A DNA stretch of 64,000 nucleotides from Spiroplasma apis B31 (GTDB taxonomy: Bacteria; Bacillota_I; Bacilli_A; Mycoplasmatales; Mycoplasmataceae). Positions 1-64,000 of the stretch are shown here, piece by piece. Location of the stretch: positions 1-64,000 of the forward strand of contig NC_022998.1 in the NCBI RefSeq assembly GCF_000500935.1, written 5' to 3'. Under the pieces are notes generated by a model. The model was not told the origin of the DNA and did not search any database. It was given only the letters and a program-made list of their open reading frames with translations. Positions within the stretch are counted from its first letter, which is position 1. Each line of letters begins with the position of its first letter. The position numbers and the translations under genes are program-made.

Positions 1-1332
1 ATGACAAACGAAGAATTATGAAAAAAAATTAAGGAATGGTTGATTGAGTCAGACTCGATAGAACCAAATATATACGACGAATATATAAAAACTGCTATGC
101 TTAGGAGACTCTCAGAACAGCATTTGGTAGTGATAGTTAAAACAGAACTATCAAAATGGTATTTGGAAAATATTTTAAGTGTCATGCGCTCTAAAGCATC
201 TTTTTTCTTAGAAAATGATGTTGATCTTTCTTTAATGACAAACGAAGAATACGAAAAAGAACTAAACATTACTGAATTAATAGAACAAAAAAGAAAAAAA
301 CTTAAAAGTCAAGATTTTATGTTCGAGAATTTTATTTTTGGTTCAAGTAATATGAACGCGTATAAAGCATCAAAAGCTATAGTTGAAAATATAGGAACTA
401 AATGAAACCCTTTGTTTATATATGGTGATTCTGGATTAGGAAAGACCCACTTATTGAAGGCAATAGCTCACGAAATAGGAAATACAAAAAATAAGCTTGT
501 TGTAAAATACTACACTTCCTCAGATTTTAGAAAAGAAATTGTAGATTCCTTACAAGATGGTTTCAAAGAAATTGAATCAACAAAAGAAAAGCTCTCAAAA
601 ATTGACGTATTACTAATCGATGACATTCAATTTTTAGCAAATAGTGGAAAAACAAACGAAATATTCTTTAATCTTTTTAACTTTTTTATCGAGAATAATA
701 AACAGATAGTTTTAACTTCTGATAAATTTCCAGAACAACTTAATGGTTTTGATAAAAGGTTGGTGTCGAGGTTTTCACAAGGTTTGAATGTGAAAGTAGA
801 GACACCAGACATCATAACCGCTATAAATATCGTTGATTATAAGGCGAAAATCGTGAATTTAAACCTTTCTGAAGAGAGTAAAAAGTATATTGCTTCTTTT
901 TTTGGTTCTGATGTCAGAAAAATAGAGGGAATTATAAACAAAATCGAGTTTTCAATAATACAAGATAACTCGGCTGCACCAAAAATAATCGAATTGGAGG
1001 ATATTAATAAATTCCTTGAGGATTACTCTTTTGCTCCCGGTGGAGAAATCACAGTCCAAAAAATAAAAAACGTAGTGGCGCAAAATTATGGAATATCGGT
1101 TAAGTCTATAGACTCTCGATTACGAATGGCGAACATCGTTAAAGCTAGACATGTAGCTATGTTTTTAACTGGGGAGATTTTGAAAAAAAATTATTCTGAA
1201 ATCGGGGTTGCCTTTGGTGGTAAAGACCACACTACTGTATTACATGCTTTTAAAAAAATTAACGATTTATTAGAAAAAGACAAAATCTTCAAAAAGACTT
1301 TAACTAAGATAAAAAAGGAGATAACTTCTTAA
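1..1332 (+). CDS. dnaA: Chromosomal replication initiator protein DnaA
   Basis: Initiator ATPase that binds DnaA boxes and melts oriC. The frame opens at base 1 and codon 7 is TGA, read as Trp in the family N-terminal pattern LWKKI; a second TGA lies near codon 135. A standard-code reading would split the gene in two. The 443-residue product has the short domain I, Walker A GDSGLGKTH near residue 142, Walker B LLIDDIQF near 204, and the domain IV DNA-binding signature near 379-420 (VKARHVAMFL, GGKDHTTVLHA). Length is normal for the family. It is followed by a putative origin and dnaN, the usual bacterial origin arrangement. Any sequence upstream of the ATG lies outside the window. Confidence 0.98.
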
Positions 1333-1350
1333 TGTTAATATCATTTATTT

Positions 1351-1374
1351 ATAGTTAATAAAAATTTTAACTAT
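1351..1374. repeat. Inverted repeat in the dnaA-dnaN gap
   Basis: Perfect 8-bp arms ATAGTTAA and TTAACTAT separated by an 8-base A/T spacer, starting 19 bases after the dnaA stop and just upstream of the dnaN -10 hexamer. It could be a weak terminator without a clear T-run, a regulatory site for dnaN, or part of the origin. Only the repeat itself is seen; the role is unknown. Confidence 0.5.
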
Positions 1375-1375
1375 G

Positions 1376-1381
1376 TATAAT
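1376..1381 (+). promoter_or_regulatory. Probable dnaN -10 element
   Basis: A perfect TATAAT lies about 85 bases before the dnaN start, right after the inverted repeat arm. No convincing -35 hexamer is seen 17 bases upstream, which is common in AT-rich Mollicute promoters. Confidence 0.4.
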
Positions 1382-1396
1382 AATATTAACTTATGC

Positions 1397-1445
1397 TGTG
1401 GTTTATCCACATATCAAGACTATAATAATAATATAAATAAATAAA
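1397..1445. other. oriC: Putative oriC core: DnaA box and AT-rich unwinding element
   Basis: A perfect DnaA box TTATCCACA lies at 1403-1411. It forms the right half of the near-palindrome TGTGGTTTATCCACA (1397-1411), so the left half may be a weaker inverted box. The following stretch to about 1445 is almost pure A/T with TAATAATAATA repeats, suitable for strand opening and reminiscent of DnaA-trio arrays. The location between dnaA and dnaN is typical for bacterial origins. Only one perfect box is visible here; further boxes could lie upstream of dnaA. Origin function is inferred. Confidence 0.65.
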
Positions 1446-1466
1446 ATCTAATAAGGGGGACTTCAG

Positions 1467-2591
1467 ATGTTTTTAAAGATAAATCGTTCATTTTTAATAG
1501 AAGAGTTAACTAAGTGTAACCGAATAATAGATCAAAAAACTCCAACACCTAGTCTTATTGGAATTTTAATAGATGTTGAAGTAGACAAAGTTTCTTTTAT
1601 GTCAACTAACAACTCTCTCTCAATAAAAACATCAACATCTGTAGGTGAACATGGATTATTTATTAAGGAAACCGGAACTTCTTTAATAAGAGGTAAGTAT
1701 TTTTTAGAAATACTAAGAAGAATGGATGATGAATTCATTTCTATAAACCAAACAGAAACCAATATTATGACGTTATCTGGAGAAAACTCAGAGTTTACTC
1801 TAAATATTTTGGACTACAAGGATTACCCAATGTTGGCTTTTAGAGAAAAAGGTGATCAAATTGAACTTAGTGCCTTTGAACTTAAAAAAAGTTTAAACCA
1901 AACTATAATTTCAGTAAACGAGTACAATCAAAAAATTGTACTAGGAGGATTAAATTTCTCAGCGATTGATAATCAATTTTTTGTGACTGGAACCGATGGT
2001 TTTCGGGTTTCAAGAAAAAGAATATTCATAGATGAAGAAAAGACCTCAAAATTTGAAGCTAATATACCATATAAGAGTGTTATGGAAATCATCAAGGTAC
2101 TTCCGGATAAAGGAAAAGTAAAAATAGTTCTTTTAGAAAATCATGTTTCGTTTTTATTTAATAACACAGTGTTACAAACAACAATATTAGAGGGTCAGTT
2201 CCCAAATGTTAACTCTGTTTTTCCAAGCACATTTGCAAGTACAATTTACGTGGAAAATAAAAAGTTTTTAAAACTTATCTCTCGAGCTGACATACCGAGT
2301 GATGAGAATGTTTCAATTGTAGTAAATCTAAAGTTAGAAGGACAAATAATTTATATAAAGTCTAATATACAACAGATCGGAAGCTTTGAAGAAGAATTCA
2401 AAGACTTTGAATTAAAAGGTTTGGATGAACAGGACATTTTTTTTAACTCTAAGTTTTTAATTGAATCGCTAAAATCGTTTGAAACTAAGAATGTTGAAGT
2501 TAGTTTCATTGATGCTAAAAAACCTATTGTTATCACATCTTCAGAAGATAACTCTTTAAGTCAAATAATCTTGCCTATGTTTTCTAACTAG
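1467..2591 (+). CDS. dnaN: DNA polymerase III beta sliding clamp
   Basis: Ring-shaped processivity clamp that tethers the replicative polymerase to DNA. The 374-residue product has the family length for three clamp domains. It begins MFLKINRSFLIEEL and ends with the typical C-terminal strand (SSEDNSLSQIILPMFSN, compare LPVRTY-type ends elsewhere). The ATG has a strong Shine-Dalgarno AAGGGGG eight bases upstream. It follows dnaA and the putative origin; the usual next gene recF is absent and gyrB follows instead. No TGA codon occurs in this gene. Confidence 0.96.
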   Translation: MFLKINRSFLIEELTKCNRIIDQKTPTPSLIGILIDVEVDKVSFMSTNNSLSIKTSTSVGEHGLFIKETGTSLIRGKYFLEILRRMDDEFISINQTETNIMTLSGENSEFTLNILDYKDYPMLAFREKGDQIELSAFELKKSLNQTIISVNEYNQKIVLGGLNFSAIDNQFFVTGTDGFRVSRKRIFIDEEKTSKFEANIPYKSVMEIIKVLPDKGKVKIVLLENHVSFLFNNTVLQTTILEGQFPNVNSVFPSTFASTIYVENKKFLKLISRADIPSDENVSIVVNLKLEGQIIYIKSNIQQIGSFEEEFKDFELKGLDEQDIFFNSKFLIESLKSFETKNVEVSFIDAKKPIVITSSEDNSLSQIILPMFSN

Positions 2592-2613
2592 GCTATTTTT
2601 AGGGGTTTTTAAA

Positions 2614-2622
2614 TGTTATAAT
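2614..2622 (+). promoter_or_regulatory. Extended -10 promoter upstream of gyrB
   Basis: TGTTATAAT is a perfect extended -10 (TG, one base, TATAAT), 26 bases before the gyrB ATG. It implies that gyrBA can be transcribed separately from dnaN. Confidence 0.55.
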
Positions 2623-2633
2623 CAATTTGATAA

Positions 2634-4550
<1,917 letters not shown>

Positions 4551-4570
4551 ATAATAAGGAGGTTGGGCTA

Positions 4571-7006
4571 ATGACTAACAATTTTGGTAATGGAAAAATA
4601 ATAGAAGTTGATATCAAAAACGAGGTAGAAAAAGATTTTTTAGAGTACTCGATGAGTGTTATAGTTAGTAGAGCTTTACCTGACCTTAAAGATGGTCTAA
4701 AACCTGTGCATAGAAGAATTATATATGCAATGAATGACTTAAAAATAACTTCTGATACTCCTCATAAAAAATCTGCACGTATAGTAGGTGAAGTTATTGG
4801 GAAATATCATCCACATGGTGACTCATCAGTATATGAAGCTATGGTAAGAATGTCTCAAGACTTTTCATATAGATATCCTTTAATAGAAGGTCATGGAAAT
4901 TTTGGATCTATTGATGGTGATGGAGCTGCAGCAATGCGTTATACTGAAGCTCGACTTTCAAAACTATCAACCATGTTGTTAAAAGATATTGATATGGAAA
5001 CTGTTCCGTTTATTGAAAATTACGATGCATCAGAAAAAGAACCAAAATATTTAACAGGTTATTTTCCGAATCTTTTAGTTAACGGAGCGACAGGGATAGC
5101 AGTTGGTATGGCAACAAATATACCACCACATAATCTAAGAGAAGTTATTTCCTCAATTGTAGCTTATATTGAAAATAAACAAATCTCGATCGAAGAGATT
5201 TTAAAATATATCAAAGGGCCTGACTTTCCAACAGGAGCTTTAATGACAAATGGCGAGAGTATGAAAGAAGGCTATCGCATAGGTAAAGGAAATTTAATAA
5301 TAAGAGCTAAAATTGAAATTGAAAATAATCAAAAAAAACAACGAATAGTTATTAAAGAGATTCCTTATCAAACAAATAAAATGAGAATTGTAGAAAAAAT
5401 AGCAGAACTTTACAAAAACAAAATTATAACTGGTATTACAGACTTACGTGATGAATCAAACTATCAAGGAATTAGAATTGTATTAGAACTTAATCAAAAT
5501 GCCAACGCACATTTGATAATAAAAAGACTTTATAAATATACAAGTTTGCAAACAAACTTCGCAATTAATATGTTATCTTTAAATAATGGGATTCCTGTAG
5601 TGCTTAATATAAAAGAAATAATTAAGTATTATGTAAATCATCAAATAGATATAATAACAAAACGCTCGATATAGGAACAAAAAAAACTTGATGCTAAGTT
5701 ACATATTTTAATAGCTATCAAAAAAACACTAGATAATATTGATAGAGTTATAACTATAATTAGAGAATCTAAAAGTACCAATGAAGCTTACGAGGAATTG
5801 AACAAAGCGTTTGGTTTTGATGAAAAACAAGCCAAGGCTATTTTGGATATGCGTTTGCAAAGATTAGTTGGTCTTGAAAGAGAGAAAATAGAGAAAGATA
5901 TTAACAACATTGAAAAAAGACTTCAAGAATTAAAAATAATTTTGGAATCTAAGGAAGAGAAAGAAAAAATTTTAGTAGAACAACTACAAGAAATCGAAAA
6001 AAATTTTGGAGATGACCGTAGAACTCAAATTATCGAAGAAGAACAAACTCAAATCAACGATGAAGAACTCATCCAAAACACACAAATGATATTAACTTTA
6101 TCTGAAGAAGGTTATTTAAGACGAATAGACCCATTTGAATTAAAAACTCAAAAAAGAGGTGGTAAAGGTATGATAATAAATTCACTACCTGAAGATAACA
6201 TTGTTATCTCTAAAATAGGAAAAACTAAGGATAACATACTTTTTTTCTCGAACGAGGGTAAGGTATATAAAACAAAGGGTTATAATATAACGCAATTCTC
6301 AAGAACAGCAAGAGGTTTACCAATCATTAACTTTATAGGGATAAACACTTCGGAGAAGGTTACAACAATTCTATGTTTAAAAAACAACAAGTCTAAATAT
6401 AAATTTTTAGTCTTTGTTACAAAAAACGGAGTTGTGAAAAGAGTTCCAGTAGATTTATTTGATAAAATTAATAACTTTGGAAAAATAGCCATCATTTTGG
6501 ATAAGGGTGATCAATTAGTTTCTGTGGTTGCTACTTCTGGTACAAATAATATTCTTATAGCGTCGCAAAAAGGAAAAATCATCAGAGTATCAGAAAATGA
6601 CTTTAGACCAATGTCGAGATCATCTAGAGGAGTTAAAGGAATGTCATTAGATAAAGATGATGTTGTTATGACTGCTGTAACCGATTATGGTAATGATAGT
6701 ATAGCAACCATTTCAGAACTAGGTATCATGAAAAAAACCTTAATATCAGAGTATACTTCATTGGGAAGAGGAGCAAAAGGTGTTGTTGGTATGAAATTGA
6801 ACGATAAAACAGGTAAGTTTAAATCTATCTTAGCTGTCAGAGATTCTGACAAAATTTTGATGGTATCTTCAAAAGGAAAAATTATTAAAATCAATGCCAA
6901 AGATATTAATCTTCAATCTCGAAACTCTATTGGGGTAATTGGATTCGATCTTGATGATGGTGAATATATTACCGCCACTTCTTTGGAGTGAAGTAAAGGA
7001 GAATAA
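4571..7006 (+). CDS. gyrA: DNA gyrase subunit A, interrupted by an in-frame TAG
   Basis: DNA-cleaving subunit of gyrase. The full frame would encode 811 codons. The first part holds the catalytic Tyr near residue 124 ([13 protein letters not shown]) and the quinolone-pocket motif [12 protein letters not shown]. The second part holds the coiled-coil gate and the C-terminal pinwheel with GyrA box QKRGGKG near 527, which distinguishes GyrA from ParC. At 5672-5674 codon 368 is TAG. It sits in KRSI(stop)[12 protein letters not shown], exactly where homologues carry an aromatic residue (E. coli RRTIFELRKA). TAG is a stop even in the Mollicute code. There is no frame change; one base change from TAT or TAC would explain it. 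A strong AGGAGG precedes the ATG. The 3' end reads through TGA at 6989 to TAA at 7004. Confidence 0.9.
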
Positions 7007-7010
7007 AAGA

Positions 7011-8273
<1,263 letters not shown>

Positions 8274-8278
8274 ATTGA

Positions 8279-8294
8279 TGTTTCACGTGAAACA
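8279..8294. promoter_or_regulatory. parS: parS centromere-like site 1
   Basis: TGTTTCACGTGAAACA is a perfect 16-bp palindrome that fits the ParB/Spo0J binding consensus found near bacterial origins. It starts six bases after the serS stop, about 7 kb from the putative origin. ParB would load here and recruit SMC for chromosome segregation. parA and parB are not in the window, so function is inferred from the site. Confidence 0.8.
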
Positions 8295-8305
8295 TTCTCA
8301 TATTT

Positions 8306-8321
8306 TGTTTCACGTGAAACA
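8306..8321. promoter_or_regulatory. parS: parS centromere-like site 2
   Basis: A second identical TGTTTCACGTGAAACA, with 11 bases between it and the first (27-bp centre-to-centre, between two and three helical turns). Two perfect copies side by side are very unlikely by chance in AT-rich DNA and strengthen the parS call. Confidence 0.8.
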
Positions 8322-8369
8322 TTCTTTGAAACTATAAAATAAATATTTTTATAATTTATAAAAATTATG

Positions 8370-8378
8370 TGATACTAT
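8370..8378 (+). promoter_or_regulatory. Extended -10 promoter for the SRP RNA
   Basis: TGATACTAT fits an extended -10 (TG, one base, TACTAT) and ends seven bases before the predicted 5' end of the RNA at 8385. No strong -35 is seen. Confidence 0.45.
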
Positions 8379-8384
8379 AAAATT

Positions 8385-8470
8385 GTCATTGTAAGGGTGA
8401 CGTTCGAAGTTGGTCAGGATCGGAAGATAGCAGCCATAAGAATCTAGTGCCTTGTACATTGACTTTTTTT
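8385..8470 (+). ncRNA. ffs: Signal recognition particle RNA (4.5S/scRNA type)
   Basis: RNA core of the particle that targets nascent membrane and secreted proteins through Ffh. The universally conserved apical domain is visible: GGTCAGGATCGGAAGATAGC followed by AGCC, that is the GGUCAGG, CGGAAG and AGCAGCC elements of domain IV. The 5' end GTCATTGTAAGG pairs with the 3' CCTTGTACATTGAC, closing a short hairpin of about 80 nt, and a run of seven T follows as terminator. Its position before tadA and dnaX corresponds to scr in Bacillus. Exact ends are estimated. Confidence 0.9.
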
Positions 8471-8488
8471 ATCTCAAAGGAGTAATTT

Positions 8489-8917
8489 ATGTTTGATGAT
8501 TACTTTAATATTCTCTTAAAAGAACTTAATAAATGTCTTAATACGAATGATGTACCAGTGGCTGCTTTGTTAATAAGAGACAATAAAGTGGAGTTTAAGG
8601 CACGTAATGTGAGGGAAAAAAACAAAGATATAGCAGGGCATGCTGAGATAAAAGTTATAAATAAATGTTTTCTACGTCAAAAGTCTAAAAATATGAGTGA
8701 ATATAAAATGGTTGTTAGTTTACAACCTTGTTTTATGTGTATAGCTGCAATGGAGCAATCTAATATAAAAGAAGTTTATTATTACTTAAATAATAAAAAA
8801 TGTGACTATGAAAATCTAAAAACAAAATTAAAAATGATAAAATTAGAAAATAAGGAAAGATGTAAAGTTCTTGAAAACATGTTAGTATCGTTCTTCCAAG
8901 ATTTAAGAAAAAATTAG
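8489..8917 (+). CDS. tadA: tRNA-specific adenosine deaminase
   Basis: Deaminates A34 of tRNA-Arg(ACG) to inosine for wobble decoding of CGN codons. The 142-residue protein has the zinc-binding cytidine deaminase fold signature: HAE near residue 51 (AGHAEIKV, with the catalytic Glu) and PCFMC near 80 that supplies the two Cys ligands. Shine-Dalgarno AAAGGAG precedes the ATG. It stands between the SRP RNA and dnaX, close to its Bacillus position. A general cytidine deaminase is the alternative, but context and length favour TadA. Confidence 0.9.
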   Translation: MFDDYFNILLKELNKCLNTNDVPVAALLIRDNKVEFKARNVREKNKDIAGHAEIKVINKCFLRQKSKNMSEYKMVVSLQPCFMCIAAMEQSNIKEVYYYLNNKKCDYENLKTKLKMIKLENKERCKVLENMLVSFFQDLRKN

Positions 8918-8934
8918 TATTTAAGGGTGTTGTT

Positions 8935-10845
8935 ATGGAAAATAAAAAAGCGTTATATAGACTTTATAGACCAATTAATTTTGATCAAGTTGCAGGTCAC
9001 GATGGAGTCAAAGAGATTTTAATATCACAAATTAGATCTAATAACTTTCCTCATGCTTTACTTTTTTCTGGTCAAAGAGGTACGGGTAAAACTTCTGTAG
9101 CAAAAATATTTGCTAAGGTTGTAAATTGCCAAAACCTAATAGATTATAATCCATGCGAAAATTGTCTAAGTTGTTTAGAATTTAACAAAAACTCTCATGC
9201 AGACATATTCGAGATGGATGCTGCATCAAATAATGGTGTTGATGAAATAAGAAATTTAAAAACAAATACTACAACACTTCCGACCTTCTCTAAATATAAA
9301 GTTTATATAATTGACGAAGTTCACATGCTTACGAACTCAGCTTTTAACGCATTACTTAAAACGTTGGAAGAACCACCTAAGCATGTGTTATTTGTTTTAG
9401 CAACTACTGAATTATCGAAAATACCCGCAACTATAATATCTCGTTGCCAACTTTTTAATTTTAAAAGTATAAAAAAAGAAGCACTAAAAAACAAAATTAA
9501 AGAGATTTGCTTCAACGAAAAAAAACAAATCACAGAAGAGACGCTTGATGAAATTTTTTATATGTCCGAGGGTTCTTTAAGGGATGCGTTGAATTATTTG
9601 GAACAAGCGATGACAATATCTGGTGAAGTTATTTCAGTAGAAGAGCTAAAAAAAATCTTTTACATTTCTACAAAAAAAGAGAAATTAGATTTGATTAAGG
9701 CAATATTAAATAATGAGAATACCGTAATTATTAAATATTTCAATAGTGCAAATGAAGCTGGTGTAGATTTTCAAACGCTTGTACTTGGTTTAATTGATCT
9801 ATTGAAAGAAATTATAGAATATAAATTAACAAATAACTTAGGGGTTTTGAAAATATTAAGTATAGAAGAAATTGAAACTTTGAAATATATAAATAAAGAA
9901 ACTTTATTTGAAATTGTAGAAAGTCTAATTAATGCATTTTCTAAATCAAAAAACTCATCCATAAGCTTTCAATATATTTTGATAAGCGTCTTAAGAATAG
10001 CTACAAACATCAATCCACAAGAAACAAACAAATATTCGTCGTCCAATGAGACAAAAACTATAGAGGTTAAAGAAGATACTTTTCCAAATTTAGACAAACA
10101 GGAGATGAATATAATTTTCAATAATGATTTGATAAGCGGTGAAAATAACGTTAATCAAAATTTAAATGATGTAGTTAGCACATTGAAACCTGATATAGAT
10201 TCTTATGCGGATATTAAACATATTGAAAATCACGAAAACATCGATGATGAATCAAATCTTAATGATAGCGAGTTTGTTTACTCGGAAGAAAATCTTTTAA
10301 AGGCACAAATGAAATTATTACTTGAAGAACCGAGAACTTCTGATGTTATCGACTTTAGTGATGATTTAATAATATCAATATTGATTGGTGCTGATAAAAA
10401 TACACGTACAAAGTTATCTGACTTGCTCTACTCTGTGTTTGATGAAAAAATGGGTTGGAGTTACACTCAAAAGTTTATATGCTTTTATAATACAAAATTA
10501 TCTGCTGCAAACGATAAGGGTCTTATAATACTATGTGAAGACAGGTCTATAGCTCGTTTAATCAACAATAAGTTACAGAAAAAAGATTTTAGAAAAATGA
10601 TATTCGATTTATTTCAATTAGAAACAAAAATATTAGCTGTTGAAAAAACTAGGTGGAAACATATTAAGAACGAATATCTATTTAGAAAGCAAAACGGTGT
10701 TTTTAATGTTAATGTTCCGAATCAGTCTGTCGAGGAGTTTTACGAACAAGTGGTAAAAACAAAAGATGACATCAATAACGAGAACGAGTTTTATAGTAAA
10801 GCAAAAGAGATTCTTGGCGTTGATAACATAAAGGTAGTTGATTAG
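8935..10845 (+). CDS. dnaX: DNA polymerase III subunits gamma/tau
   Basis: Clamp-loader ATPase and organiser of the replisome. The 636-residue product has Walker A GQRGTGKTS near residue 46, the four-Cys zinc module CQNLIDYNPCENCLSC near 65-81, DEVHMLT, the LLKTLEEPP segment and the sensor-1 region TTELSKIPATIISRC. The C-terminal half (about 360-636) is a poorly conserved tau-like domain with an acidic linker. I saw no clear programmed frameshift signal. recR starts three bases after the stop. Confidence 0.95.
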   Translation: MENKKALYRLYRPINFDQVAGHDGVKEILISQIRSNNFPHALLFSGQRGTGKTSVAKIFAKVVNCQNLIDYNPCENCLSCLEFNKNSHADIFEMDAASNNGVDEIRNLKTNTTTLPTFSKYKVYIIDEVHMLTNSAFNALLKTLEEPPKHVLFVLATTELSKIPATIISRCQLFNFKSIKKEALKNKIKEICFNEKKQITEETLDEIFYMSEGSLRDALNYLEQAMTISGEVISVEELKKIFYISTKKEKLDLIKAILNNENTVIIKYFNSANEAGVDFQTLVLGLIDLLKEIIEYKLTNNLGVLKILSIEEIETLKYINKETLFEIVESLINAFSKSKNSSISFQYILISVLRIATNINPQETNKYSSSNETKTIEVKEDTFPNLDKQEMNIIFNNDLISGENNVNQNLNDVVSTLKPDIDSYADIKHIENHENIDDESNLNDSEFVYSEENLLKAQMKLLLEEPRTSDVIDFSDDLIISILIGADKNTRTKLSDLLYSVFDEKMGWSYTQKFICFYNTKLSAANDKGLIILCEDRSIARLINNKLQKKDFRKMIFDLFQLETKILAVEKTRWKHIKNEYLFRKQNGVFNVNVPNQSVEEFYEQVVKTKDDINNENEFYSKAKEILGVDNIKVVD

Positions 10846-10848
10846 TAT

Positions 10849-11415
10849 ATGGAAACACTTATTGAATTGTTAAAAAAAATAGATGGAATAGGGAAAAAAA
10901 GTGCGGAGAAAATTCTTGTTGATTTAATATCCAATAAAGAAAGTTTGATTTCTATAGATAATGTTATCAAATCGATTGAGACTGATTATGTCGAATGCGA
11001 AAGGTGCTATTATTTCAAATATAAGAACCGTTGTGCTTTTTGTGATGACAGTTCAAGAAACAAAAATATATTGTGTGTGGTGTCTTCTGTTTTAGATGCA
11101 CAAAGAATATTACATAGTGATTTTAGAGGAGTTATTCATGTTCTTAAAGGGGAAATCAACGTAAACAAAAATAGGTTTCCAGAAAATTTAACTTTGAAAG
11201 AATTATTTGTTAGAATTAATCCAGAAGTAGAAGTATTGTTAGCATTGAATTTAACATTCAACGGAGAAGTCACATCTAATTACATAGCCAATGCCATAAA
11301 AAGTAAAGCGAATAAAGTCTCAAGGATTGCTAGGGGTATACCACTAGGTGGTATGTTAGATTATATCGATAATGAAACACTTAATGATGCTATAAAAAAC
11401 AGAAAAAAAGTTTAA
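10849..11415 (+). CDS. recR: Recombination mediator RecR
   Basis: Works with RecO to load RecA on gapped DNA. The 188-residue protein has an N-terminal helix-hairpin-helix (LKKIDGIGKKSAEKI), a C4 zinc finger starting at Cys50 (CERCYYFKYKNRCAFC) and a TOPRIM domain with the usual downstream pattern RIARGIPLGGMLDYID. It follows dnaX without the YbaB/EbfC gene (yaaK) that separates them in Bacillus. recF, the third partner, is also missing from its usual place after dnaN. Confidence 0.95.
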   Translation: METLIELLKKIDGIGKKSAEKILVDLISNKESLISIDNVIKSIETDYVECERCYYFKYKNRCAFCDDSSRNKNILCVVSSVLDAQRILHSDFRGVIHVLKGEINVNKNRFPENLTLKELFVRINPEVEVLLALNLTFNGEVTSNYIANAIKSKANKVSRIARGIPLGGMLDYIDNETLNDAIKNRKKV

Positions 11416-11434
11416 CAGAAATGAGGGAATTAAT

Positions 11435-12064
11435 ATGTTATTTATTTCACTAGAAGGAATTGATGGTTCTGGAAAAACCACAATATCAAAAATGATTAAG
11501 GATAAATTACTGCAAAAAGGTTACCAGGTACTATTGACAAGAGAACCGGGTGGAGAACCTATGTCTGAGAATATTAGAAAAATAATCTTGGATCCAGAAG
11601 CAAAAATTACTCCTTGAACAGAAACACTTCTCTATGTTGCGGCAAGAAAGCAACACTTAGATACCATAATAATACCCGCATTAAAAAAAGGGATTATCGT
11701 TATTTGTGACAGGTTTATGGACTCAACATCAGCATATCAAGGTTGTGGAAGAAATATTGGAATGGCAGACGTTGACGAGTTACAAAATATAGTATTAGGT
11801 TCTACAAAACCAGATTTAACAATATTTTTTGATATCACTCCAAAAGAAGCGCAAATACGATTGATCAATAGAAAAAGAACCGTGGATAGGTTAGAACAAG
11901 AAGATCAGAAGTTTCATGAGGCAGTTTATGAAGGTTATCAAATGCTAATATCAGAAAACTCAGATCGCATAAAAGTTGTAGACTCAAGAAAACAAATTAA
12001 TGAAGTATTACAACAAGTTGATTTTCTTGTTGCTAACGCGATAAATGAAAGAATGAAAAAGTAA
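11435..12064 (+). CDS. tmk: Thymidylate kinase
   Basis: Phosphorylates dTMP to dTDP for DNA synthesis. The 209-residue protein starts MLFISLEGIDGSGKTT with the P-loop, followed by the TREPGGEP motif and DRFMDSTSAYQG. One TGA Trp codon occurs at 11615. Shine-Dalgarno GAGGG precedes the ATG. Its stop overlaps the holB start (TAATG), indicating translational coupling. The order recR-tmk-holB is Bacillus-like. Confidence 0.95.
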
Positions 12065-12810
12065 TGGAATTAAATGGTGTTTATGGGTATGTAAATGAAT
12101 TACTTTTAAAAAAAATAATGTACCAAGCAATAATTGTTTCTGGTGATAATCAGAAACTATTAAATGAATGTGCACACGAACTATCAAGAATGTTAGTTTG
12201 TGAAAATAACTCTTTAAGTTTTGATGACTGTGCTTGATGTGTTAAGGCGAATAAAAACTTATTATCAAACGTTGTTGAATTAGGCGATGCTAACACTGAA
12301 ATAAAGAAAACATCAGTTTCAGCTATGATAAGAGAATTTAACACTAGCAACATTGAACAAAATGATAAAAGAATATATATTGTAAAAAATGCTGAAAATT
12401 TAAACTTACAAGCAGCAAATGCAATCTTGAAGTTCTTAGAAGAACCAACAAAAAACACGTTTGCAATATTTTTAACCATAGACAGAAATGCAATTCTACA
12501 AACCATAAGGTCAAGGTGTAAGTTTTTAACGTTGAATACTTGTAAAAAAGAGTATTCAAAAAGTAATAATTTAACAATACTTATAGATAAAAAACAAAAA
12601 CAAAAAATATTACTCTATGGTCAGGTTCTGAAAAAGCAAGATAAAGAGGAAGTTTTAGACATACTCGAAGTTCTGTATAATTATTTGTTAATAAAAGGTT
12701 TTCCTTCGATTGCTGAAAAAGCACTAGATCTGATTAGAATAATTCAAAAAGGCGGTAGTCATTTTTTGGCGATAGAGGATCTTTTGATTAGTATAAGTGA
12801 GGTAATCTAG
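12064..12810 (+). CDS. holB: DNA polymerase III subunit delta'
   Basis: Clamp-loader subunit paired with DnaX and HolA. The 248-residue product has the delta' pattern of conserved strands: DKRIYIVKNAENLNLQAANAILKFLEEP and AILQTIRSRC, with no usable Walker A at the N-terminus, as usual for delta'. Frame is continuous through TGA (Trp) near 12237. It overlaps tmk upstream by one base and trmN6 downstream by one base, so it is in the middle of a tightly coupled operon. Confidence 0.92.
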
Positions 12811-13553
12811 TGGAAGTTCTAAATAATGTGTTAGGTTTTAAAGACTTAAAGATAATACAAAACACAAAGATGTTTTCGTTCTCGCTTGATTCAGTACTTC
12901 TATCAAATTATTATAAACCTAACAAAAAAGTTAAATTTATTGCTGATTTTGGGACCAATAATGGCATTATACCTTTGTTAATTTCAAGGATTTCTGATTG
13001 TAGAATTTGAGGTTTAGAAATTCAAAAAGAAGCGTGTAACTTAGCTAAAAAAAATATGCTTCTGAATAACTTAGAACATAGGGTTAGCATTATTGAATGT
13101 GATTTAAGAGAATATGTAAAGAATAAGAATAACTTTTTTGATGTCGTATACTCTAACCCGCCATTCTTTAAAGTGGATGATGGATCAAAACTTAACAAAA
13201 AAAGTGAGCATTTAATTCCTGCAAGACACGAAACTTCACTGACTCTAGATGAAACGATATACTCAGCTAAAGTGGCCCTAAAAAACGGAGGAACACTTGT
13301 TATGATACATTTAGCTGAAAGGTTAGAGGAAATAGTTGTTTCTTTAAAACAACATAATTTCTCTTTAAAAACATTAAGGATTGTTTATTCTAAAAAAGGT
13401 GGGATTGCAAAAAAAGTATTGTTGACAGCAATAAATGATGGTAATCAAGGAATTACAATATTAGAACCACTTTATGTGCATAACCCAGATGGTTCATACA
13501 CTGAAGAAGTTATTAAAATGTTTGGTGAAACTAATGAGAAAATTTCAGAATAA
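12810..13553 (+). CDS. tRNA1(Val) adenine-37 N6-methyltransferase family protein (YabB/TrmN6)
   Basis: SAM-dependent methyltransferase that probably modifies A37 of a tRNA. The 247-residue protein has a Rossmann motif I region FIADFGTNNGIIPLLIS and the N6-adenine methyltransferase catalytic motif NPPFF near residue 117. A TGA Trp codon lies at 13008. The start is GTG overlapping the holB stop (TAGTG). In Bacillus yabB lies just after yabA and holB, so synteny supports the call. RNA substrate is inferred from the family. Confidence 0.85.
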
Positions 13554-14694
13554 AAAGTTTTTGATAGGACTCTCTGGTGGACCAGATAGCGTTTATTTGT
13601 TGAATAAGATCAAAAACAAGATACCAAAAAATAACTTAATTGCTTGCCATGTAAATTATAACTATCGAGAAGACTCGTCAGTTGATAAAAATATTTGCAT
13701 AAAAATTTGCGAAAAGTATAACATAAAACTATTTGTTAAAGAAGTCCTTGTTGATTACAAAAGATTAAGTGTTAATTTTGAAGCTTGAGCTAGAGAAGTG
13801 AGATATGAGTACTTTTGTGAATTAGTTAGTCAACAACTCGCTGATGTCATTTTGATTGCGCATAATCAGAATGACGATGTGGAAACCTTTTTAATGCAAT
13901 TACAGAAGAACTCTCTTCCTAACCACTATGGTATAGAGAAATTGAGTTATTATAAGAGTACTCCTATATATAGACCCATTTTAAATATAAAAAAATCAAG
14001 AATCATGAAATACCTAATTAAAAATAAAATCGCTTACGCAATTGATAGTACAAATGAAAATTCAATGTTTACTAGAAATAAAGTTAGAAAAAGTCTTATG
14101 GAAAATGATTTTAGAAGGCTTTTAAAAGAAAAGAAAAATAAAAATAAACAATTAAAAATATGAGATAAAAAAATCCGTAAAACGTTGGAAAAAGGATTTT
14201 TATCAGTTAAAGATTTATCCAATGTTTTCGAGTATAATCAAAGACTCGTATTTGAGTATTTTAAGAGTAAAGATGTTGGTAGCTTGCTTTTCACACGAAA
14301 AAAAGCCACTCTTAAAGAATTGATTAAACAATTGCTTAGCAACAAAACCTTCCTGAAAATCAGTTTGGGTGGTTATTCTCTAATCAAAGATTACAATCTG
14401 ATATACCTGCTAAAAGACAATGAATGACAAACCATAACTTTAAAAAACAATAATGCTCAAAGCGACATGTCTTACTTTTCAAATATAAAAGAAATTAAAA
14501 CCATATTAGACAAGCATAAAATAGGTGAAAACCTTATAATAACAAACGATTGAAAAACTTTTAAAGACAAAGTCTTTTACAAAAATAAAAAGTTATCTAA
14601 ATATTATAAGGATAACAAAATCTCATATTTGAAAAGAAATAGGGTTGGGTTGGTAATTAAAGATAACATGCTTTTATTAAATGAAAAACTTTAA
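13534..14694 (+). CDS. tilS: tRNA(Ile)-lysidine synthase
   Basis: Converts C34 of tRNA-Ile(CAU) to lysidine so that it reads AUA, which is an abundant codon in this AT-rich genome. The 386-residue protein has the PP-loop ATP pyrophosphatase motif FLIGLSGGPDSV at its N-terminus and a family-typical second motif HNQNDDVETFLMQL. Four TGA codons are read as Trp, so the gene looks fragmented under the standard code. The ATG at 13534 overlaps the end of trmN6 by 20 bases and places the PP-loop at the N-terminus; an upstream in-frame ATG at 13474 would add 20 residues of no homology. Confidence 0.9.
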
Positions 14695-14706
14695 AACTAT
14701 TTTGTT

Positions 14707-14712
14707 TATAAT
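14707..14712 (+). promoter_or_regulatory. Probable ftsH -10 element
   Basis: A perfect TATAAT preceded by TG two bases upstream lies between tilS and ftsH, about 40 bases before the ftsH ATG. Confidence 0.4.
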
Positions 14713-14750
14713 GATAAAATTATATCGAAAACTTAGAAAATGGTGAATAT

Positions 14751-16640
<1,890 letters not shown>

Positions 16641-16641
16641 T

Positions 16642-16663
16642 AAACCCGGAAGGGTTTTTTATT
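16642..16663 (+). terminator. Intrinsic terminator after ftsH
   Basis: AAACCC-GGAA-GGGTTT stem-loop followed by T residues, directly after the ftsH stop. Confidence 0.75.
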
Positions 16664-16706
16664 TCAAACTAGTATGTGTAAAATTATATAGTAGGAGAAA
16701 TTAACT

Positions 16707-17567
16707 ATGGATATGCAAATAAGAGCAATAAGTGAAAAAAATAATATTAAAATGTCGGTAGTAGATATTACCGAATCGTTAGCTGAAATTACGGTTTTAC
16801 AAAAAACAAATCCCTTAGCATCGGTAGCTCTAGGAAGAACATTGATCGCTAACGCTCTTGTCAGTCTTAGTGTAAAAGATGGCGACAAAGTATCAACAAA
16901 CATAAATGGGATGGGGCTCGGAGGAACAATAATAGCAGAGTTTCAAAATAACACTATTAGGGGATACATTGAGAAACCTAACTTCGATATTGAAAAAGTT
17001 CAAGAAGGTGAGGGTAGCGCCTTATCTCAAGTTGTAGGAACAAATGGGTTTTTACAAGTAACAAGAGAGCTGAATACAAAAGAACCATATACCTCAAGAG
17101 TAGAGTTGATTTCCAGTGAAATCAATATGGATTTTATGTATTATTTGCAACAAAGTGATCAAATCAAGTCACTCATAACCACAAGTGTAGAATTAAATGA
17201 TGATGGTACTATTAAAAAAGCATGTGGAATAATGTTACAACTTTTACCTGGATATAGTGATGAAACAATTGATTACATCGAAGAAAAAATAGGAAGTTTG
17301 AGTCATCTTATAAATACTCTTGTAGCTTCAACCAATTATGAGGCGCTTTTAAAGGACATATGTGACGACAGCAAAGTACTGGATATCGCTAAACTCAGAT
17401 TTGAATGTACTTGTAACTTAAGTAAAGTTATGGAGTCAGTTAAGTTATTAGGAGTGGAAGAATTGAAAAAAGCTTATACGGAAGGAGAAGTTATTGAAGT
17501 TATTTGTGATTTTTGTAAAAAAAAGTATAACGTTAATCCAAAAGAATTAGAAAACTTACTTGTGTAA
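16707..17567 (+). CDS. hslO: Redox-regulated chaperone Hsp33
   Basis: Holdase chaperone switched on by oxidation. The 286-residue protein has the Hsp33 fold pattern (ALGRTLIANALVSLSVKDGDKV, NGFLQVTREL) and the four redox zinc cysteines: CTC at 234/236 and CDFC at 267/270. The first ATG at 16707 follows a GGAGA Shine-Dalgarno. It lies after ftsH and its terminator, and an oxidative-stress role next to the protease makes sense, as in Bacillus. Confidence 0.94.
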   Translation: MDMQIRAISEKNNIKMSVVDITESLAEITVLQKTNPLASVALGRTLIANALVSLSVKDGDKVSTNINGMGLGGTIIAEFQNNTIRGYIEKPNFDIEKVQEGEGSALSQVVGTNGFLQVTRELNTKEPYTSRVELISSEINMDFMYYLQQSDQIKSLITTSVELNDDGTIKKACGIMLQLLPGYSDETIDYIEEKIGSLSHLINTLVASTNYEALLKDICDDSKVLDIAKLRFECTCNLSKVMESVKLLGVEELKKAYTEGEVIEVICDFCKKKYNVNPKELENLLV

Positions 17568-17592
17568 TTATGTTAAAATTTTAGTGACGCTA

Positions 17593-17598
17593 TATAAT
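17593..17598 (+). promoter_or_regulatory. Probable -10 for the ABC ATPase gene
   Basis: TATAAT lies 26 bases after the hslO stop and about 27 bases before the chosen ATG. No clear -35. Confidence 0.35.
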
Positions 17599-17619
17599 TC
17601 TCAAGGAAGGATGTCTAAA

Positions 17620-18597
17620 ATGAATAATAAAGATAACAACAAAGAATTACAAAAGTCTTCGGAACCGAATTCAAAAGAAAAAAAAAGCAAGAGCAGAGAA
17701 AATATTAAACCATTAGTTCAAGAACGTGAGTTTAAAATAATCGATGCTCCTGAAAATACTGATGAAGGGGTTAAAGGTTTCAAACAAAGAATAAAAGTAC
17801 AAAAACAATTGACTTCTAGATACTCAAAAGAAATCTTAAAAGGTTCAATAATTTCAACGACTGGTGTCGAGCCACAAACTTCTAAGTATGTTACTGAATT
17901 AGTTAACGTAAAAAAATGATACGTAACTGGAGATATGTTAACACCAGTTTTAAGGGGTATAAATCTTAAATTAGAGAGAGGAAAGTTTATAGTTATTTTA
18001 GGTCCTTCTGGATCTGGTAAGACCACATTGCTTAACACAATCTCTGGTCTTGATAAAGCAAACGAAGGAGATGTTTTCGTTTTAGGAAGTAACTTAACAT
18101 TATTAAAAGACTCTCATTTGACTAAATTTAGAAGGGAAAATGTTGGTTTTATTTTCCAACAGTATAATTTACTTTCTAACCTAACAGCAAAAGAGAACGC
18201 TGAAGTCGGAGAGAATTTAAGTAAAAACAAAGAGGGAAGTATGTCAATTGAAGATATATTTAAAACAATTGGTATGGAAGAACAAATGAACAAATATCCT
18301 CATCAAATGTCTGGTGGACAACAGCAAAGAGTTTCCATCGCAAGGGCATTAGCAAAAAATCCTGAAATTCTTTTTGGTGATGAGCCAACAGGAGCACTTG
18401 ATGAGGAAATGGGACGAAAAGTGTTGGACATTCTTGTAGATGTAAAAAACAAGTACAATACTACAGTTATTGTTGTTACTCACAACCCAAACATAAGTGA
18501 AATTGGTGACACCGTTATCCATGTACGTAATGGATTGATTGATGAAATACGGCAAAATCCAAATCCTAAAAAACCTTCAGAGATTGATTGATCTTAA
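17620..18597 (+). CDS. ABC transporter ATP-binding protein, MacB/LolD-like, with N-terminal extension
   Basis: The ATPase core (residues about 100-320) has Walker A GPSGSGKTT near 129, Q-loop FIFQQYNLL, signature MSGGQQQR near 230, Walker B ILFGDEPTGALDE near 250 and the H-loop VVTHNP. TGALDE and the overall pattern fit the MacB/LolD/FtsE type exporter ATPases. The first 95 residues are a charged, Lys/Ser/Glu-rich extension with no recognised domain. No permease is adjacent: hslO is upstream and DUF1904 downstream. ATG 17620 is preferred over 17611 because the Shine-Dalgarno AAGGAAGG ends directly before 17611. The end reads TGA (Trp), TCT, TAA. Confidence 0.88.
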
Positions 18598-18624
18598 AAC
18601 CTACAAGGTTTTTTTTTTTTTTTT
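18596..18624 (+). terminator. Intrinsic terminator after the ABC ATPase gene
   Basis: AAACCT-ACA-AGGTTT stem-loop followed by a very long T-run (about 16 T). Confidence 0.75.
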
Positions 18625-18701
18625 ATAACCAATTAGGAAATAGTTTCTTTAAAATAATAGAAATATATATATAATTATATTTGTAAAGGTGGGGATTAAT
18701 T

Positions 18702-19016
18702 ATGCCAATATTTAGTTTTAGGGGAGTACCAGAAGAAAAGGTGCGAGAATACTATAATAAAGTAGATGAAATAGGAAAACTTATAAATGCAAACGTAAAG
18801 AAAATTGTTTTTTGGTTTGAACCTTATAAACTTATAGGTGATTCTCGTCAAGAAAATGCTATTTTAGTGAAGGTTGATTGAATAGGTAGACCGCTAAAGC
18901 AAGAATTGCTAGCGAAGCATATTCAAGAAAATTTCTCAAATTACTCAGATAATATTTATGTACAATTCAATGAGGTAAATAACTTTTTATATTTAAATGG
19001 AGTATGTGTAGGATAA
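18702..19016 (+). CDS. DUF1904 family protein
   Basis: Small 104-residue cytoplasmic protein starting MPIFSFRGVPEEKV, the typical N-terminus of the DUF1904 family, which is related to the tautomerase/MIF fold. Function is unknown. A GTGGGG Shine-Dalgarno precedes the ATG. One TGA Trp codon (VDWIGR). Its stop overlaps the dus start (TAATG), so the two genes are probably translationally coupled. Confidence 0.75.
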
Positions 19017-19987
19017 TGAAAATTAAAAATCTAGAAATTAAGGGCAGCATTTTTTTAGGACCTATGGCCGGTACAACAAATGCTGCTTTTAGAATAATTT
19101 GTAAGGAAAAAGGAGCTGCATTAGTTTACGCAGAAATGGTTAGTACAGAAGGTTTAGTTCACAATAATAAAAAAACTAAAACAATGATTGAAGTCTCAGA
19201 TTTGGAACATCCAATATCATTGCAAATATTTGGTTTTGATGTTAATTCATTTGTTGAAGCTGCAAAAATAGTTGAAGAGTATTCTACCTGTGATGTAATT
19301 GATATCAACATGGGTTGTCCAGCTCCTAAAGTAGCTGTTAGAAGCCAAGCGGGCGCAAACCTATTGAAATATGAAGATAAAGTTGGGGAAGTAATTAAAG
19401 CTGTTGTAGAAAATACCACAAAGCCAGTAACAGTCAAGATGAGAATTGGTTGGGATGAAACAAGCAAAAATGTAGTTGAACTAGCCAAGATTGCGGAAAA
19501 AAATGGTGCTAGTGCAATAGCTGTGCATGGAAGAACAAGAAACCAATTCTTTACAGGAAAAGCAGACTGGTCTTGAATTAAAAAAGTCAAGGAAAGTGTT
19601 TCTATTCCTGTAATTGGCAATGGTGATGTTGTTGACGGACCAACAGCCAAAAAAATGTTGGATGAGACTGGTTGCGACGGAATCATGATAGCCAGAGCGG
19701 CACAAGGTAACCCATGAGTATTTAGAGAGATACAACACTATATCGATACTGGTGAAGAACTTCCGAAACCATCTTATGAAGAATGAAAAGAAACTGTTCT
19801 GAGACACGCAAACTTATTAATAGATATGCGTGGAGAAGAACTTGGCATTAGAGAAATGCGTAAGCAATTATTATGATACTTAGCTGTCTTGGAAAAACGC
19901 CCTGTAGTATTAGAAATGAAAAAAATGGCAACTGAAATAGTTGTATTAAAAGATATATATAATATATTTAATTTATATGAAAGTTAG
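19016..19987 (+). CDS. dus: tRNA-dihydrouridine synthase
   Basis: FMN-dependent reduction of uridines in the tRNA D-loop. The 323-residue protein begins with a flavin-binding pattern (IFLGPMAGTTNAAFR), has the catalytic Cys near residue 101 in NMGCPAPKV, then TVKMRIGW, AIAVHGRTRNQF and the phosphate-binding GNGDV. Four TGA codons are read as Trp in the second half. Start at 19016 overlaps the DUF1904 stop; an alternative ATG at 19004 adds four residues. lysS follows, the same dus-lysS pairing as in Bacillus. Confidence 0.94.
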
Positions 19988-19997
19988 AGGTTTTAAT

Positions 19998-21506
<1,509 letters not shown>

Positions 21507-21508
21507 AA

Positions 21509-22513
21509 ATGAAGTATGGGATAACACTAGGTTACACATCTAAATTGAACGAGTTAGAAACAATTGAAGGAATCGAGTTTGTTACAAACGAGTTGGAAAG
21601 TAGGCTAAAACTTGATTTTGACCTAATAAAAGTCAGAAGTGGGCTTGTAACTGATAAAATTCTTTGGCTAAACGATGATTTCCAACAAACAAAAAGACCA
21701 ATCGACTTTGATGTATCTTCTGAAAAAATGTATGGTGAATTATTGCAATCAAATAACAAATGAAGAAGATATTTCTTGATGAACAACGGTTTAGTTGAAA
21801 ATAATCAAGGCATAATAACAAACTTTTCAACAGTTACTCGTGACACTGTTATCGACAATATGAACTCGGTAGTTTATGACGAACTAGGGTTTGAGATTGT
21901 AAAACTTGATTATAGTATTGAAGAGATCAACAGCGTTTTAATTAAAGTTTATAAAGCTTTAGTTGAAATAGATTTAGCTTGTTCTTCAAAGTATAACTCA
22001 CTCGGTAAAAACCATCTCGGAGAAAAATTAACTTTTATATCACATAAAAAACTTAAAGCTTTGTACCCTCTTTTGACATTTAAAGAGCGACTTTCAAAGT
22101 TCGGGAAAGATAATGGCAGTTTTGTACTCCAAAATTATGTTGAGAAAACATTAAATCAACAAAAAAATACCCAATTCTCTGAAGATGTCTATGATTTTAA
22201 TAGTTATTCTAAATTATATGTATACAACAAAAGTTGTGAAAAAGTAACTAGTATGGGATATGTATCGTATCAAGTTGATAGAGAAACGTTGAAGTCCCAA
22301 AGCACTATCTTGAAAGAAAACAATAAAACCCAGACATTTTATCATCACTTAATCAAATCTAACAAACTCCCTTTGACAATAACTGGTGGGATTTTTATAA
22401 ATCGTTATATTATGACTCTTTTAGAAAAGCAACACATAGGCGAAGTCCAATCTTCTCTATGAAATAAAAAGTTTCTTCAATATTGCGAAATCAACAACAT
22501 TAAAATTTTATAA
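21509..22513 (+). CDS. AsnA (aspartate-ammonia ligase) homologue, diverged active site
   Basis: The 334-residue product aligns along its length with AsnA, the ammonia-dependent asparagine synthetase with a class II synthetase fold. Matching segments are VTNELESRLKL, ISHKKLKALYPLLTFKERL, the VTSMG segment, and the motif 3-like GGIFINRYIMTLL followed by HIGEVQ. However, the canonical motif HSxYVDQWDWE is replaced by NSVVYDELGFE, and the Asp of the GDILVWNP segment is not kept. Two TGA Trp codons. It starts two bases after the lysS stop, so it is co-transcribed with a synthetase. It may be a pseudoenzyme or have a new substrate. Homology is fairly sure, catalysis is not. Confidence 0.75.
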
Positions 22514-22554
22514 AAACTAAAACATATATGGAAATTTATATTCAAGGAGTTTAA

Positions 22555-23181
22555 ATGGTTAGTTTAGTAATAGTAGCAAATGGTAAAAGTGTAAGGTTTG
22601 GAGAAAACAAACTGCTTTCACAAATTGATAAGGATATTTTAGTTTGCAAAACTATCAAATGTTTCTTGAATATAGCACAAATTACTGAAATCATTGTTGT
22701 ATGCAACAATGATTTGGCTTTAAAGATCGTAGAAAAAGTTAAGCAAAAATTAATTTTTGTTAAAGGTGGCGCAACAAGGACACTCTCAGTCGCGCAAGGA
22801 TTAGAAAAGGTAACTAACGAAAAAGTCTTAATCCATGACGGAGCAAGGCCCTTTGTTAAAAAAGAGATGATTGAAGAAATTATCAATTGCCTTAACGTTC
22901 ATTCAGTTGTGATACCTACAATAAAAATTGTTGATTGTTTAAAAAAGATAGTGGATGACAATGTGAAAACCTTAAATAGAGAAAATTATTTACTAACTCA
23001 AACTCCACAAGGCTTTGATACACATTTAATCAAAGAAGCATACAAAAATATTAATATAAATTGAGCAGATGACTGTCAAGCAATAGAAGACTTTGACGAT
23101 AAACCGAAAATAAAATTTATCAATGGTGATGTTGATAATGTCAAAATAACTTTTATGAAGGATTTGAAACCATCCAGTTAG
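22555..23181 (+). CDS. ispD: IspD-like cytidylyltransferase
   Basis: The 208-residue protein has the IspD/TarI nucleotidyltransferase pattern: N-terminal VIVANGKSVRFGENKLL (a weak form of the AAGxGxRM loop), GGATRTLSVAQGL, VLIHDGARPFV and TQTPQGF, then DDCQAIE. IspD makes CDP-methylerythritol in the MEP isoprenoid pathway; TarI makes CDP-ribitol for wall teichoic acid, which is not expected in a wall-less Mollicute. No other MEP gene is in the window. One TGA Trp codon near 23062. A CAAGGAG Shine-Dalgarno precedes the ATG. Its 5' neighbour is the AsnA homologue, and a terminator follows. Confidence 0.78.
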
Positions 23182-23194
23182 ACCCATTAAAATT

Positions 23195-23225
23195 AGAGTT
23201 TATTTTATGACAAACTCTTTTTTTT
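23195..23225 (+). terminator. Intrinsic terminator after ispD
   Basis: AGAGTTT and AAACTCT arms (23195-23201, 23212-23218) around a 10-base loop, followed by eight or more T. Confidence 0.75.
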
Positions 23226-23229
23226 AGTT

Positions 23230-23235
23230 TATAAT
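23230..23235 (+). promoter_or_regulatory. Probable -10 of the rpsF operon
   Basis: Perfect TATAAT just after the ispD terminator; transcription would start near 23242. Confidence 0.5.
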
Positions 23236-23244
23236 AAGTTTGCG

Positions 23245-23304
23245 AGTTAATTTTAATTAACTCCTTGCCTTTTTTAGGCCAATAGACCATAAGGAGAATT
23301 ATAC
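23245..23304 (+). promoter_or_regulatory. rpsF leader with hairpin
   Basis: The predicted 5' UTR contains AGTTAATT-TT-AATTAACT (23245-23262) followed by a GCC-rich element ending in GGCC. Many bacteria autoregulate rpsF with an S6:S18-binding leader RNA; the position fits but I cannot confirm the consensus structure. Confidence 0.35.
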
Positions 23305-23784
23305 ATGATTAGAAAATACGAAATAATGTATATTTTAGATCAAGATACTACCGATGTTAAAGCAACACAGAAAAAATTACATGATGTGTTGACAAGTAAC
23401 GGTGGGAAAATCCTAGAGTCAGAAGACTGAGGATTAAAAGACTTTGCTTTTGAAATAAACAAAAAGAAAAAAGGACACTATACTGTTTTAATTGTTGAAA
23501 CAGACTCATCTAATATTTTAGAGTTCCAAAGAATCTCAAGAATAGATAAAAATGTGGTAAGGGAATTAGTGATAAATACTGAAAATGAAAAAAAATATAT
23601 TCAGTCAACTAAGCTAGCAAAAACAGATATGTCAAAATACAAAGAAGAAAAAAAACCACAAAGAAGCTTCGACAGAAAACCAGGGGCTAAAAGATACGAT
23701 GACAAAAGCAACGGTATAAAAAAAGAATATAAAAAACCAAATGACAAAGAAGAAATAACAAATGACACAGAATCGAATAAATAA
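23305..23784 (+). CDS. rpsF: 30S ribosomal protein S6
   Basis: Small-subunit protein that pairs with S18. Residues 1-95 match S6 (MIRKYEIMYILDQDT, FQRISRIDKNVVREL). The product is 159 residues, about 60 longer than usual; the extra C-terminal part is a disordered tail rich in Lys, Asp, Glu and Asn. One TGA Trp codon at 23428. AAGGAG precedes the ATG. It leads the rpsF-ssb-rpsR operon, the standard bacterial order. Confidence 0.95.
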
Positions 23785-23802
23785 TTATTATAAGGAGGTA
23801 TT

Positions 23803-24252
23803 ATGAATTCAGTTAACTTAATCGGGAGAATAACTAAGGATCCAGAGTTAAAAACTGCATCCAACGGTAAAGTATATTCTTCATTTACACTTGCTGTAAA
23901 TGAATACTCAAATGGTACCCAGTATACTCAATTTGTACCTTGTTTTGTATGAGAAAAATCAGCCGAAAACTTAGTAAAGTATGTTCGTAAAGGAGCACAA
24001 ATCTCAGTAGAAGGTTCTATCAACGTTAGACAAGATAACAATAATGGACAGTATTCAACTAGCATAACAGTTAGAGTAAACAGGATACAATTTCTAGATA
24101 GACAATCTAATACTGGTGTTTCAACCCAAGGAACATTCGCGAACACTCAACAACAAACAGACTCAAATAAGACATCAACAAATATGGATTTTGATTTGAT
24201 TGAGGATAGCAAAATATCAAACGCTGACGACTCAATATTATGAGAAGATTAA
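23803..24252 (+). CDS. ssb: Single-stranded DNA-binding protein
   Basis: Coats ssDNA in replication and repair. The 149-residue protein starts MNSVNLIGRITKDPEL with the OB-fold (residues 1-108), then an Asn/Gln/Thr-rich linker and an acidic tail ending SILWED. The end differs from the common DDDIPF tip that docks partner proteins, though it keeps acidity plus a hydrophobic/Trp residue (TGA-coded). A strong AAGGAGG precedes the ATG. Sits between rpsF and rpsR as in most bacteria. Confidence 0.95.
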
Positions 24253-24266
24253 TAGGAGAATAGATT

Positions 24267-24488
24267 ATGAAAAAATTTGTTAGAAGAAAAAAAGTAAACT
24301 TCTTTGCTAAAAATGGTATCGATTATATCGATTATAAAGATGTGGATTTACTTAAAAAGTTTATTTCAGGCAATGGACAAATATTACCAAAAAGAATTAC
24401 TGGTACATCACCAAAACATCAAAGAATGTTGGCAACTGCAATAAAAAGAGCCAGAATAATGGGTCTACTACCATTCGTTAGCCAATAG
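24267..24488 (+). CDS. rpsR: 30S ribosomal protein S18
   Basis: Small-subunit protein, partner of S6. The 73-residue product matches S18: [17 protein letters not shown], then [15 protein letters not shown] and the tail [14 protein letters not shown]. Length is normal. It ends the rpsF-ssb-rpsR operon and is followed by a clear terminator. Confidence 0.97.
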
Positions 24489-24493
24489 TTACT

Positions 24494-24518
24494 AACCCTT
24501 CTCGAAAGGGTTTTTATT
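24494..24518 (+). terminator. Intrinsic terminator after rpsR
   Basis: AACCCTT-CTCG-AAAGGGTT stem-loop with T-run immediately downstream of rpsR. Confidence 0.8.
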
Positions 24519-24546
24519 TTGGTCGGACATAAAAACCCCCTAAATT

Positions 24547-24555
24547 TGTTATAAT
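24547..24555 (+). promoter_or_regulatory. Extended -10 promoter upstream of rplI
   Basis: TGTTATAAT, identical to the extended -10 before gyrB, 16 bases before the rplI ATG. The transcript would have a very short leader. Confidence 0.55.
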
Positions 24556-24571
24556 TACAAGGGTGATAAAT

Positions 24572-25024
24572 ATGAAAGTTATACTTTTAAAAGATGTTAA
24601 GAATTATGGCAAGAAGGACGAGATTGTTAATGTCTCAGATGGTTTTGCAGTTAATTATCTAATACCCAAGAAACTAGCTATTGTAGCTAGCAAAGATGGT
24701 GTTAGTCACTTAAATGTTAAGTTAAAAAAAGAAAGTGAAATATTAAAAAAAGAAAAAGAAGTCATCCAAAAAGAAGCTGAAAAGATTAATAACTTGGAGT
24801 TAGGCTTCAAATTAAAGACTCAGGACGGTAAGGTATTTGGGTCGGTATCTTTAACCCAAATTGTTGACCGTTTGAACAAAGAGCACGGAATACTAATTGA
24901 CAAAAGAAAATTTGAAAAACATGAAAACCTAAATAAACTAGGACTATTTTATTTAAAAATAAAATTAGATCATCAAATAACTACAACTCTTAAGGTTCTT
25001 ATAGAAGGAAATAAAAATGGATAA
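24572..25024 (+). CDS. rplI: 50S ribosomal protein L9
   Basis: Large-subunit protein with two domains joined by a long helix. The 150-residue product starts [19 protein letters not shown] and has [16 protein letters not shown], then a Lys/Glu-rich helix (residues 50-75) and the C-terminal rRNA-binding domain. ATG 24572 is the family start; an upstream in-frame start would only add three residues. It overlaps dnaB by eight bases, so the two genes are coupled, as in Bacillus rplI-dnaC. Confidence 0.96.
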
Positions 25025-26366
25025 TTTAATAGATGTTAACCAAGAGTCTATTCTTTTAGATTCAGAAAAAGTTGTGCTCGCTGTAGCAATGCATTCGCCT
25101 AAAGCTAGTTTTGAAATATTGACTCAATTGAATGCCGATGATTTCTCCACAGAAGCACACTCTTTTATGTTTGAAGCCATAAACTCTATTAGTTCAAGTA
25201 GTCAACTTCCGACAATCACAAAGGTGGCAGATTATTTGCAAGATAAAAAACAACTCGAAAAAGTCGGGGGTATTGATTATATATCGGAAGTGTCCGGTTA
25301 TTTTTATACAGATGAGGGTGTAGAAAATTATATAGAAATAGTGTTTAAAAATTCTATAGGTAGACAATTAGATAGAACTATAAATAATATTCGACAACTT
25401 AGGGAAAGTAAAGCACCTGTTGAGGAGGTCTTTTTAGTTGCTCAACAAAAAATATTAAACATAAAAACAGAGATAAAAAAAGATGATGCTACGGAAGTTA
25501 AAAAAACTGTCGTAGAAGTTGTAAAAAAAATAGCAGACCTAGAAACAAATGGTGGCCAAATAACAGGAATACCTTCTGGGTTTGCTTATTTAGATCAACT
25601 GACTAACGGTTGACAAAATGGAGATTTAATTATTTTAGCAGCTAGACCATCAATGGGTAAAACTGCGTTTGCTTTGAATTTAACTGTCAATGCTGCTGAA
25701 AGAAAAAAAGGTGTTGCTTTTTTCTCACTTGAAATGCCCAAAGAACAGTTAGTTCAACGTATGTTATCCTCTGTATCTGGAGTAGATGCAACCGCTTTGA
25801 GAAATGCACAAGGGTTAACAAAAGAAAAATGAAAAAGAATAACAAGTGGTGCAGATGAACTTCAAAAGATGAATATAATCATCGATGACTCTCCGGGGTT
25901 AAATGTATTACAATTACAATCTAAGTTGAGAAAAATGAAGAGAGATTTTAATGTTCAAATATGTTTTATTGACTATTTGCAGTTAATATCATCAATAGGC
26001 AACAAATTTGATAGTAGGCAAAACGAAGTAGCAGCAATCTCAAGGCAATTAAAAAAAATCGCCAGAGAATTAAACATCCCTATCATTTGCTTATCTCAGT
26101 TATCAAGAAGTGTAGAAAAAAGAGAAGAGAAAACACCTTTAATGTCAGATTTAAGGGATTCTGGTGCGATTGAACAAGATGCAGATATAATCATGTTTTT
26201 ATTTAGAGAAGCATACTACAAAATAAAAGAATATAGTATTGAAGCTGATAATCCAACCGACGAAACTGATGTTATTATATCTAAGCACAGAAACGGTGCA
26301 ACGGGTGTTGTTAAAGTTAACTTTCTTCGTTCATTCGGTAAGTTTATCGATCAATCTTCGACATAA
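25017..26366 (+). CDS. dnaB: Replicative DNA helicase DnaB
   Basis: Hexameric 5'-3' helicase of the replication fork (called DnaC in Bacillus). The 449-residue protein has the N-terminal DnaB domain (residues 10-110), then the RecA-like motor: Walker [11 protein letters not shown] near 210, FFSLEMP, Walker B-like [21 protein letters not shown] and [15 protein letters not shown]. Two TGA Trp codons lie near 25611 and 25830. It overlaps rplI by eight bases. Confidence 0.96.
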
Positions 26367-26386
26367 TAGTGAAAAAGCGTGTAAAA

Positions 26387-26408
26387 AATAACTCCGGTTA
26401 TTTTTTTT
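26387..26408 (+). terminator. Intrinsic terminator after dnaB
   Basis: AAATAAC-TCCG-GTTATTT hairpin with eight T, 20 bases after the dnaB stop. Confidence 0.75.
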
Positions 26409-26565
26409 ATATATCGAAGTTAGTTTATTTTAGCAGTTAAAAAATATAGGACAACTTAATAGCAAAGTGTATTTGTTTTTCTAAATTGTCGTAGGTAACA
26501 TTTAAAAAAATGTAAAACCTAAATGTTTTATTGTAAAATTATATATAGAGATTTGAGGTAAGAGA

Positions 26566-27705
26566 ATGAAAAAATTATTATCTATATTCAGTGTACTCAC
26601 AGTATCTTCAGCCCCTATTGCTACTATCGTTTCATGTGGTGTACCCACAGAAACTTTATCAATAGAAACTAAAGATGGTTATAAGTTGAGTCAGTTCGAC
26701 AATTCGACCAGTAAGGGAAAACTAGGCGCAATGTCTATTCAACTTTTAGAAGCGATAACTTTCACTGAGACAAAATATCAAAATAAAGAAAAACTAAAAA
26801 AACAGCAAGAAACATTGGGAACAAATGGTCTTGGTTTATCTCTTGAAAGTTATTTGAAAAATCAACACGAAGAAAATAGCACTGTTTCTGAAGATTTAAA
26901 AAACTTTGAAGACTCATATTCTGCTAAGCGAAACACAAATTTCTCTTCAATCAAATACAATGGGGATGTAACAAAATATAATCCAGAAAATATAAAAACC
27001 TTTGAAGTAGTAACGGAAGTAGAGTCTGGTAAAGCCAAAAAACAATACTTGGCAACAGATGAAAACGGTTATAAAATCAAAGGGCAAGGAACATCTTTAA
27101 AAGAGTATTTTAAAGATTTTGCAAAACCAGAGAGCGAAACAACCGGAGAAGAAGCTGAAAAAAAAGAACAATCATCATTAACAAACATTAAAAAAGAGTT
27201 TGACGAACGAGAAAATACTCTAATTATGGGGAATTTTAATGAAGTTTTAAAAAAAGAATTTAATACAAAGGAAATAGTTAAGTCAAATCAAAACGAAGGT
27301 GAAGAAGAGAATACTCCAGTAAAAGCAAATAATTTAAATGAGGAAGGGTGAAAGCTTTTTTTTGATAAGAATAATGAGTTGATTCAAAGCACTTCAACCT
27401 TTATACATGGGATGGGTAATTTAGGACAAGTTGTCTTGAAATTTGATGATATAAAGGATACCAAAACACCTAGGGAGTTCGAAATTACATACGATAATTT
27501 CGAAAATGTTGTGTTAAGATTTGATCTTAAAGGACAAAAGATCAAAGAAAAAAAGGATGGAGATAAGAGATTTGACACTTATCTATATTGGTACCAACCT
27601 GCCGGTTATCAATTTACTGACGAAAAAGCTCTAAGTAATTCTTCGCTTAAAGATATATTTAAGAGTGTTGGTAAGTTACCAAAAATAACAATAAAAAAAA
27701 TATAG
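26566..27705 (+). CDS. Putative surface lipoprotein, unknown function
   Basis: The 379-residue product starts with a Mollicute lipoprotein signal, MKKLLSIFSVLTVSS then PIATIVSCG, with a Lys-Lys start, hydrophobic core and Cys24 as lipidation site. It would be anchored to the outer face of the membrane. The mature part is hydrophilic, rich in Lys, Glu and Asn, with acidic low-complexity stretches near 190-260; the C-terminal 100 residues look more folded (VVLKFDDIKD, VLRFDLKGQ, YLYWYQPAGYQF). One TGA Trp codon at 27349. I do not recognise a family. It stands alone after the dnaB terminator with its own upstream AT-rich region; GAGGTAAGAG is the Shine-Dalgarno. Confidence 0.82.
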
Positions 27706-27764
27706 AGATGCATAAGTAATTAACTAAAAAGCTGGATAATTTCTTAAGATTGGAGTGGAATAAT

Positions 27765-29507
27765 TTGGGCTTCTACATAATTCTTAACTATGGAAACTAT
27801 CAAGTTATTGACGCAAGTTTTAATAGGGTAGTGGCGACTTTTGTGAGTGAAATAGAAGCTCACAAATTTTTGCAATCCCTTTTAATGAATCCATCAAGTC
27901 ATTTACCCACCAATTTTCAACCGATAAATCCAGTTTTAAATCCCCAAGGGTTTCAAAATAGTTCCAATATTATCAATGAATATCCCAGAATTACAAATCA
28001 GCCACCTTTTAGCGTAAATGCTGAGAGTCTTTTTAATTATGGAAGTTATGATGTAAATAGACAACGCACACCTATCGATCATTATCCTTTGAATAATCCC
28101 AATGATATTATAAAAACAAATACTTCACACTATAATTATCACAATGAAAACCACAATGCGAAAGTCTTCGATGAGTATCAACCCAACTCTTTTCCCCAAA
28201 ATAATCAGTATAACCCTAACCAAACTAGACAGTTCAATAGTGCATTTAGAGACCATCAAAGCTCATTTAGAGACCAAGCACACCAGCCTGAAGTTGAACA
28301 TAAATATGTGCAAAAAGAGAGTTACAATATTGAAAATGTAACTAATCGTAAACAAGACAATGTTGATTGACAGTATCATGAAAGTTGTGAGAACTGCCAA
28401 AGTATGAGGTCAAAAGGAGATAATTACCAAAACTCACATAACCACCAAATTGGCTTGGAAAGCGAATTAAGGGATACAAACAGAAATTATAGTAATTACA
28501 ACCAAGAATATCGACCCAAAAAACATAGCGGCGGAGAAATCATTCCTCAAGAATTATCTAATAAAAATTATAAAGTACCAGAAAATAACAGTTTAGTGAG
28601 GGGTAACCCAAATACTGATGTCGGTAAGGAACTATCTCCAAAGGATATTCACGAAGCTCAACATTGAGATAAGAATGAATTAAAAGATAATGAACAATTT
28701 TACCGTGGTGAGAGACCGAACTTGAAAAATACGGAGAACATAGAATGGGAAATAAAAGACAATCAACTATTTGAAGATAGTAAAGAATCTTTTGTGAACT
28801 CAAATAAAGAAACTAAGGAAATAGCAAATAACCAAGATCAAAGCTCGGGAGTGACTTATGATAAGAAAACTTATAACATGGGCTTTGATATCATGGAAAC
28901 TGACGAATTAAAAACTGGAGACTTTGAGTTTATTGTTGAGAATAATAAAGACAAGAAAAACGTGTCTTTATTTAATGATGCCACAATCTCGCTAGATCAA
29001 AATTTATTAGAAAATGATCTGGAAGGAGCGATTATCCAAACCAACTTACCTATTTTAAACAATACAGATGATGATAGTTTGGGTGAAGCTGCATTGTATA
29101 AAGAAAAAAAACAGCTAAACAAAACAAAAATATTTGAAAAAATGGAAAAAAATCCAAAAGTAAGTGATAAAATTAGTAAGAATAATGAATCGCTAGTACC
29201 GATAGAAACTATAGATTTAGAAAGAGCCGAGCTTGAAAACACACAAACAAGTGCTTTAAATAAATCTGTGATTCTCCCAATCAATAATCACTATATCAGT
29301 AACCCATTCCTTCCGAAAAGGGATGACAGTATAATTGATTTAGGTCCGATTGATGAGGATGACACTATATTTTCTACACCAAGGAAGGATGCTGACTCTG
29401 AGGAGTTAGAGAACATAGTTTTAACAAAAAAAGATAAAAAGCTTTTAAAAAAAGCAAAGAAAAAAGATGCAAATAATAGAAAGAGACTTAGCAAAGTGCT
29501 AAAGTAA
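27765..29507 (+). CDS. Large Asn/Gln-rich protein, unknown function
   Basis: A 580-residue product I do not recognise. Residues 1-40 look folded (FYIILNYGNYQVIDASF, then FVSEIEAHKFLQSLL). Residues 45-310 are Asn/Gln/Tyr/His/Pro-rich and probably disordered, with a small repeat FRDHQSSFRDQ. The next 200 residues are acidic; the last 40 are Lys-rich (KKDKKLLKKAKKK). No signal peptide or membrane helix. No ATG exists near the start; TTG 27765 is chosen because GGAGTGG lies six bases before it. TTG 27750 is an alternative. Two TGA Trp codons keep the frame open. It lies directly upstream of ung. Confidence 0.7.
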
Positions 29508-29514
29508 TCTAAAT

Positions 29515-30171
29515 ATGCAAAACGTCAAGAACGGATGAAAAATTTTATTCGAAAAGAATAATATTTTTGAAGGTATCAACAAAACCCTTTTAAAAATTAA
29601 GAATCTTAATAATGTATACCCCACTTACGAAGAGATTTTTCGTGTGTTTGAGTTGGTAGACGTCCCCGAAGTTCAGGTTGTAATATTAGGTCAAGATCCT
29701 TATCATAAACCTGGAGTAGCTAATGGAATTGCATTTAGTTGTGCCAACAATATAAACGCTCCTCCGAGTTTAAAGAACATATTTAAAGAATTAAAAAATG
29801 ATTTAGATATAGATCACACTTTAAATAATGATCTCTCTAGTTGGGTTAAGCAAGGGGTCCTCTTGTTAAATACTTGCTTAACCGTTGAAAAAGGAAAACC
29901 AGGTTCTCACAAAAACCTAGGTTGAGAAGAACTTATAATTAAAATTTTGAATCAACTAAATAAACAAAATAAAAATATTATTTATTGTTTATGAGGAAAT
30001 CACGCAAAAAACTTATATAATAATCTAGAATACTTAAATAAACTTGTGATCTTTTCAGCTCACCCTTCGCCTTTTAGTTATAAAAAGGGATTTGAGGGCA
30101 GCAAACCATTTTCAAAGATCAACAATATTCTTAGTTGTTTGGGAAAAAATCCAATAAATTGGGAAAAGTAA
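29515..30171 (+). CDS. ung: Uracil-DNA glycosylase
   Basis: Removes uracil from DNA in base excision repair. The 218-residue family 1 enzyme has the water-activating motif [13 protein letters not shown] near residue 59, [36 protein letters not shown] and the C-terminal HPSPFSY. Three TGA codons are read as Trp, including one in the LWGNHA motif. The ATG lies seven bases after the stop of the preceding large gene. Confidence 0.95.
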
Positions 30172-30186
30172 GGGGAATTAATTATC

Positions 30187-31116
30187 ATGCAAAAGTTTGC
30201 CGAAATCCTTTTGAAAGGAAATAATTTGGCTTATGCCGCTTCTGGTCTCATAGGTCTTTTTATTTTAGCTTATATAGTCTATAACTCGTTATCTTATCTA
30301 GTTTTAAAGGAAAGATATCACGGGATAAGGTTTACTACCAAAAATATTGCCTATATAACAATGTTCACTGCTGTCAGTGTTAGTGTGACTGTCGTTATAT
30401 CTTTAACGGTTCCTATTACTGTATTTCCCCCTGTAAGAATTGCATTTGAAGGTGTAATGGTTAAAATCACAGGATTCATTTTTGGTCCTATTGTTGGAGT
30501 AATTGTGGGTTTAATTACCGAGGCTCTTGTTATGATATTTGTACCTTCGTTTGTACACCCTGCTTACATAATAGTTATAATTTGTTATGGTTATATAGCT
30601 GGTATAGGTGCTAGTTTCTTAAGGGTTGGTAAAGGTAACAATTGAGTAACACTAGCGTTAGTGAATATATTTTTAATTGGTTTCGCTCTTTTGATGGCAT
30701 ATCTAATTGATTTTGCCAACTTAGAAAGCGGGATTGAATTTTTCGGTTTTACAATGAGTAAAGAAGTTTTTAAATGAGTTTTCATAGGTTCTGTTATGAC
30801 TTGTATATTTTTAGTCTGAACATTCACAATAGTTTTCATGGCTAAAGGTCATAATAAAGTATTAAACACACTACTTCCAATTGTGTTATTTGCTTCGGCA
30901 GCGGAATATTTGGTAACGGCCGTTATATCCGCGTGGGGTGATTACGAGTTTCTTGGTTTAAACACCGGAAAAGAAAACGGAGTAGGCTACGAAAGTGGTT
31001 ATGTCTTGATGCTTATGAGTCGCCTTGTTCAGGCACCTCTAAAAATAATATTCAACTCAGCGGTTTTATATTTTACATATAAAGCTGTATCACCACTCAT
31101 AAAAACCGATAGATAG
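30187..31116 (+). CDS. ECF transporter S component, folate-family-like
   Basis: Integral membrane substrate-binding subunit of an energy-coupling factor vitamin transporter. The 309-residue protein has about six to seven hydrophobic helices. The segment VFPPVRIAFEGVMVKITGFIFGPIVGVIVG followed by TEALV (here broken for brevity) is typical of S components, where substrate is bound. The N-terminal helix (residues 15-40) is an addition to the core. Three TGA Trp codons. The ATPase and EcfT partners are not in the window, which is normal for group II ECF systems. Folate is my best guess; the position before cysS does not decide it. Confidence 0.78.
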
Positions 31117-31131
31117 CGGGAGATTCAAAAT

Positions 31132-32463
31132 ATGAAGTTATATGATTCTTTGTCATCCGAAGTTAAGGAAATTGATGTTCCAAAATATTGTATTTATACT
31201 TGTGGTCCAACAGTTTACAGTTATATACACATAGGTAATGCAAGACCTTTAATTTTAACAGACATAATTATCAGATACTTAGATTACAAAAACATCAAAC
31301 ATAAATATTTATTAAATATTACTGATATTGACGATAAAATAATTAACCAAGCCGAGGTAGAAGGCATTCCTGAAGAAGATTACGCTAAAAAATATACAGA
31401 GTCTTTTTTAGAAGATATGAAAAATCTTAATGTTAAAAAGCCGGAAAAAATCATATCAATCTCTGAGAAGATTAACGAGATTGTAGATTTTATTGATATG
31501 CTCATAAAAAGTGGTCATGCATATGAAGTTGATGGAGACGTCTATTTCAATGTAAAATCACTTGAACAAAAATATGGTAATTTGTCTAAACAAAGCATTG
31601 AGGAATTAGAAGTTGGAAACAGAATTGAAGAAAATAAAAACAAGATCAATCCACAAGATTTCGTACTTTGAAAAAAAACAACTAAAGGAAAAAAATGGTT
31701 ATCGAAGTGAAGTCTAGGAAGACCTGGATGGCACACAGAGTGTGTGGCACTTATAGATGGCTTCTTTAGTAATACTATAGATATACATGTTGGCGGTATT
31801 GATTTAAAGTTCCCACATCATGAAAACGAAAGAATTCAATATATCGCAAAGAAATCTTGTGAACTATCAAATGTGTGACTGCATAACGGTCACCTATCAA
31901 TTGATAACATTAAAATGTCAAAATCTTTGAAAAATACAATATTAGTTAAGGATTTCATAAGAGATTATGGAGCCAATGAGTTAAGATATATATTCTTAAA
32001 CAGTAATTACAAACAACCTATAAACATTAATCAAGAGACATTAAAACAATCTTCTGAGTGGGTTTCGAAAATTGAAAACTTATTAAGGAAGATGAATTGA
32101 TCAATTGCCTGTGATTATATAAAGACAAATAATAAAACGCCAATTGACGATGATTTCAATTCGTATAACTACGTTTCAAGATTTAGAAGCTATATTAATA
32201 ATGACTTAAATACACCAATGATTATTTCTTTAATTAATGAAATGGTGAAAAACATCAATAAACAATTAGCTTTTAAAGAAGTGGACAAAACGTATGAAAA
32301 ATTAGTTCTTATAATCAACACCCTAGGATTCAGGTTTGATATCAAAAACCTTAATAGCGAAAATGTGAAAAAGATTAGAGAATGGCAAGGGGCTTTATTA
32401 AAAAAAGATTTTGAAGTGGCGGATAAGTTAAGAGAAGAGTTAAAACATGAAAAAATCATCTAA
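31132..32463 (+). CDS. cysS: Cysteinyl-tRNA synthetase
   Basis: Charges tRNA-Cys. The 443-residue class I enzyme has the [17 protein letters not shown] segment with the zinc Cys and HIGH-type motif, [14 protein letters not shown] and the KMSKSL loop near 261 ([10 protein letters not shown]). Five TGA codons are read as Trp. Its 3' end overlaps rlmB by 17 bases. The order cysS-rlmB-sigma-rpmG-secE-nusG matches Bacillus, with the mini-RNase III gene not seen between. Confidence 0.96.
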
Positions 32464-33187
32464 TAAAAAAAATTTAATCTACGGTAAAAATGTGGTTGAG
32501 AATGTAATAATAAACTTTCATAATCAAATTAAAGAAATCTATATATTGAAGGGTTATGCATTTAGTCAAGAAGCTTACTCAATAATAAAGAAGTACAACA
32601 TTAAATGAACCTCGTGCGAGAAAGAAACTTTTTCAAAATTTATACAAGAAAAAGTTACCCACCAAGGGATAATTGCAGAGGTAAAACAGTTTCAATACTC
32701 AAAATTAGATGACATAATAGATTATTCAAACACTCAACAAACAATTCTTATTTTAGATCGAATACAAGACCCAAACAACTTTGGAGCAATCATTAGAACC
32801 TCATCCCTTTTTGATGTGACCGGAATTATAATTTTAGATCACAATCAAGTGGATGTTACACCAACAGTAGTTAAAGCTTCTGCAGGAGCAATTTATTGTA
32901 CCCCAATAGTTAAAGTCTCAAATATTAGTAATGTAATAAATGTTTTAAAAGAGAAGGGTTACTGAATCTATTGTTCTCTTTTAACCGAAGAGTCAATTAG
33001 TATCAATGAATTAAAATTTGATAAAAAGACTGCTATAGTTTTAGGAAGTGAAGGTGAGGGTGTGCTTAAAAAAAATGCATCTCATTCTGATTTCTGTTTT
33101 AAAATTCCAACTAGTAATAAAATTAATTCCTTAAATGTATCTGTTGCGGCAGGTATAATTTTGTACGAAAGAAGTAAACAAAATTAA
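32447..33187 (+). CDS. rlmB: TrmH/RlmB family 2'-O-ribose methyltransferase
   Basis: SpoU-class methyltransferase, probably for 23S rRNA G2251 or a related site. The 246-residue protein has the N-terminal L30e-like substrate domain (YGKNVVENVI) and the knotted SPOUT motifs: LDRIQDPNNFGAIIRTS (motif 1), AIVLGSEGEGV (motif 2) and KINSLNVSVAAGIILYE (motif 3). Two TGA Trp codons. It overlaps cysS, and the following sigma gene appears to begin inside or at its end. Substrate is inferred from synteny with Bacillus yacO. Confidence 0.92.
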
Positions 33188-33788
33188 AATTAAAGAAGTT
33201 ATTTTTACCTTAATTGTAGATTATTTTCCAGAGTTGCCTGAAGATCAGGCAAAATGGTTAGCATGAGTCATTAATCAAAATATTAGCAAATGCGCATTTT
33301 TAAACAAAGATATATTTTTAGAACCCGAAGATTTAATAACTGCAACATATTTTGCCTTAAAAGAAGTGCGGTCAAAGTATGTAACATATAAAGGAATCAA
33401 GTTAACAACATACACAATGTTTATAGTTAAATTGCGGTTATTAGATTATGTGCGACAAGCACGAAGAAAAAGCGAAAAAAACCACATTAAAAGAAGGAGT
33501 TTTTATTCAGAAGATTATTTAGATGGTGTTGAATACGACCTAGAAATATTTTCTTTCTCACAATATCAAAGCTCTAAAATAACAAGAGAAATAATTGAAA
33601 TGATAAATGAATACATTGAAAGTATAGAAGATGAAACACACAAAAAAGCATTAATTTATTTGTGTATGGGAGAATCTAAATACAAAATATGTGAAATTTT
33701 ATCAATCAAAAGACGGGATTTAGAAAGATATAGAATCAAGTTAAAAAAGTATTTAATTAGTTTGATAAATGGCTCAAGTAATATATAA
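33183..33788 (+). CDS. SigH-like sigma-70 family factor, diverged
   Basis: Position between rlmB and rpmG-secE-nusG is that of Bacillus sigH. The product has a sigma region 2-like segment ([16 protein letters not shown], then [21 protein letters not shown]) and a region 4-like helix-turn-helix ([19 protein letters not shown], then [15 protein letters not shown]). The frame has no ATG in its 5' half; it opens after TAA 33156. I chose ATT 33183, eight bases after GAAAGAAG; GTG 33366 would remove most of region 2. One TGA Trp codon (LAWVIN). Start confidence is low, family assignment moderate. Confidence 0.65.
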
Positions 33789-33816
33789 TTATTTGGTAAG
33801 AAAAGAGCTGTTTCAT

Positions 33817-33975
33817 ATGCCAAAAAACATTAAGAAAGTCATTCTAGTATGTAGTGAATGCTTAGAAAGAAACTATACGATCCAAAAAAGCTCATTATCT
33901 CAAAAAGAAAGACTTGTAATAAAAAAGTTTTGTAAAACTTGTAATGCCCACACTACCCACAAGGAGACTCGATAA
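33817..33975 (+). CDS. rpmG: 50S ribosomal protein L33
   Basis: Small large-subunit protein of 52 residues. [20 protein letters not shown] and [15 protein letters not shown] provide two CxxC pairs, so this is the zinc-binding form. ATG 33817 gives the family start; an upstream TTG at 33769 would add 16 residues and overlap the sigma gene. secE starts one base after the stop. The gene is in the Bacillus rpmG-secE-nusG order. Confidence 0.94.
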
Positions 33976-33976
33976 T

Positions 33977-34390
33977 ATGAGTAATAAGCAGAAAAAAAAT
34001 GAAGATAAAGCAAAAGCTAAACTTGTAAAAATTGAGCAAAAAAATGCTTTAAAAGAAGCCAAAAAACGAGAAAAAGCTCTTAAAAACGAGCAAATGAAGG
34101 AACTTTACAAGCAGTTGGATAGTGATAGTGGACTAACACAAGAAGAAAAACTAAAAAAAGCTAAAGAAACAAAAATTAAAAAACACAAAGAAAAAATAAA
34201 TTATAAACTAGCACTAAAAGAAGCACCAATTAAAATGTTGAAGGAGATCAACAAAATTAAATGATCAGATAGAAATAATCTCGGATCTAAGTTTTTGTGG
34301 GTTATCATATTCCTTTTAATATTTGGTATATTTTTCTACGCAGTTGATTATGGTTTACAATGATTATTTGTAATAACAAAGATCATATAG
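33977..34390 (+). CDS. secE: Preprotein translocase subunit SecE
   Basis: Essential clamp subunit of the SecYEG channel. The 137-residue protein has a single C-terminal transmembrane helix (FLWVIIFLLIFGIFFYAVDYG, residues about 110-130), preceded by the amphipathic segment KMLKEINKIKW typical of SecE. The first 85 residues are a Lys/Glu-rich probable coiled coil, longer than in Bacillus SecE (59 residues) and typical of Mollicute forms. Three TGA Trp codons. Location just before nusG is diagnostic. Confidence 0.88.
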
Positions 34391-34402
34391 GAGGTAATAA
34401 GA

Positions 34403-35029
34403 GTGGAAAGCACTTTGATAAATTTAGAAGAAGAACTAGAGTCTTACAAAGGTCAATGATTTGTTATTAACTGCAATAGTGGTCACGAAGAAAGAGTACG
34501 TGGAGATTTACTTCAAAAAGTAGAAACATCTAGTTTAGAAGATAGAATTTTTAATATTAGAATAGCAAAAGGACCAGTTAATGGGAAAAATAATAAAGTA
34601 GTCGAAAAAAACAAATTTCCAGGATACATCTTTATTAATATGTTGATGACAGATGAAACTTGATTTATTGTTCGTAACACACCTGGTGTCACTGGTTTTA
34701 TAGGTTCATCAGGTAAAGGTGCAAAACCGCTTCCATTAACTAGTGAAGAAGTTTCTAGAATGCTAGATGTTCAAGTCGAAGAAAAGACTAAAAAAACTCA
34801 TTCAAAAGGCCAACCAAATCAGTCTAAAAAAGAAAAGATCTTATTTGAAGCTGATTTTAAAATCAAAGAAGTGGTCAAAGTCAAAGACGGACCTTTTGCA
34901 AATACCGAAGGACAAGTTGTCGAAATGGATTTTGAAAAAGGTGTCGCAGTTGTTAATATTGAATTATTCGGAAGAATTACACCAACAGAATTTGAGTTCA
35001 ACAGCTTGGAGTTGGCTTATAAATATTAA
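34403..35029 (+). CDS. nusG: Transcription termination/antitermination factor NusG
   Basis: Binds RNA polymerase and modulates pausing. The 208-residue product has the NGN domain (QWFVINCNSGHEERV; FPGYIFINMLM; VRNTPGVTGFIG) and the C-terminal KOW domain (VVKVKDGPFANTEGQV). A Lys/Ser-rich linker (residues about 120-145) separates them. The start is GTG 34403 with a perfect AGGAGG eight bases upstream; no ATG fits. Two TGA Trp codons. Ends 47 bases before the cyclophilin gene, with a hairpin between. Confidence 0.94.
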
Positions 35030-35032
35030 AAT

Positions 35033-35056
35033 AAAACTTTGGGTCACCAAAGTTTT
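35033..35056 (+). terminator. Hairpin after nusG, probable weak terminator
   Basis: AAAACTTTGG-GTCA-CCAAAGTTTT is a perfect 10-bp stem. Only four T and then GTTAT follow, so termination may be partial. Confidence 0.55.
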
Positions 35057-35076
35057 GTTATATAAAGGAGATTATA

Positions 35077-35592
35077 ATGAAAACAATCAAAGTTCAATTA
35101 CAATTAATTGATGGCAAATGTATAAATCTTGATTTATATCCTGACTTAGCCCCAATAACTGTAGAAAATTTTTTAAAACTTGTAAAAAGTAACTTTTATG
35201 AAAATTTGATATTCCACAGAGTTATAAATGGTTTTATGATTCAAGGTGGTGGATTAGACCAAAATATGGTTGAAAAAGAAGCGCCTAATACTATTAAAGG
35301 TGAGTTCTCGGTAAACGGCTGAAATAAAAATACTACAACTCTTTCTCATGAACCTGGTGTTGTTTCTATGGCAAGAACTAGTATATTAGACAGTGCTTCT
35401 AGCCAATTTTTTATCGTTACAGGAGATGCTAAATTTCTAGATGGTCAGTATGCTTCTTTTGGAAAAGTCTCTGATGAAAAAAGTATGGACATTGTCAAGG
35501 GTATCGAAAAAGTTAAAACTATGTCAAAGAGTTATCATGATGATGTTCCTATAGATCCAATTATTATTAAAACAATAACGATTTTAGAATAA
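35077..35592 (+). CDS. Cyclophilin-type peptidyl-prolyl cis-trans isomerase
   Basis: Catalyses proline isomerisation in protein folding; no signal peptide, so cytoplasmic. The 171-residue protein has the cyclophilin core: [35 protein letters not shown] (catalytic Arg and Phe), [13 protein letters not shown] and FGKV. One TGA Trp codon at 35320. It is inserted between nusG and rplK, which are adjacent in most bacteria. AAGGAG precedes the ATG. Confidence 0.92.
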
Positions 35593-35689
35593 TTTGTGAT
35601 AATATTATTTATGGCAGATTTTAATTGTGGAAGTATAGACCAGTATGTGTTTATGCGATATGACCACAGCGAAAACGGAGGTGTTGTTC

Positions 35690-36124
35690 GTGGCAAAAAA
35701 AATCACACGTATAGCAAAATTGGAATTTATGGCAATGCAAGCAAAACCAGGAGCTGAATTAGCATCACTTGGAATCAACATGCCCCAATTCACACAACAA
35801 TTTAATGAAGCCACTAAAGAAAGAGCTGGGGAGGTAGTCCCTGTAGTTATAACTGCATATGACGACAAGTCTTTTGACTTTGTTTTAAAAACTACCCCAG
35901 CAGCGTTTATGTTAAAAAAAGCAGCAGGAATACAAAAGGGTTCAAAAACACCTGGTAAAGAAGTTGTTGCAACTTTAACAGCTGACGATATTAAAAAGAT
36001 AGCAGAGTACAAAATGCCAGACTTGAATGCTCACACAATTGAGGCAGCAATGAAAATTATTGAAGGATCAGCAAAAAATATGGGTATCAAAGTAACTGGT
36101 ATGCCTGAAAAGGAAGCTAAATAG
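35690..36124 (+). CDS. rplK: 50S ribosomal protein L11
   Basis: Large-subunit protein of the GTPase-associated centre. The 144-residue product has the N-terminal part [34 protein letters not shown] and the C-terminal rRNA-binding [17 protein letters not shown]. The first part [19 protein letters not shown] lacks the usual GQA spacing but fits Mollicute L11. GTG 35690 is chosen because GGAGGTG lies nine bases before it and the product then starts VAKKITR. It overlaps nothing and rplA begins two bases after its stop. Confidence 0.94.
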
Positions 36125-36126
36125 TT

Positions 36127-36813
36127 ATGAGAAAATTAAGCAAAAAATTTAAAGTAGCTAACGATAAGGTAGACAAAACAAAGCTTTACACTATCACTGA
36201 AGCAATTAAGTTAGCAAAAGAAACTTCAATAACTAAATTTGACTCGACTGTTGAAATTGCTTTCAACCTAAATGTCGATCCAAGACATGCTGACCAACAA
36301 ATTAGAGGTGCATTAGTATTACCTGGCGGTACCGGAAAAACACAAAAAGTTTTAGTTTTAACAAAAACAAAAGTAAAAGAAGCGCAAGAAGCTGGCGCAG
36401 ACTTCGTTGGAGCAGAAGAATTAATACAAAAAATTCAAAAAGAAAGTTGATTCGAATACGATGTTATTGTAGCTACTCCAGAAATGATGGCTGAACTAGG
36501 TAAAATAGGTAAAGTATTAGGACCAAAAGGTCTTATGCCAAACCCTAAAACCGGAACTGTTACTACCGATGTAAAAAAAGCATTGGAAGAAATTAAAAAA
36601 GGTAAAGTTGAGTATAGAACCGACAAAGAAGGAAACATACATTCGATAATCGGTAAAGTTTCATTTAATGAAGACAAATTACTACAAAATTACCAAGCAA
36701 TTTTTGATACAATCAAGAAAGCTAAGCCAGCAGCTGTTAAGGGAACATACATTAGAAATATTTCATTATCTACTACAATGGGTCCTGGAATAAAAGTTCT
36801 TATCGAAAATTAA
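36127..36813 (+). CDS. rplA: 50S ribosomal protein L1
   Basis: Protein of the mobile L1 stalk; represses its own operon in many bacteria. The 228-residue protein shows [50 protein letters not shown] and the C-terminal [14 protein letters not shown]. One TGA Trp codon at 36448. It pairs with rplK as usual and ends in a strong terminator, so rplKA and rplJL are separate units. Confidence 0.97.
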
Positions 36814-36819
36814 AATTTT

Positions 36820-36856
36820 AAACCTGTACTCAAACGTACGGGTTTTTATTTTTTTG
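36820..36856 (+). terminator. Intrinsic terminator after rplA
   Basis: AACCTGTAC-TCAAAC-GTACGGGTT stem of nine pairs (one G-T) followed by an interrupted but long T-run. Confidence 0.8.
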
Positions 36857-36909
36857 TACAAAATTTAATAACACTAAATATACCTATTTGTGATGCGAAT
36901 CCTTTTTTC

Positions 36910-36942
36910 TATGGTTGTGTTCCTTGATTCATACACACCATA
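36910..36942. repeat. Imperfect inverted repeat in the rplA-rplJ gap
   Basis: Arms TATGGTTGTGT and ACACACCATA form about 10 pairs with one bulge, loop about 12 bases, with no T-run. It lies in the 387-base gap 36814-37200, between the rplA terminator and the L10 leader. No ORF or RNA family is recognised in 36860-37000; the rest of that stretch looks like plain AT-rich spacer. Confidence 0.45.
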
Positions 36943-37034
36943 AAGTTGGTATGAACCAAATCGATTTTAGAGTTTAACTAATATATTTAAAATATATGAA
37001 AGGTAATGATTTTTTTGTGGTAATATAAAAATGC

Positions 37035-37170
37035 TATTCGTACCAAAGAAAGTAACTGGGAATCCCTTAATTTGTTACCGAGGAATGAAATTACATATTT
37101 AAGCACTTTAAGTGTGAGTTATTGTATTTTTAATTTACCTCGGAACTACGTTTCGAGGTTTTATTCTGAT
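37035..37170 (+). promoter_or_regulatory. Ribosomal protein L10 leader with attenuator
   Basis: Located upstream of rplJ, where L10(L12)4 complexes autoregulate the operon. Hairpin CCTCG(37138-37142)-CGAGG(37154-37158) followed by TTTTATT is an intrinsic terminator. An upstream CCGAGG (37078-37083) can pair with CCTCGG (37138-37143) and so act as antiterminator. A CACTTTAAGTG hairpin lies between. The mutually exclusive pairing and location match the L10_leader class; the L10 binding site itself (near 37040-37070) is inferred. Confidence 0.7.
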
Positions 37171-37200
37171 TACTAAAATAATGAAAAGGAGGTTATGTAT

Positions 37201-37701
37201 ATGAAACTTGCAAGACCGGCACATGCCAAAAAAAACGAAATTGTTAAAGAGCTTTGTGACAGAATTAAAAATTGTAAAGGTTTAGCTATAGCTGATTACA
37301 AAAACCTGTCTGTTGCACAAATGACTGATTTAAGAAATCAAGCTCGTGAACAAGGTATATTTGTTAAAGTTTACAAAGATTCTCTAGTAAAAAGAGCTAT
37401 GGAAGAATTAAAAATAACAGGTCTAGATCCTTATTTAGTTCAACAAAATGTTTATATATTTTCTGATGAAGAAGCTTTATATCCAGCAAAACTTGTAGCA
37501 AATTTTGCAAAGACTAATCCAGATTTAGAACTTAAAGCTGGTATCTATGAGGGTACTGTTCTTGATACAGCAGCGATCACTGAAATTGCTTCTCTTCCAT
37601 CAAAAGACGAATTATACTCAATGTTCGCTTCATCTCTTATTTACCCATTACGTCAATTCATGTTGACTGTAAAAGAAATAGCAAACACAAAATCAGAATA
37701 A
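37201..37701 (+). CDS. rplJ: 50S ribosomal protein L10
   Basis: Stalk base protein that anchors L7/L12 dimers. The 166-residue product starts MKLARPAHAKKNEIVKEL and has the L10 core (GLAIADYKNLSVAQMTDLR, VKVYKDSLVKRAM) and the C-terminal helix that binds L7/L12. ATG 37201 is preferred over 37195 because the AGGAGG at 37187 is too close to the latter. It is preceded by the attenuator leader and followed by rplL. Confidence 0.95.
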   Translation: MKLARPAHAKKNEIVKELCDRIKNCKGLAIADYKNLSVAQMTDLRNQAREQGIFVKVYKDSLVKRAMEELKITGLDPYLVQQNVYIFSDEEALYPAKLVANFAKTNPDLELKAGIYEGTVLDTAAITEIASLPSKDELYSMFASSLIYPLRQFMLTVKEIANTKSE

Positions 37702-37758
37702 CAAAATAGAATTAAGCGTACAAATAGCGATTTTTAAAGAAAAAAGGAGACACATAAA

Positions 37759-38124
37759 ATGGCAATTACAAAAGATGATATTATAAAAGCATTAGAAGAA
37801 ATGAAACTTACTGAATTAAATGATTTAGTTAAAGCAATAGAAGATCACTTCGGAGTTGTTGCAGCAGCCGCAGTTGCAGCACCAGCAGCCGCAGGAGCTT
37901 CTGCAGCACCAACTGAAGTTAATGTTATGTTAACTAATCCAGGTGGAAACAAAGTTTCTGTTATTAAAATAGTTAAAGAATTAACTGGTTTAGGTTTAAT
38001 GGATGCAAAAAAATTAGTAGACGGAACTCTACCTGTAACTATTAAAGAAAACGTTAAAGTTGAAGAAGCAGAAGAAATGAAAAAACAACTAATGGATGCT
38101 GGGGCATCAGTTGAGTTGAAATAA
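37759..38124 (+). CDS. rplL: 50S ribosomal protein L7/L12
   Basis: Multimeric stalk protein that recruits translational GTPases. The 121-residue acidic protein has the N-terminal dimerisation domain, an Ala-rich hinge (residues 35-55) and the C-terminal domain [27 protein letters not shown]. Length is standard. AAAGGAG precedes the ATG. A terminator follows the stop. Confidence 0.97.
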
Positions 38125-38137
38125 TTTCATACGATTT

Positions 38138-38168
38138 AAATAATCCCAAAAGGGTTATTTTTTTTTAT
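38138..38168 (+). terminator. Intrinsic terminator after rplL
   Basis: AATAATCCC-AAAA-GGGTTATT stem-loop followed by nine T. Confidence 0.8.
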
Positions 38169-38194
38169 TTAAAATATATTTAAGGAGATAATTT

Positions 38195-38785
38195 ATGCCG
38201 CGTTCTAAAAAAATATTTATTTTAAATGAATATATTACTAATAAGAATATTGAAATTGGTGACTATACTTATTACTACTCTCTTGATGGAGAAATGGGAG
38301 CGAGAGACTTTCAAAATAAAAATATACTTTATCATTTTCCAGATATTTATGGTGACAAGTTAGTTATTGGTAAATATTGTGCGATTGCCCATGATGTTAA
38401 GTTCATTATGAACGGGGGCAATCATAGAATGGATTCATTCTCAAGCTTTCCGTTTGAAATGTTCGATAGTTTCAAGAAAGGGTTAAGTTTAAAAACCCCA
38501 AAAGAAAAAGGTGACACTATTGTTGGTCACGATGTATGGATAGGTCTTGGTGCAACAATCATGCCCGGTATTACTATTGGTAATGGTGCAATAATTGGTG
38601 CTATGTCAGTTGTCACAAAAGATGTGGAACCATATTCGATAGTCGCTGGAAATCCTGCCAAACAGATCAAGAAAAGATTCAGTACTTCCGAAATAACTGC
38701 CTTGCAAATGGTAAAATGATGGGATAAGACACACGAAGAACTCTTGAAGTTAATACCAGAGCTTTTAAATAAAACAAATTGATAA
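38195..38785 (+). CDS. Vat/CatB-type xenobiotic acetyltransferase
   Basis: A 196-residue left-handed beta-helix acyltransferase of the streptogramin/chloramphenicol (xenobiotic) acetyltransferase type. Family marks: YYYSLDG, DKLVIGKYCAIAHDVKFIMNGGNHRMD with the catalytic His, DTIVGHDVWIGLGATIMPGI, hexapeptide repeats and IVAGNPAKQIKKRF. Such enzymes use acetyl-CoA to acetylate hydroxyl groups of streptogramin A or chloramphenicol; the real substrate here is unknown. The end reads through TGA (Trp) codons to TAA 38783. It sits alone between rplL and rpoB, where Bacillus has ybxB, and has its own AAGGAG. Confidence 0.85.
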
Positions 38786-38829
38786 AGACCTACTAATTCA
38801 GAAAAAATGAAAATTAATTGCAAATACTA

Positions 38830-38858
38830 TTGATTTAATTGTCTAATTCATATAGAAT
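38830..38858 (+). promoter_or_regulatory. Probable rpoB promoter
   Basis: TTGATT and TAGAAT separated by exactly 17 bases, about 38 bases before the rpoB ATG. Close to the sigma-A consensus. Confidence 0.5.
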
Positions 38859-38895
38859 TTGTTTGCGTATGTTTTACTCGAATGGAGGCTATTTG

Positions 38896-41800
38896 ATGAG
38901 TTATAAAGTAAAAAATGTAAATGCATTAGTTCAACGACGTGACTATACAAAGGTATCTGGTGATCTTGCACTGCCGGACCTTATAGAGTTACAAACTAAG
39001 ACATTTAAATGATTTTTAGATGAAGGAATAAAAGAGGTTTTCGACGAGGTATTTCCAGTTGTATCTGCTGATGGTGATATAATCCTAACATTAAGTAATT
39101 GAAGTTTTAGAGAACCAAGATTATCTATTGTTAAGGCAAAAGAAGAATCAAAAATCTTCGAGGCACCGATTTATGCAGATCTTTCACTAACAATCCATCA
39201 AGAAAATGTTGAAATATTCAAAGAGGATATTTCAGGTGACATGCAGACCTTTTTAAAAGGCTGACTGCAAGAAAAAATAGAATCATCGGGGGTAGAATTT
39301 AAAAACAGCCAAGATAAGCTGTACTTTTTTGAGTTCAAATCTAAAACCGGTGACAAAGATTCTATTCAAATAGAAATAATTGAAGAGAAAGATGACTTAT
39401 ATTTAGCAAATATTGACATCTACAAAACAGGAGAAGTATTCTTTGGAGAGTTCCCTCTTATGACTGATAGAGGAACATTCATAATAAACGGAAGTGAAAA
39501 AGTTGTGGTTTCTCAACTAGTTAGATCTCCGGGGAGTTATTTTAAAACTGAATTAAACAGAAAAAATGGAGAGACTATCTACTATGCGGATATAATTCCT
39601 TCAAGAGGAACATGATTAGAATTTGAAGTCGACTCAAAAAAATTATTAGACAACAAAGTTGCAAATGTATTTTACGTAAAAATTGACAAGTCTAGAAAAA
39701 CAACAGCGACAAGCTTATTAACATCTTTCAAGATGGATAAAGAAACTATACTTGAATTGTTCGACAACGACCCAGTTATAACAACAAGTTACGAGCAAGA
39801 CTCACTAGTTGGTGACATAAATATTGATTGAGAAAATCAAGTTCAAGAAATATATAAAAAAATCCGACAAGGTGAAACAGCAACAGCTGATGGAGCAAGT
39901 AAATATCTTTACGGTCTTCTATTTGATAAAAGAAAATATGACTTGACAAAAGCTGGAAGGTTTAAGTTACAACAAAAATTAGCTGTAAAAAACAGACTTG
40001 TTGGAAGAGTGTTAGCTGAAGATCTTGTTGATGTTTCTGGAAAAGTGATTTTTGAAAAAAACACAGAGATAACAAAAGATATGTACAAAGAAGTTGAACG
40101 AGTTCTTGATAATGGTGCTATGGTGCACAGGGTCTCATTTAACGAATTAATTAAATCTTCAAATGAAATTCAAAGAGTTAAGGTTTATAAAGATAATGAT
40201 TTAAGAGATGAAGTTACAACAATAATAGGGATAACAAATACTTCTAATGATGAATTTATAAATGTAACTGATATTATTGCTACTATTTCATATGCAATAA
40301 ACTTAATGGATGATATTGGTGAAGTCGATGATATTGACCACCTAGGAAATAGACGTGTACGTACAGTTGGAGAACTACTTCAAAATCAATTCAGAATTGG
40401 AATGATGCGTATCGAAAAGAATGTTAAGGAAAAATTAGCAACTTCTAATCCTTTTAAAATGAAACCATCAAGTATCATAAATAATAAACCACTTACTGCA
40501 ATAATTGGTGAGTTTTTCAACTTATCACAATTATCTCAGTTCATGGATCAAACAAACCCACTAGCAGAACTTACAAACAAACGTCGTTTAACTGCTCTTG
40601 GACCAGGAGGTTTGAGTAGAGATAGAGCTGCACTTGAAGTGCGTGACGTTCACCCTTCACATTACGGGAGAATTTGTCCTATCGAAACTCCAGAGGGACC
40701 AAATATCGGGTTGATAAACAACTTGTCTACTTATGCACGTATTAATAAATATGGATTTATCGAAACACCATATAGAAAAGTAGAAAACGGTAAGGTTCTT
40801 ATCAACGAATATGAATATCTAACCGCTGATAAAGAAAGAGATTATGTTGTTGCGCAGGCAAACATCCAAATAGACGCAAATGGTAAAATCCTAGACGACA
40901 GTGTGATAGCTCGTTATAGAGGAGATGACATAATGGTACCACCTATGGATGTTGATTATGTCGATGTTTCTCCAAAACAAATTGTCTCAATTGCAACATC
41001 TTGTATACCATTTTTAGAAAACGATGATGCCAACAGGGCACTTATGGGTGCGAACATGCAACGTCAAGCAGTTCCCCTTATCAATCCTGAATCACCAATA
41101 GTTGGTACAGGTGTTGAACACGAAGCTGCCCGTGACTCTGGTGATGCAGTTGTTGCCAAAGCTGATGGTATAGTAAAATATGTCGACTCAAGAAAAATAA
41201 CTGTTGAAGAAAGTAGTGGAGTAAGAAACTATGTTCTAAACGACTTCAATAGATCGAATAATGGTACAGCTATTACTCACATCCCGATTGTTAAAGTGGG
41301 AGATAAAATTAAAGAAAGAGATATATTAGCTGATGGTCCTTCAATGGAAAACGGAGAATTAGCATTAGGTCAAAACTTAGTCGTAGCGTTTACCACTTGA
41401 AATGGGTATAACTATGAAGATGCTGTAATCCTTTCAGAAAGAGTTGTAATCGATGATCGATTCACTTCAATACATATTGATGAATACACTATCGAAAGAA
41501 GACAAACTAAACAAGGACCAGAAGAAATTACTAGAGAGATTCAAAATATAAGTGAAGCTAGCAAAAAACACTTAGATGAAGAAGGTATAGCTGCTATTGG
41601 TTCAGAGGTAAAGGTGGGTGATATCCTTGTAGGAAAAGTTACACCAAAATCTCAAACTCAATTATCACCTGAAGACAAATTATTACATGCAATATTTGGT
41701 GAAAAATCAAGAAATGTAAAAGATAATTCTTTAAGAGTTCCTAATGGTGGAGAAGGTATCATCAAATCTATTAAAAGATTTAGTAGAGCAGATGGTCATG

Positions 41801-42762
41801 ATCTACCCGCAGATATTTTAGAGATTATCAAAGTATACGTAGTTCAAAAACGTAAAATTCAAGAGGGAGATAAAATGGCTGGAAGACACGGTAATAAGGG
41901 TGTTATTTCAAAAATTTTACCAATTGAAGATATGCCACATACAGAAAACGGAGTACCTGTTGACATTATGTTAAATCCACAGGGGGTTCCATCACGTATG
42001 AATATAGGACAAGTTTTAGAAATACATTTAGGAATGGCAGCTAAGAAATTAGGAATAAAAGTAAGTACTCCTGTTTTTGAGGGTGTCAAAGAAAATGAGT
42101 TAATTGAAATCATGGAAGAAGCCGGAATGGAAAACTATGGTAAAGTTAAACTTATCGATGGTAGAACAGGTGAAGCATTTGACAAACCAATATCTGTTGG
42201 TGTTATGTATATGTTAAAACTTTCACACATGGTTGATGATAAGTTACACACAAGAAACATTGGTCCTTACTCATTGATTACTCAACAACCATTAGGTGGA
42301 AAAGCACAAAATGGGGGACAAAGATTTGGAGAAATGGAAGTTTGAGCTCTTGAAGCTTATGGAGCTGCTTACACATTGCGTGAAATTCTAACTATCAAAT
42401 CAGATGACATCAAAGGACGTATAAAAACTTATGAATCTATTGTTAGATCTAAACCAATCCCTAAACCAAGTATCCCAGAATCTTTCAATGTTCTTACAAA
42501 AGAGATTATGGGACTTGGATTCGATATGCATATGATAGACGAAGAGGGAAACAAAGTACAAATTAACGCTTACGATGAGTCAGAGATTGAAACTGAATAC
42601 GACAATCTTCACTTACCAAAACAAGTAGAAGCCTTCGATGCAGATGATGTTGAGGAATTCTCTGAAGCTTCAGAAGAAGATGAATTATTTTTAGATGACG
42701 AAGAGTTAAGCTTAGATGAAGCGGAAATCGACGAAGATTTTGATTTATCAAACATAGATTAA
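38896..42762 (+). CDS. rpoB: RNA polymerase subunit beta
   Basis: Catalytic core subunit of RNA polymerase. The 1,288-residue product has the beta lobes and protrusion, the rifampicin pocket [20 protein letters not shown] followed by LTALGPGG, the [11 protein letters not shown] motif, [11 protein letters not shown] and the C-terminal clamp contact [17 protein letters not shown]. At E. coli position 526 there is Asn instead of His (codon at 40576), and Thr at 531. The last 60 residues are a strongly acidic tail ([19 protein letters not shown]) absent from Bacillus. Many TGA Trp codons. ATG 38896 follows GGAGG; rpoC starts 16 bases downstream. Confidence 0.97.
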
Positions 42763-42778
42763 TAAGGAGAAGGATAAA

Positions 42779-46542
<3,764 letters not shown>

Positions 46543-46543
<1 letters not shown>

Positions 46544-46569
46544 AACTTGTTTTATAACAAGTTTTTTTT
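46543..46569 (+). terminator. Intrinsic terminator after rpoC
   Basis: AAACTTGTT-TTAT-AACAAGTTT with eight T, starting at the rpoC stop. Confidence 0.85.
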
Positions 46570-46616
46570 AATTGAAATGAAAAAATGGTGTATAGTTTTA
46601 TCAGGGGGAAAGTAGT

Positions 46617-47039
46617 TTGAAAATATATATAGGAAATGATCACGCAGCAGTAGAAATGAAAAATGCTATAGTTGATCATCTTGAAAAAAACAACATACAA
46701 GTTGAAAATATCGGTACCGATTCAAACGAAGCTGTTGATTATCCAGATTATGGTAAAAAAGTAGCTTCCTTGGTTGTTAATGACGATAGTTCACTAGGTA
46801 TTGTCATTTGTGGCTCTGGAATAGGTATTTCAATCGCCGCAAATAAAATTGACGGTGCAAGAGCAGCATTATGTTATGAAGAAGAGACAACAATTCTCGC
46901 AAGGCAACATAACAATGCAAATATACTAGCACTAGGAGCAAGAATATCAACTGTAGAAAAAGCAATAAGTCTTGTAGATTTATTTATTAATACTAAGTTT
47001 GAAGGTGGCAGACACCAAAAAAGAGTGGAAAAACTTTAA
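46617..47039 (+). CDS. rpiB: Ribose-5-phosphate isomerase B
   Basis: Interconverts ribose 5-phosphate and ribulose 5-phosphate in the pentose phosphate pathway. The 140-residue RpiB/LacAB-family protein has KIYIGNDHAAVEMKN, the catalytic Cys in VICGSGIGISIAANK, and the C-terminal GGRHQKRVEKL. The start is TTG 46617: GGGGGAAAG lies just before it and no ATG gives a full-length N-terminus. It is next to upp, so ribose phosphate and PRPP metabolism are grouped. LacA/LacB-type galactose isomerase is the alternative; the single full-length copy argues against it. Confidence 0.9.
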   Translation: MKIYIGNDHAAVEMKNAIVDHLEKNNIQVENIGTDSNEAVDYPDYGKKVASLVVNDDSSLGIVICGSGIGISIAANKIDGARAALCYEEETTILARQHNNANILALGARISTVEKAISLVDLFINTKFEGGRHQKRVEKL

Positions 47040-47048
47040 AGGAGAAAA

Positions 47049-47672
47049 ATGGCTTTTACAATTATTCAACATCCATTAATTATGGATAAAATAACAAGAA
47101 TGAGAAGAGAAGAAACCTCATCAAAAGATTTTAGAGAAAATCTAAACGAAATAGGACAACTAATGGCCTATGAGGTATTTCGAAACATACCTCTGAAAGA
47201 GATAGAAATAAAAACACCTGTAACTAAAACTATCGGAGTAACTATTGATATTCCCGTTGTACTTGTTCCAATAATAAGAGCGGGTTTAGGTATGGTGGAG
47301 GGGATTCAAAAGCTAGTTCCCACATCTAAGATCGCCCATGTTGGTTTATACAGAAACGAAGAAACTTTAGAACCCGTGCAATACTTTGCTAAAAAAACTG
47401 AAGATATTGAAAATAGTTTTGTACTTGTTGTTGACCCAATGTTGGCAACAGGTGGTAGTGCATCAAAAGCTATTGAAATAGTTAAAGAATGAGGTGCTAA
47501 AAATATCAAATTTGTGTGCCTTGTTTCAGTTGAAAAGGGTGTTAAAAGGTTGCAAAATGATCACCCTGACGTTGACATTTTCACAGCAAGTCTAGACCCT
47601 GTTTTAAATGAAAAAGGTTACATCGAACCGGGGTTGGGAGACGCTGGCGATAGAATATTTGGAACTAAATAA
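47049..47672 (+). CDS. upp: Uracil phosphoribosyltransferase
   Basis: Makes UMP from uracil and PRPP, a main pyrimidine salvage step in Mollicutes. The 207-residue protein has [12 protein letters not shown], the PRPP-binding [12 protein letters not shown] and the C-terminal uracil-binding [18 protein letters not shown]. One TGA Trp codon at 47490. It starts nine bases after rpiB. In Bacillus upp also lies just upstream of the atp operon. Confidence 0.97.
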
Positions 47673-47764
47673 CTTTAAAATTTTTTTTCACAATTTTATC
47701 TGTTTTTTAATTTATAGACTTATGTAAATTTTAGGAGTATTATATTTGAGATGGAACCTTAGGA

Positions 47765-48148
47765 ATGGTAAGAAAGATGTTAAAAAATTTTTTTATTAAG
47801 TGAAAAAAGTTAATTTTGACCTTATTACCCGTTTATTCAATAATATTGACCATATTGATAACTCTTGGGGTTTTTAATAAAATTAGTTATTCGTGAAGCG
47901 CTGGTTTCTTATTATCAGTTTTCGCAGGTACTATGGCTTTTATATGTATAAAAGTATCGATCAAGACTTTGCTAAATGAGCAAAATCCATATCTTTACGT
48001 TTTTTTCTCAATATTGAGACTTGGCATATATGTGGTTCCATTCCTTATAAGTTTTTATTTACCAATGTACATAAATATATTCAGTGTAATGATTGGTTTA
48101 GGATCTATTATCCTAACTAGTTTTTTTTATAAATTTACTAGCAAATAA
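47765..48148 (+). CDS. atpI: AtpI-like ATP synthase accessory membrane protein
   Basis: Small membrane protein of 127 residues with four predicted helices (about 18-40, 50-72, 80-102, 105-125), low sequence conservation. Its position immediately before atpB identifies it as AtpI-like, which helps c-ring assembly or Mg transport in other bacteria. Two TGA Trp codons. The start is uncertain between ATG 47765 and ATG 47777; AGGA lies too close to the first and a bit far from the second. Confidence 0.65.
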
Positions 48149-48184
48149 TTCTATATAAGGCATAAAAAGGGGGATATTGGCAAG

Positions 48185-49009
48185 ATGCAAGAAAATTTAC
48201 AAAAAAATTGAAATCTTCTAAATCCACAACTTATATCAATATTTTTAACGTTTATCGTAATTTGTACATTTTGTATTGTTTATAACGTCAAAATCAGAAA
48301 CAAAAAAGATGGGCAACAACTGAGCGGATTTTTGGTCTTAACCGAGACGTTTATCACTCAAGTTGAAAATATGATAGTAACAGTTATGGGTAAAGGTTTT
48401 AAACATTTGACACCATATGCGATGTACATATTTATGTATGTTGTGATATCATCCATACTAGCAATTCTTGGGTTTGAACCTTTAACAAGTTCATTTACAG
48501 TTACTCTCTCAATGGGACTAGTAACCTTTTTTGGAATATATTACTACGGGATAAGATATCAAAAGCTTGCTTTTTTTAAAAAATTTTTAAATCCTGTTGA
48601 ACTACTAACACAATTTGTTCCATTAGTATCAATTTCATTTAGGTTATTTGGTAATATGCTGGGTGGTAGCATTATTTTGGGCTTGTTATACGGTACGATG
48701 ATCGGTCTACAAGGAACAATTTTTGTAAAAGAAAATATCGCTAAGCTTGTTGAAGAAGACTGACATAGACAATTCACTTATTGGTGAGGAGGGTTCAACA
48801 TCTTCACTACTGCACTAATGCCTTGACTTCATTTATACTTCGATTTATTTGATGGGGTCATTCAATCTATAGTGTTTGTTATGCTTACACTCTCATATTG
48901 AGGTAACGCAAAAGATGGTGAACACGAAACAGATGGAGATGCGTCCGAGTCTGAAAATATCAAAAAGCTAAAAAGAAAAGAAAAATTATCAAAAGAATTA
49001 AGAATTTAA
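48185..49009 (+). CDS. atpB: F0F1 ATP synthase subunit a
   Basis: Proton half-channel of the Fo motor. The 274-residue membrane protein has five to six helices, with the essential Arg in PLVSISFRLFGNMLGG and the C-terminal helix. A Lys-rich cytoplasmic tail (residues 245-274) is present. Several TGA Trp codons (at least five) near both ends. It starts the structural part of the atp operon; atpE begins 16 bases downstream. Confidence 0.93.
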
Positions 49010-49025
49010 AAAGGAGAACATAAAA

Positions 49026-49337
49026 ATGTTTACAGAAGTACTTACAAATTTTTTCCTAAACTTTGGGGGAAATTGAATTACATTATTACCAATGTTTGCT
49101 GAAGGTAATATCGAAAAAGGATTAAAATATCTTGGTGCTGGGATCGCTGGTGTCGGGGTTTTTGGTGCTAGTTTAGGGCAAGGTATACTTGGTTATGGTG
49201 CATGTATGGCGATTGGAAGAAATCCTGAGGTTGCACCAAAAATAACTACAACAATGATTATTGTCGCTGGTATTAGTGAATCTGGCTCAATTTATGCCTT
49301 AGTTGTTGCCTTGTTGTTAATTTATGCAGTTAATTAA
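49026..49337 (+). CDS. atpE: F0F1 ATP synthase subunit c
   Basis: Rotor ring subunit. The 103-residue protein has two helices: first [24 protein letters not shown], then the polar loop [12 protein letters not shown] and second helix with the ion-binding carboxylate Glu in [12 protein letters not shown]. An N-terminal extension of about 25 residues precedes the core. One TGA Trp codon (NWITLL). AAGGAG upstream. Overlaps atpF by 14 bases. Confidence 0.95.
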
Positions 49338-49887
49338 TTTTTATCATACAGATACTTTGTTGACAAAGAGCGAATCAGCTCCTGGTGTACCAGATATTGT
49401 TAATAATTTATTTCCAAATCTACCAATGTTTATTGCTCACGTTCTTGCAACAATTGTAATAGTTATCTTTTTATCCAGACTTGTTTACAAACCTTTCAAA
49501 AAAATGATTGCTGAAAGAAGAAAAAAAATAAATGAACTTCTTGACGATGCCTCTGGAAAACAAGCTATTGCAAATAAAGATAAAAAAGATGCAGAGAAGC
49601 TTATAAATATTGCAAAAGTAGAGTCAAAAGAAATTGTTATTAAAGCTAAAGGCGAAGCAGATATACTAAAAATGGAAATTATTGAGAATGCACGTAAAGA
49701 GGCGGCAAATATCCAAAATCATGCGAAAAAAACAATTGAGTTTGAGAAAAATGAAGCCAACGAAGAAATACGTAAGCAAATTATTGATCTAGCATTTGAA
49801 GCCGCAAATAAAATTATGGATGTAAATGTATCTAATGATGTAAATAAAAAACTCATCGACGAGTTTTTGAATGGCTTAGGTAGTTAA
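49324..49887 (+). CDS. atpF: F0F1 ATP synthase subunit b
   Basis: Peripheral stalk subunit. The 187-residue protein has an N-terminal membrane helix (residues 35-55, [15 protein letters not shown]) followed by a long Lys/Glu-rich coiled coil to the end. Unlike several Mycoplasma b subunits it has no lipobox Cys, so it is probably not a lipoprotein. It overlaps atpE by 14 bases, suggesting coupling. Confidence 0.9.
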
Positions 49888-49888
49888 G

Positions 49889-50440
49889 ATGATAATAAAA
49901 CAAAGTCTAATAAATAATTGGGCAAGTGCAATCTCTTCAATAGCTATAGAAAATAATAACATTAAAGAATATATTGAATTATCAAATAAAATAAGAAAAT
50001 TATTCATGGAAAATGAGGAATTACCAATTTTTCTAAAAAATAATTTCATAGATTTAAATACAAGATATAACTTTCTTGATAAAGTTTTTTTGAATACTAA
50101 TTTAGATAAAAACTTGTTAAATGTTTTAAAACTCTTAACAGAACGAAATTTAATCTCAGCAACTAAAAGTATTTTCAAAAAAGTGGAATTCAACTTATTA
50201 AAAGCAACTGAGATATCAAAAGGTTATGTTTACTCTGTTGAGAAGTTAGATGAAAAACTTATTAAAGAACTAGAATTGAAACTTAGTAAGAAACTTAACC
50301 AAACAATTACACTTGAAAATCTGATTGACAAGTCACTTATTGCTGGAATAAAAGTTGAAATCAACGATCATAGGTTTGATTCTTCTATAAAAGGAAAAAT
50401 AGAAGATATGAAACTTCAAATATTACAAAATAGAAAATAG
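49889..50440 (+). CDS. atpH: F0F1 ATP synthase subunit delta
   Basis: Connects F1 to the b stalk (OSCP). The 183-residue protein is all-helical at the N-terminus and ends with the delta-family pattern [32 protein letters not shown], then [12 protein letters not shown]. It begins one base after the atpF stop. The position between atpF and atpA confirms identity. Confidence 0.92.
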
Positions 50441-50450
50441 GGGTGAAAAT

Positions 50451-52022
50451 ATGCCACTAAAAATCAACGAAATTTCCGAGGTTATTAAAAAACAAATTCA
50501 AAATTACGGAAAAGAAATAGTTAAAAGTGAAGAAGGTGTCGTAGCCAGTATCGGTGACGGTGTAGCCTTATTATTCGGACTTGATGAAGTTATGATGGGT
50601 GAACTTTTAATCTTTGACAACGATATTTATGGTATGGCTTTAAGTCTTGAAGATGGTGCTGTTGGTGCTGTTATTATTGGTGATGATTCACAAATAAAAC
50701 AAGGTGACAAGGTCAAAAGAACAAAGAGAGTAGTAGAAACACCTGTCGGAGATGAGTTACTTGGAAGAGTTTTAAATGGTATTGGTCAGCCTATAGATGG
50801 TAACGGACCTTTCAAAGAAAACAAGTTCTCTCCAGTAGAAAAAATAGCTTCAGGAGTTATGTCAAGGAAATCTGTCGATCAACCACTTGAAACAGGGTTG
50901 CTTTCGGTAGACTCAATTATTCCAATTGGAAAAGGTCAACGTGAGCTTATAATTGGTGACAGACAAACTGGTAAAACTGCCATAGCAATTGACACTATAA
51001 TAAACCAAAAAGGTAAAAATGTTAAATGTGTTTATGTTGCAATAGGTCAAAAAGAATCAACAGTAGCACAGGTTGTCGAAAAGTTAAAGCAAGCTGGAGC
51101 AATGGAATTTACAACAGTTATATCAGCTTCTGCTAGTGAATCTGCTCCAATGCAATATCTTGCACCTTATTCTGGTGTTTCTATTGCAGAGGAATGAATG
51201 TCTCAAGGAGATGATGTCTTAATTATTTATGATGATCTTTCTAAACATGCCGTTGCATATAGAACGCTTGCACTTCTACTTCGTAGACCACCAGGTCGTG
51301 AAGCTTATCCAGGAGATGTATTTTACTTACACTCTAGACTTTTAGAAAGAGCAGCAAGGGTTAATGAAAAGTTTGGTGGTGGTAGCATAACCGCTCTACC
51401 AATTATTGAAACTCAAGCTGGAGATATATCAGCTTACATTCCTACTAATGTAATATCAATTACAGACGGACAAATATTCCTTTCAGATCAGTTATTCAAC
51501 TCTGGTATTAGACCAGCTGTTGACACAGGTTTATCTGTTTCAAGGGTAGGTTCTTCTGCACAAATTAAAGCTGTTAAACAAATGGCTGGTACATTAAAAT
51601 TAGAACTAGCACAATATTATGAATTACAAGCGTTTGCAAAATTTGGTAGTGATTTGGATGAGACAACTAAGGCTACATTAAACCATGGAAATAAAATTGT
51701 GGAGTTATTAAAACAGAGACAGTATAATCCGTTGTCACAAATTGATCAATCTATAATACTTTTAGCTATTAAAAAAAGATTAATCAAATGACTTCCTGTA
51801 AGTGAAATGTCAATTTTCAAAGAAGCGCTGTTGCTCCATTTCAATAATGATAAAACAGCACAAGCCTTAAGAAAATTATTAGAAGCAGAACAAGAGTTCA
51901 GTGAAGAACTAACAAAAAAAATTGAAGCACAAATTGTTATTGTTCTTAAAAAAATAATTACCGGAATTAAAGGATGAAAAGCATCAGACTTTGGTGACCA
52001 AAAGGAATGGAGTAAACTATAG
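50451..52022 (+). CDS. atpA: F0F1 ATP synthase subunit alpha
   Basis: Non-catalytic nucleotide-binding F1 subunit. The 523-residue protein has the beta-barrel N-domain, Walker [10 protein letters not shown], the [11 protein letters not shown]-type motif ([14 protein letters not shown]) and the alpha-family signature ([17 protein letters not shown]). Three TGA Trp codons at 51195, 51789 and 51974. The stop is TAG immediately followed by the atpG ATG. Confidence 0.97.
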
Positions 52023-52868
52023 ATGCCAAACCTTAGTGAGTTAAAAACACAAATTGGATCAGTTAAAGATATCGGTAAAATAACAGGGGCAATGGAATTA
52101 GTTGCAACAGCCAAATTAAAAAAAATCACTCGTAGAGTTGGTGAAATCCATAATTACCTTGAAGAGGTGTACGACGTTTTCAATTATATTATTTCCAACT
52201 CAGAAGATTCGATTTATTTGAAAAAACCTAACCAACAAATTAATAATACATTATGAGTTTTGATATCTTCTAACTTGGGATTGTGTGGCGGTTACAATGC
52301 AAATATTTTTAAACTTGTTCAAAATGAAATTAAACAAGAAGATAGCATAATTGCTATTGGGACAAAAGCAATCAGTTTTTGTAATCAATATAATTTCAAT
52401 ATCAAGAGCAAAGTTACGAATATTGATGTTGACTTTACTAACGAACAAGCAAGAGAAATTGCATCTGATATCCTGGAAGCATATACTTTAAAAAAATATG
52501 ATGCAGTTAATATTGTTTATACAAAATTCATCAATAATGCCACATTCGAACCAAGCATTATAAATATGTTTCCGATTGAAAAAAAAGAACAATCAAATAC
52601 GGGAGAGATTATTACACTTGAACCAGACCCAGAAACAGTCTTGGCTACGTCTATTTCACTTTATTTGAACACAATAATCTTTGGAACAATACTTGAATCT
52701 CAGCTTTCCGAGCAAGCAAGTAGAAGAATGGCTATGGAGTCAGCTACAAAAAATGGAAAGGAATTATCACAAGAGCTAACAGTTTTATATAATAGAAAAC
52801 GACAAGAAAACATAACACAAGAAATTAGTGAAATTGTTGGTGGAGCTAATGCTCAAAATGATAATTAA
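52023..52868 (+). CDS. atpG: F0F1 ATP synthase subunit gamma
   Basis: Central rotor shaft. The 281-residue protein has the N-terminal helix ending KITGAMELVATAKLKK, the conserved SNLGLCGGYNANIFK segment and the C-terminal helix SEQASRRMAMESATKNG. One TGA Trp codon at 52254. Start abuts the atpA stop with no gap, so translation is probably coupled. Confidence 0.96.
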
Positions 52869-52882
52869 TATAGGAGGTATAA

Positions 52883-54279
<1,397 letters not shown>

Positions 54280-54280
<1 letters not shown>

Positions 54281-54570
54281 TGAAGCTTAAAGTAATCACA
54301 CCCGACGGAATTTTCTTAAATGATATTGAAGTTAACTATGTTGGTGTTCAAACTAGCGCCGGTGATATGACTATATACTCAAGACATATTCCGATAGTTT
54401 CAACACTCATTATTGGTGTTTTGAAATATGAACACGAAAATATAAAAAAATATATTCATGTACATAGAGGAATTTTACAAGTGTCTAAGGAACAAGTAAA
54501 AATTCTAACACAACGTCTTTATGAAGTTGACGAAAATGGGAAAAGAATCTCTGAAAACACATACGAATAA
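54280..54570 (+). CDS. atpC: F0F1 ATP synthase subunit epsilon, short form
   Basis: Subunit at the foot of the rotor. The 96-residue product covers only the N-terminal beta-sandwich domain (LKVITPDGIFLNDIEVNYVG, AGDMTIYSRHIPIVSTL, HVHRGILQVSKEQVKILTQ). The C-terminal helical hairpin present in E. coli and Bacillus (about 40 more residues), which inhibits ATP hydrolysis, is absent. No frameshift or premature stop is evident, as a terminator follows directly. It ends the nine-gene atp operon. Confidence 0.92.
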
Positions 54571-54571
54571 T

Positions 54572-54612
54572 AAAAATACTCGTTTATTTCCAAAACGAGT
54601 ATTTTTATTTTT
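54572..54612. terminator. Bidirectional terminator between atpC and the minus-strand exonuclease gene
   Basis: Arms AAAAATACTCGTTT and AAACGAGTATTTTT form a perfect 14-bp stem with T-runs on both strands, serving two converging genes. It overlaps the last codon of the minus-strand gene. Confidence 0.85.
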
Positions 54613-55543
54613 TTAATTCTGTTTTCTTTAAGAGAAGTGCATCTTCCCTTTTTCTTAATTGGTCTTGAACCTTGTCTTCAATAATCTTTGTAAAAGCTCA
54701 CATTTTTTCTCTTTTAAGAAAACCCATAAACCTTACATAGTTTACTTGTAATGGTTTAAAGTTGATTCTCCCAAGATCTACATTTTTTAAAATACCTGCT
54801 ATTTTTTTGTTCATAATAACTTGTTCGCGACAATTTTCTAACCTAGTTCTATGTTCAGGCGGAAAATCACTTAAATTTTTGTAAATGTTTTCGACACTTC
54901 CATATTTTTCTATGAGTTTGATTGCCGTGTTGTAATGCATCCCTTTAACACCTTTTATATTATCTGAGTGGTCACCCAACAAACTCTTCATATCTGGTAT
55001 TTGTGATGGTTTACATCCAAACTTTTCAAAAACTTCTTTTTCTGTTATGGTTTCTTTTTCTGTTTTTTTAGACTGTTGTGAGATTACATTTACATCTTTT
55101 GATATTAGTTGGTAAGTATCTTTGTCATTTGAAATAATATCAACCTTATAACCAAGTTTGACAGCAATCCTGGTTATTGTGCCCATGATGTCATCTCCCT
55201 CGTACTGACATTTTTCATATCAGGGGATGTTAGCGGATGTCAAAAAATCTCTTACTAATTGCATTTGTGGTATTAAATCACTTGGCGTTTCTTTTCTTGT
55301 AGCTTTATAAGCAGGATAAATATCTCTTCTTCAACATTCTTTTCCAACATCAAAGGTAACAATAACTGTGTGATAATTGTTGCTATTAATCATTTCATAT
55401 ATTTTTGCTACAAACACGTAAAGTGCATTAATTAGCACTCCCTCACGATTTACAGCAACCTTTTTCCTTTTTAAAGAACCGTAATATCCTTTATGTAATA
55501 AATGATAACCATCAACTATTACGACCTTTTTCTTTTCTTCCAT
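54605..55543 (-). CDS. 5'-3' exonuclease (stand-alone Pol I N-terminal domain type)
   Basis: Flap nuclease for Okazaki fragment processing, a 312-residue stand-alone relative of the Pol I nuclease domain. Metal-binding motifs are visible: VVIVDGYHLLHKGYYG (first Asp), TFDVGKE, YEGDDIMGT and ISNDKDTYQLI, then the helix-hairpin-helix SLLGDHSDNIKGVKGM. Four TGA Trp codons, so it looks broken under the standard code. ATG at 55543 has GGAG upstream, which overlaps the stop of the preceding YigZ gene 11 bases away. One of only two minus-strand genes in the window. Confidence 0.92.
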
Positions 55544-55554
55544 TTTTCATTCTC

Positions 55555-56157
55555 CTAATAATAATCATATTTTTTTGATATTATTTCTATTTCGTTACTG
55601 ATGGGATTTAGAAGTTCTAAATCGTTTATAAAAAAATCCAATACAACAGTATCTTCTCAAAACTCTTTTGTTGTCTCTTTGATAGATAATTTATGTAGAT
55701 ACGTTGTTATTTTTTTTAAGTGACTAATATTAAAACTTATTTTTAGACTGAATTTGAGTTCTAAAATACTAAAACTCATCTCCTTTAGTAACTGGATTGC
55801 ACCATTACTATAAGCTCTTTGAAGCCCGCCAGTTCCTAACTTGATTCCACCATAATATCTAACACAAAAGATTATTATGTTCGTCAGCTTGTTAACTTCA
55901 ATCAGTCTTAATAAAGGTTCGCCGGCTGTTCCTATGGGTTCGCCGTCATTATTGTAACCATATTTTGGATTTTCATAGCCATATTTATAAGCTCAACAAT
56001 TGTGTCGTGCATCTATTCTTCGATACTTATTTATAAATTCTTCTAAATCAGATTTGTTTTCAACTCTACCTATATAGGTAATAAATTTAGATTTTTTGAT
56101 TGTTTCTTCAAAGATAAGAACTTTATCAACATCAGGTACCTTCAAATAAATCACCAT
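55555..56157 (-). CDS. YigZ/IMPACT family protein
   Basis: The 200-residue protein shows the IMPACT/YigZ core: KSKFITYIGRV, ARHNCWAYKYG, NDGEPIGTAGEPLLR and VRYYGGIKLGTGGLQRAY, followed by a C-terminal ferredoxin-like domain. The family is linked to translation-related regulation in eukaryotes; its bacterial role is not settled. Two TGA Trp codons (NCWAY, EFWED). It is the promoter-proximal gene of the minus-strand pair, with the exonuclease gene 11 bases downstream. The start at 56157 has only a weak Shine-Dalgarno. Confidence 0.88.
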
Positions 56158-56289
56158 CGTTACCAAATTTATTTTCTCACATATATGAAAAAAATAAAGG
56201 TTTAAGTTGGATTATTTAAAAATAAATATTTAGACTTTTTTGTTTTTTGATTGCCTTTGTAAGTTATTTTGCAAGAAAAAGGTTGAATT

Positions 56290-56306
56290 AAAATAGTAAC
56301 TATTTT
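56290..56306. repeat. 17-bp palindrome upstream of the secA promoter
   Basis: AAAATAGTAACTATTTT is a perfect palindrome around a central A, placed where a -35 element would be for the downstream TATAAT. It lies in the 212-base divergent gap 56158-56369 between yigZ and secA and could be an operator for either gene. The rest of the gap is AT-rich with no ORF. Confidence 0.45.
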
Positions 56307-56316
56307 AAAAAAAAGT

Positions 56317-56322
56317 TATAAT
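56317..56322 (+). promoter_or_regulatory. Probable secA -10 element
   Basis: Perfect TATAAT 47 bases before the secA ATG, eleven bases after the palindrome. Confidence 0.5.
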
Positions 56323-56369
56323 TACTTTGTTATTGGTTTAATATTATCTAACAAAAAAAGGAGATACCT

Positions 56370-59291
56370 ATGGCTAGAGACAAGGTTATAATAAAGAAAC
56401 ACGGTAAAATAGCCGATCAAATAATTTCTTTACAAGAAAAATTTGAAAAACTTTCTGATGAGCAACTTAAGGAAAAAACTTTAGAATTTAGAGAAAGATT
56501 GCAAAACAACGAAACTCTTAATGATTTATTAGTAGAGGCCTATGCAACTGTCAGAGAAGCTGCATACAGAGTTCTTGGATTAAGGGCATACAAAGTTCAA
56601 CTTATTGGAGGTATCATATTACACGAAGGTGACATCGCAGAGATGAGAACCGGTGAAGGTAAGACTTTAACAGGATTGTTTCCAGCATATTTAAATGCTC
56701 TTACAGGTGAAGGAGTACATGTTGTTACAGTTAACGAGTACCTTTCAAAAAGAGATAGTGAAATTAATGGACAAGTTTACAATTTCTTAGGATTAACTGT
56801 TGGTTTGAACGGAAGAGACCTTACAAAGGATATGAAAAGAGATGCCTATAGTCAAGACATCACATATACTACTAACTCAGAATTAGGTTTTGACTATCTA
56901 AGGGATAATATGGTATATTCATACTCTCAAAAAACCCAACGAAAACTTAATTATGCAATTATCGATGAGGCAGATTCTATCTTAATTGACGAAGCTAGAA
57001 CGCCATTGATAATATCTGGTGGAAGCCAAAATAGGGTAAATATGTACAAGGCTGCAGACGCCCTAGCCAAAACACTTAAAGAACCCGCTGATGTCGAAAT
57101 TGATTTGGAATCTAAACAAGTTTATTTGACTGATGAAGGAATTAAGAAAGCGCAAAAGTTTTTTAGTATAGACAACCTTTTTGATTTTAAAAATACTGAG
57201 GTTTTTCACTTAATCATGAATGCTTTGAAAGCCAACTTCACTTTTAAAGCTGAAATTGAATATACAGTCCAAGATAATGAAATAATTTTAATTGACCAGT
57301 TTACAGGAAGAACTATGCCAGGTAGAGCGTATAGTGATGGTTTACAACAAGCATTACAAGCTAAGGAAAATGTTGAAATAGAGGAAGAAACATCTACTTT
57401 AGCAACAATAACTTATCAAAACTTTTACAGACTTTATAGTAAGCTAGCGGGTATGACAGGTACTGCTAAAACCGAAGAAGAAGAGTTTATAAAAATTTAT
57501 AATACAAGGGTTATTGTCTGTCCAACTAATAAACCAATCATCCGTAAGGATGAACCAGATCTTACTTTTGGTACAAAACACGCCAAATTTAAAAAATTGA
57601 TAGTAGATATCAAAGAAATAAATGAAAAAGGAAGGCCAATACTTATAGGTACTACAAGCGTTGAGTCATCAGAACAAGTTGCCCATTATCTTGATAAAGC
57701 TGGACTAAAGTTTGAGATGATTAATGCCAAAAATCACCATCGTGAAGCAGAAATAGTTGAAAAAGCTGGACAGTTTAAAGCAATAACCTTAGCCACTAAC
57801 ATGGCGGGTCGTGGTACTGATATTAAATTAACAGAGGAAACCAGACAATTGGGTGGTTTATATGTTATTGGAATAGAAAGAAATGAAGCTCGCCGTATTG
57901 ATAATCAGTTAAGAGGACGTGCAGGTCGTCAAGGTGACCCTGGGGACTCAAAGTTTTATATATCGATGGAAGACGATCTTATGGTTCGTTTTACAGCACC
58001 AAAAGTTAGACAAATGTTTTTAAAACTAGGTGATGATCACATAGAATCTAAGATGTTTACAAGAGCAATCACTAACGCTCAAAAAAAACTTGAGGGATTA
58101 AACTTTGATCAAAGAAAAAATGTTCTTGATTATGATAATATTTTGAGTCAACAAAGAGAAGCCATTTATGCTCAAAGAGATGACATTCTTTTACAACCAG
58201 ATCTGAAAGTTGTTCTTGAAAAGTTTCAATACACAATTGCATATGAGTTGGTAGATCGCAGTTCAGAACTCGTTCGTGGAGAAAAAACAGTTAGAATCAA
58301 AACTCTTATTAATCAATTAAATAATGTCTTTGTTATGGAAGATAGTTTAATAGAATCTGATTTCGATGGACTTGAAAAAAACGAAATGGCGAAGTTAGTT
58401 CAGAAAAAAATGATGGAGTTTTACATATTCAAAACTAAAGATGTACCAGAGAATGTAATTACCGAACTAGAACGTCGCACTATTTTGCAAGCTTTTGACA
58501 AATATTGAACAAGACACATCAACCTAGCTCAAAAACTAAGAAGTGGTATTTACTTGCAACAATATGCTCAAAACAACCCACTTCACCAATATGTTGAAGA
58601 ATCTGCTAAGTTATTTAACAAGATGAAGATAGATATTGCAGAAGAAACTATCACAAACCTAAATACTTCTTTCTTCAAACAAAAAGAAGATGTGTCAGTT
58701 GAATTCGATCCAAACGAAAGTGAAAAGAAAGTTATCAACATTACCGAGACAGATATTGATGATATTCTGGCTGAAATTGGTATTACAAAAGAAAACTTCT
58801 CTCGTGATAGTGTTAATAAAAGGTTCGCTGAGTTAAATGACGAGTTTAAAGATGACGAACAGACACTTCGCAAGTTGAGTATTCAGTATGAAATTTTAAA
58901 AGGTCTTATGGATAAATTGGATTCTATGTTCGAAGATCAACAAAAAATCACTAAAGAATTGTCGCAGCAAGAATTAGACAAAATTGTTTCTAAATTTGGA
59001 TTATCTGGGAAAAAATTTACTCCGAATGATGTTAAAGAAGCTTTTGAAAGGTTATCTGAAGGTTTAGACGAGCAAGAACGAACTACTCTTTTAATGGAAT
59101 CACAAATTGTTATGGCTATATCACTACAGCTTGAAAAACTTCTAAAAGAACAATCAAAATCAGGTGAGTTTGTTGTTACTGATGAGGACGGAAAAGTTAA
59201 AAAGGTATTCAAAACAAATAAGGATGGTTCTATTTCAGAAGACGACATAGAAGATACAGAAAAAGTACAAACTAAAACCAAAATTGGATAA
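56370..59291 (+). CDS. secA: Preprotein translocase ATPase SecA, with unusual C-terminal repeats
   Basis: Motor that drives secretory proteins through SecYEG. Residues 1-780 match SecA: Walker A MRTGEGKT near 95, the DEAD-like IDEADSILIDEART, AITLATNMAGRGTDIKL and QLRGRAGRQGDPG. At 973 residues it is about 130 longer than Bacillus SecA. The usual zinc tail with CxCxSGxxxxCH is absent. Instead residues about 794-859 and 867-929 form two similar units (DDILAEIGITKENFSRDSV and DKIVSKFGLSGKKFTPNDV, each followed by a long helical pattern), then an acidic tail. One TGA Trp codon at 58506. AAAGGAG precedes the ATG. Confidence 0.95.
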
Positions 59292-59317
59292 ATCCAAAAT
59301 TGGTTTTATTTTTTTTA
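59274..59317 (+). terminator. Intrinsic terminator overlapping the end of secA
   Basis: AAAACCAA and TTGGTTTT arms with inner TTGGAT/ATCCAA pairing (a two-base internal loop) followed by an interrupted run of T. The stem contains the secA stop codon. Confidence 0.75.
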
Positions 59318-59377
59318 TTAAAAAATGGTAATATCTTTAAAATAAATCTAAAATAGGTTTATAAAGGAGTCTAATTT

Positions 59378-61354
59378 ATGGCAAAAACATTTAAAGAATT
59401 TGACTTGGTAACAAACTTCAAACCGGGTGGAGACCAACCAAAAGCAATAGAAGCTTTAATAAATGGTTTGAAGGAAGGAAAAAAACATCAAGTTTTGTTA
59501 GGTGCAACTGGAACGGGTAAAACATTTACAATGGCAAATATCATCAAAGAAATGAATAAACCCACATTAGTATTAGCTCACAATAAAACATTAGCTATGC
59601 AGTTATATATAGAGTTCAAAGAGTTATTTCCAAATAATAGAGTGGAATATTTTGTATCAAACTTTGACTTTTATCAACCAGAGGCTTACATACCTGCAAG
59701 AGATTTATATATAGATAAGGATGCTAAAAGAAATAATGATTTAGAGATGATGCGATTAAGCACTATGAATGCTTTAATGCTTAGAACAGACACAATTGTT
59801 GTTGCATCTGTCGCTGCAATTTATGCCACACAAGATCCAAAAGAGTATGGTGAGGTTTTTTTTGAGTTAGCAGTTGGTCAATCTATTTCTAAAAAACAGT
59901 TATTAACATTTTTAGTTCAGACTGGTTATGTAAGAAATGAGACCCACTTAGATATGGGTTGTTTTAGCGCCAAAGGTGATGTAATTAAAATTGCTCCAAG
60001 TTGGACAGATGATTATAATATTAGAATATCAATGTTTGGAAATGAAATTGAAGCAATAGATATTCTTGATGTTTTAAACAATACTGTTAAAGAAAGTTTG
60101 AGAATGTTCACAGTATTTCCGGCTTCGTCATATGTAACAGATTTTGATAAGATGAAACTTGTCATTAAAAACATTGAAAAAGAACTTGAAGGTCGTGTAA
60201 AGGAGTTGCTTGATCAAGGAAAAGTTTTAGAAGCAGATCGCCTAGATAAAAGAACAAGATACGATTTAGAATTGCTTAGTGAATTTGGAATGTGTAGTGG
60301 TATTGAAAACTATTCTGCGCATATTGACTTTAGAGCACCAGGAACACCTCCGTATAGTTTGGTAGATTATTTTGGAGAAGATTTCTTAACTATTATAGAT
60401 GAGTCGCATATGATGATTCCTCAAATAAAAGGGATGTTTAATACAGATAGAAGTAGAAAAGAAACATTAGTAAATCACGGTTTTAGATTACCAAGTGCAT
60501 TGGATAATAGGCCCTTGAACTTTGAAGAGTTCACTGGAAAACTCCAAAGCGTAATTTACACTTCAGCTACTCCTGGTGATTATGAGTTAGAATTAACAAA
60601 TGGGGTAGTTACTGAACAAATTATTAGACCAACAGGACTAGTAGACCCTGTCATCGAAGTTTGACCAACCACAAATCAAATGGAAAATATAATTACAGAA
60701 ATACATAAAGTATCTGCTAAGAAGCAAAAAGTGTTCATAACTTCTCTTACAATAAAACAGTCCGAAGACATCACCTCATTTTTACAAGATAGAAATATTA
60801 AAGTGGCATATCTTCACTCTGAACTTAAAACTTTAGAAAGAAATCAAGTGCTTTTAGATCTTCGAAAAGGAGTTTACGATGTTATTGTTGGTGTCAACTT
60901 ACTAAGAGAAGGATTAGACATACCTGAAGTTAGTCTTGTGTGTATTTTAGACGCAGACAAACAAGGATTTTTGAGAAACACAAGAAGTTTGATACAAACA
61001 GTTGGTAGAGCTGCACGTAACTCAGAAGGTAGAGTTATATTTTTTGCAGATAAAATCTCACAAGCCATGGAAGAGGCTATGCAAGAGACAAAAAGAAGAA
61101 GAGATAAACAAATCGCTTTTAACAAGGCCAATAATATTGTGCCTCAAACAATTGTAAAAAAAATAAGTGATATTGGTTCTTCTGTAAATATAAGAAACAA
61201 AATTAAAGAGCTTAAAGGAAAAAATAGTAAAGAAAAAGCCGAAGAAAAAATTATTGCTGATCTTAGAAAAGAAATGCTTTTGGCAGCAAAAGAACAAAAT
61301 TATGAAAAAGCAGCAGAATTAAGAGATATAATCTTAGAACTACAAGCTTTATAG
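59378..61354 (+). CDS. uvrB: Excinuclease ABC subunit B
   Basis: Damage-verifying helicase of nucleotide excision repair. The 658-residue protein has Walker A GATGTGKTF near 45, the DESHMM motif, QTVGRAARNSEGRV, and the C-terminal UVR motif (LRKEMLLAAKEQNYEKAAELRD) that binds UvrC. The damage-probing beta-hairpin reads FVSNFDFYQPEAY, where most bacteria have YYDYY: three of four hairpin tyrosines are Asn, Phe and Phe. One TGA Trp codon at 60662. AAAGGAG precedes the ATG. uvrA follows 10 bases downstream. Confidence 0.96.
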
Positions 61355-61364
61355 GAGAAATAAA

Positions 61365-64000
61365 ATGGCAAATAACAAACTGATAATAAAAGGTGCTAGG
61401 GAACACAACCTTAAAAATATTGATATAGAATTACCAAAAGAGAAATTAATAGTTTTTACCGGTTTATCTGGAAGTGGAAAGTCTTCACTTGCTTTTAATA
61501 CTATTTATGCAGAAGGAGAAAGAAGATATATAGAATCATTATCTTCATTCTCTAGACAATTTTTGAAGTCAGTGGAAAAACCAGATGTTGACGATATAGA
61601 AGGACTAAGTCCAGCAATCTCAATTGATCAAAAAACCACTAGTCATAACCCGCGTTCTACAGTTGGAACAACTACTGAAATACACGATCACTTAAGACTA
61701 CTTTATGCAAACGTTGGAACTCCATATTGTATTAACGGTCATGGTCCAATTCAAACTTCTTCAATCAAAGAAATAATCGATACTTTAAAAAAAGAAACGA
61801 GTGATCATGAACAATTCTTTATTTTGGCACCCGTAGTTAGAGATAAAAAGGGAACACACAAAGACTTATTCTTGAAACTAAATAAAGAAGGATTTATTAG
61901 AGCGCTAGTTAATGGCAAAATCAGAAACTTAGACGAAGACATAGAACTAGAACAAAATAAAAGACATAACATAGATATTGTGGTAGATAGATTAATTTAT
62001 CAAGAAGATGATGAAGATTTGCAATCAAGAATATATGCTGCAATTGAGGTCGGTCTTTCTTATTCTAATGGTTTAATAAAAATACAATATCCTAAAAGAA
62101 ATGATGAAACCCGTCTATTCTCAACTAAGTATTCTTGCAGTGAGTGTGGATTTATAATACCAAACCTTGAAGCAAACCTATTTTCTTTTAACAAAAAAAA
62201 TGGAGCTTGTGAAGTCTGCTCTGGTTTGGGAGTTAACTTAGAAGCTGACCCGAGCCTGATTATTCCTGATGACAACTTATCTATCAGATCAGGAGGTATT
62301 CTTTATTATAAAAATCTAGTAGACAGTCAAAACATAGAATGACAAAAGTTTAAATCTTTATGTAATTACTACTTAATAGATTTGAATCAACCCATTAACA
62401 CTTTATCTGCAAAACAAATGAAAGTCATATTATGGGGTAGTGAAGAACCAATCGAAACAAAAATAACAACTTCAAGCGGTAATGTCTATAATGCCTTCGA
62501 TTATACTGAGGGAGTTGGAAGTTTAATTGAAAGAAGATTTATTGAAACTAGTTCTGAAGAAAATAGAAAATATTATGGAAAATACATGGTATCAAAAGAG
62601 TGTAAAGCTTGTCAAGGACAACGTTTAAACCCAATTGCATTGAGTGTAAAATTAAATGGATTAAACATTGCTGAGTTTGTGAATTTAACCATCGAGGAAG
62701 AACTTAACTTTTTATTAAATTTAAAACTTACTGAACAACAAGAAAAAATAGCAAGCCTAGTCCTTCAACAACTTTTATCTAGAATAAGTTTTTTAAACGA
62801 AGTCGGTCTAAACTATTTAACACTTTCTAGAAGTGCAACCACTTTATCTGGTGGAGAGGCACAAAGAATTCGTTTAGCTAAACAACTTGGTTCGAAGCTG
62901 TCTGGGGTCCTATATGTTTTGGATGAACCTTCTATAGGATTGCACCAAAGAGATAACGACAAATTAATCAATACTTTGAAAAAGCTAAGAGATTTAGGGA
63001 ATACCCTTATAGTTGTTGAACATGATGAAGATACTATGAAAGAAGCTGATTGAATTGTTGATATTGGCCCAGGAGCCGGGACACGCGGTGGAGAAGTTAT
63101 GGCCCAAGGAACATACGAAGATATTTGTAAAAATGAAAACTCGATAACTGGACAATATTTATCTAAAAAATTATCTATACCAACACCAAAAAAACGTAGA
63201 GGTGGAAATGGGAAGAAGTTAGAAATTCTCGAAGTTACAGAAAACAACTTAAAAAAAATTGATGTGACCATACCACTTGGTAAGTTTGTAACTATTACAG
63301 GAGTAAGTGGTAGTGGTAAATCAACATTAGTTGAAGAGGTAATATACAAAGGTCTCCGTAAGGAAATAAACAATGAATTAATTAGACCTGGTAAGTACAA
63401 AAAAATGAAAGGTCACGAGAATATCGATAAAATAATTTATGTCTCACAAGACCCAATTGGTAAAACTCCTAGATCAAATCCAGCAACATATACATCTGTT
63501 TTTGATGATATTAGAGACCTTTTTGCAGAAGTCCCAGAAGCTAAAATTCGCGGATATAAAAAAGGAAGATTTAGTTTTAATGTACCAGGTGGAAGATGTG
63601 ACACTTGCCAAGGTGATGGAGTTGTTAGAGTGGATATGCAGTTTCTTGGTTTTGTGGAAGTTGTTTGTGAAACTTGTAACGGACGTAGATATAATGAAGA
63701 AACTTTACAAGTTAAATACAAAAAGAAAAATGTACACGATGTATTAAATATGACAGTAGAAGAAGCTTATGAGTTTTTTGAAAACGTTCCAAAAATTAAT
63801 CTTAAATTAAAAACAATACTTGACGTAGGTTTGGGTTACATTAAACTCGGACAAAATGCAACTACTTTGTCTGGGGGAGAAGCTCAGAGAGTTAAGTTAT
63901 CTACTTTCTTGTTAAAAAAATCAACTGGAAAAACAATGTTCTTACTTGATGAACCAACAACGGGTCTTCATATAGATGATGTAAAGCGATTAATAAAGAT
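61365..64000 (+). CDS. uvrA: Excinuclease ABC subunit A (3' end outside the window)
   Basis: Damage-recognition ATPase of nucleotide excision repair. The visible 878 codons include ABC-type Walker A GLSGSGKSS near residue 32, a first zinc finger (CSECGF ... CEVCSG), first signature LSGGEAQRIRL, first Walker B VLDEPSIGLHQRD, the second Walker A GVSGSGKST, the second zinc finger (CDTCQGDG ... CETCNG), second signature LSGGEAQRVKL and Walker B LDEPTTGLH. Two TGA Trp codons (near 62340 and 63051). Only about 60-70 C-terminal residues should be missing. Confidence 0.97.

Follow-up and report, generated by a model that had tools for sequence, protein, structure and literature searches.

Directly downstream of lysS, the lysyl-tRNA synthetase (LysRS) gene of Spiroplasma apis B31, lies a gene whose product has kept the fold of the asparagine synthetase AsnA and lost its active site. 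We named this family of lysS-adjacent AsnA-fold proteins AsnX and its gene asnX. Taking together the kept fold, the lost site, the selection acting on the gene, its old linkage to lysS and its single origin, we consider the chance slightly better than even that AsnX is a non-catalytic AsnA paralog acting as a subunit that partners LysRS.

The window analyzed here is a stretch of 64,000 nucleotides (positions 1 to 64,000 of contig NC_022998.1) from a source genome of one contig and 1,160,554 bases. An initial annotation of the window had placed an AsnA-like open reading frame (ORF) downstream of lysS and quoted three motifs from it, GGIFINR, HIGEVQ and NSVVYDELGFE; its boundaries proved exact and the motifs stand as quoted (Table 1). 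The asnX frame is open under genetic code 4 alone, in which TGA encodes tryptophan (W85 and W318 are TGA codons), and it follows the lysS stop at 21506 after a gap of 2 nt. On its 3′ side, the ispD-like gene is followed by rpsF and ssb. Further upstream, a 104-amino-acid ORF (window positions 18702-19016) has an ABC transporter gene on one side and dusB on the other, and copies that are 28–49% identical occupy the same place in 5 of 16 loci compared in family f1, to which the source genome belongs.

Table 1. Features of the asnX region, in window coordinates.
Feature	Position	Strand	Details
dusB	19004..19987	+	upstream of lysS; TIGR00737, 377.6 bits
lysS	19977..21506	+	class II lysyl-tRNA synthetase; TIGR00499, 620.7 bits (cut-off 427.6)
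asnX	21509..22513	+	AsnA-fold protein without AsnA active site; 334 aa, code 4
R63-P-I-D-F67-D68 codons	21695..21712	+	family signature R-x-[IV]-x-F-D
R111-D112 codons	21839..21844	+	second part of signature
NSVVYDELGFE codons	21863..21895	+	aa 119-129; replaces AsnA HSxYVDQWDWE
GGIFINR codons	22385..22405	+	aa 293-299; class II motif 3 remnant
HIGEVQ codons	22433..22450	+	aa 309-314
ispD-like gene	22555..23181	+	downstream of asnX; comparison gene for dN/dS; TIGR00453, 159.6 bits (cut-off 181.3)

AsnX shares fold, length and sequence ancestry with AsnA (PF03590; PDB 11as/12as/4lns) and differs from it in lacking the aspartate/ATP site, in carrying a new signature and in being tied to lysS. 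The Pfam AsnA model PF03590 matches window AsnX well above threshold (E 5.7e-27, 95.4 bits against a cut-off of 27), whereas the AsnA equivalog model TIGR00669 is missed by about 200 bits (90.6 against 292.8). AsnA is the one Pfam match of the 334-residue protein, and an anticodon-binding domain is absent. The solved structures nearest to window AsnX are asparagine synthetases, and among the VIA-align matches listed for its AlphaFold2 model (pLDDT 83.1, pTM 0.85) 11as is the best (Z 35.3, rmsd 2.4, 310 residues aligned). The same structure is the top match (TM 0.84) for the model of an f3 member, L073, that is only about 20% identical to window AsnX (pLDDT 88.6, pTM 0.90). Residues 60-72, the sole longer stretch below pLDDT 50 in the window model, contain the invariant R-x-I-x-F-D and are placed better in the f3 model. 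Going by the predicted structures, a loop that is conserved and yet poorly placed would suit contact with a partner.

To follow the fate of the active site, we aligned 82 AsnX sequences (40 from f1 and 42 distant ones) with 30 canonical AsnA from the same order and with E. coli AsnA, whose numbering is used for the 16 aspartate- and ATP-site positions that we scored. For positions other than Q116 and D219 the roles are in part our assumption; R100, D235, E248, S250 and R299 we take to be the ATP-site residues. Window AsnX keeps four of the 16 positions (D46, S72, G294 and R299), so that R299 is the only ATP-site residue retained. The other 12 are changed relative to E. coli AsnA: K77R, R100T, Q116E, D118G, D219Y, D235K, E248S, S250G, S251Y, R255Q, G292T and G296F. 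The losses run through the family. Each of the 82 AsnX keeps between 0 and 5 positions and none is kept family-wide, with Q116, D235 and K77 retained in none of the 82 and R299 in 26. The motif 2 arginine R100 survives in 18 of 40 f1 and none of 42 distant sequences, the motif 3 arginine R299 in 23 and 3, and E248 in 2 and 10, respectively; in other f1 genera the arginine of GGIFINR has become Q, K or A. All 36 f1 sequences aligned at Q116 and D118 carry E and G there, and none of the 40 has a glutamine at Q116 or an aspartate at D219, the pair that, according to PMC3532385, anchors the aspartate β-carboxylate in AsnA. By contrast, all 16 positions are invariant in the order's canonical AsnA (intact in 30 of 30 intact proteins), so the same substitutions do not occur there. 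The alignment thus indicates that the residues with which AsnA binds aspartate and ATP are lost in AsnX, which strongly supports the loss of catalytic residues suspected in the initial annotation. Across the family, the altered NSVVYDELGFE block is one part of a complete replacement of the site.

Other residues are conserved across AsnX. Despite about 20% identity, R63, F67, D68, R111 and E312 are present in 82 of 82 AsnX, D112 in 80 and H309 in 67. F67 and E312 are fixed in canonical AsnA as well; R63 and D68 are AsnX-specific, and the columns of R63, D68 and R111 vary among the 30 canonical AsnA. Written as a pattern (R.[IVLM].FD, 25–70 residues, RD), this signature occurs in 31 of 32 first ORFs behind lysS that are AsnX. 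Among 42 first ORFs that the profiles do not match it occurs once, among 156 further ORFs never, and among shuffled sequences at a frequency of 0.00027. The profile search favors sequences that bear the signature; the position behind lysS is independent of it. The one signature-bearing first ORF without a profile match (L130 in G266, 280 amino acids) looks by eye like a still more diverged AsnX, and we excluded it from residue counts and tree.

The tie between asnX and lysS, suggested for the window by the initial annotation, is strongly supported beyond it. In f1, lysS lies directly upstream of asnX in 42 of 42 carriers, two of them with broken asnX copies, and the intergenic distance ranges from -1 to 8 nt (36 measured, the start codon having been misplaced by the script in 2); in most cases the two genes either overlap in TAATG or are separated by no more than 8 nt. 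The longer series dusB-lysS-asnX-rpsF-ssb is conserved in f1 too. A further 18 f1 genomes, of genera g2, g4, g6, g7 and g11, lack asnX. Profiles A1 and A2, built from f1 AsnX and the first distant relatives, found relatives at 17–26% identity to window AsnX. Outside f1, 14 of 16 distinct weak-match loci follow lysS. In 74 stretches downstream of lysS, picked from 80 genomes mostly in genera with weak or double matches and hence not a random sample, the first ORF is AsnX in 32, at a distance of -11 to 23 nt. Four of the 80 genomes gave no lysS match, G023 (L168) was left out for a partial one, the stretch of G254 partly overlaps the set of weak-match loci, and those of G071, G262, G230 and others end at contig ends. 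Together, the two sets place a lysS-linked AsnX in 45 genomes outside f1 (one genome being in both), from families f3, f8 and f11. This distribution indicates that the lysS-asnX pair is older than the split of several mycoplasma families. Beyond the order, strong matches came from 198 genomes belonging to the class, and by their E-values we took these matches as canonical AsnA.

Behind the pair, the genes vary by clade as judged by eye: rpsF-ssb in f11, and in f3 clades a gene that is glf-like, ispD-like, trpS-like or unknown. AsnX is absent behind lysS in all 12 f7 genomes; in seven of them the ORF at this place carries, by eye, a DLDGT/DIDGT-type HAD hydrolase motif. Two AsnX-clade proteins, L076 (G029, f10) and L078 (G251, f7), do not adjoin lysS; L078 keeps RPISFD and RD, and L076 keeps INFD and RD.

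In a tree of 77 proteins, all 55 AsnX and the unlinked L076 and L078 form one group (SH-aLRT 100, branch 0.82) that is nested inside the order's AsnA and adjoins the AsnA of f3. The tree was made by a quick method and has branches up to 3.15, so long-branch attraction could contribute to this monophyly. The shared place behind lysS lends independent support beside the tree, and both point to a single origin of AsnX. A canonical AsnA is present in 12 of the 32 genomes in which AsnX is the first ORF, and by this coexistence AsnX is a paralog. On a 90-row LysRS tree, at least 12 changes, 8 of them forced by well-supported branches, are needed to account for where AsnX occurs behind lysS and where it does not; we read this as repeated loss of AsnX.

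We also set 73 LysRS from genomes with a lysS-adjacent AsnX against 38 from genomes lacking one there (two of the 38 genomes carry AsnX elsewhere). No LysRS column tracks AsnX: the strongest, F81, differs in frequency by 0.51, and no residue occurs throughout one set while missing from the other. Co-adapted residues in LysRS therefore find no support in this comparison.

Rates of substitution indicate that AsnX is under strong purifying selection and is not decaying. In nine usable pairs (3 of 12 were dropped, two as too close and one with saturated asnX), dN/dS is 0.053–0.117 for asnX, 0.039–0.108 for lysS and 0.165–0.369 for ispD, with asnX below ispD in all nine. The gene is intact in 20 of 20 genomes of its genus and in 40 of 42 f1 carriers. 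In the two exceptions (G173 and G195 of g5; loci L071, L072, L089 and L094), stops interrupt asnX and the upstream lysS is intact.

These data bear on several ways of reading AsnX. A functional asparagine synthetase whose residues are unusual would explain why PF03590 scores above its cut-off, and the source genome encodes no other: the search for a second, canonical asnA that the initial annotation proposed found no second AsnA relative there, and AsnB (PF00733) is also absent. AsnRS is present in that genome, so that asparagine is presumably imported from outside. With the Q116-D219 anchor turned into E and Y in window AsnX, three quarters of the scored site gone and the equivalog model missed by so wide a margin, we regard such an enzyme as highly improbable. 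Still less probable is a decaying asnA remnant, to which one could ascribe the two broken relatives; the low dN/dS, the intact copies in the remaining f1 carriers and the newly invariant residues contradict it. A connection with the cytoskeleton and helical form of Spiroplasma draws on a neat coincidence in f1, where all 42 asnX genomes have 4–9 MreB-family matches (best E < 1e-120) and all 18 genomes without asnX have 1–3 weaker ones (best E 1e-19 to 1e-61). However, the f1 genera without asnX lie in one fork of the LysRS tree, and the coincidence therefore probably reflects one ancestral loss. The two genomes with broken asnX retain 5–6 MreB-family matches, asnX also occurs in other families, and AsnX does not appear in the accessible part of the ribbon protein table of PMC5289999, all of which makes a cytoskeletal role very doubtful.

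Two further readings weigh more. AsnX may still be an enzyme, its class II scaffold rebuilt around R63, D68, R111, D112 and E312 so that it activates or amidates a different substrate, with the adjacency to lysS arising because both genes serve translation or nitrogen needs. The strong purifying selection and the charged nature of the invariant residues fit such an enzyme, and other class II relatives have gained new activities, as did PoxA/EpmA, which PMC9437257 lists. Against it, the usual ATP-handling residues R100, R299, E248 and D235 are not conserved, and we think a rebuilt enzyme unlikely. Of the roles that the initial annotation had suggested for a repurposed AsnA, a synthetase-associated factor or pseudoenzyme fits best; an amidotransferase acting on a new substrate is disfavored since no ATP-site residue is conserved family-wide. 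A little less likely again is that AsnX serves a separate purpose, such as RNA or tRNA binding, and never touches LysRS, a shared operon and translational coupling accounting for the gene order. The unlinked L076 and L078, the lack of any LysRS residue that tracks AsnX and the wider gene order kept in f1 agree with an independent job; outside f1, however, lysS-asnX persists with changing genes behind it. For a LysRS partner, too, there are counterarguments, as gene order alone could mean co-regulation and several of the invariants are charged and could form a new active site. In addition, the repeated losses, the two broken f1 copies and the unlinked proteins imply that LysRS can work without AsnX.

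In the LysRS partner model that we favor, AsnA would have been duplicated early in the order and, having lost catalysis, would have become a translation-coupled partner of LysRS. lysS and asnX presumably share one message, on which the minimal spacing, in many cases a TAATG overlap, would let ribosomes that end lysS re-initiate on asnX and so yield matched amounts of both proteins. AsnX may then bind LysRS or the LysRS-tRNA complex via a surface with the invariant R-x-[IV]-x-F-D / R-D signature and, once bound, stabilize, regulate or place the synthetase. We advance more tentatively, at somewhat below even odds, the broader scenario that in early mycoplasmas a duplicate of asparagine synthetase turned into a dedicated LysRS subunit without catalytic function, giving a two-protein LysRS that alters lysine charging or adds a second function. 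If this is true, many very small genomes would have as their LysRS a class IIb core joined by a class IIb-like pseudo-synthetase. Because mycoplasmas and spiroplasmas keep few genes and asnX is under selection like that on lysS, AsnX, kept beside lysS in several families, probably has a useful function in translation.

Related proteins help to place AsnX. The archaeal AsnRS-related asparagine synthetase AS-AR is an active enzyme. AsnX has the superfamily fold in common with it (PDB 3p8t and 3reu, Z 23–24) and belongs to a separate branch. EpmA/PoxA/GenX, the LysRS paralog that modifies EF-P, is likewise a stand-alone class IIb-related catalytic domain connected with lysine. By contrast, AsnX lacks the ATP site, descends from AsnA and matches neither EpmA/PoxA model (TIGR00462 and NF006828; TIGR00669 alone matched at E up to 0.1). 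HisZ is an inactive relative of HisRS that serves HisG. Like HisZ, AsnX has a class II synthetase fold without the original activity, its catalytic residues lost while purifying selection keeps it, and is likely a partner protein. It differs from HisZ in deriving from AsnA and in having a tRNA synthetase rather than a biosynthetic enzyme as its neighbor, and its partnership is a proposal. AsnX would work like the repurposed proteins of synthetase fold that PMC9437257 reviews, among which HisZ is closest in kind to AsnX. The accessible part of the Mollicutes translation survey PMC4014445 gives a single LysRS gene and names no such partner, and we found no description of the AsnX gene in the open-access papers searched, among them PMC3532385, PMC3854871, PMC9437257, PMC5289999 and PMC4014445. 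As AsnX passes PF03590, public models would label it an aspartate-ammonia ligase, and metabolic reconstructions may wrongly credit AsnX-bearing bacteria with asparagine synthesis. AsnX would offer a compact example of an enzyme from amino-acid biosynthesis that has probably become a tRNA synthetase partner.

Two minor observations concern genes near asnX and asnA. In L022 and L027 (f3 g45), an ORF upstream of the canonical asnA is 25–26% identical to lysS and is probably asnS or aspS. Long ORFs (570–611 amino acids, open at the end) with a shared KYIRKYD motif lie behind asnX in L096, L105 and L106, two of them in f3 g36 and one in g42.
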